Assembly (NCBI RefSeq): GCF_037977235.1
Contig: NZ_CP150276.1
Coordinates: 1,984,001 to 2,048,000 of the forward strand
Source of the DNA: Paenibacillus sp. FSL K6-0276
GTDB taxonomy: Bacteria; Bacillota; Bacilli; Paenibacillales; Paenibacillaceae
DNA: 64,000 bases
Reading direction: 5' to 3'
Shown: in pieces, positions 1-64,000 of the stretch
Position numbering within the stretch: the stretch's first letter is position 1
How the letters are laid out: every line of letters starts with the position of its first letter
Notes under the pieces: model-generated
What the model saw: only the letters and a program-made list of their open reading frames with translations
Told to the model about the DNA's origin: nothing
Databases searched by the model: none
Made by a program: the position numbers and the translations under genes

Positions 1-912
1 ACCCTTGGACAAATGATGAAGCCAATCAATCATATGCAAAATAGGTGTGCCGAACCGATGACCATACCAAAGAGCAAGCAGCACGAATAGAAGAAGTATA
101 ATCACTAGCATAACCACAGCGTTCCAAAAGAAGATCTGAATATCTTCTCTATACGTATCGTCATTAGTCCATGGAGCCACTGAAGCGGCTAGTGGAGCGT
201 GGATGATCCAAGTATTGTTTGTTGCTGGATCATACACCGTAAATAATTGCTTGCCATAACGTTCCGGATATTGGTTACGGAGCATTAAATCTTGAAGACT
301 ATAGTGGTCTGGCGTTACATTCGTTACACCATAACCTCCGAGCACCTTTCCATTATCATCGAGCAGCTCGATGGACCCATGAATAGCATTCAACTGCTGT
401 TTGAAAGTCTCGTTTACTTCGATTTCCCCCGTATTCCAGGTCACTTCCTGCAGTAGATTTTCTTTTAACGTCGCAATATCATTTTTCACTCCATATAAAA
501 GGGTATAGCTTTGCCCATCCAACTCTTGAATCCAAGCATATAGTCCGTAAGGGAAGTCCTTCTCCGCTCTCCAAAAGCTCATCAACTCACCGGGATGATA
601 ACGTACCGGCATATCCTCAGGTGTATGGTAGGCAGCCACTATATATCCAGACTGATCAACTACCTGCAGCCAGCCCCCCTGATCCCTAACCACAGTAAGA
701 AGCTTTGGATCGAACTTTATTGTGCTGTTCTGTTTCGTAATTGAATTTGTAAGCACAGGCAAACTGGGTTTAATGAAGTCGAATTTCTGATCCAGACGTT
801 CCAGCTTCACAACGCTTAAAGTAAATGTCCCTAGAATCAGTACTGTAAGAAGAAGGCCGACCAACAACAGTTGTCTAATGTATTGAAAAATAAACCGTTT
901 CTTGATGTTCAT
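1..912 (-). CDS. Sensor histidine kinase, N-terminal part (runs off window start)
   Basis: The reverse strand is open from an ATG at 912 to the window edge, about 304 codons. The translation begins with a short basic stretch, then a hydrophobic segment near residues 12-32, an extracellular region of about 225 residues, and a second hydrophobic segment near residues 260-282 followed by a positively charged turn. This is the usual layout of a membrane sensor kinase; HAMP, HisKA and ATPase domains would lie beyond the edge and cannot be seen. The start lies 4 bases after the stop of the response regulator at 917, so the two are co-transcribed with the regulator first. The ligand is unknown. The kinase assignment rests mainly on the pairing and topology. 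Confidence 0.8.
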   Translation of the reverse strand, partial: MNIKKRFIFQYIRQLLLVGLLLTVLILGTFTLSVVKLERLDQKFDFIKPSLPVLTNSITKQNSTIKFDPKLLTVVRDQGGWLQVVDQSGYIVAAYHTPEDMPVRYHPGELMSFWRAEKDFPYGLYAWIQELDGQSYTLLYGVKNDIATLKENLLQEVTWNTGEIEVNETFKQQLNAIHGSIELLDDNGKVLGGYGVTNVTPDHYSLQDLMLRNQYPERYGKQLFTVYDPATNNTWIIHAPLAASVAPWTNDDTYREDIQIFFWNAVVMLVIILLLFVLLALWYGHRFGTPILHMIDWLHHLSKG

Positions 913-916
913 CGCA

Positions 917-1624
917 TCAGTCCTCAGACTCTTGTACCAGCTTGTAGCCTAGTCCACGCGCCGTAATCAAGTAAACAGGCTCACTTGGACTTGGTTCGAT
1001 ACGCTCGCGAATACGGTGGATATGAACCATGACCGTATTGTCATCACTAAAGCTTTGTTCGCCCCATACATGCTCATACAATTGTTTTTTACTGAATACC
1101 CGATTGGGATTTTGACAAAAAAACAAGAGAAGCTGAAACACCTGCGCCGGACAATCGATCAAGGTATCATTCACGCGAAGCTCTCCGGCATATTCGTCTA
1201 CTTGAAAGGTTCGGAAGGTGTAAATCCGCTTCACAGCCGGAAGTTCATTAGCTTTATGATATCGACGAAGCTGTGCGCGGACACGTGCAACCACTTCTAA
1301 TGGATTGAACGGTTTTGTAATATAATCGTCCCCGCCGATAGCAAATCCTGTAAGTTTATCGAAGTCACCAATTCTAGCCGTCAAAAATAGGACAGGGGCA
1401 TCCGTCGTTTGCCGAATCCATGGAAAGATCTCGAAACCGCTCTGCTTTGGCAGCATAACGTCCAGCAGGATCAGATCATACTTTGTAGTTCGGCAGGCTA
1501 GCATGGCCTGTTCCCCTGTTTCCGCCGTATCGATAAATAGGAATCCCTCTTTATTTAATACGGTTTTTAGTAGCTTAAGTATGGACGATTCATCGTCCAC
1601 GATTAGGATTTTTGATGGATTCAT
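917..1624 (-). CDS. OmpR/PhoB-family response regulator
   Basis: This 235-residue protein has an N-terminal receiver domain and a C-terminal winged-helix DNA-binding domain. The acidic pair D10-D11, the phosphoacceptor D55, T82 and K104 are all present. The C-terminal domain carries the family signature around 'VHIHRIRERIE' and ends with the typical 'ITARGLGYKL' wing. It should be phosphorylated by the kinase encoded directly downstream and act as a transcription factor. A pair of CTTAA half-sites 11 bases apart (1698-1713) lies in the divergent region to the M23 peptidase and is a candidate binding site. The target pathway is not evident; cell-envelope stress would fit the neighbouring peptidase. 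Confidence 0.93.
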   Translation of the reverse strand: MNPSKILIVDDESSILKLLKTVLNKEGFLFIDTAETGEQAMLACRTTKYDLILLDVMLPKQSGFEIFPWIRQTTDAPVLFLTARIGDFDKLTGFAIGGDDYITKPFNPLEVVARVRAQLRRYHKANELPAVKRIYTFRTFQVDEYAGELRVNDTLIDCPAQVFQLLLFFCQNPNRVFSKKQLYEHVWGEQSFSDDNTVMVHIHRIRERIEPSPSEPVYLITARGLGYKLVQESED

Positions 1625-1697
1625 CTCTTCATGATCTCCCTATAATTAGCATGAAATTACTATACCATTTGTTGGGTTCAAGCAGCGTATTTGGAAT

Positions 1698-1713
1698 CTT
1701 AACAGAGCCTTAA
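1698..1713. promoter_or_regulatory. Putative response-regulator binding site
   Basis: Two CTTAA half-sites start 11 bases apart (1698 and 1709), between the divergent response regulator and M23 peptidase genes. One helical turn between direct repeats is typical of OmpR-family dimers. The link to the neighbouring regulator is inferred from position only. Confidence 0.35.
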
Positions 1714-1815
1714 TTTATAACGTCGAGATTAATACAATCGTAAGATTTCGTTTCGCGGGTGTTAAACCTTGCCACATACACTTAGCTAAGAATCCAATAT
1801 AAAGGAGAGAAATCA

Positions 1816-2808
1816 ATGAATTATTTCTTAAGTCCAAAAAGCTTAATGCTGCTTAGCGTCGTTAGTACACTGACATTAGGTTCACTCCCAGTCACCGTTT
1901 CAGCGGCATCCGCCAACCCTGTAGCAGTAGCCGCGCAATCCCAAACGTCTTCCTTTAAGCCGGACCAATTGCTCAAACTGCTGGAGCAACAGAAGTATGA
2001 ACGTATCTATGGACAGTTAGGAGCAGCTTACAAGAAGGAATACGCTTTAAAAGATTTCAAGAAACATGCTAGTCTTTATCACAAGAATGCTACATCCTAT
2101 AAACTGGTGAGTCATGTAGCCTTGAACAATACTCACTATTATGCATGGACCGATCCTAAAGGTGTTAACACGATACAAGCGATGTTTGATAGTAAGAGCA
2201 AGTTAGAATTTCTGTTCTTCAGTACGATGCAAAAATATCCGGAGACCGATGCACAGCGTACTAAAACCACGTTTCAGCTTCCTATTAATGGGAACTGGTT
2301 TGTTTTTTGGGGAGGCTCGAATGAGTTAATTAATTATCATTATGGGGCTGAGCAGCAGCGGTATGCGTATGATCTTATCGTTGTGAATAACGGTTTCAGT
2401 TATAAAGGCGATCCTAAGAAAAATGAGAGCTATTACGCTTATGGAAAACCTGTGTTAGCTGCAGCAGCAGGCAAAGTCGTGAAGGTAGTCAATGACATTC
2501 ATGATAATTATCCTGTGGGCACCGAGAATACGGAGCAAATCGCCGGAAACCATGTCATCGTTGATCATGGCAATGGAGAGTTCAGCTACTACGCCCATCT
2601 GCAAAAAGGATCGGTCAGCGTCAAAGTCGGCGATGTTGTGAAAGTCGGTGATATGCTAGGGAAATGCGGAAACTCGGGGAATTCCAGTGAAGCCCATCTT
2701 CACTTTGAAGTAGCCAACAGTGCGGAGCTATACACTACGCAGTCGCTGCGGGTGAAATGGAAGGGTGCGGATGATTATGAGCAAGGCACCTTTATAAAGG
2801 CCCCTTAA
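1816..2808 (+). CDS. Secreted M23-family metallopeptidase
   Basis: This 330-residue protein has a signal peptide (hydrophobic core about residues 10-28, AxA-like cleavage near 30). An uncharacterised region of about 120 residues follows, then an M23 (LytM/glycyl-glycine endopeptidase) domain. The probable zinc ligands are H175 and D186 and the HxH pair H294/H296 in 'EAHLHFEV'; the 'YYAHL' and 'GNSGNSSEAHLH' blocks are also typical. M23 enzymes cut peptide cross-links in peptidoglycan. The first motif has a 'YAYD' rather than the more common HxxxD spacing, as in a subset of the family. The start has a good site (AAAGGAGAG). The gene is divergent from the two-component system, which may regulate it. 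Confidence 0.88.
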   Translation: MNYFLSPKSLMLLSVVSTLTLGSLPVTVSAASANPVAVAAQSQTSSFKPDQLLKLLEQQKYERIYGQLGAAYKKEYALKDFKKHASLYHKNATSYKLVSHVALNNTHYYAWTDPKGVNTIQAMFDSKSKLEFLFFSTMQKYPETDAQRTKTTFQLPINGNWFVFWGGSNELINYHYGAEQQRYAYDLIVVNNGFSYKGDPKKNESYYAYGKPVLAAAAGKVVKVVNDIHDNYPVGTENTEQIAGNHVIVDHGNGEFSYYAHLQKGSVSVKVGDVVKVGDMLGKCGNSGNSSEAHLHFEVANSAELYTTQSLRVKWKGADDYEQGTFIKAP

Positions 2809-2816
2809 AAAATAAA

Positions 2817-2864
2817 GGCTGTTATAGTCGTTGCTTTTCGAACGACTATAACAGCCCTTTTTAT
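2817..2864 (+). terminator. Rho-independent terminator of the M23 peptidase gene
   Basis: A 16-bp stem (GGCTGTTATAGTCGTT and its complement, ending at 2856) is followed by a T-rich run at 2857-2864, eight bases after the stop codon. Confidence 0.9.
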
Positions 2865-2913
2865 TAAACCTAGATCGTAGGGTCAAATGACTTCGGTTGC
2901 ACTTTTGAATTCA

Positions 2914-3711
2914 AGTGGCCAGGCTGTCTTGGCGTTATAGCCAATGGCTGGAGCATGGCTATGCAGGCATCTATGGGAACATTATTCTTTTAACAAAGAT
3001 AGCGTTTATCTGGAGAATGACGCATATCCCATTATGAAAGAAGCCGCGATTTTCTACTTGGATTGGCTAGTTCCAGATGATAAATCGCCGTATCTTGTCA
3101 CTAACCCTTCCACTTCACCAGAGAATAAATTTGTCACTGAGGCAGGAGATCCTTGTGCGGTAACGAAAGCATCTACGTTAGATCTTTTGCTCATCCGCGA
3201 GTTATTTACGTATTGTATCGCCGCATCGGAAATTCTGAATCAGGATGTGGAACTGAGAATGGAGCTGTTTGAGGCCTTATCGAAGCTCTATCCCCTACAA
3301 ATAGGAAGAGGGGGGCGCCTGCAAGAATGGGCTGAGGATTTTGAAGAATGGGAGCCCGGACATCGGCATTTATCTCATTTATATGGTTTGTATCCTGGTG
3401 ATCTACTTCAATACGAGAGAGATGCGGAGTTTGTTCAAGCTTGCAGACGATCATTAGAACATCGGCTGGAAAATGGTGGGGGATATACGGGCTGGAGCTG
3501 TGCCTGGAGCATGGCATTGTGGGCAAGATTACGGCATGGAGCTGAGTTTCACAAGAGCTGGCTATCGTTACTTCGAACCTCGACCTTTCCTAATCTTTTT
3601 GATGGGCACCCGTATATGGTGGATACCACCATTAATTATTCCCGCTCAATTTTTCAAATTGATGGGAATTTCGGCACCGCAGCCGCCATCGGAGGTTTCA
3701 ATAGGGTCTGA
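2914..3711 (+). pseudogene. GH95-type alpha-L-fucosidase, decayed C-terminal part
   Basis: The open part from 2944 matches the catalytic (alpha/alpha)6-barrel region of GH95 enzymes, with blocks such as 'NPSTSPEN', 'WEPGHRHLSHLYGLYPG', 'GWSCAWSMALWARL' and 'FQIDGNFGTAAAI'. Reading upstream in the same frame gives 'GQAVLAL*PMAGAWL', where family members have a tryptophan at the stop, so TAG at 2938-2940 looks like a TGG-to-TAG nonsense change. The N-terminal half is absent and the frame is lost after 'NFGTAAAI' near 3700, so the C-terminal domain is missing. GH95 enzymes hydrolyse alpha-L-fucosides or galactosides. This copy should be inactive. Confidence 0.85.
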
Positions 3712-3949
3712 GAATGGTGGCTTATGCAGAGTACGGTCAACGATTCAGTTGGCGTCAGAAGCACTTGATTCCATGTCATGTTCAACACGAAATGGCTTCT
3801 ATATTTACGAATTTATCATGCCAGCGCGTGAGGATGTACTTATAAAGGCAATGATTTAAGGTGTTCTTCGAGCTTCAGTGGTTGTTTTTTAGCGATCGGC
3901 CAAAGAGCAGCCACTGTGCTGTATCCATAGGAAATAAGGAGGTTTTCTA

Positions 3950-4759
3950 GTGAACATTAGAGCATTGTGTGAAGGGATAAAGCTTGATCCTGCTGCTAGG
4001 CAGCAGGTTTATGAGTTTCAGATGAAAGAGGAAGAATATGCTGCTTATAAACAGTATTTTTATTTCGACAGATTTTCTTTTTTTGAATCTGTAAAACAAT
4101 CAGAGGGCTACCGAAAGCTGCTATTATATATATTTGTAAGATTCGCAGTAGATGCTTATGAAGAGTATCGTATTCGTAATATAGAGGATGAGATCTATTA
4201 TGATACATTCTCAGATATTCAGATCTGGTGTATGCAATGTCTGCGTGATTACGGTGAATATGGTATTGAAGAATATAACTGGCTGCAAGAGCATGTTCAG
4301 CTTCGTTTATTTCGTTTGGGAAGAATGCAATTTCAACCTATTGCGATGGACCGGGATTTAGTTGTTGATGGTTGTAAAATCTTTACCAATCAAATCGTGC
4401 TTAATGTGCACATACCAGCGGGAGAGCCTTTATCAGTTCAAAGTGTGGAGGAATCCTTTCAGTTAGCCAGAGCTTTTTTTAGAGGCATATCTCCAGTATT
4501 TATTTGTCATTCATGGCTGCTTGATCCAGAATTAAGTGAGATCTTGAACCCGGAATCGAACATTATTCAGTTTCAGAGTCAGTTCAACATTTATGAGGTC
4601 GATAAGAGTTCCAAGGAAGCGGAAGAAAGAATATTTAATAAGTTAAACGAGTGCCCGGATGACTACGAAGAGAACACCCAATTGCAACGGAGTGCAAAAG
4701 CCTTTCTAATGGCAGGCGGTAAGTTAGGAAGTGGTTACGGGATTAAAGTACATAAGTGA
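3950..4759 (+). CDS. Acyltransferase-like protein (GNAT-like N and C domains)
   Basis: This 269-residue soluble protein starts at GTG 3950, seven bases after a strong AAGGAGG. The C-terminal half, with 'LNVHIPAGEPLSVQSVEESFQLARAFF' and 'CHSWLLDPELSEILNPESNIIQFQ', resembles the GNAT-like C-terminal domain found with a separate helical N-terminal domain in Bacillota. From memory of such proteins they are often encoded beside glycoside hydrolases, as here next to the GH95 remnant. The substrate is unknown and the acyltransferase activity is an inference from family resemblance. A hairpin terminator follows at 4799. Confidence 0.65.
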   Translation: MNIRALCEGIKLDPAARQQVYEFQMKEEEYAAYKQYFYFDRFSFFESVKQSEGYRKLLLYIFVRFAVDAYEEYRIRNIEDEIYYDTFSDIQIWCMQCLRDYGEYGIEEYNWLQEHVQLRLFRLGRMQFQPIAMDRDLVVDGCKIFTNQIVLNVHIPAGEPLSVQSVEESFQLARAFFRGISPVFICHSWLLDPELSEILNPESNIIQFQSQFNIYEVDKSSKEAEERIFNKLNECPDDYEENTQLQRSAKAFLMAGGKLGSGYGIKVHK

Positions 4760-4798
4760 GACTGAATTCATAGATTGAATATTGATTCGGAGCGCTAG

Positions 4799-4821
4799 AA
4801 CGGCAGAAATGCCGTTTTTTT
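4799..4821 (+). terminator. Rho-independent terminator
   Basis: The AACGGCA stem with loop GAAA and complement TGCCGTT is followed by a T run, 40 bases after the acyltransferase-like gene. Confidence 0.85.
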
Positions 4822-4857
4822 CTGATATAATGCGAATAATAGGCTTAACTCCAATTA

Positions 4858-5904
4858 CTATTTCAGTGAAATTTGGACGCGTGGATCAAGTTTTGGCATA
4901 ATAGAAGTTGTTTTTTTACGAGTAATACGTCGTTGGTTTTGTTCTCTTGTGTTGATCAAGATCGCCTTATTCCTTCTAATGGGTTTAATTAATTTCAAAT
5001 CGGATAACGAAATGGGTGATATTCTCATAGGAACAATTTTAATTTTACGTGAGCTACTTTTTCCAGTAAACCGCCGCTTTACATAGCTGACTTTCCGTTT
5101 TCTTCGCTTTATTTTGGTGCTAAAAGTTCTCCAAGGGGTTAGATTAAGAAGTTGGTTATATAGCGCTGAACCAGGGGAATCTTTATTCCAGCATTTTTTA
5201 TCTCCGGCAAAATGAACGATTTTATTATTGAAGTCATGATCTGGGATGGCCATGTTGAATGAATTAAAACGAATATCAAGTGGGAGGTAATTCCCTCCAA
5301 AAACCGCATTCAGAACATCCTGATCAGGCATGGTTACGTCAGGGAATGTACGTAAAAAGTTCAGCATTTCTACGTACCAATTCGAATTCTGGCGGATATT
5401 ATTCAAAGAAAATAAAATAACTCCGGAATTAAAATAAAGCTCAGGATTTAGCCCCTTAGAACTGACAATATGCGCAACCTCCATAATCGCCTGATCCCAA
5501 ATCGCACCCAAATATTTATCGCCTAGTTCCACCTGCCACAAATCGGTAATGTCCATGTTTACCAATACATCGCAATCTAGATAAATGATTTTGTCTACAG
5601 GTATTAAAGCGGGAAGAAGTAATCGATACATACAAGCCTGTGTCCATACACTGATGGAGTTAATATTGGCAAGAACCTGAAGCATATCATCGGGTAAAGT
5701 GATCGAATAATAACTAATCGTATGATGATGTTTTGTGGTTAATTTGTCGAGCTTTCGCTTGTTATCTTCGGTTAAAGAGATATCATGTAAAATATGAACA
5801 TGAATGGGGGAACTTGTATGTTGAAAAATTGATGCTAAAACGACACCAGCATGCTCAGCATATTGTCCATCCTTATCTTGAAAGGCCAAGGCGATTTCGA
5901 TCAT
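4858..5904 (-). CDS. Glycosyltransferase family 8 protein
   Basis: This 348-residue protein has the GT8 layout: an N-terminal nucleotide-sugar binding fold, the metal-binding D110-C-D112 in 'IIYLDCDVLVNMDI', and downstream 'FNSGVILFSL' and 'IVHFAGDKKCW', the latter holding the conserved histidine that contacts the metal. GT8 enzymes are retaining transferases that move glucose or galactose from UDP-sugars, often onto LPS, teichoic acid or protein acceptors. The last 90 residues are very rich in lysine and arginine and are not part of the core fold, which suggests a membrane- or polymer-contacting tail. The start is preceded by GAGAGG. The acceptor is unknown. Confidence 0.88.
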   Translation of the reverse strand: MIEIALAFQDKDGQYAEHAGVVLASIFQHTSSPIHVHILHDISLTEDNKRKLDKLTTKHHHTISYYSITLPDDMLQVLANINSISVWTQACMYRLLLPALIPVDKIIYLDCDVLVNMDITDLWQVELGDKYLGAIWDQAIMEVAHIVSSKGLNPELYFNSGVILFSLNNIRQNSNWYVEMLNFLRTFPDVTMPDQDVLNAVFGGNYLPLDIRFNSFNMAIPDHDFNNKIVHFAGDKKCWNKDSPGSALYNQLLNLTPWRTFSTKIKRRKRKVSYVKRRFTGKSSSRKIKIVPMRISPISLSDLKLIKPIRRNKAILINTREQNQRRITRKKTTSIMPKLDPRVQISLK

Positions 5905-6014
5905 TTGATTTATCCTCTCTCTACATTAGTGTACTTATGTACCACAGTATACGTTTGTCTTGACGAGTGGATAAAGGCATTACACCTACGATATTAACCC
6001 AATTTAATTTGCAC

Positions 6015-6058
6015 ACTCACAAACCAAGCTCTGCACTTCAGAGACTTGGTTTGTGAGT
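6015..6058. terminator. Strong hairpin between coaA and the GT8 gene
   Basis: A perfect 14-bp stem (6015-6028 with 6045-6058) contains a smaller internal stem. In the reverse direction, that of both flanking genes, no clear T run follows; in the forward direction TTTTTATTTT lies nearby. It may separate coaA from the glycosyltransferase transcript or be a processing site. Confidence 0.55.
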
Positions 6059-6068
6059 ACACTAATTT

Positions 6069-7016
6069 TTATTTTCGCAGCTTAATTCGATCTATGTGAT
6101 GGTCGTTATTTTTATGTAGAATAAGATCTGCGCGGTTTCTGGTAGGTAAAATATTGTGTATCAAATTTACATAATTGATTTCTTTCCATATTCTTTTTGA
6201 GATCTCGATAGATTCTACTAGAGATAATTGTGCATATTTTTTAAAATAAGACTGCTCATCTTGGAAGGCAGTATCTCTAAGTTTAATAAACCGATCAATA
6301 TACCATGCCTCTATATCATTCACATCAGCATCAACATAAATTGAAAAATCAAAAAAATCAGATACAAAATAGTTTGGCACACTTTGATTAATCGTCAAAC
6401 TAGTCTGAAGAACATTTAATCCTTCAACAATTAGGATGTCCGGGTTCTCGATCGTGATATATTCATTTGGCACAATATCATAAGTTAGATGCGAGTATAC
6501 AGGGCTTTGAACACTCGAAACACCAGACTTCACTTTAGTTAAAAATGAAATCAAATTACGTGTGTCGTAGCTTTCTGGAAAACCCTTTTTCTTCATGATT
6601 CCGCGCTTTTCTAGCTCAGCATTGGGAAGTAAGAACCCGTCAGTCGTAACTAAATCTACTTTTGGAAGGGGAGGTAATTGAGAGAGGAGTTTCTGAAGAA
6701 GTCTAGCGGTTGTACTCTTGCCAACAGCGACACTTCCAGCGATGCCTATGATAAATGGACCTTTCTTCAGATCGTCATTTAGAAATTGATTCAGAGATTC
6801 TTTAAATTTATGAGAGGATTGAAGTTGCAAATTTATCAAATGGGACAGAGGAAGATATACCTCATTTACATCCTCAATAGAGATTTTCTCGTTGATACTT
6901 TGGATATCCATAAGTTCTTCTTCTGATAATTGGATAGCGGTGAAATCGCTTAGTTTTTTCCAATCCTCACGTAAATAAAGTGTATATGCTGAATTATTCA
7001 CCATTAAAGTTTCCAC
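6069..7016 (-). CDS. coaA: Type I pantothenate kinase
   Basis: This 315-residue protein has a P-loop (G94-S-V-A-V-G-K100-S101) and the bacterial PanK-I blocks 'DLVTTDGFLLPNAELEKRGIMKKKGFPESYD' and 'IVEGLNVLQ'. It phosphorylates pantothenate with ATP, the first and usually rate-limiting step of coenzyme A synthesis, in the cytoplasm. Length agrees with the family. The GTG at 7016 is only two bases from a weak AGGG, and the ATG four codons later (7004) fits better after GTGGAA, so the true start may be 7004. Many Bacillota carry a type III enzyme (CoaX) instead; whether this genome has both cannot be seen. Confidence 0.93.
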   Translation of the reverse strand: METLMVNNSAYTLYLREDWKKLSDFTAIQLSEEELMDIQSINEKISIEDVNEVYLPLSHLINLQLQSSHKFKESLNQFLNDDLKKGPFIIGIAGSVAVGKSTTARLLQKLLSQLPPLPKVDLVTTDGFLLPNAELEKRGIMKKKGFPESYDTRNLISFLTKVKSGVSSVQSPVYSHLTYDIVPNEYITIENPDILIVEGLNVLQTSLTINQSVPNYFVSDFFDFSIYVDADVNDIEAWYIDRFIKLRDTAFQDEQSYFKKYAQLSLVESIEISKRIWKEINYVNLIHNILPTRNRADLILHKNNDHHIDRIKLRK

Positions 7017-7184
7017 ATCCCTGAATTTTTTAGAGATTCGTCTGCACTTAGGTATTATAACCGTTCATTCAACATCATTCCATTCATTGCATTCGACATT
7101 ATTATGGACATTAAGGATAATCCGTTTTCAATAAACAGGAAAATTGATTAAAATATAGAGTATGAGTCAGAATGGAGTGGAGCA

Positions 7185-8276
7185 ATGGGAGTTTTTCGAA
7201 CAGTTGAATTATTGAAAGATCATACGCGCAAGGGTACGTTCCAAGAAGAGTCAGAGGCCAGAAAAATTGTGATAAGTATTTATTATCCGGATACGGATGG
7301 TTTGCTCAATAAAAATGAATCTGAAATAATATATATGGATCTTTTCCGCCCCTGTGAACAACAAGCGAGAGCAATTCTACAAGATATTGGTATGAATATG
7401 GATATCATAGATGGATTATCTACCTCAATCAGCAAGCGAACATTTCAACAGAAATCCAAACGATCCTATCCAGTGATCATCTACTCTCCCGCACTAGGCT
7501 TAGATAGAGATATGTATATTTACAATATACAATCGCTGGTAAAGCAAGAATTCATAGTGGTAACTGTTAGTGCTGCTTATGAAGCCATGTTTACCGTTTG
7601 TCCCAGTGGAGAATTTATTAATCAATCAGAAGCCATGAGGAACATACAGGCTACGGATTATACCGAATTACATCACTTGATTTCTATTCGAAAAAAGGAT
7701 ATACAGTATGTTTTAAGTTACCTATCCAATCTGAACGTTAAGGATAAGGATAGAATGGGAAGTTTTGATATGGATAAGGTTGGCATTATTGGACATTCGA
7801 TCGGCGGTGCTACTGCATTAGATTTAACTATGGAAGATGATAGAATAAAAGCCGCAGTTTTATTAGATGCAAGTATGCATTTATATATTGAGAATGAAGT
7901 GAAGAATAATACGGTACCCATACTTGTATTAAGGCAAAAAGCTTCTGCTTTAGAATCCTTAAGAAATATTTTACAGAAGAAAATAGCAAATGATTTCATC
8001 AAAGGACAAGAGAAGCTTTTTTGGAATTGGAACGGATATAAATCTTTTTTGAAAATACGAAATGCAACACATATGTCATTTAGTGATATGCCTCTTTTTG
8101 AGGAGGACGAGACTTTATATCAAAGAACATGTGGAACTCATAATCAGATAAATGAGCTTGTAACTAAGTTTTTTCAAGAGCATCTATTAGATCAGGGGAA
8201 TGCCTATTCTACATTAATTAGTCATAATCATAGTGATTTCTGTGTGATCAATGGCAGTGGAGATGAAGTTCTGTAA
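7185..8276 (+). CDS. Alpha/beta hydrolase, PAF-acetylhydrolase-like
   Basis: This 363-residue protein has an N-terminal strand 'IVISIYYPDTDG' and a nucleophile elbow G203-H204-S205-I-G-G ('VGIIGHSIGGATAL'). A probable acid lies in 'AVLLDAS' and a probable catalytic histidine in 'ATHMSFSD'. This order matches plasma-type platelet-activating-factor acetylhydrolase and dienelactone-hydrolase relatives. There is no signal peptide, so it is probably cytoplasmic. The substrate is likely an ester of modest size but cannot be named. The ATG has GGAGTGGAG just upstream. The next gene on the same strand (SUFU) is 59 bases away with its own strong site. Confidence 0.8.
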   Translation: MGVFRTVELLKDHTRKGTFQEESEARKIVISIYYPDTDGLLNKNESEIIYMDLFRPCEQQARAILQDIGMNMDIIDGLSTSISKRTFQQKSKRSYPVIIYSPALGLDRDMYIYNIQSLVKQEFIVVTVSAAYEAMFTVCPSGEFINQSEAMRNIQATDYTELHHLISIRKKDIQYVLSYLSNLNVKDKDRMGSFDMDKVGIIGHSIGGATALDLTMEDDRIKAAVLLDASMHLYIENEVKNNTVPILVLRQKASALESLRNILQKKIANDFIKGQEKLFWNWNGYKSFLKIRNATHMSFSDMPLFEEDETLYQRTCGTHNQINELVTKFFQEHLLDQGNAYSTLISHNHSDFCVINGSGDEVL

Positions 8277-8335
8277 TTTAGCAATAAACTCTCCTTCGTT
8301 TATACCGATAAACATAATAAGGGAGGGGATTACGA

Positions 8336-8986
8336 ATGCATTCTGCTCAGTCTAATGAGATGATTTGTAACCATATTGAAAAATACATAGGGGTTATTGA
8401 TAATGTCTTTAAAGAGATTATTTCAGATGTTCTATCGATTGATATTCTAATTGTTAATCCGACGCCTGAGCGAGATTTCTATACTTTAATTACATCTGGA
8501 ATGAGTGAATTTGCTATGCAGGTTCCAGATGGCGCAGAAGAATATCAATATACTGAATTAATGATTTGTCTCCCGTCTACATGGAAGCTGTCCGATGAGG
8601 ATTTTAAGGATGAACGAAATTATTGGCCGATACGAGCTCTAAAAACAATGGCTAGGTTTCCCCATGAATATAATACTTGGCTCTATATGGGGCATACGCT
8701 TGTGAACGGTAATCCAGCACAGCCTTATAGTGAGGACACAGGATTTCAAGGGAGTTTCGTGTGGGTTCCGGATGTTGAAGATAAATCTGGATTTTTTAAC
8801 TTGGAAATGACCAGTGAGAAAGTGGTGCACTTCTATACTTTAATTCCACTTTATGGGGAGGAGTTAGATTATAAAGTCAAGCATGGCGAGGAAGAGCTGC
8901 TTAATAAGTTAAATAAGGTTGGGGTTACCGATGTTCTGAATCCTTCCCGTAAGAATAGTTGTAAGAAGATATTTGGACTCTTTTGA
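8336..8986 (+). CDS. Suppressor-of-fused (SUFU) domain protein
   Basis: This 216-residue protein resembles bacterial SUFU domains, with 'ERDFYTLITSGMS..AMQVP', 'YTELMICLPSTW', 'WPIRALKTMARFPHEYNTWLYMGHTL' and 'HFYTLIPLYGEELDYKVKHG'. In bacteria, SUFU proteins occur widely and some are predicted immunity proteins of polymorphic toxin systems (established from comparative genomics). No toxin gene is seen next to it here, though the hydrolase upstream is its only same-strand neighbour. It starts at ATG after GGAGGGGATT and is followed by a terminator. The role remains unknown. Confidence 0.82.
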   Translation: MHSAQSNEMICNHIEKYIGVIDNVFKEIISDVLSIDILIVNPTPERDFYTLITSGMSEFAMQVPDGAEEYQYTELMICLPSTWKLSDEDFKDERNYWPIRALKTMARFPHEYNTWLYMGHTLVNGNPAQPYSEDTGFQGSFVWVPDVEDKSGFFNLEMTSEKVVHFYTLIPLYGEELDYKVKHGEEELLNKLNKVGVTDVLNPSRKNSCKKIFGLF

Positions 8987-8996
8987 AAAACAAGAA

Positions 8997-9020
8997 AAAC
9001 GGCCGAGGGCCGTTTTTTTC
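8997..9020 (+). terminator. Rho-independent terminator after the SUFU gene
   Basis: A short GC-rich stem (ACGGCC / GGCCGT) is followed by TTTTTTTC, 12 bases after the stop. It also overlaps the 3' end of the broken VOC gene on the opposite strand. Confidence 0.88.
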
Positions 9021-9335
9021 TTATTCTTTGATCCCAAAAGCAATCCAGCGTCCATCGACATCTTCGATGACAAATTCCTTGTTATTGTAATCGGCATCGT
9101 ACCCATAGCCATACAACTCTCGATTTGGAATGACCTTTTGTCCTTTGGATTGTGTAAGGATAATTCTGTATCATCACGATACAGACAAATATGCAGTTCC
9201 TCAGTATCTAAATAGGGCATAGGGCACAACTTGAAAGCCTAAGTACTGACTGTAATAAGCAGCCGTTTGCTCAATACTCAGGGTAGGAAAGATACTATGT
9301 GATTGTAAAAGCTTTTTATCCACGATTGAATTCAT
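9021..9335 (-). pseudogene. VOC-family (glyoxalase/bleomycin-resistance) protein, frameshifted
   Basis: Three reverse-strand frames together give one small VOC protein: 'MNSIVDKKLLQSHSIFPTLSIEQTAAYYSQYLGFQVV' from 9335, then 'YLDTEELHICLYRDDTELSLHNPKDK', then 'GQKVIPNRELYGYGYDADYNNKEF' ending 'VIEDVDGRWIAFGIKE' at 9021. The 'TAAYYSQYLGF' opening and the 'DxxGxxxAF' end are typical of the family. At least two frameshifts separate the parts, so no full-length product can be made. VOC proteins are metal-dependent isomerases, dioxygenases or drug-binding proteins. Confidence 0.75.
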
Positions 9336-9422
9336 CCTTTCAAAAATAGATATCCATATATTACCTTGCGACAAAGATTTCAACAATACGTGGAGTTGAC
9401 ATTCCACAGGCGACATTCATGG

Positions 9423-9451
9423 TTGACAGCTTCGATGTTCTATAATAATAT
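9423..9451 (+). promoter_or_regulatory. Probable sigma-A promoter for namA
   Basis: TTGACA at 9423-9428 is separated by 17 bases from TAATAT at 9446-9451. A start near 9458 would lie inside a palindrome and give namA a leader of nearly 300 bases. Confidence 0.55.
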
Positions 9452-9453
9452 AC

Positions 9454-9495
9454 ATGCATGAGCATGCATTTATTATATAGCTTTAGTTTAAACTA
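9454..9495. promoter_or_regulatory. Two palindromes, candidate operators upstream of namA
   Basis: ATGCAT-GAGC-ATGCAT (9454-9469) and the perfect palindrome TAGTTTAAACTA (9484-9495) sit at and just after the predicted transcription start. Palindromes of this size are typical of dimeric regulators such as MarR or TetR. The MarR gene downstream of namA is the obvious candidate; this is inference. Confidence 0.45.
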
Positions 9496-9546
9496 TATAA
9501 GATGAACTTGGAAAATTGAGATTAGGGAGAGAAGTGACGAAGAGGA

Positions 9547-9655
9547 GTTTTGGAACTGTAGGCGCGATAGTTGACCGCCTTTGTCTCTAGATTTCAACTA
9601 CTAGTATTGGTTAAATAGAAGAAATCTGGAGACAACAGCGGCCGAAAGTCCAAAC
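9547..9655. repeat. Long imperfect inverted repeat in the namA leader
   Basis: The left arm (about 9547-9599) and right arm (about 9619-9655) pair imperfectly. The best block is TGTCTCTAGATTTC against GAAATCTGGAGACA (13 of 14), extended by CCGC/GCGG and, further out, TTTTGGAACT against AGTCCAAAC. The whole folds into a hairpin of roughly 110 bases. It could be a small non-autonomous element, a structured RNA or both. A second structure of similar scale lies at 49604-49730. Confidence 0.6.
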
Positions 9656-9751
9656 ATTCCTTGTAGTTACGATCGATCCTTATAAAAAACTCGAGATCAT
9701 TTGTTTCAATGTTCATAATAAATTTAGTTTTTTATAATGAGGAGAGATATC

Positions 9752-10789
9752 ATGAAAGACTTGTTTACCCCGTATGAAATGAAGAATTTGAAATTGAAGA
9801 ACCGCGTGGTTATGCCTCCGATGTGTCAGTATTCCGTGACGAACAAAGACGGGATTGCTACCGATTGGCATTATAATCATTACGTAAGTCGCGCCATTGG
9901 AGGAACTGGATTAATTATTATTGAAATGACCGATGTGGAGCCTGATGGCCGAATTACTGATTTTGACCTTGGTATTTGGTCCGATGAGCAGATTCCAGCA
10001 CTGGCTAGAATTGTTGATGCTTGTCATTCCTATGGGGCAAAAGTAGGTATTCAAATTGCTCATGCTGGGCGTAAGGCAGAAGATGCAGCAGTTCCTGTAT
10101 CCTCTTCTGCCGTTCCATTTGACGCTGACTCCAAAACACCACGTGCCCTAACGACTGAAGAAGTGAAGGGTATGGTTGAGAAATTCCGGTTGGGCGTGAA
10201 GCGTGCGATTCAAGCGGGGTTTGATGTTATCGAACTTCATGGTGCGCACGGTTACCTCATTCATCAGTTCCATTCACCACTAACGAATCAAAGAACAGAT
10301 GAATATGGCAAAGATTTGACTCTCTTCGGTACTGAAATCATTCATGCAGCTAAAAGCGAAATGCCTGAAGGAATGCCACTAATCATGCGTATCTCGGCTC
10401 AAGAATATGTCGAGGGCGGATACGGAATCAAAGAAAGTATGGAAATTAGTAAGGCCTATAAAGAAGCAGGAGTAGATATTTTTCATATTAGTACAGGTGG
10501 CGAAGGTCCAATCGGAGCTGCTGGTATGCCCGGAACGCATGCGGCGTATCAAGTTCCTTTGGCAAGAGAGATCAAATATGGCTTGAATGTTCCGGTGATT
10601 GCTGTAGGTAGATTGGATGAACCGACTCTTGCCAATGCAGTCATTGGTAATGAGGATGCTGATCTTGTCGCAGTTGGCCGGGGAATGCTGAGAAATCCGT
10701 ATTGGACTTTGGAGGCTGGGGTTGAGCTTCAGAAAGATGCCGGTATTCCTCGGCAGTATGCCTTTGGATTTCCTAGAATTAAAGGATAA
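9752..10789 (+). CDS. namA: NADPH dehydrogenase, old yellow enzyme family (YqjM-like)
   Basis: This 345-residue FMN-dependent ene-reductase begins 'MKDLFTPYEMKNLKLKNRVVMPPMCQYS' and contains the active-site block 'VIELHGAHGYLIHQFHSPLTNQRTDEYG' and the C-terminal FMN-binding 'DLVAVGRGMLRNPYW'. NamA/YqjM reduces the C=C bond of alpha,beta-unsaturated aldehydes and ketones and also some nitro compounds, using NADPH. An in-frame ATG at 9737 exists, but the GAGGAGAG site lies between it and the ATG at 9752, so 9752 is chosen. The gene has a terminator at 10820 and a MarR gene 165 bases downstream that may control it. Confidence 0.95.
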   Translation: MKDLFTPYEMKNLKLKNRVVMPPMCQYSVTNKDGIATDWHYNHYVSRAIGGTGLIIIEMTDVEPDGRITDFDLGIWSDEQIPALARIVDACHSYGAKVGIQIAHAGRKAEDAAVPVSSSAVPFDADSKTPRALTTEEVKGMVEKFRLGVKRAIQAGFDVIELHGAHGYLIHQFHSPLTNQRTDEYGKDLTLFGTEIIHAAKSEMPEGMPLIMRISAQEYVEGGYGIKESMEISKAYKEAGVDIFHISTGGEGPIGAAGMPGTHAAYQVPLAREIKYGLNVPVIAVGRLDEPTLANAVIGNEDADLVAVGRGMLRNPYWTLEAGVELQKDAGIPRQYAFGFPRIKG

Positions 10790-10819
10790 GGACTAACAGA
10801 ATAAAATCGAATCATTTGG

Positions 10820-10860
10820 AGAGACCGGCTTCTTGGAGAAACGGTCTCTTCTCTTTTTTT
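10820..10860 (+). terminator. Rho-independent terminator of namA
   Basis: AGAGACCG pairs with CGGTCTCT across a 14-base loop and is followed by a run rich in T ending at 10860. Confidence 0.88.
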
Positions 10861-10954
10861 GGATTATGCTTGGCACAATGGATGTGGAGTGTAGTACTAT
10901 TATATAGAAGAAAAAATTCATGAATAATCATACGCTCAGGAGATGAATAGATAG

Positions 10955-11392
10955 ATGGACAAAATTCTTAACAATGACCTTATCACGAATTGGTTGACGT
11001 TAACACATATACAAATGAATGTGACGAATGAATTAGAAGTTAATTTGCAAGCGAATCATGGCTTATCTTTAAAAGAGTTCTACTTGCTGTTATTTTTATC
11101 GGAAGCTCCGGAAAAGAAATTGAAATTGCAGAAACTCGAATCCATGGTCGGTTTAAGCCAAAGTGCCGTTTCACGACTGGTTAGTCGGTTTGAAGCCAAG
11201 GGCTGCGGAGCTTTAGAAAGAAAAGCATGCGATGATGATCGCAGAAGTATTTATACCTCTATGACCCCCATTGGTGAAGGCAAGCTCATTAGTGCTCAAG
11301 AAACCTTTAAAGAAACTCTAATTGCGGCTTTTCCGGAAAAAGATGTGGAACAGCTTCTGGAACAAATGCTTCGAATGAAGCGACAATCTTGA
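10955..11392 (+). CDS. MarR-family transcriptional regulator
   Basis: This 145-residue protein has the MarR winged helix, including 'LSLKEFYLLLFLSEAP', the recognition helix 'LSQSAVSRLVSRFEAKG' and the wing 'DDRRSIYTSMTPIGEGKL'. MarR proteins are dimeric repressors that leave DNA when they bind phenolic or electrophilic ligands. Downstream position relative to namA suggests that it represses this ene-reductase, possibly through the palindromes at 9454-9495. It starts at ATG after AGGAGATG and is followed by a terminator shared with the convergent GNAT gene. Confidence 0.88.
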   Translation: MDKILNNDLITNWLTLTHIQMNVTNELEVNLQANHGLSLKEFYLLLFLSEAPEKKLKLQKLESMVGLSQSAVSRLVSRFEAKGCGALERKACDDDRRSIYTSMTPIGEGKLISAQETFKETLIAAFPEKDVEQLLEQMLRMKRQS

Positions 11393-11401
11393 ATCTACAA
11401 A

Positions 11402-11459
11402 AGAAACCTCTGAGTTGGTAAATGGAAAGCATCTCCATTCCCCATACAGAGGTTTTTTA
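11402..11459. terminator. Shared terminator between convergent MarR and GNAT genes
   Basis: AAACCTCTG pairs with CAGAGGTTT around an inner imperfect stem. A T run follows on the forward strand and an A/T-rich stretch on the other, so it may act in both directions. Confidence 0.75.
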
Positions 11460-11467
11460 TGTAAGGT

Positions 11468-12064
11468 TTACTCATTCCATTTTCGCCTGGAAAGCTGGTA
11501 ATAATTATAACTCTCATGTTCAATCGTAATCTCGTTAAGTAAGCTGAAGTCACATTTTTGTAGGACTCTATTAGAGGCTGTATTGTGTATTAGAGCAATA
11601 GCGTTTAATACATCGGTAGAAGTGTGCTCAAACAAATACTTAATTAATCCCTTGGCAGCTTGTGTGGTATAGCCTTTGCCGCGATGATCCTTGGATATGG
11701 CATACATGATTTCTCTGTTCGGAGAGGGTAATTCATCCTTCATTCCTGTACAGCACCAACCAATAAACTCCCCCGTTTCTTTTAAAACAATGCCTAAACG
11801 AAGACGAAGCTCCCCGATGTTTACAGCCGCTGAGACCGCTTGTAGAAACTGTTGGTTTTCTTTTATTTCATAGTTTATTAACCAATCTAGCCGTTGTTCT
11901 TTAGGGACATTCCAGTCGGGCAGAAATTCTATGATTTCAGGTTGCGTGGTAAGTGCGTGAAACTCGTCTAAATCCTCCACTCTAAACTCTCGTAACAGGA
12001 TATCTTTACATTCAATTGTAAATAAATCACGTTTTGTTGACTCGAAACCTACACGGTTATTCAT
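11468..12064 (-). CDS. GNAT-family N-acetyltransferase
   Basis: The protein is about 198 residues. The acetyl-CoA binding motif 'ISKDHRGKGYTTQAAKGLIKYLFE' and the terminal 'NTASNRVLQKCDF' block are those of RimJ/RimL-like acetyltransferases, with 'ILLREFRVEDLDEF' at the start of the fold. The frame is open to ATG 12085, but the GAAGGAGAG site lies inside that extension and points to the ATG at 12064, which is used here. These enzymes acetylate amino groups of ribosomal protein N-termini, aminoglycosides or small amines. The substrate is not evident. Confidence 0.85.
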   Translation of the reverse strand: MNNRVGFESTKRDLFTIECKDILLREFRVEDLDEFHALTTQPEIIEFLPDWNVPKEQRLDWLINYEIKENQQFLQAVSAAVNIGELRLRLGIVLKETGEFIGWCCTGMKDELPSPNREIMYAISKDHRGKGYTTQAAKGLIKYLFEHTSTDVLNAIALIHNTASNRVLQKCDFSLLNEITIEHESYNYYQLSRRKWNE

Positions 12065-12400
12065 ATTCATCTCTCCTTCGTACATCCAAAGTCATTTTAT
12101 CATGAATAAAAAGGTTGATTTGGTAATCTTTGATTATAAAAAATAGTTTTCTTTTATTTCACATAAATATTAATTGGTTAAATGCTTCGCTGGTTCACAC
12201 ACCTAATGTGAATAGAAAGAATGATGAGAAGGTTACTCCAGTTGCTTGATGAATCTCTGAATCTAACTTACACTGGTGAAAGTACAATCACTCGAATGAC
12301 TCTCCATCCTGAGATCCTCCCAGAATATTTTTCGCCACACAGATGCTTTCATTTCACGAGAATATAGTTCATATCTTGCCCCTAATAGGAGGACGATACA
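12065..12400. other. Intergenic region with a possible small gene remnant
   Basis: This gap carries a 48-codon forward frame at 12221-12367 ('MMRRLLQLLDESLNLTYTGESTITRMTLHPEILPEYF...'). Its composition looks protein-like, but it has no clear ribosome site. It may be the end of a lost gene. Nothing else stands out apart from the AGGAGG site of the next gene. Confidence 0.3.
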
Positions 12401-12922
12401 ATGATGAAATCATTCAAAACGGACTGGAAAGCAAATCTAAAAAATCCACAAACGATTATGGCTTTGTTTACTTATCGTTACGGAAATTGGGTGTATTATC
12501 GGGTGAAAAGTGGCCTGATCCGCAAACCTTTGTGGCTCCTATATCGAATGATGGATGTGCTGTTTGTCCGAATTGTTGCCAATGGAGAGCTTCATGCTCA
12601 AGCTCAAATTGGTGATGCGCTTCATTTACCGCATGGGTTAAATGGAATTATTATTAGTCCAAAAGCGGTGATCGGCAACAACGCTACTATTTTTCACCAA
12701 GTGACCATTGGGGGGAGAAATAACTTAGGGGAACCCGTGATTGGCGATAGAGCGTTTATCGGAGTAGGTTCCAAAATTCTAGGTCCGATTACGCTTGGAA
12801 ACGATGTTAATATCGGAGCCATGTCTGTCGTGGTTAAGGATGTGCCGGATAATGCTTCGGCAGTAGGAATTCCTGCTAGAAATATTTTGCGAGATGAACC
12901 CAAACCTGAGAATACAAGATAA
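12401..12922 (+). CDS. Serine acetyltransferase-like hexapeptide-repeat protein
   Basis: This 173-residue protein has an N-terminal helical part and a left-handed beta-helix built from hexapeptide repeats: 'HLPHGLNGIIISPKAVIGNNATIFHQVTIGG', 'VIGDRAFIGVGSKILGPITLGNDVNIGAMSVVVKDVP' and the closing 'AVGIPARNI'. The catalytic-type histidine in 'IFHQVTIGG' fits CysE-like serine O-acetyltransferases. Such stand-alone short versions also occur in polysaccharide acetylation, so the substrate is open. It starts at ATG after AGGAGGACG. The true biosynthetic cysE of Bacillota usually sits with cysS, which is absent here, favouring a paralogue. Confidence 0.82.
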   Translation: MMKSFKTDWKANLKNPQTIMALFTYRYGNWVYYRVKSGLIRKPLWLLYRMMDVLFVRIVANGELHAQAQIGDALHLPHGLNGIIISPKAVIGNNATIFHQVTIGGRNNLGEPVIGDRAFIGVGSKILGPITLGNDVNIGAMSVVVKDVPDNASAVGIPARNILRDEPKPENTR

Positions 12923-13032
12923 CGGCGGGATGTTCTAGTACATAGGGTATCGCTTTATTTTAATAAGTTCCAGGGTATAATTAAAGCATCCAAGAAATCT
13001 TGTAATAACCTTCTAGAGATCGGAGTAATGAA

Positions 13033-14868
13033 ATGAAATATAGCAATTTAGAAGAGTGTGTTAATGATTTAGAGAAACATGGACATTTAGTTCGTATTCG
13101 TGAAGAAGTGGACCCTTATCTAGAGATGGCCGCGATTCACTTGAAGGTTTATGAAGCTGGTGGGCCTGCATTATTATTTGAAAATGTAAAAGGCTCGAAA
13201 TTTCGTGCCGTATCCAACCTTTTTGGAACGATTGAGCGTAGTAAGTTCATCTTTCGGCGTACTTGGAACTCCACACATAACGTAATTGCACTTCGTAACG
13301 ATCCTGTAAAGGCACTTAAGAATCCTTTTAAATATGTAGGGACAGGGCTATCCGCGAGAAAAGCTTTGCCTATCAAAAAGCCAGGGGGTCTACCAAGTGG
13401 TTTTCAGGAAATCAGTATTTCTGATCTTCCACTGATCACACATTGGCCAGATGATGGTGGCGCTTTTGTCACATTGCCGCAAGTGTATTCCGAAGATCCA
13501 GACAAGCCAGGCATTATGAACTCTAATCTGGGGATGTACCGTGTTCAATTGAATGGTAATGATTATGAACTCAATAAAGAGGTTGGCATTCATTATCAAA
13601 TTCACCGTGGTATCGGCGTGCATCAAGAAAGAGCCAATCGAAAAGGAGAGCCGCTAAAAGTGAGCTGCTTTATCGGCGGACCTCCAGCGCATACGTTATC
13701 GGCTGTAATGCCTTTGCCAGAGGGAATGAGTGAGATGATCGTTGCAGGCTTGCTTTCGGGACGTCATTTTAGCTATAGCTATGTAGATGGATATTGCATT
13801 AGTAATGATGCGGATTTTGTGATCACAGGGGAAATTCATCCTGGTGAGACGAAGCCGGAGGGGCCTTTTGGCGATCATTTAGGATATTACAGCTTGGTTC
13901 ACTCTTTCCCAGTCATGAGAGTACATAAAGTGTACGCTAAAAAGAATGCCATCTTTCCATTTACGGTTGTCGGTAGACCGCCACAAGAGGATACTGCATT
14001 TGGTGAGTTAATACATGAACTAACGGGTGGAGCTATCCGCCAAGAAATCCCGGGCGTTAAAGAAGTTCACGCAGTCGATGCTGCGGGTGTCCATCCCCTT
14101 TTATTTGCGATTGGCAGTGAACGTTATACGCCTTATCAACAAGTGAAGCAGCCAGCGGAAATTCTTACGATCGCGAATCGGATTTTGGGTACTGGTCAGC
14201 TTAGTTTAGCTAAGTTTTTGTTTATTACAGCCGAAGAAAAACAACCTATCAGCACACATGATGTTGAGGATTTCTTGACGTATATTCTAGAGCGAATCAA
14301 CCTTCGCAGGGACATTCATTTCTATACGAATACTACCATCGATACCCTTGATTATTCCGGCACAGGATTAAACAGCGGAAGTAAGGTGATTTTCGCCGCG
14401 GTTGGGGAAAAGAAAAGAGAGTTATGTACAGAGGTTCCTGATATTCTTAAAGAACTTCGGGGATCTGGAAATGCAAAGATGGTGATGCCGGGTCTCGTGG
14501 CGCTTCAAGGTTCTAAATTCACTACTTACGCTGAAGCAGCGAAGGAAATGAACAAGCTTAGTGAAGATATTCAAGCATCGGGAGCGCTCCCGTCTTGTCC
14601 GATGATCATTGTATGCGATGATAGTGAGTTCTTAAGTGAAAGAATTGAGAATTTCCTGTGGGCGACATTCACGCGCAGTAATCCTTCTCATGATATTTAT
14701 GGCGTGAACAGTTCTACGGAGTATAAGCATTGGTCATGTGATAACGTGATTATTGATGCGCGTGTAAAACCTCACCAAGCGCCACCCTTAATTCCTGATC
14801 CAGCGGTTCAAAAGTATATTGAACGATTGTTTGCTCCGGGTGGCAGCTTAAGCGGGGTTCGAATCTAG
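13033..14868 (+). CDS. UbiD-family decarboxylase
   Basis: This 611-residue protein is a full-length member of the UbiD family. It shows 'LPLITHWPDDGGAFVTLPQVYSEDP' and 'IMNSNLGMYRVQLNG', which hold prenylated-FMN and metal contacts, and 'EGPFGDHLGYYS' with the catalytic glutamate region. UbiD enzymes decarboxylate aromatic or unsaturated acids reversibly and need prenylated FMN made by UbiX. No UbiX gene is present in the window. The gene starts at ATG 13033 after CGGAG. A broken methyltransferase begins four bases past its stop, with its N-terminus missing. Confidence 0.93.
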   Translation: MKYSNLEECVNDLEKHGHLVRIREEVDPYLEMAAIHLKVYEAGGPALLFENVKGSKFRAVSNLFGTIERSKFIFRRTWNSTHNVIALRNDPVKALKNPFKYVGTGLSARKALPIKKPGGLPSGFQEISISDLPLITHWPDDGGAFVTLPQVYSEDPDKPGIMNSNLGMYRVQLNGNDYELNKEVGIHYQIHRGIGVHQERANRKGEPLKVSCFIGGPPAHTLSAVMPLPEGMSEMIVAGLLSGRHFSYSYVDGYCISNDADFVITGEIHPGETKPEGPFGDHLGYYSLVHSFPVMRVHKVYAKKNAIFPFTVVGRPPQEDTAFGELIHELTGGAIRQEIPGVKEVHAVDAAGVHPLLFAIGSERYTPYQQVKQPAEILTIANRILGTGQLSLAKFLFITAEEKQPISTHDVEDFLTYILERINLRRDIHFYTNTTIDTLDYSGTGLNSGSKVIFAAVGEKKRELCTEVPDILKELRGSGNAKMVMPGLVALQGSKFTTYAEAAKEMNKLSEDIQASGALPSCPMIIVCDDSEFLSERIENFLWATFTRSNPSHDIYGVNSSTEYKHWSCDNVIIDARVKPHQAPPLIPDPAVQKYIERLFAPGGSLSGVRI

Positions 14869-14871
14869 TTC

Positions 14872-15533
14872 GTGGATGGGGAAGAGGGGAGTGTCTATGG
14901 CATTGACATTGCTTCTCCGGATTATGGCAGTCCGGTTACACTAGGCGATGCTGCGGAGCACTTACAGAAATCACATTTAGGAGATCGAATCCGTATTCAG
15001 TTCGAAATGGATATTCTATCGCCTGAGGTGGGTTTCCCGATCATCATTTTGATGTCATCGTGTTGTCTCATTGCTCGTGGTACTTTAAATCCTTTGATGA
15101 GTTAGCCAGTGTATTGAGGAAAGTGAAGCGATGGGGTCGAAAGCTATGTTTTGCCGAATGGGATAGCCGGATCACGACGATGGAGCAGTACCCTCATTTC
15201 TTAGCTATATTGATTCAATCCCAGTATGAATGTTTTAAGGAAAATAGTTTGTCTAACATTCGCACGCTTTTTACCCCGGAGGATATCAAAGAAATCGCTG
15301 AAAAGGCTGGCTGGCATATCCTTAAAGAGGATTCGATTAATTCTACTGGGCTTCAGGATGGTCGCTGGGAGATCGATATTACGTTATCAGAATATTTAAA
15401 TGAGCTTGATGGCTTGACTGATGTTCCAGAGAAGTTCAAATCACATCTTCATTCGGAAATGAAATTACTACAAGCATATGCTGAACAAAAGGATATCAAG
15501 TCTATGTCTACCTTTGCGTGGATCGCGGAGTAA
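14872..15533 (+). pseudogene. SAM-dependent methyltransferase, truncated and frameshifted
   Basis: The first part ('GEEGSVYGIDIASPDYGSPVTLGDAAEHLQ') starts in the middle of a class I methyltransferase fold. The usual glycine-rich SAM loop is missing, so the 5' end has been lost at the boundary with ubiD. Near 15034 the frame shifts: 'GFPDHHFDVIVLSHCSWYF' can be read only by switching frame. The rest continues to 15533 ('...KDIKSMSTFAWIAE'). The methyl acceptor is unknown. Confidence 0.78.
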
Positions 15534-15569
15534 GCCGAAGGCTTTTGGAACTTAGGAGTTGACGATCAA

Positions 15570-15606
15570 AGCGCCTAGCCGGTAAATTCCGGCTAGGCGC
15601 TTTTTC
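15570..15606 (+). terminator. Rho-independent terminator
   Basis: AGCGCCTAGCCGG pairs perfectly with CCGGCTAGGCGCT over a 6-base loop and is followed by TTTT. It closes the ubiD/methyltransferase unit. Confidence 0.92.
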
Positions 15607-15698
15607 GAGATTATCTAAGATTTAAAGAATCTTGTACGACTAATTCCACTATCATCGTCATATGAATCTAAACAACGAATGATAGGAGGTTTGTAATT

Positions 15699-16163
15699 AT
15701 GGATTTGATGGATATTATCTCTAAGATTGTAGTAGTGATACATGTAATAGCTGCCATAGTGGGAATTGGACCTGCCTTTGTGTTGCCATTACTGACAAGC
15801 TCAGCCAAGACAGGCAGCCAACTTCGTTTTGTATTTGGAATTATGAAGAAAATAAACAGGTTCCCGAAGACAGGGGGGGTCACCCTGATTGTTACAGGTA
15901 TTTTATTAATGATTATCGATAAAATGGGCTTGTCGGTGTTGTGGATAAATCTTTCGTTGTTATTTTTTATTGTGATAGAGGTCATTATTATTGGAATGGT
16001 TGAGCCTCGAATGAATAAGCTAACTAAGCTCGTTATGGCTAGCCATGGCGAGGAAATCCCTGAAGGTTACGCCGCTGCTATGAACAAGATCGCTCCGTTA
16101 GAAGCGGCTGTACATGTGCTTACTATCGTCATTATTATACTAATGGTAGTAAAGCCGGTATAG
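15699..16163 (+). CDS. DUF2269-like integral membrane protein
   Basis: This 154-residue protein has four predicted membrane segments, roughly residues 7-30, 55-75, 80-100 and 130-150. The opening 'IHVIAAIVGIGPAFVLPLL' and the 'RFPKTGGVTLIVTGILLMI' segment resemble DUF2269/YjfL-like membrane proteins. The single histidine in the first helix is often retained in this group, but the function is unknown. It starts at ATG after a perfect AGGAGG-type site and stands alone. Confidence 0.65.
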   Translation: MDLMDIISKIVVVIHVIAAIVGIGPAFVLPLLTSSAKTGSQLRFVFGIMKKINRFPKTGGVTLIVTGILLMIIDKMGLSVLWINLSLLFFIVIEVIIIGMVEPRMNKLTKLVMASHGEEIPEGYAAAMNKIAPLEAAVHVLTIVIIILMVVKPV

Positions 16164-16464
16164 GATCGTAGCGTCTATTCTCAATGATCTCTTTATAATC
16201 TCTGATGAGTCCATCAAAAATATTCTCCCAGGATATGTTGGCTGACTCCAGTAATTCCTTATTCAACTATCGTATCCCGTTAGCCATTCATGCAGCGCAA
16301 GAGCAGCGCTGCACCACAGAGGATGAAAATGGGTACCCCTATCTATACTGTTTGTACGGCTGGCGAAGAAGGTCGATAAGCTATGGTGCCATAGAGCCCA
16401 ACCGTTAGTCTGATTCCGACCACCACGGTGCATCACAGAATGTCGCACCCTATTTGGGTAGCAC

Positions 16465-16560
16465 TCATGGGAGCTTAATTGATTGTTCCTGCATCTTATG
16501 AATGAATCCCTGAATTCGTTTGTCGGCTTCATACAACTTCCACAATTCACTCACCTTCAT
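16465..16560 (-). pseudogene. Possible tyrosine-recombinase N-terminal remnant
   Basis: The 31-residue frame 'MKVSELWKLYEADKRIQGFIHKMQEQSIKLP' resembles the start of the SAM-like core-binding domain of phage-type integrases in Paenibacillus. The frame ends abruptly and no catalytic domain follows. The assignment comes from recall of similar N-termini and is weak. Confidence 0.3.
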
Positions 16561-16681
16561 TACAAAAACCTCCCAATAAACCTATTAAATCTAGGTTTTC
16601 ATAATATGATAATTGGTAATTTTTATTGTATGACCGAATCATTTTTCAGTCATTACAGGAATGCTGCCCCATTAGCTATAG

Positions 16682-16709
16682 AAAAAAAGAAGCTGTGATC
16701 CACAGCTTC
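16682..16709 (-). terminator. Rho-independent terminator of the XRE operon
   Basis: Read on the reverse strand, GAAGCTGTG pairs with CACAGCTTC over a 3-base loop and runs into seven T. It ends the three-gene reverse-strand operon. Confidence 0.9.
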
Positions 16710-16746
16710 AAGTATGATGTTAAAGTACGCGTTTGTTTAAGTGATA

Positions 16747-16953
16747 CTACCTCACAATAAATGCAATAACCCCAATTATAATACACAGAATTCCACTCAA
16801 AAATTGTCCTAATCCTGAAGCTTCTCCCATTAACAGCAAATTGAATATGTTTTTATTTTTTCTATTTTTTCCAAATAATCCATCATCTCTTCTCATACGA
16901 TAAATACCCCAAACTACTAGAACTATCCCAAAAATAAATAATATAAAAAGCAT
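16747..16953 (-). CDS. Small two-helix membrane protein
   Basis: This 68-residue protein has hydrophobic segments near residues 1-18 and 48-67 joined by a basic loop ('RMRRDDGLFGKNRKNKN'). No family is recognised. It is the last gene of an operon whose other members are a small XRE-type regulator and a membrane protein, 48 bases after the regulator. This arrangement recalls small stress or bacteriocin-related membrane modules, but nothing in the sequence proves that. Confidence 0.6.
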   Translation of the reverse strand: MLFILFIFGIVLVVWGIYRMRRDDGLFGKNRKNKNIFNLLLMGEASGLGQFLSGILCIIIGVIAFIVR

Positions 16954-17001
16954 TTACATTCCTCCGTTGTTTGTTTAATATGTGCATATTTATGAAATCT
17001 A

Positions 17002-17205
17002 TTATTTGTCATCCTCATCGAAAATAAAGGTTTCTTCGATTGATAAGTTAAAAACTGAAGCTATTTTATACGCAAGTAACACAGATGGGTTATACTTTTG
17101 TTTTTCTAATGAGATGATTGTTCTAGAAGATACACTTACTTTATCAGCTAATTCTTGTTGCGTTATTCCATATTCTATTCGCAATTCTTTTACTCTATTT
17201 TTCAT
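17002..17205 (-). CDS. Small XRE/Cro-type DNA-binding protein
   Basis: This 67-residue protein is almost entirely one helix-turn-helix domain: 'VKELRIEYGITQQELADKVSVSSRTIISLEKQKYNPSVLLAYKIASVF' followed by the short acidic tail 'EETFIFDEDDK'. Proteins of this size next to membrane proteins are typically dimeric autorepressors. It is encoded 12 bases after the membrane protein gene. The repeated TGAAGT palindromes at 17651-17696, immediately upstream of the operon, are a likely operator. Confidence 0.9.
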   Translation of the reverse strand: MKNRVKELRIEYGITQQELADKVSVSSRTIISLEKQKYNPSVLLAYKIASVFNLSIEETFIFDEDDK

Positions 17206-17217
17206 GAATCCTCCGAA

Positions 17218-17616
17218 TTAAAGGACAAGATTGTAATACTTTCTAGACCCAATTTCACTAATTATTAAAGATACTAAGACAACAAATAATGTAGTATTTG
17301 TTGGTATTACCACATAATTAGTTAAAAACATAAGAATTAAAATTTCGAATATTAGAATATGCATGGAAAAGCGAGCAACTTTTCCATCAATTAAAGCATC
17401 TCTTTCATCATATTCTTTTGATAATTCCTTTTCCTGTGATTTATTCTTTCGGGATGTAATGTAAGAAATTGTTGAATACAACAAAATCATTCCCCCTAGG
17501 AATACTGTGATATAGCCAAAATTAAATCCTACTGATGTATCGAGAATGATTTGAATGCTTCCCAATATAATTATCAAGGTTGAGACTAAAAAACGCTGTA
17601 TGAATAGATTTTTCAA
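17218..17616 (-). CDS. Four-helix membrane protein next to XRE regulator (DUF2178-like)
   Basis: This 132-residue protein has four hydrophobic segments at about residues 8-28, 34-54, 86-106 and 108-124, and a charged cytoplasmic loop with 'ELSKEYDERDALIDGKVARFS'. That 'ERD..I..KA' loop is seen in small membrane proteins that pair with YozG-like XRE regulators. It starts at TTG 17616, five bases after AGGAGAGG; an overlapping ATG is out of frame. It is the first gene of the operon. Confidence 0.72.
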   Translation of the reverse strand: MKNLFIQRFLVSTLIIILGSIQIILDTSVGFNFGYITVFLGGMILLYSTISYITSRKNKSQEKELSKEYDERDALIDGKVARFSMHILIFEILILMFLTNYVVIPTNTTLFVVLVSLIISEIGSRKYYNLVL

Positions 17617-17978
17617 ACATACCTCTCCTAACCAACTTATTCTTCTGGAGTGAAGTTTACTTCATATGAAGTTCACTTCACGTGAAGTTGAGTTCATAAT
17701 AACATATTACAAAGCAAACATCAAATGGTAAATAATAGTGCTTGAAGTAACGAAATATTTCAGTATTTGAACCATTTCTGTTATAAAAGTGTTCAACTAA
17801 ACTGCCCATTTGTTGAACAAAAGGCAGCCTATCGTGTTGACCGGCTGCCTCCTAGTCTTTATTGAGTATCGTTCTTCGTTAGTTCAATCCCAAAGTCAAT
17901 TCAGCTTTACTTACAGTCAGTAAAGCATCGCCCTATTTGGATCAGTTGCTTTTACTGGTTTGGTTTTATCTAAATCTT
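17617..17978. other. Intergenic region between XRE operon and AraC gene
   Basis: It contains the operator array at 17651-17696 and a hairpin (AGGCAGCC 17822-17829 with GGCTGCCT 17843-17850) followed by a T-rich stretch. Short protein-like reverse-strand frames near 17880-17970 lie just past the AraC stop and may be remnants. Confidence 0.4.
17651..17696. promoter_or_regulatory. Repeated palindromic operator upstream of the XRE operon
   Basis: TGAAGT and its complement ACTTCA alternate five times in 39 bases (17651-17689). They form TGAAGT-TT-ACTTCA, GAAGT-TC-ACTTC and the perfect palindrome ACTTCACGTGAAGT (17676-17689). The array lies 35-80 bases before the first gene of the operon, so binding there would control initiation. 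Confidence 0.7.
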
Positions 17979-18872
17979 TTATGCTCTCAGGCGCTTTATA
18001 TCTTGTCTAGGCGGAAAACCAAACATGCGGGAATACTCACGGCTGAATTGCGAAGGGCTTTCATAGCCTACTCGAAATGCCACATCAGTGGCATCTGCTG
18101 ACTCGGTTAGTAATAGCCGACGGGCTTCCTGAAGTCTCAGTTGTTTTTGGAACTGAATAGGGCTCATCGCAGTTACTTCTTTAAAGTACCGATGAAACGA
18201 AGAAACACTCATATTCGCTATTTCGGCAAGCTCCTCAATCCTAAATGAACTAGCATAGTTATTCATGATATGTTCAATAACATCTTTAATTTGATGAGTT
18301 GAACTTCCTTCCATTACAATATGCTCCAATGCAGTCCCATTCTGACCTTGTAGCACCCGATAAAGAATCTCTTTTGTAAATAGTGGAGCAAGAACTGGAA
18401 TATCTTTAGGCTGATCTAGCAAACGAGCTAACCTGAGAACCGCATCCATTAAAGAAGACTCCATCTGGCAAACAAACATAGCTCGCTTAGGATTTTCTTT
18501 AGAGTGAACACGAGCTTCAGTATCCTGTAAAACCTCTAAAATTTGACTCGGTGTAAATTCAAGTTTGAATCCTAAATATGGAACATCGGGAGTAGCTTCA
18601 GTGACTTGGGCGGTAACTGGCAGGTGAACGGATGCAATTAGGTAATCGGAAGGAGTGTATCTAAAACGCTCCTGTGCCAGCCATACCTCTTTTGCCCCTT
18701 GGACCACCAAACATAAGGAAGGTTTGTAAACCCCGTGCCTTGGTACGGACGCATTCGAGTCACGCAAGAAAAATAAGGACGGAATAGCAGTTTGGTGAAC
18801 ACCGTCCTTTTCTGAGTAACACTCAATGATTTTCACGAGCTCATTCTGCTGTTTAGTGATTATTTCAGACAT
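17979..18872 (-). CDS. AraC-family transcriptional regulator
   Basis: This 297-residue protein has an N-terminal AraC_N-type cupin region ('VPRHGVYKPSLCLVVQGAKEVWLAQERFRYTPSDYLIASVHLPV') and a C-terminal pair of helix-turn-helix motifs ('FRIEELAEIANMSVSSFHRYFKEVTAMSPIQFQKQLRLQEARRLL' and 'ATDVAFRVGYESPSQFSREYSRMFGFPP'). This type usually activates nearby oxidoreductase genes. The aldo/keto reductase gene is divergent, 192 bases away, and is the likely target. The start follows GAGAGGATC. Confidence 0.92.
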   Translation of the reverse strand: MSEIITKQQNELVKIIECYSEKDGVHQTAIPSLFFLRDSNASVPRHGVYKPSLCLVVQGAKEVWLAQERFRYTPSDYLIASVHLPVTAQVTEATPDVPYLGFKLEFTPSQILEVLQDTEARVHSKENPKRAMFVCQMESSLMDAVLRLARLLDQPKDIPVLAPLFTKEILYRVLQGQNGTALEHIVMEGSSTHQIKDVIEHIMNNYASSFRIEELAEIANMSVSSFHRYFKEVTAMSPIQFQKQLRLQEARRLLLTESADATDVAFRVGYESPSQFSREYSRMFGFPPRQDIKRLRA

Positions 18873-18965
18873 TTGATCCTCTCATTTCGTCATTCTTTAT
18901 AGTTGATTATAGTCCATATTCATTCAATACATAAGTGGTAGTGAGAGGATTAGGCAAACATCTGA

Positions 18966-19916
<951 letters not shown>

Positions 19917-20035
19917 CCCTATTTTTGAATGAACTACTTTGTAATTACTCCAATCTTATGAGATAATAGAGTTTTTCCGTTGATTCTATTTTTCACGGCA
20001 TGTTAGAGATGCCTGATCAAATATTGGAGGTAGGC

Positions 20036-21988
20036 TTGTTGGCGACACAGTATCCTTTTGAATACGATCGGACCAGACCTTTTATGGAACAAGTAGGGGA
20101 ATGGGTCGGAGATGTATTCTATGAAATTCTTCCTGAAGCAGGATTTGAAGTTCGTGATGAACAGATTTACATGGCTTTTCAAGTAGAGCGAGCTTTTGCC
20201 GAAAAAAAGACGATCTTTGCCGAGGCAGGGGTTGGTACGGGCAAAACTTTAGTGTATTTGTTGTATAGCATTTGTTATGCGCGTTATAGGGGTAAACCTG
20301 CGGTTATTGCTTGTGCGGACGAGTCGTTGATCGAGCAGCTTGTGAAGCCAGAAGGTGATATTGCCAAGCTTGCCAAGCATCTGAACATGAATATTGATGC
20401 CAGACTAGCGAAATCGCCTGATAAATACATGTGTCTGAAGAAGCTGGATCATGCCCGCAACAATGATGACGGGAGCTTGCCGCTGGAGAGTTTATATACT
20501 ACTTTGCCTGATTTTGTACATTCTCATGCTCCGATGCAGCAGTTCCATGCCTATGGAGACCGTAGGGATTATCCAGATCTGAATGACGAACAATGGAACA
20601 AGATTAACTGGGATACGTTTCAGGATTGTTTTACTTGCGATATGCGTCACCGCTGTGGACAGACGTTGTCCCGTGATCATTACCGGAAGTCTAGCGACCT
20701 GATCATTTGTTCTCACGATTATTACATGGAGCATATTTGGACCTTTGAAGCGCGTAAGCGGGAAGGGCAAATTCCTCTGCTTCCAGAGCACTGTGCAGTT
20801 GTTTTTGACGAAGGGCATTTGCTAGAATCTGCCGCCATGAAGGCGTTAGGATATAAAATGAAGCATGTCGTCTTTGAAGAGTTGATCTCTCGTCTGCTAC
20901 AGAATGAGATCCGTGAAACGCTCGCCGTACTTATCGATGAAGCGATAATGCAAAGTGAGCAGATGTTTAAATACATTCGTCGTCAATGTCGCAGTATCCC
21001 TGGATCGGATCGAAAAAGTATTGAACTCAATGCTCCGCTAATCCGTGAGGTACATCGCATGCGTAGTGTAATCGCCGCTATCGAAGAAGAATTAGTATTT
21101 GAAAGTGGACTTTACACGATTGATGAATATCAATTGCGGATTGTGGAAGAACGTTTGGAGACCATAGAGATCGCGTTGAGATTGTTTGAGGATTCAGGTG
21201 CATTAATCTGCTGGGCGACGGAAGATAGCGATGGCTTAACGCTGTCGGTCATGCCACGTAATGTTAAGGAAGTACTCCAAGACAGCTTGTTCACGCAAAA
21301 AATGCCAATCGTATTCTCTTCGGCTACATTATCCGTGGATAAATCATTCCAATACTTGAAGGATAGTCTTGGGATACACGACTTTCTGTCTTTCTCTGTA
21401 GACTCACCTTATGATTATGAGCACCAGATGAATGTTTATGTACCTGAGCTTCGGAGCGGTGATTTTACTGAGAAAATGGAGATCTCCTTGAAGCTTATCC
21501 AGCAGACTGAAGGAAGAGCCCTGCTGCTGTTCCGTACTCGCGAAGAACTCCTGCAGTTCAAGCAGCTAAACTCGCTGAGATCAGATTGTAGCCCATATTC
21601 TTTCCTATATGAAGGTGATCAAGAGATCAGCTATCTGATTTCAGCTTTTCAACGGGATGAGCATAGTGTGCTATGTGCGGTAACGCTGTGGGAAGGACTA
21701 GACATACCAGGACCTTCACTATCTAATGTGATTATTTGGTCGCTACCTTATCCTCCGCTTGACCCTGTATTTATGGCGAAACGTGCGGAGACCTCTAATC
21801 CTTTTGAAGATGTGGATTTGCCTTACATGCTGCTAAGACTTAAACAAGGGATGGGACGTCTGATCAGAACGGGTACGGACCAAGGAATTGTGACGGTACT
21901 TGCGGAAGCTGAAGGACAACATCCAGTTCACGAGTATATAACTTCTGTACTACCGAAGGGTACTAAGCTTCAGAAGCTCGAAATGTAA
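20036..21988 (+). CDS. DinG/XPD-like iron-sulfur ATP-dependent DNA helicase
   Basis: The protein is about 650 residues. Walker A is 'AEAGVGTGKT' (lysine near 70) and the DEAH-like box is D258-E-G-H ('VVFDEGHLLES'). Four cysteines, C133, C198, C201 and C207, fit the 4Fe-4S domain of XPD/DinG helicases. Motif VI is 'QGMGRLIRTGTDQG'. These enzymes unwind DNA 5' to 3', acting on flaps, R-loops or G-quadruplexes. No exonuclease domain is fused, unlike the DinG of some Bacillota. ATG 20000 is in frame, but GGAGG at 20026 is five bases before TTG 20036, and similarity to relatives begins there, so TTG is chosen. Confidence 0.88.
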   Translation: MLATQYPFEYDRTRPFMEQVGEWVGDVFYEILPEAGFEVRDEQIYMAFQVERAFAEKKTIFAEAGVGTGKTLVYLLYSICYARYRGKPAVIACADESLIEQLVKPEGDIAKLAKHLNMNIDARLAKSPDKYMCLKKLDHARNNDDGSLPLESLYTTLPDFVHSHAPMQQFHAYGDRRDYPDLNDEQWNKINWDTFQDCFTCDMRHRCGQTLSRDHYRKSSDLIICSHDYYMEHIWTFEARKREGQIPLLPEHCAVVFDEGHLLESAAMKALGYKMKHVVFEELISRLLQNEIRETLAVLIDEAIMQSEQMFKYIRRQCRSIPGSDRKSIELNAPLIREVHRMRSVIAAIEEELVFESGLYTIDEYQLRIVEERLETIEIALRLFEDSGALICWATEDSDGLTLSVMPRNVKEVLQDSLFTQKMPIVFSSATLSVDKSFQYLKDSLGIHDFLSFSVDSPYDYEHQMNVYVPELRSGDFTEKMEISLKLIQQTEGRALLLFRTREELLQFKQLNSLRSDCSPYSFLYEGDQEISYLISAFQRDEHSVLCAVTLWEGLDIPGPSLSNVIIWSLPYPPLDPVFMAKRAETSNPFEDVDLPYMLLRLKQGMGRLIRTGTDQGIVTVLAEAEGQHPVHEYITSVLPKGTKLQKLEM

Positions 21989-22009
21989 ATTTAATATAGG
22001 ATCACAATC

Positions 22010-22064
22010 GCTCCTTTTGTGAGGTGGATGCTTCGGCATTCTGCTTCTCGAAGGAGCTTTTTTT
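22010..22064 (+). terminator. Rho-independent terminator of the helicase gene
   Basis: GCTCCTT (22010-22016) pairs with AAGGAGC (22051-22057) across an inner imperfect stem and is followed by seven T. Confidence 0.82.
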
Positions 22065-22139
22065 ACGTAAATGTAAGGATGCACACGAACAAGAGTATGA
22101 AGAGAGGATGGGAAAAAGGCAATAGGATGCCCGGGACTT

Positions 22140-23640
22140 ATTGAAAAAAATTTAAAGCTTGAGTGACAAGAATTAAGAGACTTCTGGCTCCGAATCAAGC
22201 TGCACATTGTAGCCCAAAGATGCTAATTGTTTGACTAACCGTCTTGCTCTGACGTGCTGATTCAGATGATCCAAGTAATCTACACCTAGTTCTACATAAG
22301 GTTGCTGTCGAAGGAGCATGTGATAAATCATGGTGAGCATCTTGTGTGCCGTTGCAATCAGCGCCTTTTTCTTACCACGACGGGCAGCTAACTTCCAGTA
22401 CTTCGAAGCTAAATACGTTTTTTTCGTTCGGGATGCCGCCCACGCGGACTCGGCAAGGATGGATTTTAGGTGTGGGTTGCCATGGAGGATACGTGAGGAC
22501 TTTTTTTCCAGCACTTTCGTAGTTGCCAGGGGATAAACCGGCCCAAGAAGCCAAGTGGCGCTCGGAATGAAACTGAAGCATGTCCGCACCGATCTCAGCT
22601 AAAATGGCGGAAGCGGCAGTCACATCTACGCCTGGAAGAGTTCGGAGAATTTCGATTTCGACACGATAGGGTGCTAAATGTGAGTCTATGGTTTCATCGA
22701 AGTCCTGAATGGAATGCTCCAGGTGAGTAAGATGCTGCCAGGATTGAGCGAGAAGAAAACGATGATGGGAAGAAAGTTTACCTTGCAGTGCATCCATGAG
22801 TTGGGGGACTTTGTTCTTGATTTGTCCCTTGACGAGGGAACGTACGGATTCCTCATCCAGTCTGCCATTGTCCATGAGTTGGCGGAGCAAGGCGCGTCCC
22901 GTCACACCAAACACGTCGGAGATTACGGAAGCAAGTTTGATGCCAGCAGATTCCAGTACCTTCTGGATACGATTTTTTTCTGCGGTCATGTGATGAACCA
23001 ACTTCTTCCGATGGCGCGTAAGTTCGCGAAGTTCCCGGATGTCTTGAGGCGGAACGAAGCTGCCCTCAATAAGGCCAGAACGAAGGAGTTTGGCGATCCA
23101 TTCCGCGTCGGAGATATCTGTTTTACGTCCAGGAACATTCTTGATACGCTGAGCATTGGCGAGTCTAATCTCACAAGACTGTTCGAGCACATGATAAACA
23201 GGCTTCCAATAAACCCCTGTACTTTCCATAGCCACGTGGGTGCAGGAAGCAGCTTGAATCCAGGCCTCAAGCTCATGCAAGCCCTTGGACATTGTTGAAA
23301 AGGTGCGAATTTCTTTGTGGGGACGATCTTGGAGGTTGCCGCTTAAGAGACAAGCCACGACCGTATCCCGGTGGACGTCGAGTCCACAACAGTGTTCTAA
23401 AATTGCTTCCATGAAATAACCCTCCAAACCAAATGTGTGGAGGGACAGAGTAGGCTGCTGAGAAAGTAAGGATTTTTTTACACGTGCTCATCCGAAGATG
23501 GCGACAATGGGTTGTACTCATGACCAGCCGTAGACGGTTTTTTGTACGGGGTTATACCACCATTAAAGACCTCGTGTTTCTTCTGTCCCTCTATTCATAG
23601 AATAGACAGAAATGGTTGGATTAAGACATGGGTGGCAATG
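22140..23640 (-). mobile_element. IS110-family insertion sequence (ends approximate)
   Basis: The element is inferred from the transposase at 22173-23412. IS110 elements have no clear inverted repeats, so the ends cannot be fixed from one copy; the limits are estimates. About 200 non-coding bases lie upstream of the transposase start (23413-23640) and include a hairpin (CCCTCCA 23420-23426 with TGGAGGG 23438-23444). In the IS110 family this side commonly encodes the bridge RNA. Confidence 0.6.
22173..23412 (-). pseudogene. IS110-family transposase, frameshifted
   Basis: Two reverse-strand frames form one DEDD transposase. The first begins at ATG 23412 (seven bases after GGAGGG) with 'CGLDVHRDTVVACLL', 'VAMESTGVYWKPVYHVLE' and 'KTDISDAEWIAKLL', holding the N-terminal acidic catalytic residues. 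It runs into the C-terminal domain ('LPGVDVTAASAILAEIG...LASWAGLSPGNYESAGK'). The second continues 'KSSRILHGNPHLKSILAESAWAASRTKKTY' to 22173. The break coincides with seven A on the coding strand (22501-22507). Indel mutation is the simplest reading, though slippage on the A run could give some full-length product. IS110 enzymes act with a bridge RNA and leave no terminal inverted repeats. Confidence 0.88.
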
Positions 23641-23838
23641 AGCAAATAACATTTTCATTCTGGGATGTGAACCGAGGGCTCATGAAAGTTTTTTGTGCGT
23701 AAATCCAAGCATAAGGATTACTAATCTTACGGATAGTATATTGGTATTTCACTTTCGAACCATGGCGTATTATTGTTGATTCATGGGGGATATACATACC
23801 TCCGTCATCTAGAGATTCATACAAGGGGTGTGCACGAC
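23413..23838. other. Non-coding region between IS110 transposase and yeiH
   Basis: The left part probably belongs to the IS110 element and holds a hairpin near 23420-23444. The right part precedes the yeiH-like gene. No convincing gene is seen; short frames here look random. Confidence 0.45.
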
Positions 23839-24882
23839 ATGGGGGATTCACAGGGATTATACCAATCGAACAATAAGAAACAAGTTGGTTTTGCGCTTGG
23901 CATTGGATTAACCTTAATGATTGCATTAGTCGCAAAATATTTAGCAGGCTTTCCATTTCTCTCTATTATGGGCCAATTGGTCATTGCCATCTTAATCGGA
24001 ATTATTTGGCGGGCAACCATTGGAGTGCCGGGCACGATCACTCATGGCACTGATTTTTCCAGCAAAAAGCTACTACGTCTAGGGATTATCCTGCTTGGCA
24101 TGCGGCTGAATCTAATGGATATCGTTGCAGCAGGTCCACGGGTATTTCTAATGGCTGTTATCGTGATCGTATTTACGATCCCTGTTGTATACGGACTTGC
24201 TCGACTGTTCAAGGTTGATAAGAGACTCAGTATCTTAACCGCCTGTGGAACAGCGATTTGCGGTGCGGCAGCGGTGGTGGCGATTGCTCCACAAATCAAA
24301 GCCAAAGATGACGAAACGGCCATAGGTGCAGCAATAGTAGCTATTTTAGGTACAATATTCACACTGCTCTACACTTTTTTGTATCCTTTTCTGGGCTTGT
24401 CGGATCTAGGTTATGGGGTATTCTCGGGAGCGACTTTACACGAAATTGCTCACGTCATCGCGGCTGCTGATGCAGGTGGGAATGCAGCGGTGGATATGGC
24501 GGTTATCGTCAAATTGACCCGGGTTGCCTTGCTCGTTCCGGTCGCCATCTTAATTGGGATTTGGACCAATCGTGCAGAAAGAAAGGTTCAAGGTGGCCAG
24601 TCTAAAGCATCGTGGAAAAGCATTCCTATTCCTTGGTTTATTCTAGGTTTCTTACTCGTCAGTGGTGTGAATTCGTTAGGGATCGTATCCGCATCGGTGG
24701 CAAATGGAATTGTAACGATTGCTTATATGTTAATCGCTATGGCGATGGCTGGTCTTGGTTTAAACGTTGATTTGGCGGCATTTAGACGGCTGGGGATGAA
24801 GTCTTTTGCAGCAGGACTTATAGGTTCGGTCTTGTTGTCCCTAGTAGGATTTACGTTAGTTCACTTGCTTGGGCTGGCATGA
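23839..24882 (+). CDS. YeiH-family (UPF0324) membrane protein, putative sulfate exporter
   Basis: This 347-residue protein has about ten membrane segments. The family blocks '[18 protein letters not shown]', '[41 protein letters not shown]', '[17 protein letters not shown]' and '[16 protein letters not shown]' are all present. UPF0324 proteins are called putative sulfate exporters from weak evidence. The frame is open from 23773, but AAGGGGTG lies just before ATG 23839, which is used. A MerR-type regulator remnant follows. Confidence 0.9.
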
Positions 24883-24995
24883 TCTTTTGCATATATTAGG
24901 ATGGTAAGAAATGAACTACTTCATATCTAAATATTGTCCTTCTGTTTATCATTTAATGTGGCTGGTTATGCATGAAATGGATGGAGGGACATCAG

Positions 24996-25276
24996 GTGAA
25001 ATATTGCATAGGGGAATTTGCTTCCATTCTCGGTGTAACTGCGGATACGCTGAGGTTATACGAGAAACATGATATTGTTAGGCCGACTAAAGATAACAGC
25101 AATAATTACAGATATTTTAATGATTTAGATGTAAGAGATTTGCTAATGAGTAGATGTACAGAAGTATGGGGATTCGATTGCCGGAAGTGGCGACGCTGAT
25201 GCTAAATAAGATGAATGAAATTCATAAAGAACTCAGGGAATTAGAATCCTCTTTATATACGTGCAAACTTAAATAA
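24996..25276 (+). pseudogene. MerR-family regulator, frameshifted
   Basis: From GTG 24996, behind GGAGGG, the frame reads a MerR N-terminal helix-turn-helix ('YCIGEFASILGVTADTLRLYEKHDIVRPTKDNSNNYRYFNDLDVRDLLMSR') and ends early at 25199. Shifting frame near 25160 restores the family continuation 'RSMGIRLPEVATLMLNKMNEIHKELRELES' to a stop at 25276. The product would lack the effector domain. Confidence 0.78.
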
Positions 25277-25339
25277 CTGCCCGGCATGTACAGACTAAAG
25301 CAAACGGATAAGAACGCATTATTAAAAAATAATAATGTA

Positions 25340-25697
25340 AAAAGCCTGGTCAACACTTGGATGGATCTGAAGAAGCAACGAAGACAGGTGTAGATACAGA
25401 GTTTGGAAAAGCTGCTGAGTTCTTAGAACCTATGGGCGAAGAAGGTCCATATTACGCAATCATTGCTGAATCAATAACTTAGGTTCCGTTGGTGGTTTGC
25501 TAGTGAATACCAAGTTCCAAGTTCTGAATGATAAACGCACTCCGGTGCAAGGATTGTTTGCAGTAGGTCTTGAATCTGAAGGCGTATTATTTAACGACAC
25601 ATATGTTGGAAATGGCGTAGGAATAGGCTATTCCTTTACTTCAGGGCGTCTTGGCGGGGAAAACGCAGCTAGTATTGCATTAGAGAAATCTAAGTAA
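25340..25697 (+). pseudogene. FAD-binding fumarate-reductase-like flavoprotein, C-terminal remnant
   Basis: A first frame ('TGVDTEFGKAAEFLEPMGEEGPYYAIIAES') ends at TAG 25481. A second continues 'GSVGGLLVNTKFQVLNDKRTPVQGLFAVGLESEG...NDTYVGNGVGIGYSFTSGRLGGENAA' to 25697. Together they match the last part of FAD_binding_2 proteins (fumarate or urocanate reductase type), where the final block binds FAD. The N-terminal two thirds, including the Rossmann fold, are missing. A MerR remnant lies upstream, and the two may have formed one unit. Confidence 0.78.
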
Positions 25698-25812
25698 CAA
25701 TTTCCCGGAAAATATTTGAATTCTTGATCAAGACGCAGGGTTGTCCCTTTAGGATGTAGCGTAGACATAATTTTACGCAACGGGGAGAGCTCTGCGTCTT
25801 TTTTCGTGTGGA

Positions 25813-26229
25813 CTAGAGCCAATCTTCCTTTAACAAAGATTTAAGCAGTTCTACGTTAGCTGCCCCAAGCTTGTTAGCGATTCTCTGCTCTAATTCGATT
25901 TTGGTGATCATCATTCTTTGATTGCATTCGATCCCCTTCTGGGTAAGGATGATGTTTTTGTCACGCAAATTTCCTTCGACTTCAACTGCTTCCACGTAGC
26001 CGCGAGATAACAGTCCTTGAATGCATTTATGTGTACCCTGCCTTGAAATATGAATAATTCTACTGATTTCTGAGATCGAGAGCATTTGATGTGCCTCAAG
26101 AAACGCTAGGATATGGGATTCAGTCTTATTGATTTGATCCGGATCTTGGTCAGTCACTATTTTACGTAGGGCTAGATGCTTCTCGCTGAGTAAATCAATT
26201 AGGTTCATTTCTTGCAGATGGTTATCCAT
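25813..26229 (-). CDS. MarR-family transcriptional regulator
   Basis: This 138-residue protein has the recognition region 'LSISEISRIIHISRQGTHKCIQGLLSRGYVEAVEVEGNLRDKNIILTQKG', a standard MarR winged helix, flanked by dimerisation helices. It is divergent from a broken DUF2798 gene, a pairing in which the regulator usually represses the membrane protein. Its own promoter, TTGACA-16-TATACT on the reverse strand, overlaps the palindrome at 26286-26300, which suggests autoregulation. Confidence 0.88.
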   Translation of the reverse strand: MDNHLQEMNLIDLLSEKHLALRKIVTDQDPDQINKTESHILAFLEAHQMLSISEISRIIHISRQGTHKCIQGLLSRGYVEAVEVEGNLRDKNIILTQKGIECNQRMMITKIELEQRIANKLGAANVELLKSLLKEDWL

Positions 26230-26285
26230 GTGAACACTCCTAAATCATCGCTCGTTTATCCAAGTATAAGTCATTTGCGTTTATT

Positions 26286-26300
26286 GTCAACTTGGTTGAC
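26286..26300. promoter_or_regulatory. Palindromic MarR operator overlapping the marR promoter
   Basis: GTCAAC-TTG-GTTGAC is a perfect inverted repeat that overlaps the reverse-strand -35 TTGACA of the MarR gene. A third GTTGAC half-site lies at 26331-26336, within the forward -35 region of the divergent gene. Confidence 0.6.
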
Positions 26301-26369
26301 TTAGTTTAAGACGCTGTGTTATTGTAATCCAGGTTGACAATATAGAGATAAAAGATTATTTACGTTCAT

Positions 26370-26786
26370 CATGTGTGCTTTGATGGTGCTGGGTATGAGC
26401 ATTTACAATGTAGCGCTGATGGAGGGCTGGTCAGTACGCTAGTTAAAGATGTGATCATCGGCTACATACCTGCATTTATAGTTGCATTTATTCTGGATGT
26501 GTTTGTTGTAGGTAAGGTTGCGAAAGAGATTGCGCATAAGTTGGTTAAAGAGAATGATCCGATGATCAAAAAAATCATGTTCATATCCTTTTTTATGGTG
26601 ACCGGAATGGTGTTGTTTATGTCCTTCTATGGCGCAGTTCTTCATGTAGGATTCTCCTCAGAACTAACGATGGCCTATCTGTCTGCGATAGGTAAGAATT
26701 TCATTGTTGCACTTCCACTGCAAATCATTCTAGTTGGGCCGCTCACACGATTTATCTTTGTAAAGATTACTCCAGCTACTGCATAG
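26370..26786 (+). pseudogene. DUF2798-type membrane protein, truncated and frameshifted
   Basis: The 5' part reads 'MCALMVLGMSIYNVALMEGWSV' in one frame. Near 26438 the frame changes to 'STLVKDVIIGYIPAFIVAFILDVFVVGKVAKEIAHKLV', followed by a second copy-like half ('MFISFFMVTGMVLFMSFYGAVL...LPLQIILVGPLTRFIFVKI'). Two tandem halves of two helices each fit DUF2798. The usual N-terminal residues are absent. A forward promoter TTGACA-17-TATTTA (26332-26360) sits almost at the first codons, which points to a small deletion. Confidence 0.58.
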
Positions 26787-26878
26787 AGAATGTTTACATT
26801 ACCATTACGCAAATCTGCAGGTTAGATAATACTATTATTCTATATTGATAGAAACTATCAATAGGAGTGAATATCTAC

Positions 26879-29800
26879 TTGAAACCCACAGGTAAAGCAA
26901 TAATTTCCCTTATACTTACAGCTGAGATGCTATTAGGCTCCGCTTGGATGGCAGGTCCAGCAGTGGCAGCATCCGTTCAATCGGGTACACCTTATACTGC
27001 AGACGGTAAATACGATGTTAGCATTCCTCATATTGTTGTTAATCAAGTGTATGGTGGGGGGAATACTGCCGATGCGTCAGGTGGATATTTCTCGAAAGGT
27101 TACATTGAGTTATATAACCCGATGGATTCAGATGTGAGTCTAGCGGGTTGGTCTGTACAATATTCGGATCCTAAGCTCGCTGGACAATGGAGCAAGCTGG
27201 ATTTGAACGGAACAATTAAGGCTCATTCCTCTTATCTCATTACTGATGATGCGAGTAACAAGGATCACAAAAACGATATCAGTAACAAAGGCGATCAGTC
27301 TTGGCCGGGGATGTATTTTAATAACAAAGGCATGAAGGTTGTTCTGCTAAGTAGTACAGACTTGTTGCAGGTTGTGAATCCATTTCAAACGAAACCAAGC
27401 AGTTACGTGGACATGATTGATGCAGCGGCCAATGATAATAATGCGACGATTGACGGCTATGAAGTGGATTACCCAACGGGTAAAACGGAAGGTACCTCCA
27501 AGCAAAAATCAGTCCGTCGCGTTTATTTTGTGGATACAGATAACAATAAAGCAGATTTCAAACAAATTAGCTTTGATACTCTGGATGCTTCTTCCCTGGC
27601 ATTGTTTAAACCTCATAACAGTGCGGATGGACAATGGAGTTTGAAAGTGCCTGATTTAGGCATCGCTACAAAGAATCTTTCAGAAGCAAAAGTCGGATCG
27701 CCTTATTCGGTAACATTATCCGTTTATGGGGGAGTACAGCCGTATTCTTTTGAAGCTGTTGGTTTACCAGACGGATTATCACTGGATGCAGCATCTGGGA
27801 ATATTAGTGGAACACCGACGAAAGTAGGAGCGGCCACCGTCAGCATCGCCGTGTATGACAGCTCATCGCCTCGAATGAAGGCGGAAGCTGTACTTTCATT
27901 GAAGGTAGCTGAAGCTGCAGGTCCAGTAACTCCGGATCTGCTCAGCGTAACTAAGATCGGCGGTTATTCTGTAGGAGTGACCAATAAAGATGGCGGCGTG
28001 GCGGAGATCGTGAAGTTTAATCGCGATAACGGCAAATTCTATCTCGTTAATGGTTCATCTCACCCTGCAACAGTCGATATTGTGAATCTCAAGAACTCTT
28101 CCAATCCGCAAAAAGAATATAGTATTAACGTAGAACAGCTATCTGAAGTGGATGGATTTACATACGGTGACCTAACGAGTGTAGATATCAACACAGCTAC
28201 TAAACGGATCGCTGTAGCCATTCAAGAAGAAAACGCCATGAAGAATGGTAAAGTTCTTGTTCTTGACTATGAAGGGGAATTGCTAGCTTCTTATGAATCG
28301 GGAGTTCAACCGGACATGGTGAAGTATACCGATGATGGCCGTTACATTTTGACAGCGGACGAAGCGGAACCACGCACTGCAGCAGGTGATCCTGAAGGTA
28401 GTGTAACGATCATTGATACGTACAAGAACACTTCGATTCAGGTGAAGTTCGATAACCCCGATGTGATTTTCGATAATGTGCATATTCGCGGGACGGCTGA
28501 TCCGGTTACGAAACAGATTACAGGTGAAGGGGATAAGAAGGATGCAGTACGTGATCTGGAGCCAGAGTTCGTTGTACTTTCTGAGGACCAGACCATTGCT
28601 TATGTAGCCCTTCAAGAGAACAATGCCATCGCCGCAATCGATATTGCCTCCAAGAAGGTTCTATGGGTCAAAGGATTAGGCTTCAAGGATTTGAACCTTC
28701 CTAACAATGCTCTGGACTTGGTAAAAGATAATAAAGTGAGTTTGGAGAATGTTCCATTCTTCGGTACGTATATGCCTGATGGTATAGATCAGTACACGGT
28801 TGGTGGAAAGACTTATTTGTTCACAGCCAACGAAGGTGACGCAACCGAATGGGATAGTAAAGTGAGCGTGAGTACGGTCAAAAAAATGAAGGGCTCTTTA
28901 AATCCAGACTCAAAAGCGGCAGAGTTTCTGAATAAAAATAAAGATAAGTATGATAGTGTGGAAGTCATGTCTGATATGGGTAATGATGGGATTTACTTGT
29001 ACGGTGGCCGTTCATTTTCCATATGGGAAGCAGATTCAATGAACCAGGTTTACGATAGCGGAAGCGATTTTGAAAAGATTACCGGAGAACGTCTGCCGGA
29101 CTATTTCAATGCAAGCAACAGTAACACGACCATGGATAACCGTAGTACGAAAAAAGGACCAGAACCTGAGTACGTCAAGGTGGGTAAGGTTGGGCAAAAA
29201 GCGCTTGCCTTTATTGGTCTTGAGCGGATCGGTGGTCTGATGACTTATGATGTGACGAATCCAGAGAAACCGAATTTTGTGAACTATATCAATACTCGAG
29301 AATTCACGCCTGCGAACAACATCGAAACTGACACTGGCCCTGAAGGTATCGAATTTATTCCAGCAACGTCAAGCCCGACAGGATTGCCATTAGTGCTCGT
29401 AGCGAATGAGGTTGGCGGTACAGTAGGCATCTATCAGTTGAATGTAACGAAGATTTCACTGAACCAGACTTCGCTGTCATTGAAGGTGGGTGAAGCTTCA
29501 GCAACGCTTGAGGCCAATGTTGTTCCTGCTGTTGGTGGATCGAATGCTGTAACTTGGAGTTCCTCGAATCCAAGTGTAGCTTCCGTTGATAACAACGGTA
29601 AGGTAACTCCTTTGGCAAAAGGAACGGCGGTTATCTCTGCATACAGCGCAGATGGTTATGGTATAGCTGAATCGACGGTAACGGTAGCTGCGGCTGATCT
29701 GGTCACTACAAATCCGGGGCCAGGTACCACGGTAACCGTTAAAGATCCAGTTAAAGAGGCGGCTACACCAGCTGTAACCACAGAAGGTAATAAGATTATC

Positions 29801-30970
29801 GTAGAGGTTAAGGCTTCAGCGGATGCAGAAGGTAAGTTAGTAGCCTCCGTCACTTCGGATATGGTTACAGAGGCACTTAAGTCTCTGGCGAATAATGCAA
29901 ACGGTCAGTTGGTGTTCCGCTCTAACGTAGATGCAACTGCGGGTGGAATTGCACTTAACTTCCCATCGAATGTTTTTGCGGCACTTGCAGGTAGTACTGC
30001 AAAGTCAGTTGTATTTGAAGCAGGAGCCGGTACGATAACGTTGGATCGTAATGCACTCTCAGCTGTGAACACAGTAGCAAAGGGTGAGGACATTAAACTG
30101 TCCATTAGTAGTGCAGACACTGATGGGAAAGGCAAAGCCCGGGCTGTGATTGGCACTCGTCCAGTCTTAAGTCTAGGGATTTTTGCAGGAAGCCTGCCTA
30201 TTTCTAACCTAGGTGCTGGTTTTGCGACAATAACAGTACCGTATACACTAGGAGCAAATGAGGATGCTAACGCAGTCGTAGCTTATGATTTGACGAATGC
30301 AGGTCAAGTGGTTGTACTGGGAGGTAGCAGCTATAACGCAGCAACGGGACAACTGATTTTCCGAACTTCACAATTCTCCACGTATGCAGTAGGGTACAAC
30401 AAAGTGAGCTTCACTGATATTGGAAGCAGCTTTGCTAAGGATTCTATTACTTATTTGGCCGCTCGTGATGTAATTACTGGCATCGGTGAAGGTAAATTTG
30501 GATCTAAGAGTCAACTAACCAGAGCAGATGTTACCTTGCTTCTAGCTCGTTTGGCGGGTGCTGAACTGAGCGCAGAAGGAACAGGAAACTTCACAGATGT
30601 TAAGGCTGACGATTATTATGCGGCAGCGGTAGCGTGGGCTAATCGCAAGGGAATTGTTACCGGAGTGAGTGAAGGACTGTTCGATCCTCAGGCAAATGTA
30701 ACTCGTGAGCAGCTATCTGTCATGATGGTGCGCTTGGCGAAAGTTATGAACTGGACATTGCCTGTAAATGCCAACAGTTCAGCTTTTGCGGATCAGAACT
30801 CGATAAGCTCTTATGCTCTTGAATCAGCCACAGCTGCTCAACAGGCAGGAATTATTTCAGGAAAGCCTGTTGCAGGAAGTTCGGCGCTAAATTTTGCTCC
30901 AAAAGATAAAGCGACCCGAGAAGAAATAGCTCAAATGTTAGCGAAGCTGTTAAAGCTGAGTCAATCCTAA
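26879..30970 (+). CDS. Large SLH-anchored surface protein (lamin-tail, Ig-like and choice-of-anchor-I domains)
   Basis: The protein is about 1,363 residues, counted from TTG 26879, which lies 11 bases after AGGAG; GTG 26867 overlaps the site and is less likely. In order: a signal peptide to about residue 30; a lamin-tail-like domain (about 45-210, 'VVNQVYGG...GYIELYNPMDSDVSLAGWSVQY'); a putative Ig domain (about 265-345, 'GLPDGLSLDAASGNISGTP'); a long choice-of-anchor-I propeller (about 355-850); a Big_2 domain (about 855-940); a linker region; and three SLH repeats (about 1180-1363) for binding secondary cell-wall polymer. Choice-of-anchor-I domains resemble alkaline-phosphatase-like propellers. 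The ligand is unknown. The protein sits on the cell surface. A terminator follows. Confidence 0.88.
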   Translation: MKPTGKAIISLILTAEMLLGSAWMAGPAVAASVQSGTPYTADGKYDVSIPHIVVNQVYGGGNTADASGGYFSKGYIELYNPMDSDVSLAGWSVQYSDPKLAGQWSKLDLNGTIKAHSSYLITDDASNKDHKNDISNKGDQSWPGMYFNNKGMKVVLLSSTDLLQVVNPFQTKPSSYVDMIDAAANDNNATIDGYEVDYPTGKTEGTSKQKSVRRVYFVDTDNNKADFKQISFDTLDASSLALFKPHNSADGQWSLKVPDLGIATKNLSEAKVGSPYSVTLSVYGGVQPYSFEAVGLPDGLSLDAASGNISGTPTKVGAATVSIAVYDSSSPRMKAEAVLSLKVAEAAGPVTPDLLSVTKIGGYSVGVTNKDGGVAEIVKFNRDNGKFYLVNGSSHPATVDIVNLKNSSNPQKEYSINVEQLSEVDGFTYGDLTSVDINTATKRIAVAIQEENAMKNGKVLVLDYEGELLASYESGVQPDMVKYTDDGRYILTADEAEPRTAAGDPEGSVTIIDTYKNTSIQVKFDNPDVIFDNVHIRGTADPVTKQITGEGDKKDAVRDLEPEFVVLSEDQTIAYVALQENNAIAAIDIASKKVLWVKGLGFKDLNLPNNALDLVKDNKVSLENVPFFGTYMPDGIDQYTVGGKTYLFTANEGDATEWDSKVSVSTVKKMKGSLNPDSKAAEFLNKNKDKYDSVEVMSDMGNDGIYLYGGRSFSIWEADSMNQVYDSGSDFEKITGERLPDYFNASNSNTTMDNRSTKKGPEPEYVKVGKVGQKALAFIGLERIGGLMTYDVTNPEKPNFVNYINTREFTPANNIETDTGPEGIEFIPATSSPTGLPLVLVANEVGGTVGIYQLNVTKISLNQTSLSLKVGEASATLEANVVPAVGGSNAVTWSSSNPSVASVDNNGKVTPLAKGTAVISAYSADGYGIAESTVTVAAADLVTTNPGPGTTVTVKDPVKEAATPAVTTEGNKIIVEVKASADAEGKLVASVTSDMVTEALKSLANNANGQLVFRSNVDATAGGIALNFPSNVFAALAGSTAKSVVFEAGAGTITLDRNALSAVNTVAKGEDIKLSISSADTDGKGKARAVIGTRPVLSLGIFAGSLPISNLGAGFATITVPYTLGANEDANAVVAYDLTNAGQVVVLGGSSYNAATGQLIFRTSQFSTYAVGYNKVSFTDIGSSFAKDSITYLAARDVITGIGEGKFGSKSQLTRADVTLLLARLAGAELSAEGTGNFTDVKADDYYAAAVAWANRKGIVTGVSEGLFDPQANVTREQLSVMMVRLAKVMNWTLPVNANSSAFADQNSISSYALESATAAQQAGIISGKPVAGSSALNFAPKDKATREEIAQMLAKLLKLSQS

Positions 30971-30999
30971 GCTATCATCAGATATCTTGATGACAATAG

Positions 31000-31044
31000 A
31001 AACGCTCTCCAATGCCATGATGGGCAAAGGAGAGCGTTTTGTTC
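31000..31044 (+). terminator. Rho-independent terminator of the SLH protein gene
   Basis: AAACGCTCTCC (31000-31010) pairs perfectly with GGAGAGCGTTT (31029-31039), with T after it. It also lies at the 3' end of the convergent MerR gene and may serve both. Confidence 0.9.
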
Positions 31045-31979
31045 TATGCTTTCTTTTTTACAGGTTCGAGCAGATTTAACACATACTGATTTCCACTACC
31101 TTTGGGGCTATCGTTACGGATATGCTCCTCAAGACATAATCTTGAATCGTGGTCAGCTTGATAATCAAAGTTATTGTCTAAAAAACTCATCAGTGCTTGC
31201 CATGAGCCGTAGATATCATCACTGCTTTCCGTCATCGCATAGAGACCGCCATCGAACCGCATCTCTTTAAGGTGGCTTGGTATTTCTACATTTTCAGGAA
31301 TGGAGGCACAGAATCCATAGCCATAAGGGTTATTTTCACCACTAGGATGCGGATTCGTATTCCCACCAAATAGACGTGCTGTTCCCAAAAGATGGCTAGC
31401 TTCCAACCATTCCGTGACTGGAATCATTGCTTCATCCTCTGGAGATGTACTGACTGCAATATTATAGGCAAATCTCATAGGTGGAAGTGTAATGAATCTT
31501 ACATGGATAGGTGGAGAGTGTTTAATCGTTGTCATAGATAGAACCTCCTCATTCTCATTGATATCATCCAATGTATTGCATGACTCTTCGTTCAACGTTA
31601 ATAACAAATGGTTAGTTATGGGTTCCTCAATACGTGCGGATATTAATTGTAAAAAGAAGCGGATTTCGCGTTCCTTTTGTGTAAGTTCGGATTTCTCATT
31701 ATGAATTGAAGCGGATTGCTGAAGAAGTGTTTCATATAAGGACTGAACGGACATGTTCTGTAGGACGGTTCCGATATCCTTAATACTAATATCCAGCTTT
31801 CTTAATAATGCGGTGATTCGAATGGCGAGGATTGCGTGCTCATCATAAATTCGCCAACCCGAGCTAGCCTCTCGGTGACTTTCAAACAATCCTTGTGCTT
31901 CCCAGTGACGCAACGTTCGACTCGTCAGCCCTATTTGCGTAGAAAGCTTATCAATGGTCACAAATCCACTCATAGACAA
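31044..31979 (-). CDS. MerR-family regulator with C-terminal effector domain
   Basis: This 311-residue protein has an N-terminal MerR winged helix ('VTIDKLSTQIGLTSRTLRHWEAQGLFESHREASSGWRIYDEHAILAIRITALLRKLDISIKDI'), a coiled coil of about 40 residues, and a C-terminal GyrI-like effector-binding domain ('VRFITLPPMRFAYNIAVSTSPEDEAM...YGYGFCASIP'). This is the architecture of multidrug-sensing regulators such as BmrR or Mta. No transporter sits nearby, so the target is unclear. A symmetric ACGTTACGT site lies upstream. Confidence 0.85.
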   Translation of the reverse strand: MSMSGFVTIDKLSTQIGLTSRTLRHWEAQGLFESHREASSGWRIYDEHAILAIRITALLRKLDISIKDIGTVLQNMSVQSLYETLLQQSASIHNEKSELTQKEREIRFFLQLISARIEEPITNHLLLTLNEESCNTLDDINENEEVLSMTTIKHSPPIHVRFITLPPMRFAYNIAVSTSPEDEAMIPVTEWLEASHLLGTARLFGGNTNPHPSGENNPYGYGFCASIPENVEIPSHLKEMRFDGGLYAMTESSDDIYGSWQALMSFLDNNFDYQADHDSRLCLEEHIRNDSPKGSGNQYVLNLLEPVKKKA

Positions 31980-32027
31980 CTCCCGTTCTATAGATTGATA
32001 AGGCGCCCTATGAGAAGTATTTTAGCA

Positions 32028-32043
32028 CTTAACGTTACGTCAA
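32028..32043. promoter_or_regulatory. Putative MerR operator
   Basis: CTTAACGTTACGTCAA is symmetric around its centre apart from one mismatched pair and lies about 50 bases before the MerR gene. Sites of this shape are common at MerR-controlled promoters, but the promoter spacing could not be settled. Confidence 0.4.
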
Positions 32044-32190
32044 TTGCAAGGACTTAATTGTGTCTGTATGTTCGATATAATTTACATTTCTCATACAAAA
32101 CTGTGCCCGGTATTTAATGTACAGCTTCTACAATTTAGATATTAGTAAAAAGTACCTATTGCCATATGAGGCTTTATACGGAGGATGATA

Positions 32191-34002
32191 ATGTTGAAGG
32201 CTAGGTCTATGCATCTATCAATGAAGTGGAAGTTGATCTTGAGTTTTTCTGCCGTAGTACTATTCTTTCTAGGAGTAGCGCTATACCAAAACTATAAAAT
32301 CAATCAAGTAGAAGTCTCTATGGAAACGCAAAAAATGGAGATGGAAAAAAGAATTATAGTATCTACAATTACTCAACTGCTTCAAGAAATGAACGGTGTG
32401 GAGACCTCTCTAGCGGGTTCTAGCGATTTAGAGTTTACTCAACCATTTAAGGACAAACAGACAAAGTTAATGGAAGAATTGGGCAAAGTAAAGTTTGAGG
32501 CAGAATCGCCTGCGTCTAAGGCGTTAGAACAGTTACATAATCAAGTTGGAGGATATACAGGCTATTTTGACGGATTAGTGAATATCATAAAGGACGAGCA
32601 GCTTGATCCCATGGCCGTTCTGGAACGAATAGATGAATTACATACGAAGGCAATGGCTATGAATAAAGCTATGCTGGAGACCAATGAGAAACTATATACA
32701 GCAGCAGCAGAGAACGCAGAGAAGGCCCAAGATTATTCTTTTGATTTATTAAATTTGACAAGTTCTATGGGTGCTTATGCAGCAATACTAGTATTCATTT
32801 TCACGCTTGTTATTGCTGTTATGCTTATACGTTCCTTCCTGAACCCTATAAATAAGCTGCAAGTAGCTCTACGTAAAATTGCTGAGGGAGATTTGCGGCA
32901 GCAGATTAATTCGCCATATAACGACGAGCTAGGAAGTCTGAGTCATCATTTTGACCATATGGTGTTGCGGGTACGAGAGATGCTTCAGCAGACCCAATCT
33001 GTAGCTTCTTCGCTCGCGACTTATTCGCACTCTTTTCAACAATCTTCATCGATTACCGCTCATACGAATCAAGAAATTGTAAGCACAATACAGGAAATCT
33101 CTGTAGGCGCTGAGCAGCAAGCTGGACAATCTGAGCAGAGCGCAAGCTTGATTCAGGAATTGGAACGGGAAGTTCATGAAATTACGGAATATACCGAGGT
33201 TATGCTATCGACAAGTCAAACGGCTAATCACAATACTCGAAAAGGTTCCGAATCCGTCATCGCTTTGCGCGAGGTATCAGAGCACTCACGAGAATCCGTG
33301 AATAAGGTTTACCTCGCTTTAACCAAATTGAGCGACCAGTCGAAGGATATCTCCAGAATAACCAAATCAATAACAAACATTTCAAACCAGACCAATATTC
33401 TCTCTCTAAATGCAGCGATTGAAGCGGCACGGGCGGGAGCTTATGGAAAGGGCTTTGCTGTCATAGCAGATGAAGTGAGACAATTATCTGATCAGACCAA
33501 AGAGTCCTCCGTACATATCAGTCAGATTATTAATGAGCTGCAAGCCGGGATGGATGAATTCCAGCAATATATGCTGGAGACAAAAGGAAACCTTGAAGAG
33601 CAGGATCAAAAAGTGGCTGAAACGTTGTCATCTTTTGAAGCGATCGACCAGTCGATTGTTGAGATTAGTAAGCAGATTGGGCAAATCCATGACAAGGTAG
33701 ATATAACACAGATTATGAATCGTAGACTCGCAGAGTCCGTTCACAACGTGGCGGCCATTGCTGAGGAAACTGCGGCAGGGGTTCAGGAAGTGAATGCCTC
33801 TAGCGTGCAACAGGACAACGCGATCCGCGACATTGCCCGCCAAGCTGTTGAGATTAATGAGATTTCGCAAAAATTATTCAAGGAAATCAACGTCTTCAAG
33901 ATTAATTCGGATATCGTAGACGAGATTATCGCTGGAGATGACAGTGTCTCACCTGACGATGAAACGCCTGAGGAGCGGACTTATTTGACAATCTCTGCAT
34001 AG
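32191..34002 (+). CDS. Methyl-accepting chemotaxis protein
   Basis: The protein is about 603 residues. A membrane segment near 12-32, a helical extracellular sensor of about 160 residues (four-helix-bundle type) and a second membrane segment near 195-217 are followed by a HAMP domain and the cytoplasmic signalling region. The hairpin tip '[39 protein letters not shown]' is essentially invariant in this family and contacts CheA/CheW. It should detect an external ligand and control flagellar rotation; ligand unknown. GGAGG at 32180 favours ATG 32191 over 32185. A terminator follows at 34064. Confidence 0.95.
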
Positions 34003-34063
34003 GAAGAGGTTTGATTGCCTGCTCGCACATAGGGAGCAACTTGATTTACTAATTTTGTAACGT

Positions 34064-34105
34064 AAAAAGGTAGCTTAGAGGGGGATCCTTCTAACTACCT
34101 TTTTT
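34064..34105 (+). terminator. Rho-independent terminator of the chemoreceptor gene
   Basis: AAAAAGGTAG pairs with CTACCTTTTT around an inner stem and ends in a T run. Confidence 0.88.
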
Positions 34106-34112
34106 GAGCGAT

Positions 34113-34298
34113 AAGTGTATTTAATGCAGCTATTAAAGGATGTGTTATCCTCTATGAGTGTTTAGTTGTACTTAGTGCAGTTATTTCTACGAGAAATGGC
34201 TGTTAGTGGTGTTTAGCTAGTTTTTAATTGCACTGAATACAACTAAAGTCGAACATAAGCTTGGCTGGCCTGATTTAGTTGTATAGAGTGCAGTTATC
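34113..34298. repeat. Four copies of a 23-26 bp repeat, one inverted
   Basis: Copies lie at 34113-34136, 34161-34186, 34225-34247 (inverted) and 34274-34298, with consensus TTTAGTTGTAnnnAGTGCAGTTAT. Copies 2 and 4 agree best; copies 1 and 3 are more diverged. Each is separated by 24-38 bases of unrelated sequence. No gene is present. Origin and role are unknown; decayed operators, a dispersed repeat family or recombination debris are possible. Confidence 0.7.
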
Positions 34299-34325
34299 TA
34301 AATATTCTCTGAGGTTTTGTACAAT

Positions 34326-34375
34326 AAAAAAGCTGCCTCCTTCGTAGAAGAAATCTACTTAGAGGTAGCTTTTTT
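34326..34375. terminator. Hairpin terminator before the convergent epimerase gene
   Basis: AAAAAAGCTGCCTC pairs with GAGGTAGCTTTTTT (one mismatch). With A on one side and T on the other it can act in both directions. Confidence 0.82.
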
Positions 34376-34418
34376 GTCGCATAGTTGAATGAGGAAGGAT
34401 GAAGGATGAAGGCGCGTG

Positions 34419-35309
34419 TTATTCCTCGTATGTTTTGTTCAGAAAGCTGACTAGCTCTGGGAGCCAGTTATTTAGATTGAGAAACTTGTACCCCGCCGAC
34501 TGGGCTTTGGTTGTATCCATAAACCAGGATTGTTCAATTCCGAATGGTGACATATGCTCGTCTGCGGTTTGGTTCTGGATGATGGCTTGCTTCTCTGTTT
34601 CTTCTTCAATGATTGTGAGAATATCCTTAATTCTAACCGTACCGTCTGAGCAAGCGTTGAACGGTCCTGCCATAGTAGAGCTACAACCGAGCCAATATAG
34701 GAAATCAGCAGCCTCATCCGAACGGATAAAGGAGATATGTGCTTCGGGATTCGGTATACCAATAGGCAACTCATTACGGATATGCTCAATATGAAAATGA
34801 AGTCTTCGCGTATAATCATCTATTCCCAGCACAATTGGAAAGCGAACCGCGGCAACTGGGAAGCTAGCCTGCTGCATGAAGACGGCTTCCGCCAGTCTTT
34901 TTCCCTCCTGATAGGTGAAATCATTTCGTCCTCCGTAGCGGATAGGGTAAGTTTCAGGATCGAAAATCTCCTCAGTCAGCGCTTCTTCGCTGAAATCATA
35001 CACGGATAGACTTGAGGTGAGGATATACCGTTTTGTTTTACCATCAAAAATCCGTCGTGCCTGATCCGCTTCATCCGGTGAATAACAAATATTATCGAAC
35101 ACGACATCCCATAGTGTATCTCCTACTGCCTGAGCGAGCTCGTTCGGTTGGAAACGGTCCGCATGGATACGGTGAACGCGATCTCCAAAGGAATCGCTAG
35201 TTTCCCCGCGCGTCAGTATCGTTACGTCGTTTGCGGAATCCTGTAGCAATCGTTCAACTAATCTTTTTCCAAAAAAGCGCGTGCCGCCTATGATAAGAAT
35301 CTTCCTCAT
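34419..35309 (-). CDS. NAD-dependent epimerase/dehydratase family protein
   Basis: This 296-residue extended short-chain dehydrogenase has the nucleotide-binding 'ILIIGGTRFFGKRLVERLL', the 'TSSLSVYDFSEE' strand and the catalytic 'YQEGKR' (Tyr-x-x-x-Lys). The C-terminal half is the substrate lobe ('NELPIGIPNPEAHISFIRSDEAADFLYWLG'). Relatives act on nucleotide sugars or are RNA-binding CSP41-like proteins; the substrate cannot be told. It stands alone on this strand. Confidence 0.86.
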   Translation of the reverse strand: MRKILIIGGTRFFGKRLVERLLQDSANDVTILTRGETSDSFGDRVHRIHADRFQPNELAQAVGDTLWDVVFDNICYSPDEADQARRIFDGKTKRYILTSSLSVYDFSEEALTEEIFDPETYPIRYGGRNDFTYQEGKRLAEAVFMQQASFPVAAVRFPIVLGIDDYTRRLHFHIEHIRNELPIGIPNPEAHISFIRSDEAADFLYWLGCSSTMAGPFNACSDGTVRIKDILTIIEEETEKQAIIQNQTADEHMSPFGIEQSWFMDTTKAQSAGYKFLNLNNWLPELVSFLNKTYEE

Positions 35310-35490
35310 ATGATGCCACTCCTAACTAATAATAAAGTATGTTAATAAGTCTAATGAATGTAAGCTTCTCTAGCTCATAGCCAAAAACATCACATAAAAT
35401 CACACAAATCGCACTGTTCAAAACTATTATCTGCTCAGTAATAACGTAACCTGATGCATTTTGCTAAGCATACTCCAGCATCACGAAAGT

Positions 35491-36255
35491 CTAAGCCACC
35501 ATCCGCATTCCAGGCTCGGCATAATTCCAGCCTATAGAGTTGAATCCGCCAGATTGGAAACTCTGACCGCTCTGGAAGCTTTGGCTAGACACGGCCATTA
35601 CAACCTCCTGTCTTTCATCCGCGAGGACAAGCTCAATTAACTCAGCAATTTGCCCTTGTTCATACGCAACTGCTAGGTGACTCAACTCAATCTGTAATTC
35701 CGTATCCTGCGGTAAGGAGGGGCCATCGGCTTGAAGAAGCTCATGTCTTACGGCAGGAAGGGCTTGCCGGGCTCGATGCAGAGCAGCTTTGACGGCTCCA
35801 TCAGTGGTGTCGAGAATTTCGGCAGCTTCTATTCCGGAGTGTCCGAATACATCTCGAAGTAGGAACACTGCTTGCTGCAGCGGGGACAAATGCTCTCGCA
35901 AAGCTTGAAAAGCAGCCTCAATCTCAAATGAACCGTACGCTGCTGCATCCTCTGTCCGTGACTGATCCATTTCCAGCACCCGTGACAACGTCGCTTTTCG
36001 TCTCATCATATCTATCCAAGTATTTCTGGCAATCCGCAGGAGCAATGCCTCGGGATTGGGGTGATTCGTTTGATTTATTTGTTCAGAAGTTTTCATATAA
36101 CCCAGTGCTTTGACCCACGTATCTTGAGCCAAATCCTCGGCTTCCCACGGGGATTGTGTCAGTGCAAGGCAATATCGCTTCAGGGCCATTTGCAAAGACT
36201 TGGTATTATTCTCATCCGGTTCATGGCCGGCGCTAAGCTCCTCAAGGTTGATCAC
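35491..36255 (-). CDS. ECF-type RNA polymerase sigma factor
   Basis: The protein is 254 residues. Region 2 is 'YCLALTQSPWEAEDLAQDTWVKALGYM...LLRIARNTWIDMMRRK' and region 4 is 'LSPLQQAVFLLRDVFGHSGIEAAEILDTTDGAVKAALHRARQAL'. About 85 further residues follow and end in the serine/glycine/glutamine-rich repeat 'SFQSGQSFQSGGFNS'. An extra C-terminal domain is typical of ECF41/ECF42-like factors, where it replaces an anti-sigma factor; here it is shorter than the usual SnoaL-like domain. No anti-sigma gene is adjacent. The start is GTG 36255 after AAGGGG. Confidence 0.85.
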   Translation of the reverse strand: MINLEELSAGHEPDENNTKSLQMALKRYCLALTQSPWEAEDLAQDTWVKALGYMKTSEQINQTNHPNPEALLLRIARNTWIDMMRRKATLSRVLEMDQSRTEDAAAYGSFEIEAAFQALREHLSPLQQAVFLLRDVFGHSGIEAAEILDTTDGAVKAALHRARQALPAVRHELLQADGPSLPQDTELQIELSHLAVAYEQGQIAELIELVLADERQEVVMAVSSQSFQSGQSFQSGGFNSIGWNYAEPGMRMVA

Positions 36256-36438
36256 TCTGCATAACCCCTTTTCCGGTAAAGTGATTTCGGTTACTTCTAA
36301 TAATAAACGAATGAGCTCTAAATTAAGATACGCAATAATAAAAATAATATTTTGCCCACCTAACGTATCCTATCCAAAGACTAATCCGTTTACAGGGTAG
36401 ATTTCAAAATAAAATTAACGGATGGAGGTCGCATACGC

Positions 36439-37020
36439 ATGGCGTACATTCCTTATGTCATTGAACAAACGAATCAAGGGGAAAGATCCTACGATATTTA
36501 TTCGCGGCTCTTAAAGGACCGAATTGTGTTTGTTGGGGCGGAGATTGAGGATCAATTGGCGAATAGTGTTGTTGCCCAGCTGTTGTTCTTATCGGCAGAG
36601 GATCCAGATAAAGATATACACATGTATATCAATAGTCCAGGGGGCTCCATAACGGCGGGATTCAGTATTTATGACACGATGCAGCTTATTAAACCGCAGG
36701 TGAACACGATTTGCACAGGTATGGCAGCTTCCTTTGGTTCACTTCTATTGTTAGCTGGGGCTAAGGGTAAACGTTATGCGCTGCCAAACAGTGAGATCAT
36801 GATTCATCAGCCGCATGGTGGAGCGCAGGGTCAGGCCAGTGATATTGCGATTAGAGCCAAACGCATTTTGAAGTTAAGAGAAGTGCTTGTCCAAATTACA
36901 GCGGACCGAACCGGACAGACGGTGGAAAAAGTACTACAAGATATGGATCGAGATTATTTCATGTCAGCCGATGAAGCGGTGGAGTACGGGATTATCGACA
37001 AAGTCATCACAAATCTGTAA
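36439..37020 (+). CDS. clpP: ATP-dependent Clp protease proteolytic subunit
   Basis: This 193-residue serine protease has catalytic S98 ('[11 protein letters not shown]'), H123 ('[13 protein letters not shown]') and D172 ('[15 protein letters not shown]'), and the N-terminal '[28 protein letters not shown]'. It forms the tetradecameric chamber used by ClpX or ClpC. Length and motifs are those of the housekeeping enzyme, but its small partner gene and isolated location suggest a second paralogue. ATG 36439 follows GATGGAGG. The 72-residue gene downstream is 9 bases away. Confidence 0.94.
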
Positions 37021-37029
37021 GACGAAGGA

Positions 37030-37248
37030 GTGAAGCGAGTGATGCTGGAAGCTTTGCAGGGCAAAGAGGTAACCATTTATTTTGTAGATGGCTCTAACGC
37101 TAGAAAAGGCATTTTGGAAACGGTAAGTGAGAAGTTCATCAAATATCGAACAGAATTCGAAGAGCTGTATATTCCCATTACTTCCGTTTGTTCCATCACA
37201 CTAGATACTAAAGGACGAGAACGACCCCGTGTAGGATTTGCACAATAA
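37030..37248 (+). CDS. Small conserved-looking protein coupled to clpP
   Basis: This 72-residue protein, 'MLEALQGKEVTIYFVDGSNARKGILETVSEKFIKYRTEFEELYIPITSVCSITLDTKGRERPRVGFAQ' in its core, has a beta-rich pattern with a GILE turn like Sm/LSm or Hfq-like barrels. That fold is an inference. GTG 37030 is the longest start, but GAAGGAG at 37024 fits GTG 37039 or ATG 37042 better. It follows clpP by 9 bases and is presumably co-expressed. The function is unknown. Confidence 0.72.
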   Translation: MKRVMLEALQGKEVTIYFVDGSNARKGILETVSEKFIKYRTEFEELYIPITSVCSITLDTKGRERPRVGFAQ

Positions 37249-37286
37249 CATCATCTGGGCAAAAATAGGGTCAGGGGATGTTTCCC

Positions 37287-38282
37287 CTAACCCGTACTTT
37301 CCCGAATCGCCAAATAATGAGCTACATTTGCATGATGCTGAATACCGGTCTCCCCCTTAATCAGCTTGATTAACGTTCGGGTAGCGGTCATTCCAATCTC
37401 TGTTCCAGAGTATTCTACAGAGGACAACTTGGGTCGAACGACAGAAGCGATGAAGCTATTATCGAATCCGAACACCGCTATATCCTCCGGCACCCGAAGG
37501 CCGTTATCGATCAGGAAATTCATCGCCCCTACAGCCATCCAATCTGTGGAGCAAAAAACCGCAGTAGGTAGCTCCCCGCTATTCTTAATCCGGCGCATGG
37601 CGTCACTTCCATCTTCTACAGCCATACCACTTTCTACTACCCATTCTTCCCTTAAGGTAATGCCTGCATCCATAAGGGCTTGTTGATAGCCACGATATCG
37701 ATCGCCACCTACCGCATTATCTCCAGATACTCGGATCATGGCGATACTTCTATGTCCTTTTTGAATCAGATAAGTAACGGCCTCATAGGAAGCGGTAACA
37801 TTATCCAGATGAACAGAAGGGATCGAATCAATCTGGGATTGCTCTCCAACTAACACGCAAGGTGACCCGGATTTCTGGATAATCTCCAGATGCTCCTTAT
37901 TCGGAACCGAGCCAACATATATACAACCCTCAGTCCCCATATGGTGGAATAAATTCAAATAATGCAGTTCACTTTCAACACTTCCGTCTGTTAATCCGAC
38001 CAAAACATCATAACCATATAGTTCGGCGAGATCACGTATGCCAATATTGAAATCGTCAAGCACGGTATTACTGTTCTGCGGAATAATGACACCAATCAGA
38101 GGGGTATCAGATCTACCTGCTTCTGAACCAATGACATTTGGACGGTAATTAGTTTGTTTAATGGCTTCCAATACACGCTTACGGACTTCCTCGTTCACCG
38201 GTTTGCTGTTATTGACAACCCTTGACACGGTAGCTATCGAAACGTCAGCCATTTTGGCTATATCTTTAATTTTTACCTTCAA
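37287..38282 (-). CDS. LacI-family transcriptional regulator
   Basis: The protein is about 331 residues. The N-terminal helix-turn-helix 'VKIKDIAKMADVSIATVSRVVNNSKPVNEEVRKRVLEAIKQTNYRPN' includes the hinge helix, and the rest is a periplasmic-binding-protein-like sensor ('GVIIPQNSNTVLDDFNIGIRDLAELYGYDVLVGLTDG'). The frame is open to 38354, but similarity starts at TTG 38282; ATG 38294 is an alternative. It is divergent from the GH13 gene. Two identical palindromes in between are its likely operators, so it probably represses the glucosidase until a sugar binds. Confidence 0.92.
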   Translation of the reverse strand: MKVKIKDIAKMADVSIATVSRVVNNSKPVNEEVRKRVLEAIKQTNYRPNVIGSEAGRSDTPLIGVIIPQNSNTVLDDFNIGIRDLAELYGYDVLVGLTDGSVESELHYLNLFHHMGTEGCIYVGSVPNKEHLEIIQKSGSPCVLVGEQSQIDSIPSVHLDNVTASYEAVTYLIQKGHRSIAMIRVSGDNAVGGDRYRGYQQALMDAGITLREEWVVESGMAVEDGSDAMRRIKNSGELPTAVFCSTDWMAVGAMNFLIDNGLRVPEDIAVFGFDNSFIASVVRPKLSSVEYSGTEIGMTATRTLIKLIKGETGIQHHANVAHYLAIRESTG

Positions 38283-38410
38283 GAATATCACCATAACTTT
38301 CCAAGCTTGTATTCGTTCTTGAATATATCGCAAGCATATCACGGATAGCTTCAAGAATCCAAAAGATAGTTATTGACCAGGAAAATAAAAGATCCTATAA
38401 TGAGCGCATA

Positions 38411-38424
38411 GGAAAATATTTTCC
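38411..38424. promoter_or_regulatory. LacI operator, copy 1
   Basis: The perfect 14-bp palindrome GGAAAATATTTTCC lies between the LacI and GH13 genes. Confidence 0.75.
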
Positions 38425-38505
38425 TTTAATTAACCCTGGAAAGATAGATTCTTAGTCGATTATGTTTAGAATTATTATGAAAATCACTAATATGCGAATT
38501 AATTG

Positions 38506-38519
38506 GGAAAATATTTTCC
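38506..38519. promoter_or_regulatory. LacI operator, copy 2
   Basis: An identical GGAAAATATTTTCC lies 95 bases (about nine helical turns) from copy 1, just before the GH13 ribosome site. Two in-phase copies allow looping by a tetrameric repressor. Confidence 0.75.
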
Positions 38520-38554
38520 TGAGAGGGTATGTGAATACGAAGGAGCTGCATTCA

Positions 38555-40276
38555 TTGAACAGAACATGGTGGAAAGAAGCCACAGCGTATCAAATTTACC
38601 CACGGAGCTTTATGGATAGTAATGGCGATGGCGTTGGAGATCTGCAGGGAGTTATCTCAAAACTTGATTATTTACAGGACCTTGGCATCAATGTCATTTG
38701 GATCTGTCCTATTTATAAATCCCCGAACGATGATAATGGATATGATATTTCAGATTACCAGGATATTATGGCGGAATTCGGCAGTATGGCCGACTTCGAT
38801 CAGCTGCTAAACGAGGTTCATGCACGAGGCATGAAGCTGATTCTGGATCTTGTCATTAACCATACTTCTGACGAGCATCCTTGGTTTGTTGAAGCACGTT
38901 CCAGCAAGGACAATGCGAAACGGGATTATTATATTTGGAGAGATCCTAAGGACGGAAAGGAACCGAATAACTGGGAGAGTATTTTTAGCGGTTCGATCTG
39001 GGAGTTCGACCCTGCTACAGAGCAATATTTCATGCATGTGTTCTCCAAAAGACAGCCTGACCTCAACTGGGAGAATCCTGAAGTGCGTCAGGAATTATAC
39101 GGTATGGTCAATTGGTGGCTGGATAAAGGGATCGACGGCTTCCGAGTAGATGCTATTTCACATATTAAGAAAATTCCAGGTCTTCCTGATCTGCCAAATC
39201 CAGAGAATCTTCCGTACGTATCATCCGGTGAGGGTCATATGAATCGGGAAGGAATTCACGATTTTCTACAAGAGCTTAAGCAGGAAACATTTGATCGCTA
39301 TGACATTATGACCGTTGGTGAAGCAAGCGGAGTGAGTGTTGATCAAGCGGAGATGTGGGTAGGCGAGGAACAGGGTAAATTCAATATGATTTTTCAGTTC
39401 GAGCATTTAGCCCTTTGGAATAAGAGCGTCACAGGTGGGTTGGATGTTCTAGAGCTAAAATCAGCACTCTCCCGTTGGCAAAAAGGTCTTGAGGGCAGAG
39501 GCTGGAACGCATTATTTATCGAGAATCACGACCAACCGCGTTCAGTTTCTACTTGGGGGAATGATGGTGAGTACTGGAAGGCGTCGGCCAAATCGCTGGC
39601 TACAATGTATTTCCTAATGCAAGGAACACCATTTATTTATCAGGGCCAAGAAATTGGGATGACCAATGTGCGATTTGATTCGATGGATGATTACGATGAT
39701 GTGGCGATGAAGAACCTGTATCGTTTAGAGACAGAAGCCGGAAAATCACATGAGGAAGTCATGGAGGTCATCTGGAAGAACGGTCGCGACAATTCCAGAA
39801 CGCCAATGCAATGGGATGACTCTGAGAACGCTGGTTTCAGTAGTGGTAAGCCTTGGATGAAGGTCAATCCGAATTATTCGGAGATCAATGTGGAGCGTGC
39901 GAAGCAGGACCCTGATTCCATCTATCATCATTACAAAAAGCTAATCGCACTTCGGGCCGCTAATCCAATTACCGTTTATGGAACCTATGATTTGATTCTG
40001 CCTGAAGATGAACGAATCTACGCTTATACTCGGACACTTGGCAATGAGAAATTGCTGGTCATGTCAAACCTGACTTCAGAGGAGGCACTGTTCGACCTTC
40101 CGTTTGATTTGGAATTCGACTCCAGTGAGTTGCTGTTGAATAACTATGAAGTTGACCCTGCCGAGAAGATCGAGACTGTGGCGTTACGCCCTTACGAATC
40201 TCGTGTGTATATGCTGGTTAACGCACCTGTAGAGCAAGAGGCAATTCGTGAGAGTGTGCCTGCAGCAACTGTTTAA
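38555..40276 (+). CDS. GH13 alpha-glucosidase (oligo-1,6-glucosidase type)
   Basis: The protein is about 573 residues. It begins 'NRTWWKEATAYQIYPRSFMDSNGDGVGDLQGV', and the catalytic nucleophile D199 ('GFRVDAIS'), acid/base E256 ('TVGEASG') and stabiliser D326 ('ENHDQPR') are present. 'GDGVGDLQG' and 'QPDLNWENPEVR' are typical of subfamily 31 (oligo-1,6-glucosidase, trehalose-6-phosphate hydrolase, maltase). There is no signal peptide, so it hydrolyses imported oligosaccharides. The frame is open from ATG 38462, but that would bury the second operator in the gene; GAAGGAG at 38539 points to TTG 38555. No PTS or importer gene is adjacent. Confidence 0.92.
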   Translation: MNRTWWKEATAYQIYPRSFMDSNGDGVGDLQGVISKLDYLQDLGINVIWICPIYKSPNDDNGYDISDYQDIMAEFGSMADFDQLLNEVHARGMKLILDLVINHTSDEHPWFVEARSSKDNAKRDYYIWRDPKDGKEPNNWESIFSGSIWEFDPATEQYFMHVFSKRQPDLNWENPEVRQELYGMVNWWLDKGIDGFRVDAISHIKKIPGLPDLPNPENLPYVSSGEGHMNREGIHDFLQELKQETFDRYDIMTVGEASGVSVDQAEMWVGEEQGKFNMIFQFEHLALWNKSVTGGLDVLELKSALSRWQKGLEGRGWNALFIENHDQPRSVSTWGNDGEYWKASAKSLATMYFLMQGTPFIYQGQEIGMTNVRFDSMDDYDDVAMKNLYRLETEAGKSHEEVMEVIWKNGRDNSRTPMQWDDSENAGFSSGKPWMKVNPNYSEINVERAKQDPDSIYHHYKKLIALRAANPITVYGTYDLILPEDERIYAYTRTLGNEKLLVMSNLTSEEALFDLPFDLEFDSSELLLNNYEVDPAEKIETVALRPYESRVYMLVNAPVEQEAIRESVPAATV

Positions 40277-40292
40277 TTATTATAATAAACGC

Positions 40293-40335
40293 AAGAATGC
40301 CCCTCGGCCAATGGCTGAGGGGCATTCTTTTTTTA
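40293..40335. terminator. Terminator between convergent GH13 and LtaS-like genes
   Basis: AAGAATGCCCCTCGGCC pairs with GGCTGAGGGGCATTCTT over a 3-base loop and is followed by a T run. The A-rich other flank suggests use in both directions. Confidence 0.92.
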
Positions 40336-40347
40336 TGAAATATCAAA

Positions 40348-42234
40348 TTATTTGCTCTGTTCTCCATCATCCGTAGAAGGTAAATCTGGCCGTTGCAGAA
40401 TATAACTTTTAGACATATTCAGGAGTCGCTGGACGGCATCAAATTGCGCTTTTTTCGAACCGCCCTCAGTTTCAGAGCCATCGCTTAGGTTATAGTTATT
40501 TCCATCATCGTAATCGACACCAGTCAAATATAAGCTTGTGTCATTAATAAAAGAACCAGTAGGAAGACAGTGTCTAACAGGTAGCAGATTGGTCTGTTGA
40601 TTCATCAGGTCTTCTCCGAAGTGGAGCTGGTCCTTCATAGAAATCCCTAACAGATTAGCTACAGTTGGTAAGATGTCGATCTGACCGCCGGTTTGTGTAT
40701 ACACAGTAGGTTGGCCTACGCCTGGGGCATGAACAATGAGAGGAACGTTGAACATATCCGTATATCCATATTCGTGTCCGACCATTTCCTCCATTAATGA
40801 TTTCTCATTGCCGTCAAGGGAATACAGTGATACACCTTGATGATCTCCGTAGAAGACAATCACGCTATCTTCCCATAACCCGCTGGACTTCAGTTGGTCT
40901 AGGAATTGTCCCATGGCGTAGTCCGCATAATTTTGGGCTAAAATATAGTCGCCGACAAGGGTTCCTTCGTACCGTTTAGGCAGCGTCATTTTAAATTTAG
41001 ATTCTGGCATTTTATAAGGGTGATGAGCACTCATTGAGATGACCATTGCATAAAAAGGATCGTCTTCAGCGTCCATTTTGACCAGTTCAGGAACCGTCTT
41101 GGCATACAGAACCTCATCCGAAGATCCAAATGCGATGTGATCATCATCTCCATAGAAGGACTGATCGTAGTATTTATCAAAGCCTAGCACCTTATATAAG
41201 GTTTTGCGGTTCCAGAATTCCACGCTGTTGGTGTGAAAGGTGGCCGTATTGTATCCATTAGCTTTCATCAGCTTAGGCAGGCTCGGAAGTTCCTTAGTCA
41301 TATAGTTGGAGGAAGTGGCTACTTCGTGATGAGGAACATATAGCGATGTATTCACTACAAATTCTGCATCCGATGTTGTCCCTTGCCCCGCATTCGTATA
41401 GAAGTTATTGAAATAATGATCACTTGCTATAAGTTTATTTAGATTTGGAGTCACTTCCTGTCCATCAATGCGTAAGCCAAGCAGGAAATTCTGAAAAGAT
41501 TCCATTTGCACCACAATTAGATTCTTGCCTTGAGCCGCTGCCCAATACTTGGGTGAGACTGGTTCCGTAATCCCTTTTGTAGCGTCCACAGCCTGTTGCG
41601 TAATTTCTTTGCTGTCGATCATTTCTTCCTTTTCCGTGGTGTCGGCAAAAATGGTATATACCTCGTAATTGAGAATCCCCATACTCTCCGCCTTTTTATT
41701 CTCGTTCATACTGGCGTGATTCGGCCAAACATTAAAGACACAGATCGCAAGAGAAACGCTGATAATCCCGAGCAAGGCAGTTCGGTTCATGCGCAGGTTC
41801 ATGCCTCTTTCTTTCCAAATCGCAATGTATTTTGGACGGTACATAAAGAACATGAAGACTACAATATCCACAAAAATGAACAAATAGTAAGGGTCCAGCA
41901 AGGAGTACGTGCTTTCGCCTACTTTGGTTACTTTATCCGCTTGTTCCAAGGCATGATAGGTAGCAATTATTCCGTAATACTTGTAATACATCAGAACGGC
42001 AAAATAAATCACTGAAATCAATAAGTTAGCTATCATGTAATACAGAAACTTCCGCTTGGAAGCCATCCACTCAATGAGTCCAAATACGATGAAGAAGAAC
42101 GGAATCTCTGTAAGCAGCATGCTCCAGTTAGGACCGTCACTAAATACCACGAACCAGGCCACTGCGCATTTTAAGAGCAGGATGAAGCTAAAGATTAGAA
42201 AGGGCTTGTTTTTGATCTGAAAATCTTTTTTCAC
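40348..42234 (-). CDS. Lipoteichoic acid synthase-like sulfatase
   Basis: This 628-residue protein has five membrane segments in the first 190 residues and then an extracellular alkaline-phosphatase/sulfatase fold. The catalytic threonine is in 'NAGQGTTSDAEFVVN', and metal and substrate contacts are in 'ATFHTNSVEFWNRKTLYKVLGFDKYYD', 'MSAHHPYKMP' and 'FYGDHQGVSLYS'. LtaS enzymes transfer glycerol-phosphate from phosphatidylglycerol to the growing lipoteichoic acid chain. A GTG start at 42234 follows AGAGG. It is a housekeeping-type or stress paralogue (compare YfnI, YqgS, LtaS in Bacillus); which one cannot be told. Confidence 0.93.
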   Translation of the reverse strand: MKKDFQIKNKPFLIFSFILLLKCAVAWFVVFSDGPNWSMLLTEIPFFFIVFGLIEWMASKRKFLYYMIANLLISVIYFAVLMYYKYYGIIATYHALEQADKVTKVGESTYSLLDPYYLFIFVDIVVFMFFMYRPKYIAIWKERGMNLRMNRTALLGIISVSLAICVFNVWPNHASMNENKKAESMGILNYEVYTIFADTTEKEEMIDSKEITQQAVDATKGITEPVSPKYWAAAQGKNLIVVQMESFQNFLLGLRIDGQEVTPNLNKLIASDHYFNNFYTNAGQGTTSDAEFVVNTSLYVPHHEVATSSNYMTKELPSLPKLMKANGYNTATFHTNSVEFWNRKTLYKVLGFDKYYDQSFYGDDDHIAFGSSDEVLYAKTVPELVKMDAEDDPFYAMVISMSAHHPYKMPESKFKMTLPKRYEGTLVGDYILAQNYADYAMGQFLDQLKSSGLWEDSVIVFYGDHQGVSLYSLDGNEKSLMEEMVGHEYGYTDMFNVPLIVHAPGVGQPTVYTQTGGQIDILPTVANLLGISMKDQLHFGEDLMNQQTNLLPVRHCLPTGSFINDTSLYLTGVDYDDGNNYNLSDGSETEGGSKKAQFDAVQRLLNMSKSYILQRPDLPSTDDGEQSK

Positions 42235-42584
42235 TCGTTATCATCCTCTCTGGTGCAAAACACACTAAAACCCTGTATAAACCTGTATGTTGTGGGAATC
42301 CGTTGCAATATGCCGATGCTTATTATGCTCTTGAAGTTTTCGTGTGTCAAAAGACGGACGAGAGACCTAGAGCGCAGTAACAAGCGATTTATGGCACATA
42401 AACAGGTGAAATCAGCTTCAATCCTAAACTACAGGTTATATCCGTATAATTTGATTTTAAAAATACCCTTTCTCGCAACTTTACATAATATTCCACAGTC
42501 TGAATAAGGAGAGTGAATACAGCGGAGGCCTCGGTTGGTGCTGACCAACAGTTTGCTCCTCCAATTCTAAAGGAGTGATCTTAA
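42235..42584. other. Intergenic region with a compound hairpin
   Basis: The gap separates the LtaS-like gene from the RCC1/stalk gene. A nested hairpin lies at 42524-42562: GGAGG with CCTCC outside and GTTGGT with ACCAAC inside. It ends nine bases before the AAAGGAG site at 42568, so it could shape translation. Nothing else stands out. Confidence 0.45.
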
Positions 42585-43891
42585 GTGGGAAGAGAAATTT
42601 CAAGCTTTAAGGTTCAGATGAGACGGATATGTAGTGCAGTTGTTGGGGCAGCTATTATCCTAGCTACAGTCTCTTCATTAATAGTTAAGGCGGACAGTGT
42701 TGTGAATTTCCCGGATGAGAAGAAGTTATTGTCTGGCATCACACAACTGGATGCGGGGGATAGAAGTGCTTATGCCATCACTGCGGATGGAACAGCCTGG
42801 GCTTGGGGTGGTGGATATGGCTCTATTGGTAATGGGGCAACCACGCCAGCGTATACTCCAGTCAAAATGCATATCGATCATGTAAAGCAAGTTTCAGGTG
42901 GCGATCGTCATAATTTGATATTGAAAGATGATGGAACCGTGTGGGCTGTGGGAGGGAACGAACATGGACAACTTGGCACTGGAACGCAGTCATTGACGGA
43001 CCTTGTAGAGCCGGTTCAAGTGAAGGGGTTAACGGATGTGAAATCTGTTTCCGCAGGAGGCACACATAGCTTAGCGCTCCAAAGAGACGGAATCGTCTGG
43101 GCGTGGGGAGGCAATGAGCAAGGAGAACTCGGTGACAATTTTGGGAAAAACGGGCTAACACCGGTGCAGGTAAAAGGACTACCCTCTATTTTATCTATAG
43201 CTGCGTCTGGTTATGGAATAATTACACAGATAGGAATCAGGGGGAAACTTTAAAACCGATTCAGATTTCAGGACTCACAGATGTCGTATCGATGACAACA
43301 GACTCCGCAGTGAAAGCCGATGGGACAGAATGGCAGTGGACAGTTGGCGATAAGAATAAGATTAATGTTACGCAGACTAGTGGTATTCAAAATGCAGTTT
43401 CAATTACTAGCGGGCATAGAAATCATTATGTACTCTTAAAAGACGGTCATGTTCTCGCATGGGGAACGAATGAATTCGGACAGACAGGCTTGGGGGTTAG
43501 AGATTTTATGATTAATACGCCTCAGCCCGTGAAAAAATCGATTCAGGTGATGTTGAACAATAATGAAATGGAACTGACCATGCCTCCTTTACTGCTCAAC
43601 AATTCTACGTACGCTCCGTTAAGAGGAATATTTCAGCAAATGGGAGTGAATGTACGCTGGGACGTTCCATCGAGATCAGTTATTGCCATGAAGGAATCTA
43701 CATCTACTACGCTAATCTTAAATTCGGTAAATGGACAAACGACTGTAAATGGAAAAGTGATAGCCACAGATCAAAAACCAGTCTTCATTAATGATAGTGT
43801 ATATGTACCATTAAGACTAATCAGTGAAATGTTAGGTGCTAAGGTAGAGTGGGATGCTGAAGCTTATGCTGTTCAAATCCATTCGAATTAA
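42585..43891 (+). pseudogene. RCC1-repeat/copper-amine-oxidase-N secreted protein, frameshifted
   Basis: From GTG 42585, behind AAAGGAG, a signal peptide (to about residue 37) is followed by RCC1-type repeats ('VWAVGGNEHGQLGTGTQSLTDLVEPVQVKGLTDVKSVSAGGTHSLALQRDG') until the frame is lost near 43210-43253. A second frame ('NYTDRNQGETLKPIQISGLTDVVSMTTDSAVKADGTEW...') continues to 43891. It ends in a copper-amine-oxidase-N domain ('LNNSTYAPLRGIFQQMGVNVRWD...SVYVPLRLISEMLGAKVEWDAE'). Without the shift it would be a complete secreted protein of about 435 residues. A paralogue lies at 52305-53825. Confidence 0.8.
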
Positions 43892-44010
43892 ATAGGGGTA
43901 TTTTGACGTTAAGTATTGATTATATTGGTATGACTAATACAAACAATACTTTTTTTTGAATGGATGGATAATATGATCATTACGCTTGATTTTAAAAGTG
44001 ATACTTCAGA

Positions 44011-44044
44011 AAAGAGCTCCCGAATGACGGGAGCTCTTTATCAT
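44011..44044 (+). terminator. Hairpin after the RCC1/stalk gene
   Basis: AAAGAGCTCCCG pairs perfectly with CGGGAGCTCTTT over a 5-base loop. Confidence 0.82.
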
Positions 44045-44198
44045 TATAATGATAAAGCACGGCTATTGGTTAACCATTAGCCCATCAAAGATTTTTTCCA
44101 CATAGTACTTTCTTCAGCTTTGCGTTAGCTAATGTGATTGTTTCCTGTCAAATAATTAAATCACCACAGAACAACGACACATTGTTTTTTAATCAGTA

Positions 44199-44228
44199 TT
44201 GACTTAACTGGTTTTAATGATTTATAGT
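44199..44228 (+). promoter_or_regulatory. Probable sigma-A promoter of the esterase-MFS unit
   Basis: TTGACT at 44199-44204 is followed after 18 bases by TATAGT at 44223-44228. Confidence 0.5.
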
Positions 44229-44246
44229 GAAATTGCAATAAATTAG

Positions 44247-44287
44247 ACGACTGTATAGACCACGTACTACAGTTGTTTGTTTTTTTG
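44247..44287 (+). terminator. Leader terminator upstream of the esterase gene
   Basis: ACGACTGTA (44247-44255) pairs with TACAGTTGT (44268-44276), allowing one G-T pair, and runs into a T-rich tract. It lies only about 12 bases past the expected start of the 44199-44228 promoter and 150 bases before the esterase start. Confidence 0.55.
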
Positions 44288-44437
44288 CTTGTAGCGCATG
44301 AAGACCAAGTCATCAAGAAGGAGGCATCCACTTCTCAAAATTTAATTACGATTCTCTGTAAGCGAATACATTTTAGCGTTCAACAAGACCGAAAAACATA
44401 AGCGCTGACAATGCAAGAAAGGAAAAGGAAAAGGAAA

Positions 44438-45394
44438 ATGACAAATAGAAAATGGAGAAAAAACGGACCCATTTTAAGTACCGAAAATCAGAGAGGTTAT
44501 TTTGATATCCCCTATGGCACAGCGTCCGACGCTCAAAAGCTAGATATTTGGCTACCTGAAGGAGATGGTCCCTTTCCTGTAATTGTTTCCATACATGGTG
44601 GAGGATTTGTAGCCTGCGATAAACGCCAAAAAGATATGATTGAGCCGATGCTTGAAGGCCGAAATAGAGGGTATGCCATTGTTTCCATAAATTACAGACT
44701 GACGGATGAAGTGATATTTCCTGAACCAGTAAGAGACGTAAAGATGGCCATTCGTTTTATCAAAAAGAATGCTGCCAAATTTCATTTGGATCCGCAAAAA
44801 ATTGCCACTTGGGGTGGTTCCGCAGGTGGTTATTTAGCCCTTATGACAGCGGTTTTTGCTAATGAAACTCTGTTTGATACTGAACAGGATCCCAACAAAG
44901 ATATTCCTACGGACATATCGGCGGTTGTTTCTTGGTATCCGGTTTCCGACTTTTCTCGTTTGGATCACGATTTACAGGTGAATTATATTCTCCAGGAAAA
45001 CTCACTATACGAACCGGTGGATATCAGTGACGAATACGAAGACGTCTTCCCTATCTCAAAGCGCAACGAATTCCCTTTTCATACAAAGGAGGGTGTCTTA
45101 GAGAAGTTGGTTGGAGGTCCCATAGAAGAGTTGGGTCAGCAAGTTAAAAGATTGAATCCTATGAGTTATATCAATAAAGATATTCCAAAGATTTTGTTGC
45201 AGCATGGAGGTGGCGATGATATTACGCCGATGCAACAATCAATCGATTTCGCATTGAAAGTAAATCACCTTTTCGGTAGAGAACACGCTAAGGTTGAGAT
45301 TTTTCCAAATGCTATTCATTCCTCGGTGATATTTGAAACGAAAACGAATATTGGACGTGTTTTGGATTTTATCGATATTGAATTAAAGAAATGA
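44438..45394 (+). CDS. Alpha/beta-hydrolase esterase (BD-FAE/HSL-like)
   Basis: The protein is about 318 residues. The oxyanion motif is 'SIHGGGFVACD' and the nucleophile motif is 'WGGSAGGYLALM'; an acid is likely in 'ILLQHGGGDDITP' and a histidine in 'FPNAIHSS'. It has no signal peptide. Esterases of this type act on acetylated sugars or short-chain esters. The frame is open from ATG 44411, but the A/G-rich GGAAAAGG site places the start at ATG 44438. An MFS exporter follows 180 bases later, so the two may deal with the same compound. Confidence 0.88.
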   Translation: MTNRKWRKNGPILSTENQRGYFDIPYGTASDAQKLDIWLPEGDGPFPVIVSIHGGGFVACDKRQKDMIEPMLEGRNRGYAIVSINYRLTDEVIFPEPVRDVKMAIRFIKKNAAKFHLDPQKIATWGGSAGGYLALMTAVFANETLFDTEQDPNKDIPTDISAVVSWYPVSDFSRLDHDLQVNYILQENSLYEPVDISDEYEDVFPISKRNEFPFHTKEGVLEKLVGGPIEELGQQVKRLNPMSYINKDIPKILLQHGGGDDITPMQQSIDFALKVNHLFGREHAKVEIFPNAIHSSVIFETKTNIGRVLDFIDIELKK

Positions 45395-45574
45395 GTAAAG
45401 AAGTAGATTGATAAATCTCGGATGCGTTGCGAAAAAAGAGTCTCTAGGCATTGAAATGGAGGCTGCAAGATGAACAAACGACAGCAGAAGAACGGGGAAC
45501 GGACTTACCAAAATCATTAAAATTGCATTGTAACTCACTTAAGCTAAGCTGTTCTAGAAGAGGGGGAATAGTAC

Positions 45575-46948
45575 ATGACAGAACTAAACGCAAGCGCAGC
45601 GAAATCTCAAGAATATACTATAAAGAAAGCTGTACCTGTTCTATTATTATTATTTTTATTATGTTTGGTCATCGACGGTTCATTTAAAATTGTTTCGGTA
45701 GATATAGCAAAAGATTTTAATATATCTGCGACGATGGTATCCTGGCAAGCGACCTTAGCAGGACTTGTTTTTGGGATCGGGGCTGTGGTATACGCCGCTT
45801 TGTCCGATACCATCAGTATCCGAAGACTTATTAGTATAGGTATTGTAATAATATGTGTTGGTTCAGTGATGGGTTTTGTTTTTCAACATTCGTATATTAT
45901 GGTTGTTATTTCACGAGTCATTCAAACGATGGGGCTGACATCCGCAGAAACTTTATATGTGATCTTTGTGACTAAACAATTGCCTCTAAATGAACAAAAG
46001 AAATTTTTAGGATTAAGTACAAGCAGCTTTGCATTGTCTCAAGTAATAGGATCCTTGACCGGCGGATACGTTTCTACTTATTTCCATTGGACGACCCTGT
46101 TTTTAGTTTCATTGGTAACTCTATTCATTCTTCCTTTTATTCTGAAATATCTGCCAAAAGAAGAGAAAAGAGGTCTAAATGTCGATGTAACTGGTTTATT
46201 CCTGGTGGGAGTAACTGCAGCAACTCTATTATTCTATATTACTAACTTTAATACTATTTATCTTATAGCGTTTATTGTCGCCCTCGTCCTGTTCTTAACC
46301 TATATCAACAAAAGTTCTAAAGCGTTCATTAGCCTTTCATTTTTCAAAAATAAGCAATTCATTTCTTTGTTATCGATAGTTTTTGTTATTTACTCTGTAC
46401 AATTAGCCTATATCTTTTTGTTTCCATTTCTTCTGGGAAATATTTTCAATATGAGACTTGATACGATTTCGTTACTGCTAATCCCGTCTTTTGTCTTAGC
46501 GGCAACGGTTGGGGCGCTTTCCGGAAAAGTAGCGAAAAAGTTAGGAAGCAAGCAATGCATCATGATAGCAATGTCGGGTATTACCGTTAGTTTGTTGGTA
46601 GGTGCATTCTTTATCGAAAGCTCTGTTATGCTGATCATTTCAATGATTCTATTCGCTTGTTCTTACGCGTTTATGTATGCTCCGTTAATTGATTCATACG
46701 TTGGTACAGTTGGGAAGGAAAAGTCTGGTACCGCGATTGGATTTTACAACTTAATTATGGGTGTAGGCGCTTCTATCGGTATTGCTTATACGGCGGTAAT
46801 GATGGATAAGCCATCATTACAATTGCTTCCTAACATAAATAATCCGGTCGCTTCCGTATACAGTACTATTTTAGTGGTTCTTTCCCTCGTTACGCTTTTC
46901 AGCTTATTCCTGTACTGGGTTTTGGTGGGACGTCTAATTAAGAAATAG
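45575..46948 (+). CDS. MFS transporter (14-helix DHA2-like)
   Basis: This 457-residue protein has about 14 hydrophobic segments. The loop motif '[25 protein letters not shown]' corresponds to motif A, and motif C-like glycines are in '[27 protein letters not shown]'. This agrees with drug:H+ antiporters related to TetA(L) or QacA. The start follows AGAGGGGG. The stop is followed two bases later by a nucleoside phosphorylase fragment. The substrate is unknown. Confidence 0.9.
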
Positions 46949-46950
46949 TT

Positions 46951-47205
46951 GTGGAACGCGAATTATTCGAATTTTGCGAAGGCGTTTACATGGGGAATTT
47001 GGGACCAACTTACGAGACACCTGCAGAGGTAAGAATGGCCCGCCTTATGAGTGCTGATGCCGTTGGGATGTCCACGGTCCCAGAGGTGATCGTTGCCCGT
47101 CATGCCGGAATGGAAGTGCTTGGAATCTCATGCATTACTAATAAAGCAGCAGGAATTCTGGAACAGTCATTGTCTCATGAGGAAGTCGTGGAAGCCACAG
47201 AGTAA
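46951..47205 (+). pseudogene. Purine nucleoside phosphorylase, C-terminal fragment
   Basis: The 84-residue frame contains '[60 protein letters not shown]', the ligand-binding core of trimeric purine nucleoside phosphorylase. The first two thirds of the roughly 270-residue enzyme are missing, and it abuts the MFS gene. It is a deletion remnant. Confidence 0.85.
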
Positions 47206-47295
47206 GTTAAGCTGAAATTTCTAAATCTTGTGCTCGGGATCATTGAAGAGATGTAGTTGTTTTTCACTATAAGCAAAAAGGAGAGCGATCAACCC

Positions 47296-48111
47296 ATGAA
47301 AGAACAGTTCGTATCGATTCCTAACGGAAGTCATAATATTCCCGGTATAATGGTAAGCCCATCAGGAGCAACAAAGGATAAACCAGCTCCTATGGTATTG
47401 CTGTTGCATGGTACGGGTGGTAATAAAAATGAACTTGGAGATATCTACAAACGACTAGCTGCTCAATTGGCATCAAGAGGATATGCATCTTTGCGGATCG
47501 ACTTTGCAGGAGGCGGGGATAGTTCCCAACCCTATGTTGAGAATAATTTCGATGATTCAGTCGCGGATGCTCTGAAATCGGTCGAATTCCTCACTAATGA
47601 TTCAGGAATAGATAATAATCGGATCGGTGTATTGGGTTACAGCCAAGGAGGACGAATAGCGCAAGTAGTAGCAGGCCGCGTACCAAAAGTAAAAGCACTT
47701 GCAACCTGGTCATCCGCGCCGTCAAACGGTGCAGAAGATTTAGAGCTTATGTTCAAAGTTACCGATGAAGCCCATGAGAAAGGTTCGGTTATGGTTACGA
47801 TGCCATGGGGTACTCAATTAGAATTCGGTAAAAAATTCTTTACAGCGATGGAAAATTCTCGTGCTCTTGATGAGATTGCCAAATATAAAGGCCCATTGCT
47901 CGCAATTGGAGGTTCTGAAGATCCTGTCGTTTCACCTCTATTGGCAAGGAAATTAGTGCAACATGCTGGGAGTACCGATGTGAATCTGCGTATTATTGAT
48001 GGAGCAGATCATGGTTTCAACATATTCGTTGGTGACAAATTAAATCCTGATCAATCCATTGCAGAGGGACTCTTAAAGATAACAACAGACTGGTTTGCTG
48101 AAAAACTGTAA
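47296..48111 (+). CDS. Alpha/beta hydrolase (dienelactone-hydrolase-like)
   Basis: The protein is about 271 residues. 'MVLLLHGTGGNKNE' gives the oxyanion region, 'IGVLGYSQGGRIAQVV' the nucleophile elbow (serine in GYSQGG), 'GGSEDPVVSP' a probable acid and 'IDGADHGFN' the histidine. GGAGAGCG lies before ATG 47296, which is chosen over the longer frame from 47257. It is cytoplasmic with unknown substrate, the second hydrolase within 3 kb. Confidence 0.87.
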   Translation: MKEQFVSIPNGSHNIPGIMVSPSGATKDKPAPMVLLLHGTGGNKNELGDIYKRLAAQLASRGYASLRIDFAGGGDSSQPYVENNFDDSVADALKSVEFLTNDSGIDNNRIGVLGYSQGGRIAQVVAGRVPKVKALATWSSAPSNGAEDLELMFKVTDEAHEKGSVMVTMPWGTQLEFGKKFFTAMENSRALDEIAKYKGPLLAIGGSEDPVVSPLLARKLVQHAGSTDVNLRIIDGADHGFNIFVGDKLNPDQSIAEGLLKITTDWFAEKL

Positions 48112-48122
48112 CTATCATGAAA

Positions 48123-48163
48123 GAATAGTTGGACAGGACGTTATTCCGGCCCAACTATTTTTT
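48123..48163 (+). terminator. Rho-independent terminator
   Basis: AATAGTTGG pairs with CCAACTATT and is followed by a T run. Confidence 0.85.
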
Positions 48164-48440
48164 CATGTAATTTGTAATCGTGAAAATTATACGGCGATGA
48201 TCTATTCTTTAATCGTTCGAATCTTTGAACGAATTCTAACAATTGCACGAAATTAGCATGTGATATTCTAAGCCGTAGCCTAAATCTTAAAAATTGTACC
48301 CGCGAAATTCGAGGAGTATATGATTCAATAACTATGCATTATGAAATTGATTCGGATTTAGTTCTATTTATTTTCTCCAACGGCTGAGGTTGCGCATTCC
48401 AACTAACGGGATATAATGTATATCGAGGAGGAGTATCTTA
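48164..48440. other. Upstream region of the GntR gene
   Basis: No gene is seen. A small CGTTC/GAACG hairpin occurs near 48217-48234. The GAGGAGGAG ribosome site of the GntR gene lies at its end. Confidence 0.4.
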
Positions 48441-49175
48441 ATGCCGATTAAAAATAAAGACAAGTCCCATCTATATTTGGATGTTTATGATAAAATACTA
48501 AAACTAATTAATGAGGGAGTTTATCCGGTGGGAAGTAAATTGCCTGCGGAATTGGAACTTTCCAAAATGATGAATGTTAGTAGGATGACTTTACGCCAAG
48601 CCTTAAGCTTACTCCAAGAAGATGGCTATATCGTAACGATCCATGGACAAGGAAACTTTATAAAAGATAATACACAATTACGAAGTGTTGGATTAGAGAA
48701 AATAGGGGATACAGTTTCTAATTGTTGTACGGAAGCTATTGATGACATTGATTCCAACTTTCGCCTTGAATTTGTCAATGATTATGATTATATGAAAAAA
48801 CTGTTCGGTATTAATTCGGCAGTGTGTATTGGATTTAACAGGTGGTACAAAAGTAAAAATGAAATTGTTGCGCACACCTTTTCCATACTGCCAAGTGAAA
48901 TCGCTTCAAAATTTCAAGTAAATCTTAATAATAAAGAATGTCTTTTCGAATTGCTTGAAGAACGAATTTATGAATATGCACATTCTTCGACAATAGAGGT
49001 TAAATTCACAAAATCCGTAATCCCCACTTCGACCCATCGACTCCATTCAAACAATGATTTATATACACTATTAATTGAGAGTTTATATGATTCGATTGGC
49101 CATGTTATTCTCCAGAATAAAATATATATACCGACCGAATTCAGCTCGATTAAAATTAATCGGATAAATAAATAG
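48441..49175 (+). CDS. GntR-family regulator (HutC-like, UTRA domain)
   Basis: This 244-residue protein has an N-terminal winged helix 'LYLDVYDKILKLINEGVYPVGSKLPAELELSKMMNVSRMTLRQALSLLQEDGYIVTIHGQGNFI' and a C-terminal UTRA-like ligand domain. Such regulators sense sugars, amino acids or nucleosides. The start follows GAGGAGGAG. A remnant of a DUF5808-type membrane protein follows downstream, and a purine nucleoside phosphorylase fragment lies upstream of the hydrolase. The target is not evident. Confidence 0.88.
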   Translation: MPIKNKDKSHLYLDVYDKILKLINEGVYPVGSKLPAELELSKMMNVSRMTLRQALSLLQEDGYIVTIHGQGNFIKDNTQLRSVGLEKIGDTVSNCCTEAIDDIDSNFRLEFVNDYDYMKKLFGINSAVCIGFNRWYKSKNEIVAHTFSILPSEIASKFQVNLNNKECLFELLEERIYEYAHSSTIEVKFTKSVIPTSTHRLHSNNDLYTLLIESLYDSIGHVILQNKIYIPTEFSSIKINRINK

Positions 49176-49289
49176 ATATTGCTGAAGCCAAGCGATATTT
49201 CTGAAAGCCGGATTCTATCTATGTTTCCACCCGTGTCAGTACGTGGATTATAAAGTTCATAAGTTAAGTTGGAAATTGAAATTTAATTG

Positions 49290-49310
49290 GAGGGCGCAAG
49301 CCCTCTTTTT
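49290..49310 (+). terminator. Rho-independent terminator of the GntR gene
   Basis: GAGGGC pairs with GCCCTC over the stable GCAA tetraloop and is followed by TTTTT. Confidence 0.9.
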
Positions 49311-49329
49311 ATTTTTCAATCATCCTTAT

Positions 49330-49567
49330 GCCTTGCTTAAAGGAAAACATGAGATTCTTTAAACGAATGATGATGAATATTGGATCAATGGGACAACGTA
49401 TAATAACCCAGATGATCGCTGTTATGGTTTCGAAGCGGCTTGGGATTGGAACAACGATTAATATTGGGACAAAAACGGGTAAGAGTATATATTACAGCCT
49501 CTTTGTATTCGTTGCATTGCTTTTGACAATTTCAGCTTACCAAGAGGCGGAAGAACAAATGACGTAG
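49330..49567 (+). pseudogene. DUF5808-type membrane protein remnant
   Basis: One frame reads 'NDDEYWINGTTYNNPDDR', like the start of a DUF5808 domain ('DDxYWxxGxxYxNPxD'). A shifted frame continues 'SKRLGIGTTINIGTKTGKSIYYSLFVFVALLLTISAY', the usual 'KRxGxGxTxN' end plus a membrane helix. The N-terminal membrane part is missing and a frameshift lies near 49420. It is recognised by motif only. Confidence 0.55.
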
Positions 49568-49603
49568 CGACGGATACAGTAGCTAGACTGAACGTACTTA
49601 TGC

Positions 49604-49730
49604 GGAACTGCTGAAAGGGAGTGGGAATTTTCGTTGAATTTAAAATAAATCGTATGAAGTAGACCCCTATTGTGATAGAATAATCTAGTTGTCCTAGTTT
49701 CCGGAAATTCATTCCATTCCAGCAATTCTC
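49604..49730. repeat. Long imperfect inverted repeat
   Basis: The left arm (49604-49631, GGAACTGCTGAAAGGGAG...) and right arm (49703-49730) pair over about 27 bases with several mismatches, around a loop of about 70 bases that is A/T-rich. It is comparable in scale to the element at 9547-9655 but not identical to it. It could be a decayed miniature element or a structured RNA. Confidence 0.45.
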
Positions 49731-49834
49731 ATGAGATTTATAGGTGGATAATCGAGGAAATATGAGCATTCAAGAGTATTAACAAGAATTCTTGGAGATT
49801 TTAAACAATAATCATCATTTTTTGTCGGTTTTTA

Positions 49835-49863
49835 TTGATTTATTCAAAAAAATTATGTATAAT
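49835..49863 (+). promoter_or_regulatory. Strong sigma-A promoter of the carboxynorspermidine operon
   Basis: TTGATT at 49835-49840 is followed after 17 bases by TATAAT at 49858-49863. The predicted leader is about 40 bases. Confidence 0.8.
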
Positions 49864-49907
49864 CAGCCTTGTTGATTTTGCAAATGGAATTTTAGGAGGT
49901 TTTTATT

Positions 49908-51107
49908 TTGGGAAAAGCGTTAATTATTGGCGCTGGCGGTGTTTCCAGTGTTGTTGTTCACAAATGCTGCCAGAACCCGGATGTATTTGAAGAGATCTGC
50001 ATAGCTAGCAGAACTGTCTCTAAATGTGACGCTCTGAAAGATAAATTAGCCGGAGGCCGCACGAAGATTTCTACTGCTCAGGTCGATGCAGATAATACGG
50101 ACGAAGTCATTGAACTGATCAAGAGCTTTGAGCCGGATGTCGTTATTAATGTCGCTCTCCCATATCAGGACCTGACGATCATGGATGCGTGCCTGGCAAC
50201 AGGAGTGCACTATGTAGATACTGCCAACTATGAACCACAAGATACAGCGAAATTTGAATACTCTTGGCAGTGGGCTTACAAAGAAAGATTCGAAAAAGCA
50301 GGCCTTACCGCGTTGCTTGGTAGTGGATTTGACCCAGGTGTAACGGGTGTGTTCACGGCTTACGCGCAAAAGCATTATTTTGATGAGATTCATACCATTG
50401 ATATTGTAGACGCCAACGCTGGCGATCACGGATATCCATTTGCAACTAACTTTAATCCTGAAATCAATATTCGTGAAATTACAGCCAATGGCCGCTATTT
50501 CGAGAATGGCGAGTGGATTGAAACTGCACCACTTTCCGAGAAAAAAGTATACGATCTTCCGGAAATTGGACCGAAGGATATTTATCTTTTGTATCATGAA
50601 GAATTGGAATCTTTGTCCGTTAACATCAAGGGCGTGAAAAAGATCCGTTTCTGGATGACTTTCTCACAGAACTACCTGACACACCTGAAAGTGCTTGAGA
50701 ATGTTGGTATGACTTCTATCGAGCCTATCATGTATGAAGGTAAAGAGATCGTTCCTCTTCAATTTTTGAAAGCTATTTTGCCGGACCCAGCTTCCCTGGG
50801 ACCGAGAACAAAAGGAAAAACTAACATTGGATGTATCATCCAAGGAACCAAAGACGGAAAGCCAAAAACTTATTATGTGTACAATGTTTGCGATCATGAA
50901 GAGTGCTATGCAGAGGTTGGCTCCCAAGCCATTTCCTACACTACAGGCGTTCCTGCAATGATCGGAGCTATGTTAATTATAAAAGGTATCTGGAGGAAAC
51001 CAGGCGTATTCAACGTTGAAGAGTTCGATCCAGATCCATTCATGGAAGCTTTAAATAAACATGGTCTGCCTTGGCAAGAAGATTTCTCGCCAACGCTGTT
51101 AGACTAA
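49908..51107 (+). CDS. Carboxynorspermidine/carboxyspermidine dehydrogenase
   Basis: This 399-residue protein belongs to the saccharopine dehydrogenase superfamily: an N-terminal Rossmann fold ('ALIIGAGGVSSVVVHKCCQNPDVFEEICIASRT') and 'LLGSGFDPGVTGVFTAYAQKHYFDEIHTIDIVDANAGDHGYPFATNFNPEINIREI', typical of carboxynorspermidine synthase. It condenses aspartate semialdehyde with a diamine (putrescine or diaminopropane) using NADPH. TTG 49908 follows AGGAGG and is clearly the start. The decarboxylase gene follows after nine bases, so the pair completes the route to spermidine or norspermidine. Confidence 0.93.
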   Translation: MGKALIIGAGGVSSVVVHKCCQNPDVFEEICIASRTVSKCDALKDKLAGGRTKISTAQVDADNTDEVIELIKSFEPDVVINVALPYQDLTIMDACLATGVHYVDTANYEPQDTAKFEYSWQWAYKERFEKAGLTALLGSGFDPGVTGVFTAYAQKHYFDEIHTIDIVDANAGDHGYPFATNFNPEINIREITANGRYFENGEWIETAPLSEKKVYDLPEIGPKDIYLLYHEELESLSVNIKGVKKIRFWMTFSQNYLTHLKVLENVGMTSIEPIMYEGKEIVPLQFLKAILPDPASLGPRTKGKTNIGCIIQGTKDGKPKTYYVYNVCDHEECYAEVGSQAISYTTGVPAMIGAMLIIKGIWRKPGVFNVEEFDPDPFMEALNKHGLPWQEDFSPTLLD

Positions 51108-51116
51108 GGCGCGATA

Positions 51117-52253
51117 ATGGATATAGATATCAGCGCAGTACCATCACCTAGTTACCTTGTAGATGAAAGATTGCTTACCCGCAATCTTGAGATTATGAAT
51201 TCTGTACAAGAACGCACTGGAGCTAAGATTTTGCTCGCGCAAAAAGGATTCTCCATGCATTCCTTGTATCCCCTAGTTGGGAAGTACTTGCATGGCGTAA
51301 CTTCCAGCTCCTTGTTCGAAGCCAGACTTGGTTATGAAAAAATGGGCAAAGAGGTTCACGTCTACGCACCTGCTTATATAGAAAGTGAATTCGATGAGTT
51401 GCTTGAATACTCCGATCACATTGTGTTCAATTCTTTTGATCAGTGGAATAGATTCAAGGATCGCGTTAAGAATGCACCAAAGCACATCAGCTGCGGCATT
51501 CGAGTGAATCCGGAATATTCCGAGATTGAAGTTCCGCTGTATGATCCGTGCTACAATTATTCCAGAATGGGAGTAACCCTCCCTAACTTCAGACCGGAAG
51601 AGCTTGAGGGCATTGATGGATTACATTTCCATACGATGTGTGAACAGAATTCGGATACACTAGAGCGTACGCTCAAGGTAGTCGAAGAGAAGTTCGGACC
51701 TTATCTTAAAGGAATGAAATGGCTTAATTTCGGTGGCGGTCATCATATTACACGTCCCGATTATGATCTGGAGACCTTAATCAAGTGCATTCTGCACATG
51801 AAAGAGACTTACGGTGTGGAAATCTATCTGGAGCCGGGTGAGGCAGTTGCTCTCAATACTGGATATCTGGTAGCTACCGTTCTCGATGTGATGCATAACG
51901 GAATGGACATTGCGATTCTCGATACCTCGGCAGAGTGCCACATGCCGGACGTACTGGCTATGCCTTACCGTCCGAACATTATCGATGCTGGACAACCTGG
52001 AGAATATCCTTATACGTACAGATTAGGTGGGATGACTTGCCTAGCTGGAGATGTTATTGGAGATTATTCCTTCAAGGAGCCTTTGAAATACGGCGATAGA
52101 CTCGTATTCCTTGATATGGCGCATTATTCCATGGTGAAGAACCATATGTTTAACGGCGTGAATCTGCCTTCCATTGTTAGTTACAATGAAGAAGAGGGAA
52201 TCAAAGTAATCAAACAGTTCGCTTTCGAAGATTTCAGCGAACGTTTATCTTAA
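51117..52253 (+). CDS. nspC: Carboxynorspermidine decarboxylase
   Basis: This 378-residue PLP enzyme of the alanine-racemase-like fold III group has lysine K43 in 'LLAQKGFSM' for the cofactor. Other family blocks are 'EGIDGLHFHTMCEQNSDTLERTL', 'WLNFGGGHHITRPDYD', 'EPGEAV' and 'DTSAECHMPDVLAMPYRP'. It removes the carboxyl group of carboxy(nor)spermidine to give the free polyamine. The weak ribosome site and the nine-base gap to the dehydrogenase suggest translational coupling. The operon ends with a terminator at 52264. Confidence 0.95.
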   Translation: MDIDISAVPSPSYLVDERLLTRNLEIMNSVQERTGAKILLAQKGFSMHSLYPLVGKYLHGVTSSSLFEARLGYEKMGKEVHVYAPAYIESEFDELLEYSDHIVFNSFDQWNRFKDRVKNAPKHISCGIRVNPEYSEIEVPLYDPCYNYSRMGVTLPNFRPEELEGIDGLHFHTMCEQNSDTLERTLKVVEEKFGPYLKGMKWLNFGGGHHITRPDYDLETLIKCILHMKETYGVEIYLEPGEAVALNTGYLVATVLDVMHNGMDIAILDTSAECHMPDVLAMPYRPNIIDAGQPGEYPYTYRLGGMTCLAGDVIGDYSFKEPLKYGDRLVFLDMAHYSMVKNHMFNGVNLPSIVSYNEEEGIKVIKQFAFEDFSERLS

Positions 52254-52263
52254 TATAAAAAAA

Positions 52264-52297
52264 AGGTGCCTCCTTTAGATAGAGGCACCTTTTTTTA
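52264..52297. terminator. Terminator of the nspC operon
   Basis: AGGTGCCTC pairs perfectly with GAGGCACCT and is followed by seven T. The A-rich left flank also lets it serve the convergent stalk-protein gene. Confidence 0.92.
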
Positions 52298-52304
52298 TTG
52301 CTCC

Positions 52305-53825
52305 TTATTGCATCGTGATGGCGATACGCTCCTCCTGCGGGAGCCACTCGACGCTGGCTCCGAGTTGTTCACTAATAAAGCGAAGCGGCAGATACATCGA
52401 ACCGTTTACGATGAAAGGCAGTGTAGGAAGATTCACAGATTTATTGTTCACCAAGGTCGCTCCAGTTACACTGTTAATACTGATGGCGAGAGCCGGTTTA
52501 TCTGTAGCGGTTCGTGTGATCATAATTTGTTTATCTATTGTTTTCGCTGCTGTAATGTTCTCTTTATAGGTAATTGTGGCACCTAATTTTTCGAAGAGTG
52601 ATCGAAGGGGGACGAAATTTTGACCGTTTCGAGTAATAACTCCATTTGAGAGAGAGATAGATTCTCCGTTTAAGGAGATCGAAATAGGCTTTTGCACTGG
52701 AACGGGGGCATCATGGCTGAATTCATAGTCGCCGTAGCCCAGCTGTGCCTCTTTATTGACGCCCCAGCCCCAGAGTGAGCCGTCTTTCTTTTGCATGATG
52801 ATGTGTCGTGCACCTTTCTTTATGTTACTAACTTCTGTTTCGAGAAGTGTGAATTTTGAATCAGCGGGTATTGTTTCACTTCCGATAGAAGTCTGGTAGA
52901 CATTTCCTTCCCCAGTTAATGCAACAATAGTACGTTCTACGATGTAAGCATCGACAACATTTTTGATCCCTTTTAGCAAAATCGGTGATTGTTCATGATA
53001 GATTGTTCCATCAGAGTAACCTGTAATCGTAGCGCCCCAGAACCATAATTGGGATGCCCCATCTATTGCTAATAGGCTGTTCTGATTTCCTTTTAAACTC
53101 TTGATATTACTGATTCCATTGAAGCGTGTCGCAGATAGATTTATTGGAGCTTCAGGATTTTTGTAATAATCTAGGACAGGCCAACTCCATACGGAGCCGT
53201 CCTTCTTAAGTGCTAGATTGTTTTTGATTTGAATAATATCCGTCAAATTCTGGATCGTATCGAAGCTCTTAAAGTCATCGTGTGTAGTGGACACAGTTCC
53301 GTCTTTCTTTAGGAGAATATAACGTGTCCATCCTTTATGAAAACCAGACTCATAATAACCACCTATAGCTGCCACGTTATCGACGCCGGAAACCAGTGTG
53401 AAATCAGAGGTTTTGAGGCCATCGGAATATTGGATGGTGGCGCTCAGAATCGTCCCGTCTCCTTTCAGGGCTATCGTTCTATTTCCCGCGATGAACATAT
53501 CGACCAGATTGTCTAGCTCTTGAACGGGGGTCACTTTAACAGTTTCAGAATATGCCGATGTTCTCCATTGCCAGACTGAAAGGTCTTTTTTCATTACATA
53601 TTGAGAATTAAAGTATGCTTGTACCTCATTCAGGTCATGGATTTGAGTAGGGACGGAACGATTGCCTCCCCATACCCAGAAGGAACCATCCGTTTTGGTC
53701 AGATAATCCGCTCCATACGAAGTGAGGCTGGTAGTCGTGACAGACTTCTCTGCTGCAACTGCGCTTACGTTAGAGGCGAGGCTTAATACTAGAAGAGCAC
53801 TAACTATGCTGAGCCATTTTTTCAT
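52305..53825 (-). CDS. Secreted RCC1-like/copper-amine-oxidase-N domain protein
   Basis: The protein is about 506 residues, with a signal peptide ('KKWLSIVSALLVLSLASNVSAVAA'). About 340 residues of degenerate RCC1-type repeats follow ('SLWGWGVNKEAQLGYGDYEFSHDAPVPV' is the clearest). It ends in a copper-amine-oxidase-N domain ('NFVPLRSLFEKLGATITYKE...SMYLPLRFISEQLGASVEWLPQEERI'). The stalk domain is widespread on Paenibacillus secreted proteins and is thought to mediate interactions. The longer frame from 53936 is not used because AGAGAGG points to ATG 53825. A broken paralogue lies at 42585-43891. Confidence 0.85.
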   Translation of the reverse strand: MKKWLSIVSALLVLSLASNVSAVAAEKSVTTTSLTSYGADYLTKTDGSFWVWGGNRSVPTQIHDLNEVQAYFNSQYVMKKDLSVWQWRTSAYSETVKVTPVQELDNLVDMFIAGNRTIALKGDGTILSATIQYSDGLKTSDFTLVSGVDNVAAIGGYYESGFHKGWTRYILLKKDGTVSTTHDDFKSFDTIQNLTDIIQIKNNLALKKDGSVWSWPVLDYYKNPEAPINLSATRFNGISNIKSLKGNQNSLLAIDGASQLWFWGATITGYSDGTIYHEQSPILLKGIKNVVDAYIVERTIVALTGEGNVYQTSIGSETIPADSKFTLLETEVSNIKKGARHIIMQKKDGSLWGWGVNKEAQLGYGDYEFSHDAPVPVQKPISISLNGESISLSNGVITRNGQNFVPLRSLFEKLGATITYKENITAAKTIDKQIMITRTATDKPALAISINSVTGATLVNNKSVNLPTLPFIVNGSMYLPLRFISEQLGASVEWLPQEERIAITMQ

Positions 53826-54028
53826 AGGAATACCTCTCTTTTTCTTATTAGATAGTTTTAATATGCCCACACTAAAATCCATTATCTTACAATTATACGC
53901 TCGAACTACTGAAAAAGTTTCTTCATAATTACACACTCACAGGAAAGGTCTCATGTGATACAATAATTTAGTCTGTTTTTTAAAATCAGCTATTGAAGGG
54001 TTCGTATCTGAGGAGGAAGTCAGCGTCA

Positions 54029-54652
54029 ATGAAACATGCACCGTTTATTGCAGTGGAAGGCCCAATCGGGGCTGGAAAAACAACATTAGCTGCTATGCTA
54101 GCAGAGGAATTAAATTTACCGATCATTAAAGAGATTGTCGATGAGAATCCGTTTCTGGCTAAATTTTATGAGAACATGGACGATTGGAGTTTTCAACTGG
54201 AGATGTTTTTTCTCTGTAATCGGTATAAGCAGCTTGAAGATACCGTGACGCAGTACATAGATAAAGGGAACCCGGTCATTTCGGATTACCATATTTATAA
54301 GAACCTCATCTTTGGAGAACGAACGCTGAATGGAACGAAACGTGAAAAGTATCGGCAAATTTATCATGTGCTTACGGATGACCTGCCAAAGCCGAATATT
54401 ATTCTCTATATTAAAGCTAATTTAGATACGTTATTAACCAGGATTGAAAAGCGTGGGCGGTCCTTTGAAGAGGGAATGGATACTGCGTATTTGGAGCAAT
54501 TAATTAAAGATTATGATGAAGCGATGGCCTCTCTAGCCATTCAGGAGCCGTCGACCGTAATTATTACCATTGATGGAAATGCAGTCGATTTCGTGGAGAA
54601 TCCAGAACACTTCACTGAAATTGTCTCTTATATAAAGGAGCTAATGAAATGA
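54029..54652 (+). CDS. dgk: Deoxynucleoside kinase (deoxyguanosine kinase type)
   Basis: The protein is 207 residues. Its P-loop is 'VEGPIGAGKTTLA' and the DRS-like region is 'ISDYHIYKNLIFGERTL'; 'YIKANLDTLLTRIEKRGRSFE' is the lid. It phosphorylates purine deoxynucleosides for salvage. The start at ATG 54029, behind AGGAGG, is shorter than the longest open frame. It overlaps the next kinase gene by ATGA, as in the paired kinases of Bacillus (yaaG/yaaF). Confidence 0.9.
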   Translation: MKHAPFIAVEGPIGAGKTTLAAMLAEELNLPIIKEIVDENPFLAKFYENMDDWSFQLEMFFLCNRYKQLEDTVTQYIDKGNPVISDYHIYKNLIFGERTLNGTKREKYRQIYHVLTDDLPKPNIILYIKANLDTLLTRIEKRGRSFEEGMDTAYLEQLIKDYDEAMASLAIQEPSTVIITIDGNAVDFVENPEHFTEIVSYIKELMK

Positions 54653-55302
54653 ATTCATATCATATCCCGGAAAACGCCATAATTACCGTGGCTGGAACAG
54701 TGGGGGTGGGGAAGTCCACTCTAACAGACGCTTTGGCTAAAAGGCTTAATTTTCAAACCTCACTAGAGCAGGTTGATCAAAACCCATATCTCGAAAAGTT
54801 TTATCATGATTTTGAGAGATGGAGCTTTCACCTGCAAATCTATTTTCTAGCTGAACGTTTTAAAGAGCAAAAGAAGATGTTCGAACTGGGCGGTGGTTTT
54901 GTTCAAGACCGTTCCATTTATGAAGATACCGGTATTTTTGCGAAAATGCATGCGGATCAAGGTACGATGTCCAAAACGGACTATGAAACTTACACCAGCC
55001 TATATGAAGCTATGGTTATGACGCCGTACTTCCCGCACCCTGATGTGCTGATTTACATTGAAGGTAGCCTGCCTTCCATCCTGACGCGAATTAATGAACG
55101 TGGTCGTGAGATGGAAATTCAAACGGATGTTTCCTACTGGGAGCATATGCATGGCAGATATTCGAAATGGATCAACGAGTTTACAGCTTGCCCTGTGCTC
55201 CGTTTGAACATTGATGATTATGATGTCAATGATTCGGCTTCGATGTCGGATATTCTTGTGAAGGTTGGCGAAGCGATTCGTAAGCCTGTCGACAAAAAAT
55301 AA
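54649..55302 (+). CDS. dck: Deoxyadenosine/deoxycytidine kinase
   Basis: The protein is 217 residues. The P-loop is 'VAGTVGVGKSTLTDAL', the 'VQDRSIYEDTGIFAKM' block carries the catalytic base region, and the lid is 'LTRINERGREMEI'. It accepts deoxyadenosine and deoxycytidine, and its stop is followed by a terminator. The ATGA overlap with dgk implies translational coupling of the salvage pair. Confidence 0.92.
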   Translation: MNSYHIPENAIITVAGTVGVGKSTLTDALAKRLNFQTSLEQVDQNPYLEKFYHDFERWSFHLQIYFLAERFKEQKKMFELGGGFVQDRSIYEDTGIFAKMHADQGTMSKTDYETYTSLYEAMVMTPYFPHPDVLIYIEGSLPSILTRINERGREMEIQTDVSYWEHMHGRYSKWINEFTACPVLRLNIDDYDVNDSASMSDILVKVGEAIRKPVDKK

Positions 55303-55319
55303 TAAGCGATGATCAGAAG

Positions 55320-55349
55320 CAGCGCCTGGAGTTTGGGTGCTGTTTTTTT
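55320..55349 (+). terminator. Terminator of the dgk-dck pair
   Basis: CAGCGCC pairs with GGTGCTG (one G-T pair) and is followed by seven T. Confidence 0.85.
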
Positions 55350-55459
55350 GTTCGAACAAATTTTGGGAAAATTCGGAATTTCCATTTGACTTCAATTGGG
55401 AGTTGACGCAAAATAAGAGGGAGATGATGTAAATTTGAATTTTTCGGGGAGAATTGTAC

Positions 55460-56869
55460 ATGAATAATAAATCAGGTCGTCATTCCTTCCGAGAGCGACT
55501 GGATCATATGGTGGGTAAGCTTCGTACGGACATCCTAAGTGGAGTGCTACAGCCAGGTGCTTATCTGCCAGCAGAGAGTACGCTAGCTAAGCAATTTGAG
55601 CTAAGTAATAAATCGGTCAGAAGAGGGCTGGATGTGCTGGTCCAGGAAGGCCTTATCGTCAAAATCGACCGTGTCGGAAGCAAGGTTATGGAATCCGTGC
55701 AGGAGAGAATCCGTATTCATTTTGGCTGCAGTGCTTCGTTGTCCAAGGACTTTCTGCTGGAGGATCTAATTGGTGAATTTCATCGACTGCATCCCGGTAT
55801 TCATATTCTTCCACTGGCGTTGAATGATTTTGACCATGTGAATTCTGCGGTGGAGATGATCAATAATGGAATGCTCGATGCCGTATCGCTGAATAGCACG
55901 CAATTTCAGGAAATGTCCGAAAATGGCTCGGCTGAGCTGCTGGAATCGCTTGATCCTGATCCTGAATTATATCCAATTGCGACGGAGGCTTTCTATCATG
56001 AAGAGCAGTTGTATGCCTATCCGATTTCCTTCTCCCCTGTGGTGCTGTGTTACAACAAGGCTCATTTTCGGGAAGCAGATCTGCCGGAACCGGATAGCTA
56101 TTGGACCTGGGATGACTTGATTGATGCGGCTCGTCAGTTGGCAGAGAAACGTGGACGCCATGCAATTTATTTTGTGCCTGCTTCCGAGAATCGTTATTCT
56201 GTATTCCTGCTGCAGAGCGGGATTCAAACCGTGGCAGACGGAAATGAGCACCGTACACTTAGTCCGGAGACGGCAAACAGCCTTAGTGTATATAGTCGGC
56301 TTGTGAACAACCATCAGATTTTCCCTAAATATCTTGCTGGCAATCATGAAGATGAGACGATCTCTTTGTTTGTCCAAGAACAAGTATCAATGATTCTGAC
56401 GACCTTTTTTAATTTAAATGAATTCAAGGCGTTAACGCTGGATTATGATCTTGCTCCGTTACCAAGGCTGAAAACAAAGGATCCACAGAAGACCTTGCTG
56501 GTCACGATCGGAGCGGCTGTGGTCGGGAATTCAAGACAAAAGGAAGCGGCTCGTCAATTCGTTAACTTCCTTGCTTCCGTAGAAGCACAGAAAATTATCC
56601 GTGAACGAACAGTAAGCATTCCAGCTCGAAAGCGGATCGCTGAGATGAGCACTGCGGATCATTTGAATCGTCCTTCGAGATATCTGATGTACAGAGAGTT
56701 ATTTCCAACCTTCTCCTACCTTAAAGATTTAGGGCTTCCTATAGCCGTTCTAAAAAGCTTTCGCAAATTGTTGAACGCTTATTGGTCAAAGATGATTGAT
56801 GAGGAAACGCTTCATGAGGAATTGAGCGACTTAATCTCGGAACAGGATGATACCGATCAGAAGTTTTAA
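55460..56869 (+). CDS. GntR winged helix fused to an extracellular-type solute-binding domain
   Basis: The protein is about 469 residues. Residues 1-80 are a GntR winged helix ('LRTDILSGVLQPGAYLPAESTLAKQFELSNKSVRRGLDVLVQEGLIVKIDRVGSKVM'). Residues about 85-450 resemble family 1 sugar-binding proteins ('LIGEFHRLHPGIHILPL', 'YPISFSPVVLCYNKAHFREADLPEPDSYWTWDDLIDAARQLAEKRG', 'AAVVGNSRQKEAARQFVNFLAS'). There is no signal peptide or lipobox, so the sugar-binding fold acts inside the cell as the effector domain. ATG 55460 is taken for its GGGGAG site. It directly precedes an importer with its own substrate-binding lipoprotein, and most likely controls it. Confidence 0.9.
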   Translation: MNNKSGRHSFRERLDHMVGKLRTDILSGVLQPGAYLPAESTLAKQFELSNKSVRRGLDVLVQEGLIVKIDRVGSKVMESVQERIRIHFGCSASLSKDFLLEDLIGEFHRLHPGIHILPLALNDFDHVNSAVEMINNGMLDAVSLNSTQFQEMSENGSAELLESLDPDPELYPIATEAFYHEEQLYAYPISFSPVVLCYNKAHFREADLPEPDSYWTWDDLIDAARQLAEKRGRHAIYFVPASENRYSVFLLQSGIQTVADGNEHRTLSPETANSLSVYSRLVNNHQIFPKYLAGNHEDETISLFVQEQVSMILTTFFNLNEFKALTLDYDLAPLPRLKTKDPQKTLLVTIGAAVVGNSRQKEAARQFVNFLASVEAQKIIRERTVSIPARKRIAEMSTADHLNRPSRYLMYRELFPTFSYLKDLGLPIAVLKSFRKLLNAYWSKMIDEETLHEELSDLISEQDDTDQKF

Positions 56870-56914
56870 GAGGTGTTTTTCTGCGATTGATGTTCTCTTT
56901 AGAATATAAGTAAA

Positions 56915-56956
56915 GCGTGATAATGGTGCTGTTAGGCCATTATTACGCATTTTTTT
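56915..56956 (+). terminator. Terminator of the GntR-SBP regulator gene
   Basis: GCGTGATAATGG (56915-56926) pairs with CCATTATTACGC (56937-56948), with one G-T pair, and is followed by seven T. Confidence 0.92.
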
Positions 56957-57142
56957 AAATAAAAGAAAGCAGAATATGCATGCGATACCTGATCTTAATA
57001 AGATCCGAAGCGATTTATTTGAAATGTCTAAGTACGAGCATTTATGTAAGCGTTTTCTATTAATTTTGAGGGTTTTCAACATTTTGCGACAGGTACATGT
57101 TATATAAGGTTACACTTATTAGAGATATTTCTTATTATTATA

Positions 57143-57171
57143 TTGACATCATGTAGGCTGGAAAATATAAT
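57143..57171 (+). promoter_or_regulatory. Consensus sigma-A promoter of the importer operon
   Basis: TTGACA at 57143-57148 and TATAAT at 57166-57171 are separated by exactly 17 bases. Both hexamers are perfect consensus, so tight negative control is expected. Confidence 0.85.
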
Positions 57172-57176
57172 AAAAT

Positions 57177-57227
57177 ACATCAGATGTATATCAGATTGAG
57201 GGGTAGAAAAGTCTGTAACTCTGATAT
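57177..57227. promoter_or_regulatory. Inverted repeats downstream of the importer promoter, candidate operator
   Basis: ACATCAGATGT (57177-57187) is a perfect odd palindrome. ATATCAGA (57188-57195) is mirrored by TCTGATAT (57220-57227). They lie at about +1 to +50 of the consensus promoter, where a bound repressor would block transcription. The GntR-SBP fusion is the natural candidate. Confidence 0.6.
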
Positions 57228-57437
57228 GTAAATCAAAAAGAAGTCAGAACAGATGTTTTCGTCTATTTTTAGTTAAAAAAGAGGCTAATGAAAGGAGGAT
57301 ATATCCTATAAAAGGTTGTTTACAGTATTATTATTCATTTTAAAATTTATTAATGTATCGTTGATTCCTTCTGGTTGATGTTAGTGAATATATCATAATG
57401 ATTATCTTATTTTTAGTTATTAATAGGGGGTTGAATT

Positions 57438-59096
57438 ATGAATGTTGCTAAAAGGAAATTAGTTCTGCTGCTGCCTATACTATTGTCACTAGTTACACTC
57501 GTATCTGCTTGCGGGAGTTCGAATACTAATACGGGCAATACCGCAGATCCTACTGCGGAGGTTCAGAAGGCTACGCAAGCTCCCACTAAGGAAGGTAAAA
57601 CAATAGGCGGTCTGCAGCTCCCGATTGTTTCAGATAAGCTTGAACTGTCACTTTGGTCACCCAGCGGCGGCAATTTCAGAGGAACTAATTTTAATGAGAA
57701 ATTATCCTTTAAGCAAATGGAAGAGAACACTAACATTCATATCGACTTTCAGCATAGTACGGAAGCCAGTGCGGAAGCCTTCAGCTTATTAATGTCATCT
57801 GGTAAGCTGCCGGACATTATCTACAATGATCTATGGGGCACAGATTCCGGGAAATATGGTACACAAGGCGCGCTGCTTCCTCTGGAAGATTTAATTGAGA
57901 AAAATGCGCCAAACTTCAAGAAAATCCTCGTCGACAACCCGGATATCCGGGGACAAATCACTTCGCCTGAAGGCCACATTTTTTACCTACCTAATCTCGT
58001 TCTTGATTCACAGGATCTCACTCAAATGTTCCCGCAAGTGCGGAAAGACTGGATCGATAAGCTAGGTCTAAATATGCCGGAAACCACGGAAGATTGGTAT
58101 AACATGCTCAAGGCATTTAGGGAGCAGGATGCTAACGGAAATGGCAAGAAAGATGAAATTCCACTAGTCACAGTCAACTTGGAAAATATCATGATGTTAT
58201 TCGCTCCTGCCTTTGGCGTCGACTACGGATTCTTCGTAGATAATGGTCAAGTAAAATATGGCCCGAATGATCCAAAATTCAAGGATGTCGTAACCTATCT
58301 GCACCGTCTTTACGATGAACAATTGCTAGACCCGAACTATCTGGTGGATACCACATTCCAGACACTGACTGAGAAGGTGACTACCGATGTGGCAGGGGCA
58401 TGGTTTGGTTGGTCTGGCTCCTACATGGGGAACTTTACTACCCTAATGGAGGGCAAACATCCAACCTTCAAAATTGCACCGGCCATTCCACCTAAAGGAC
58501 CGAACGGTGATCAACGTCACGTCTCCTTCCGCTGGCAGGCAGCAGCACACGGATTGGCGGTCTCCTCGCGGACCGAGCATCCTGAGGAAGTGATGAAATG
58601 GCTGGATTATCAATACTCAGAAGAAGGCATTCTGCTGAACAACTTTGGGGTTGAAGGCAAATCCTATGATCTGGTGAACGGAGAACCTATTTATAAGAAA
58701 GAAGTAACTCATCCGACCAATGGTCTCACGAATACGCAAGAACTGCTGAACCATACGATCGGGGGCGGAAGCTGGGCTACGGTAGCGGATACCAGATATG
58801 CTGAACAAATCCGAGAAGCTAACGGGCAGACGGAGAATCCACTCGAGTTATACAGTGACTATATTGATTTTGATAGCAAGTTGCCTCCAGTCCAATTTAC
58901 AACAGAGGAAAACGATGTAGTGGTTCCTTTGATGGCCGATATTCAGACCTATGTAGCCGAAACGATCAATGCCATGATCATGGGGCGCCAAAAGATTGAA
59001 GACTATGACAAAGTAATGAAGCAGCTTGAGAAGATGGGAATTAATGATGTGCTAAAAGAGTATCAGGTTGCACACGAGCGATTTAAAGGGAAATGA
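57438..59096 (+). CDS. Substrate-binding lipoprotein of a carbohydrate ABC importer
   Basis: This 552-residue protein has a lipoprotein signal ending 'LVTLVSAC' with lipid-carrying C25. The mature part is a family 1-like binding protein of the Paenibacillus LplA type ('LSLWSPSGGNFRGTNFNEKLSFKQMEENTNIHIDFQH', 'LPDIIYNDLWGTDSGKYGTQGALLPLEDLIEKNAPNFKKIL', 'YNMLKAFREQDANGNGKKDEIPL'). It captures an oligosaccharide outside the membrane for the two permeases that follow. The ligand is unknown. The ATPase is not in the operon and is probably a shared MsmK-type protein. GGGGGGTTG provides the ribosome site. Confidence 0.93.
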   Translation: MNVAKRKLVLLLPILLSLVTLVSACGSSNTNTGNTADPTAEVQKATQAPTKEGKTIGGLQLPIVSDKLELSLWSPSGGNFRGTNFNEKLSFKQMEENTNIHIDFQHSTEASAEAFSLLMSSGKLPDIIYNDLWGTDSGKYGTQGALLPLEDLIEKNAPNFKKILVDNPDIRGQITSPEGHIFYLPNLVLDSQDLTQMFPQVRKDWIDKLGLNMPETTEDWYNMLKAFREQDANGNGKKDEIPLVTVNLENIMMLFAPAFGVDYGFFVDNGQVKYGPNDPKFKDVVTYLHRLYDEQLLDPNYLVDTTFQTLTEKVTTDVAGAWFGWSGSYMGNFTTLMEGKHPTFKIAPAIPPKGPNGDQRHVSFRWQAAAHGLAVSSRTEHPEEVMKWLDYQYSEEGILLNNFGVEGKSYDLVNGEPIYKKEVTHPTNGLTNTQELLNHTIGGGSWATVADTRYAEQIREANGQTENPLELYSDYIDFDSKLPPVQFTTEENDVVVPLMADIQTYVAETINAMIMGRQKIEDYDKVMKQLEKMGINDVLKEYQVAHERFKGK

Positions 59097-59114
59097 TTCA
59101 GCTTGTGAGTAGGT

Positions 59115-59167
59115 TGTCATGGGTCGAGCGGTTCAGAGATTGCTTTGTGACCGCTCGCCACATGACA
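59115..59167 (+). other. Intercistronic hairpin between lipoprotein and permease genes
   Basis: TGTCATG (59115-59121) pairs with CATGACA (59161-59167) and CGAGCGGT (59125-59132) with ACCGCTCG (59150-59157). No T run follows, so it is more likely a 3'-end stabiliser that raises lipoprotein over permease levels than a terminator. Confidence 0.7.
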
Positions 59168-59205
59168 GCTATGACTAACGCCAGTGTCCGGGAGAGGAGA
59201 ACTAT

Positions 59206-60171
59206 ATGGCTGTACCTGTAAAAGTCACTAAAGTTGAAAGCAGGAAGCTTCCGGTCAAGAGGAGTCCAATTCCCTGGAAGCGGATAGCCTCCAATCGCTA
59301 TCTGTATCTCATGCTACTCCCTACGGTTTTGTATTTTCTGATTTTTGAATACAAGCCGATGTATGGGGCGATCATTGCTTTTAAGAACTTCAACCCCTAT
59401 TTGGGGATCACGGATAGCCCTTGGGTGGGCTTCAAGAATTTCGAGAAGTTTTTCGAAAGCTACTATTTTCTCAGACTGCTTAAAAATACCTTCTTAATGA
59501 GTTTCTACTCACTGATCTTCATTTTTCCTGCTTCACTTGCTTTTGCTCTGCTGCTCAATGAGCTGCGGCTCAAGAAGCTGAAGTCCTTTCTGCAGACCGT
59601 GTCTTATTTGCCGCATTTTATTTCGCTGATCGTCATCTGCGGGATGATTATTGATTTCACCAAACCCGGAGGTATTATTAACAGCCTGTTGCTTGGCATC
59701 GGCCTGATCTCGGAGCCCATTCAGTTCCTGATTCTGCCGGAATGGTTTCGAACGATCTATGTGGGTTCTGGCATGTGGCAGAGCCTAGGCTGGAATTCAA
59801 TTATCTACTTAGCGGCGTTATCTGGCATCAATCCGAGCCTTTACGAGGCTGCAGTTGTAGATGGAGCAGGGCGATGGAAACAGCTAACGAATATAACGCT
59901 ACCTGGGATTCTGCCTACAGTGCTAATCCTTTTGATTCTGAATGTGGGTACCCTGCTGAATGTGGGCTGGGACAAAATTATATTGCTTTACAATCCTGGA
60001 ACGTACGTCACTGCGGATGTTATCTCAACATTTGTGTATAGACGAGGTGTAATGGAGGCGAATTACAGTTTTTCTGCAGCGGTAGGATTATTCAATTCCG
60101 TAATTAACTTCACATTGCTCGTTCTAGCCAACCGTATCAGCCGAAAAACAACTGAAAGCAGCCTATGGTGA
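59206..60171 (+). CDS. Sugar ABC transporter permease, LplB type
   Basis: This 321-residue protein has six membrane segments and the inner-membrane EAA loop ('LYEAAVVDGAGRWKQLTNITLPGILPT'). 'YLMLLPTVLYFLIFEYKPMYGAIIAFKNFNPYLGI' is characteristic of LplB-type permeases in Paenibacillus. It forms a heterodimer with the next permease. The start has GGAGAGGAG. Confidence 0.94.
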   Translation: MAVPVKVTKVESRKLPVKRSPIPWKRIASNRYLYLMLLPTVLYFLIFEYKPMYGAIIAFKNFNPYLGITDSPWVGFKNFEKFFESYYFLRLLKNTFLMSFYSLIFIFPASLAFALLLNELRLKKLKSFLQTVSYLPHFISLIVICGMIIDFTKPGGIINSLLLGIGLISEPIQFLILPEWFRTIYVGSGMWQSLGWNSIIYLAALSGINPSLYEAAVVDGAGRWKQLTNITLPGILPTVLILLILNVGTLLNVGWDKIILLYNPGTYVTADVISTFVYRRGVMEANYSFSAAVGLFNSVINFTLLVLANRISRKTTESSLW

Positions 60172-60241
60172 AAATGGGCTTTCGAAGTGAGTTTTGTAAG
60201 ATGCAGAATCAATGATGTAATGACTTTTGGGAGGGTAGACA

Positions 60242-61120
60242 ATGGTTGTGAAACGCAGTATGGGTGAAATCATATTCGACAGCTGCAATGTGCTGTTTCT
60301 GATCTTGTGTTCTTTCCTGTTCCTGTACCCGATGTGGTACGTGCTGGTCTCCTCATTCAGCGATGCACATGCTATTGCTGCGGGGAAGGTAAGCTTTTTT
60401 CCAATCGGCTTTAATCTGGATGCTTACAAGCTGGTATTTGAGGATACGCGGGTATGGACGGCTTACGGAAATACTTTCTTTTATGTCATTGTCGGTACGT
60501 TGATTAATCTGGTGCTAACTACACTTGGTGCTTATCCTCTGTCCAGAAAGAATCTGGAGGGGAGAAATGTCATTATGGCTTTCATCGTGTTCACGATGTT
60601 TTTCAGTGGTGGTCTAATTCCCGCGTATCTGAATGTCCGTGAGCTTGGCTTGTATGATACGCGGTGGGCGCTGCTGTTACCTGGTGCGGTTAGTGCTTTT
60701 AATTTAATAGTGATGCGGACCTTTTTTCAGTCTATTCCTGATAGTTTGATAGAGTCTGCCAAAATAGATGGCGCCCACGATTTCAGAATTTTGCTGCGGA
60801 TCGTGCTTCCGCTCTCCATGCCGGTTCTGGCGGTGATGACTCTCTTCTATGCGGTAGGCCACTGGAACAGTTGGTTCTCGGCCATGATTTATTTACAGGA
60901 TCGGAATTTGTTCCCGCTTCAATTGATTTTGAGGGAAATCCTGATTCAATCCTCTGCTCAAAATATGCTGGCCGGCGTTACCCAAGATGAGGTGTTTCGT
61001 ATTAGTGAATCTATTAAATTCGCTACGATTATCATAGCTACCGTGCCGATTTTGATGATCTATCCATTTTTGCAGAAATATTTCGTAAAAGGTGTAATGA
61101 TCGGTGCGCTGAAGGAGTAA
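60242..61120 (+). CDS. Carbohydrate ABC transporter permease, LplC type
   Basis: This 292-residue protein has six membrane segments, and the EAA loop reads 'IPDSLIESAKIDGAHDFRILLRIVLPLSMP'. 'FLFLYPMWYVLVSSFSDAHAIAAGKVSFFPIGFNLDAY' and the C-terminal 'PFLQKYFVKGVMIGALKE' mark the LplC group. It completes the translocation pore. The start is at ATG 60242 after GGGAGGG. Confidence 0.94.
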   Translation: MVVKRSMGEIIFDSCNVLFLILCSFLFLYPMWYVLVSSFSDAHAIAAGKVSFFPIGFNLDAYKLVFEDTRVWTAYGNTFFYVIVGTLINLVLTTLGAYPLSRKNLEGRNVIMAFIVFTMFFSGGLIPAYLNVRELGLYDTRWALLLPGAVSAFNLIVMRTFFQSIPDSLIESAKIDGAHDFRILLRIVLPLSMPVLAVMTLFYAVGHWNSWFSAMIYLQDRNLFPLQLILREILIQSSAQNMLAGVTQDEVFRISESIKFATIIIATVPILMIYPFLQKYFVKGVMIGALKE

Positions 61121-61184
61121 CAGCCATAGAGAAGATACTGCATGAGACAGAATCGTTTCTGAAGCAGTCGGGAGGAGAAGACAT

Positions 61185-62249
61185 ATGAAGGCGGTAATAT
61201 CTCAGGAGGGACAGATTCGCATGTCGGATGTTCTGACACCAGTCATTGAAGATGGATTTGTACTAGTCCAGACTGAATATTCGGCGATTAGCCCCGGAAC
61301 GGAAATGATGATGAATGGTCTGCACCGTACGCAACATATTGTACTCGGATATAGTGCAGCAGGTGTAATCCGAACGCGTGGGAAGGGAATGGAGCACTGG
61401 CCTGAAGGGCTTCGGGTAGCTTGTTATGGCGGTCCTTTTGCGAAGCATGCAGAATGGCTGCTAATGCCTCAGCATTTGATGGTGCCCATTCCTGATCATG
61501 TAAGTTCGGAGGAAGCATCGACAGTTGGGCTTGGAGCCATTGCAGTACATGCGGTAAGGCAGGTTGCACCGCAGTTTGGGGAGACACTTGTGTTGATCGG
61601 TGCCGGAATTCTTGGACAGTTGATTGCGCAGATTGCTAAGGCGGCAGGATGCCGAGTGATTGTCTATGATTTGCTTACAGAGCGCTGTGAGATGGCTGAG
61701 AACTTAGGTATTAGACACATCGCTACTAGTCCCGAGAAGGTGAAGGAGCATCTTTCAAACCTGACGGCGGACATGGGAGCAGATGCAGTCATCGTATGTG
61801 CGGGCGGCAAAACCGGCGACCTAATTGATCAAGCACTAGAGTGGGTACGGGATCGCGGCAAGGTACTGTTGGTCGGAGACATAAAGCCAGATTTCTCTCG
61901 TGATCTGATGTTCAGTAAGGAAGCTCAAGTTCTGATTTCTAGAGCCGGCGGTCCCGGACGATATGATCCTATCTATGAGCGGCAGGGAATTGATTATCCT
62001 TACGGCTACGTGCGGTGGACGGAAGGGCGTAATATGGCTGAATATATTCGGTTGATCTCCGAAGGGGATATTCAGGTGAAACCGTTGATTAGTGCGATAT
62101 TCCCGGTCGAACGTTGTGAAGAGGCCTTTCGGCGTTATGCAGAGGACCCGGTGGATCTGTTGGGAGCGGTATTAGCTTATCCTGCGGCAGTTTCTGGGGT
62201 AGAAGCGCAGGTGAAGGAACAACTGACGAAAGAAGGCGGGAGCAGATGA
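61185..62249 (+). CDS. Medium-chain dehydrogenase/reductase (zinc-type alcohol dehydrogenase family)
   Basis: This 354-residue protein has a GroES-like N-terminal domain ('VQTEYSAISPGTEMMMNG', 'HIVLGYSAAGVI') and a Rossmann domain ('TLVLIGAGILGQLIAQIAKAAGCRVIVYD'). The structural-zinc cysteine cluster is missing and the catalytic-zinc cysteine region is atypical, as in the sugar- and inositol-related subgroup, so zinc dependence is uncertain. The start follows GGAGGAG and the end overlaps the propeller gene by ATGA. It probably oxidises or reduces a compound brought in by the importer. Confidence 0.88.
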   Translation: MKAVISQEGQIRMSDVLTPVIEDGFVLVQTEYSAISPGTEMMMNGLHRTQHIVLGYSAAGVIRTRGKGMEHWPEGLRVACYGGPFAKHAEWLLMPQHLMVPIPDHVSSEEASTVGLGAIAVHAVRQVAPQFGETLVLIGAGILGQLIAQIAKAAGCRVIVYDLLTERCEMAENLGIRHIATSPEKVKEHLSNLTADMGADAVIVCAGGKTGDLIDQALEWVRDRGKVLLVGDIKPDFSRDLMFSKEAQVLISRAGGPGRYDPIYERQGIDYPYGYVRWTEGRNMAEYIRLISEGDIQVKPLISAIFPVERCEEAFRRYAEDPVDLLGAVLAYPAAVSGVEAQVKEQLTKEGGSR

Positions 62250-64000
62250 AGGCGCTGCGGATCGGCGAGCCATTGAACGGTCTGGCGGTTTGGGCCTCGG
62301 CTTATGGAACATGGCAAGGAGTAGACCGGATATACGCGGTTTCTTCCGGGAGTCCTTGCATCTTATTTGTTCTAGACCCCAACGGTGAACAAGCGGTGGA
62401 ACGGTATGCGCTGGAAGGCTCGGATCATTGCTGGGGTGTAGTCTTAACAGCCAGCGGAGTGTATATCGGGGGAAGTGGCATCTTGTACAGGTACACCCAT
62501 GAGGATGGTGTGGAGAACCTGGGTGAAATGATTCCCGGTGAATTCTATACGTGGCAGTTGGCAGCAGATGAGCAAGGCAGGATCTATGGGGGATGTTATC
62601 CTGGAGGGAAAGTGTTCCAGTATGATCCAGCGACAGGAGTGTTTAGGGATTACGGTGCCATGGTGAGTGGAGAACAGTATGCTCGTTCTATGGAAGCATG
62701 GAACGGTAAGCTCTATGTGGGTGTTGGTACACAAACCCCGCATATTGTAGTACTGGATACGGAGACGGGAGACCGCTCGGAAATTGGACTTCCAGATGAA
62801 TGTTGGGGCGAGCAACTGGTTTATGACTTGAATATCGTTCAGGGCAAGCTTTTTGCCCGAATCACACCTTCTGCACGGTTGTACATTTATGATCTGGAAC
62901 TGCAGGAGTGGGGTGACACTCTGGATTGTGTAAGTGGACTTAGTGTTTCACCTCCGGATGAGCTGGGGAATGTGTACTTCATTAAAGATGACTATTTACA
63001 GCGATATGATATTCGAACTGGAAGCTTGTTTGTTACCTCATTAGCTATGCCGGAGCCTGTGGGAGATTATGGTTGGCTCAATAATCACCCTCTAAATTCC
63101 AAGGGTCGGTGCTTAACGGGTGTATATAGGGATGGTAGCATCTGGATCTACGATCCGGATGTTGATCGACATACGGTCATTGACTTCGGGCTGCAAGGCC
63201 AGTCGATTCATTTGCAGTCCTTGATCTTCGGACCTGATGATGCTCTCTACATCGGAGGGTATTTCGCAGGTGGGCTAGCCAGATTCGATCCATCAACCGA
63301 CGAGATCATTTCATATCGAGGTATTGGTCAGACGGAAGGCATGCTTGCTGGGAGCGATTGTCTTTATCTAGGTGTATATCCGCGAGCGAATATTTTTAAG
63401 TACGATCCGGACGAAGAATGGAAGCCAGGTGAGAATCCGGAATTACTGTTTTCCCTACAGGAAGAGGAGCAGGACCGTCCCTTTGCTTGGACTTGGGCAG
63501 GAGGTGAGGTGGCCATTGGTACGGTTCCTTCCTATGGTCGGCATGGAGGTGCGCTGACGCTGTACCATCCTGCGAGCGGTGCGCATGAGGTTTTTAGAAA
63601 TCTTTTGTCGCAGCAGAGTGTAGTGTCATTGGCTAGTAGAGATCAGCTGTTGTTCGCTGGAGGGTCCGTTTGGGGTGGACTTGGGATTGCTCCTCAGCGT
63701 GCAGATGCATCTCTAATGATTTGGGATATGCAGAAGCGCTGCAAAGTATGGGAAGGCGTACCTGTGCAGGGGGAACGGGCTATTTCTGCCTTGGTTCTAG
63801 ATGATGTAGGGCATCTTTGGGGTTTGACGGCAGGACTGTTATTTCGGTTCGATCCACAGTTGAAGCAAACTGTAAATACTTACTCATTGTTCCCCATGGA
63901 CTGGAATGCAGTGACTCATTTTTGGCGTAGTGGTAATGAACTGCTCTACAAGGAAGGTGTGCTGTACGGCGTGTCGATGAATCGATTGTTCAAGTTTGAT
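62246..64000 (+). CDS. Beta-propeller repeat protein (runs off window end)
   Basis: The frame is open from ATG 62246 to the window edge, 585 codons, and continues beyond it. It is built of repeats ending in a '[LI]xx[YF]D(P)xTG'-like strand: 'ILYRYTHEDG', 'VFQYDPATG', 'IVVLDTETG', 'LYIYDLELQ', 'LQRYDIRTG', 'IWIYDPDVD', 'LARFDPSTD', 'IFKYDPDEE', 'LTLYHPASG', 'LMIWDMQKR' and 'LFRFDPQLK'. At least eleven blades or half-blades can be counted, more than one seven-bladed propeller. There is no signal peptide. It is translationally coupled to the oxidoreductase by the ATGA overlap. A lyase or other carbohydrate-active propeller is possible, but no catalytic signature is clear. Confidence 0.85.
   Translation, partial: MKALRIGEPLNGLAVWASAYGTWQGVDRIYAVSSGSPCILFVLDPNGEQAVERYALEGSDHCWGVVLTASGVYIGGSGILYRYTHEDGVENLGEMIPGEFYTWQLAADEQGRIYGGCYPGGKVFQYDPATGVFRDYGAMVSGEQYARSMEAWNGKLYVGVGTQTPHIVVLDTETGDRSEIGLPDECWGEQLVYDLNIVQGKLFARITPSARLYIYDLELQEWGDTLDCVSGLSVSPPDELGNVYFIKDDYLQRYDIRTGSLFVTSLAMPEPVGDYGWLNNHPLNSKGRCLTGVYRDGSIWIYDPDVDRHTVIDFGLQGQSIHLQSLIFGPDDALYIGGYFAGGLARFDPSTDEIISYRGIGQTEGMLAGSDCLYLGVYPRANIFKYDPDEEWKPGENPELLFSLQEEEQDRPFAWTWAGGEVAIGTVPSYGRHGGALTLYHPASGAHEVFRNLLSQQSVVSLASRDQLLFAGGSVWGGLGIAPQRADASLMIWDMQKRCKVWEGVPVQGERAISALVLDDVGHLWGLTAGLLFRFDPQLKQTVNTYSLFPMDWNAVTHFWRSGNELLYKEGVLYGVSMNRLFKFD

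Follow-up and report, generated by a model that had tools for sequence, protein, structure and literature searches.

The hairpin in the namA leader of Paenibacillus sp. FSL K6-0276 belongs as a single copy, at a probability that we put near 0.8, to a mobile repeat that is MITE-like and non-autonomous and whose palindrome measures about 200–230 bp. The repeat consists of a 142-nt core, the fold of which is conserved on one strand, and of outer arms that pair within a copy and differ between copies. Copies are dispersed and occur order-wide, orthologous sites are found empty and filled, the core shows compensatory change and a strand asymmetry, and some copies are carried inside IS1182-family elements. 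We propose that the repeat has been moved in trans at the DNA level, perhaps by an enzyme acting on single-stranded hairpins during replication, and that IS1182-family elements, by carrying it along, have added to its copies. Insertion at namA, between the operator and the ribosome-binding site, would have made the leader ~210 nt longer and, if transcribed, the element would give the namA mRNA a long stem; most probably this has no effect on the gene, or alters the stability or processing of the leader only modestly.

Extent and parts of the hairpin

The window is the whole stretch of 64,000 nucleotides that was analysed. In it the first-pass annotation had marked an inverted repeat at 9547–9655, which is real and has the right coordinates but makes up only about half of the element. 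The fold energy of this segment is −37.2 kcal/mol on the plus strand (z −4.55) and −38.2 on the minus strand (z −5.86), with none of 200 shuffles folding as well. Pairing extends further, to −72.4 kcal/mol (z −5.31) for 9485–9720; the whole palindrome spans ~9493–9705, with the model core at 9531–9673. The covariance model of the repeat, R1 (142 positions, built from 44 copies with the namA-leader copy among them), matches 9531–9673 with 138.1 bits and an E-value of 8.1e-39, and this is the sole copy in the window, bar its own reverse-strand shadow. The parts of the locus are as follows.

9423–9451, plus strand: promoter-like site outside the element (10 of 12 matches; context conserved in relatives)
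9454–9469, no strand assigned: operator-like palindrome ATGCATGAGCATGCAT, outside the element, upstream of it and of namA
9493–9530, plus strand: left outer arm, whose first bases are the end motif CTATATAAGATGAACTT (motif scan; paired to the right arm when 9485–9720 is folded)
9531–9673, plus strand: structured core (full-length R1 match)
9547–9655, plus strand: hairpin of the first-pass annotation (fold z −4.55 and −5.86)
9674–9705, plus strand: right outer arm, with an inferred outer limit of about 9700–9717
9752–10789, plus strand: namA-type gene of the old yellow enzyme family (PF00724, E 2.6e-73)

The boundary of the right arm is uncertain because the arm has decayed and merges into sequence that relatives have without the element. 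The end-motif pattern CTATATWAGTTGAACTT, with up to two mismatches, has 16 matches in the genome, compared with nine for a control pattern; all except the match at 5414539 lie at ends of repeat copies (15 of 16, 11 of these in IS copies). The arms are inverted repeats within each copy, and ends of the CTATATAAG type are present in a subset of copies only.

Copies within the genome and across genomes

A BLAST search of the genome with the repeat gave 42 rows, three of which have chance-like E-values of 3.8–7 (one of the three, at 535233, is real by its profile score) and two pairs of which are halves of one copy each. The count of places in the genome is about 38: 22 of the main type, three of a subfamily with a different outer stem (L033, L034 and L036) and 13 in an IS1182-family element or its remnant. 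Twelve of these 13 are near-identical copies in an IS1182-family element (L004–L012, L014, L015 and L018) and one, L016, lies in an apparent remnant of such an element; thus about 25 places are independent. Since the near-identical copies ride in the IS, they are no evidence of 12 separate jumps of the hairpin, and a recent transposition burst was ruled out as their source. Linkage of these copies to rRNA operons was also ruled out: they have no rRNA match and are the IS copies.

Five copies (L027, L030, L036, L037 and L040) contain an extra hairpin module of ~39 nt at one fixed position inside the repeat, and its presence differs between orthologous copies of near relatives. All five matches to the module pattern in the genome fall inside repeat copies, which rules out a free-standing module there, and we take it as a subdomain that was gained and lost. 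A similar module at a different hairpin position was seen in L220, from a genome of another genus (G259), at about 1560–1620.

By BLAST the repeat was found in 32 of 37 genomes of the genus, own genome included, and in none of 23 genomes from other families of the order. The R1 search extended this to all of the 100 genomes examined from the genus and to 147 of 198 genomes (27 of 43 genera) of the order; in a draw of 250 genomes from the class, 21 had matches, every one of them in the own family. Copy numbers reach at least 106 (G143) and at least 103 (G249). Exact 46-base matches in named records make eight stretches, all from Paenibacillus, and among plasmids there were three weak matches, again all Paenibacillus; a search of a phage collection produced no match. 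The first-pass annotation had suggested that parts of the sequence resemble a dispersed Paenibacillus intergenic repeat and had proposed a nucleotide search of Paenibacillus genomes; the ~38 places in the genome, the genus-wide copies and the named records agree with that suggestion. It had also named the outcome, neither other copies nor compensatory changes, that would leave a chance inverted repeat. Both copies and compensation were found, and with the comparison of the fold with shuffles they rule out a chance origin.

Empty, filled and remnant sites

In the six nearest relatives (NamA 94–96% identical) the namA site is empty in five; in the sixth, G001, a remnant of about 20–35 bases of the left arm is present. 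Four further sites vary in the same manner: L019 is empty or nearly empty in G082, G093 and G001, L030 in G082 and G007, and both L017 and L037 in G001, with precise loss not always distinguishable from an empty site. These empty and filled orthologous sites, at namA and the four others, bear out the suggestion of a miniature mobile element. Remnants consisting of the left arm only were observed at three sites (L019 in G094, L037 in G109 and namA in G001), and deletion within the palindrome therefore seems common. In the namA gene tree G001 is basal and the pairing of the own genome with G007 is weakly supported; with this topology the insertion may predate the own lineage, with later losses, so that gain and loss are inseparable there.

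A direct repeat of ~11 bases flanking L030 is a possible target duplication, and comparisons of empty and filled sites at namA and the four other loci gave no clear duplication of constant length elsewhere; a single such site counts against the MITE-like reading. Insertion into pre-existing palindromes, as a source of the copy-specific arms, was ruled out at L019 and L037, whose empty sites have no arms. At the L017 site of G082, G093, G094 and G007 (L190–L193) two nested arm sets are present; it appears that one copy has landed within or next to another copy's arms.

The site between parE and parC is filled in the own genome and in G109, G093, G094, G082, G007 and G034, and is occupied by a truncated copy in G001 (the G015 row is poorly aligned). 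Persistence of this insertion across distant species could reflect a host function. In G094 both arms at this site are unlike those of the others, yet they still pair.

Pairing, covariation and strand asymmetry

For the analysis of covariation, which the first-pass annotation had recommended, we used an alignment of 44 copies, A1, which leaves out the IS duplicates, the copies with the 39-nt insert and poorly scoring copies. Standard pairs fill 98.1% of its pair cells, and 22 of 40 core pairs have changed on both sides. None of 500 shuffles matched this pairing on any of five measures, and sliding the pairing partners along the alignment destroyed it. The alignment in which the pairs were counted had also served for the structure prediction; folding of the reverse complement was the strand control. 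Compensation in the core is strong, and the structured element that had been offered as one possibility is borne out by a conserved, covarying fold.

On the plus strand the core has 62 G-U against 11 A-C pairs, the single pair with a G-U majority being omitted. Since a fold predicted from one strand favours its own G-U pairs, the reverse complement was folded as well; for the 29 core pairs predicted from both strands the counts are 24 and 7 (p 0.003). This excess points to the plus strand, which is also the namA strand, as the one whose fold is kept, a strand-specific constraint beyond what a plain MITE requires, and one that weighs against the MITE-like reading. The outer 50 bases behave differently, with 67 G-U vs 56 A-C, i.e. 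evenly and with no strand asymmetry. The outer arms pair better within copies (mean −19.1 kcal/mol) than between copies (−12.4 kcal/mol), while in a control 85–130 bases out own and cross pairings did not differ (−14.7 vs −14.9); a control at 40–85 bases was left out as some pairs gave no duplex. A strand-specific core and strand-neutral arms in one element make the repeat a test of how palindromes stay paired.

The covariation might also have arisen without selection, if template switching during replication rewrites one arm from the other and pairing is maintained by mutation alone. The even counts in the outer arms fit such a process, the arms at parE-parC were replaced as a pair in G094, and at orthologous sites the two-sided changes that keep a pair (30, vs 22 that break one) exceed the 18 one-sided changes from Watson-Crick to G-U. 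One-sided changes to A-C number eight and to other mismatches 14; at these sites alone the asymmetry of 18 vs 8 is not significant (p 0.08). Arm copying would, however, have erased the conserved bulges of the core and its one predominantly G-U pair (34 of 44 copies), and it does not account for the G-U excess over A-C in the core. We regard it as a possible though doubtful explanation, and favour the mobile repeat with a core maintained on one strand.

IS1182-family carriers

The transposase of the IS that carries the near-identical copies matches NF033551 (E 3e-99). From a search of 15 genomes 30 IS1182 transposase loci were examined, some of them halves of one element, and nine of these contain the hairpin. 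The nine belong to two IS groups with different ends, and in all nine the hairpin is upstream of and antisense to the transposase. The second group, in G092 and G119, carries another subfamily of the repeat at the same place and in the same orientation. Relatives of each hairpin-bearing group are without the repeat.

Such regularities, and the 12 near-identical copies in the own genome, might suggest that the repeat belongs to IS1182-family elements and is spread by their transposase only. In the same direction points G164, where two copies lie directly between IS ends of the GAGGCCACTGAAAAA type. Against this, the independent copies examined by a pattern scan have no IS ends, related IS1182 elements lack the repeat, and five of 15 genomes, G164 among them, have no IS1182 match at an E-value of 1e-20, yet of these five G143 has at least 106 copies, G164 at least 64, G176 at least 42 and G145 at least 38. 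Exclusive spread by IS1182 is, we think, improbable; most simply, the repeat got into non-coding sequence that these elements could spare and is carried along by them. No autonomous partner with CTATATAAG-type ends was seen. A bolder reading, which we consider very unlikely, makes the core the RNA component of a mobile system: a strand-specific structured RNA, lying antisense and upstream to the transposase in the two IS1182 groups, would help mobilisation (as a guide, a cofactor or a template that is copied), and the hundreds of dispersed hairpins would be solo units whose fold persists since movement requires it.

Two other observations concern these elements. Another IS1182-type element occurs nine times in the own genome, each time with the same score (e.g. 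C1:1869044-1870353), and its transposase is split into two frames. The IS1182 elements L249, L248 and L257 (from G119 and G092) end on the transposase side with a hairpin, GGGGCTGTCCC...GGGACAGCCC, that resembles a terminator and has T's after it.

Genomic context and orientation

The flanks of 100 distinct sites were sense-tandem in 42 cases, antisense-tandem in 19, divergent in 21, convergent in 16 and incomplete in two. These counts, like the other orientation counts, rely on a simple open-reading-frame picker, with frames running through the core set aside (in 77 of 107 cores one or more of the six frames is of this kind). No flanking gene family recurs at more than five of the 100 sites. 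Flanked operons include parE-parC, pheS-pheT, nrd, pur and arg, names that were read by eye from the translations.

Among the 61 tandem sites the excess of sense over antisense (42 vs 19, p 0.004) could reflect a function in mRNA. The repeat would then be a functional RNA, an mRNA processing or stability element whose sense orientation is favoured by selection at many loci, and the strand-specific pairing of the core, the two-sided changes at orthologous sites and the filling of parE-parC-like sites across several species are consistent with this. On the other side, the antisense tandem sites (19 of 61) and the convergent sites (16 of 100) are not what such a role predicts, occupancy varies among near relatives and inner deletions are tolerated. 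The sense bias may, moreover, merely follow replication: of 129 listed cases, the best matches of 18 genomes, 94 are oriented with replication and 35 against, on the assumption of an origin at the contig end. Without G007 and G071, which look reversed, the counts are 93 and 28. In the subset having both gene and replication data the counts are 13 vs 2 at divergent and 5 vs 6 at convergent sites, so that the directions of replication and of genes are not cleanly separable. We hold a selected functional RNA to be rather unlikely as the main explanation, and continue with the mobile repeat.

The element in the namA leader

The element lies between the promoter-like site at 9423–9451 and the namA start at 9752, as the first-pass annotation had placed it; four promoter-like sites were found in the region, vs 4.4 expected from shuffles. 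The NCBIfam NamA model NF010047 matches the gene with an E-value of 4e-114, yet under its cut-off (381 of 431 bits). Upstream of namA the motif ATGCATGAGCAT[AG]CAT is present in 29 of 29 loci of the genus, the partial locus L100 being left out. The distance from this operator-like palindrome to the namA start is 298 bases here and 41–120 bases in the 28 other loci. Perhaps a MarR-type regulator, such as the product of the MarR-family gene at 10955–11392 downstream of namA, binds the palindrome at 9454–9469.

That the hairpin might be an attenuator of namA had been proposed from the sequence, and its location in the presumed leader would suit an attenuator or another leader regulator. The analysis speaks against this role. 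A full-length copy is present in one of the 29 namA loci, and the gap between operator and start is too short to hold one in the 28 others; no terminator-like site was found on the plus strand within 9493–9751; and it is the operator-like palindrome that is conserved. Regulation of namA by the element is accordingly extremely unlikely. With the operator-like palindrome in all 29 loci and no terminator-like tail in the element, the element is in our view an insertion that the leader tolerates; the namA hairpin is likely to be a passenger and not a switch.

Comparison with known repeats

Like REP elements of REP/RAYT systems, the repeat is palindromic, intergenic and of high copy number, and in its core GTAG stands next to a stem. 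REPs, however, measure 20–40 bp (PMC3733652), compared with at least 142 nt here. The Y1 transposase (PF01797) has no match in the own genome (controls were positive in 5 of 14), which rules out a REP/RAYT system in that genome; no enzyme that moves the repeat was found, and this too weighs against the MITE-like reading.

The repeat has several features of a MITE: it is short, dispersed, without coding capacity (judged from the size and structure of the core) and polymorphic in insertion between relatives. With MITEs such as NEMIS, ERIC and RUP (named in PMC3733652) it shares a length of 70–300 bp, a lack of coding capacity, inverted repeats and positions next to genes. It differs from them in having no clear target duplication, ends that vary by copy and a core more conserved than the ends.

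At the gathering score Rfam has no match in the window or in 13 IS-type loci, and at E-values up to 1 no match in 13 loci overlaps the repeat. No published description of the family was found in the open-licence literature, outside which most subscription papers lie. A structured repeat present in 100 of 100 genomes of a genus and in many genera of its order is thus without an Rfam entry. Should it be mobile, it would equip the leaders and intercistronic stretches of housekeeping operons with RNA structure, and would offer a natural experiment on the tolerance of insertions between operator and gene.

The closest likeness in kind is to bcr1 (and to bcr2 and bcr3) of the Bacillus cereus group, which three papers describe as MITE-like, some 150 bp long and intergenic, with a conserved predicted structure and often located in UTRs or between operon genes (PMC3446304, PMC6542083, PMC2267715). 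In two B. cereus strains mRNA contained 84 of 165 and 62 of 155 bcr repeats (PMC3446304). The present repeat is likewise intergenic and MITE-like with a conserved predicted structure. The hosts of bcr, by contrast, are another group of Bacilli, and R1 has no match outside the own family in the 250-genome class draw. The bcr repeats are tied to a TTTAT motif (PMC6542083), whereas by eye no TTTAT pair was seen at the junctions of the element at namA and at the four empty/filled sites; TTTAT is in the left flank at namA and L037 and not at both ends. The two are set apart by description, range and TTTAT rather than by sequence alignment. On this comparison, the namA-leader repeat appears to represent a new, seemingly undescribed family of a known kind, the mobile structured intergenic repeats, in kind like bcr1.
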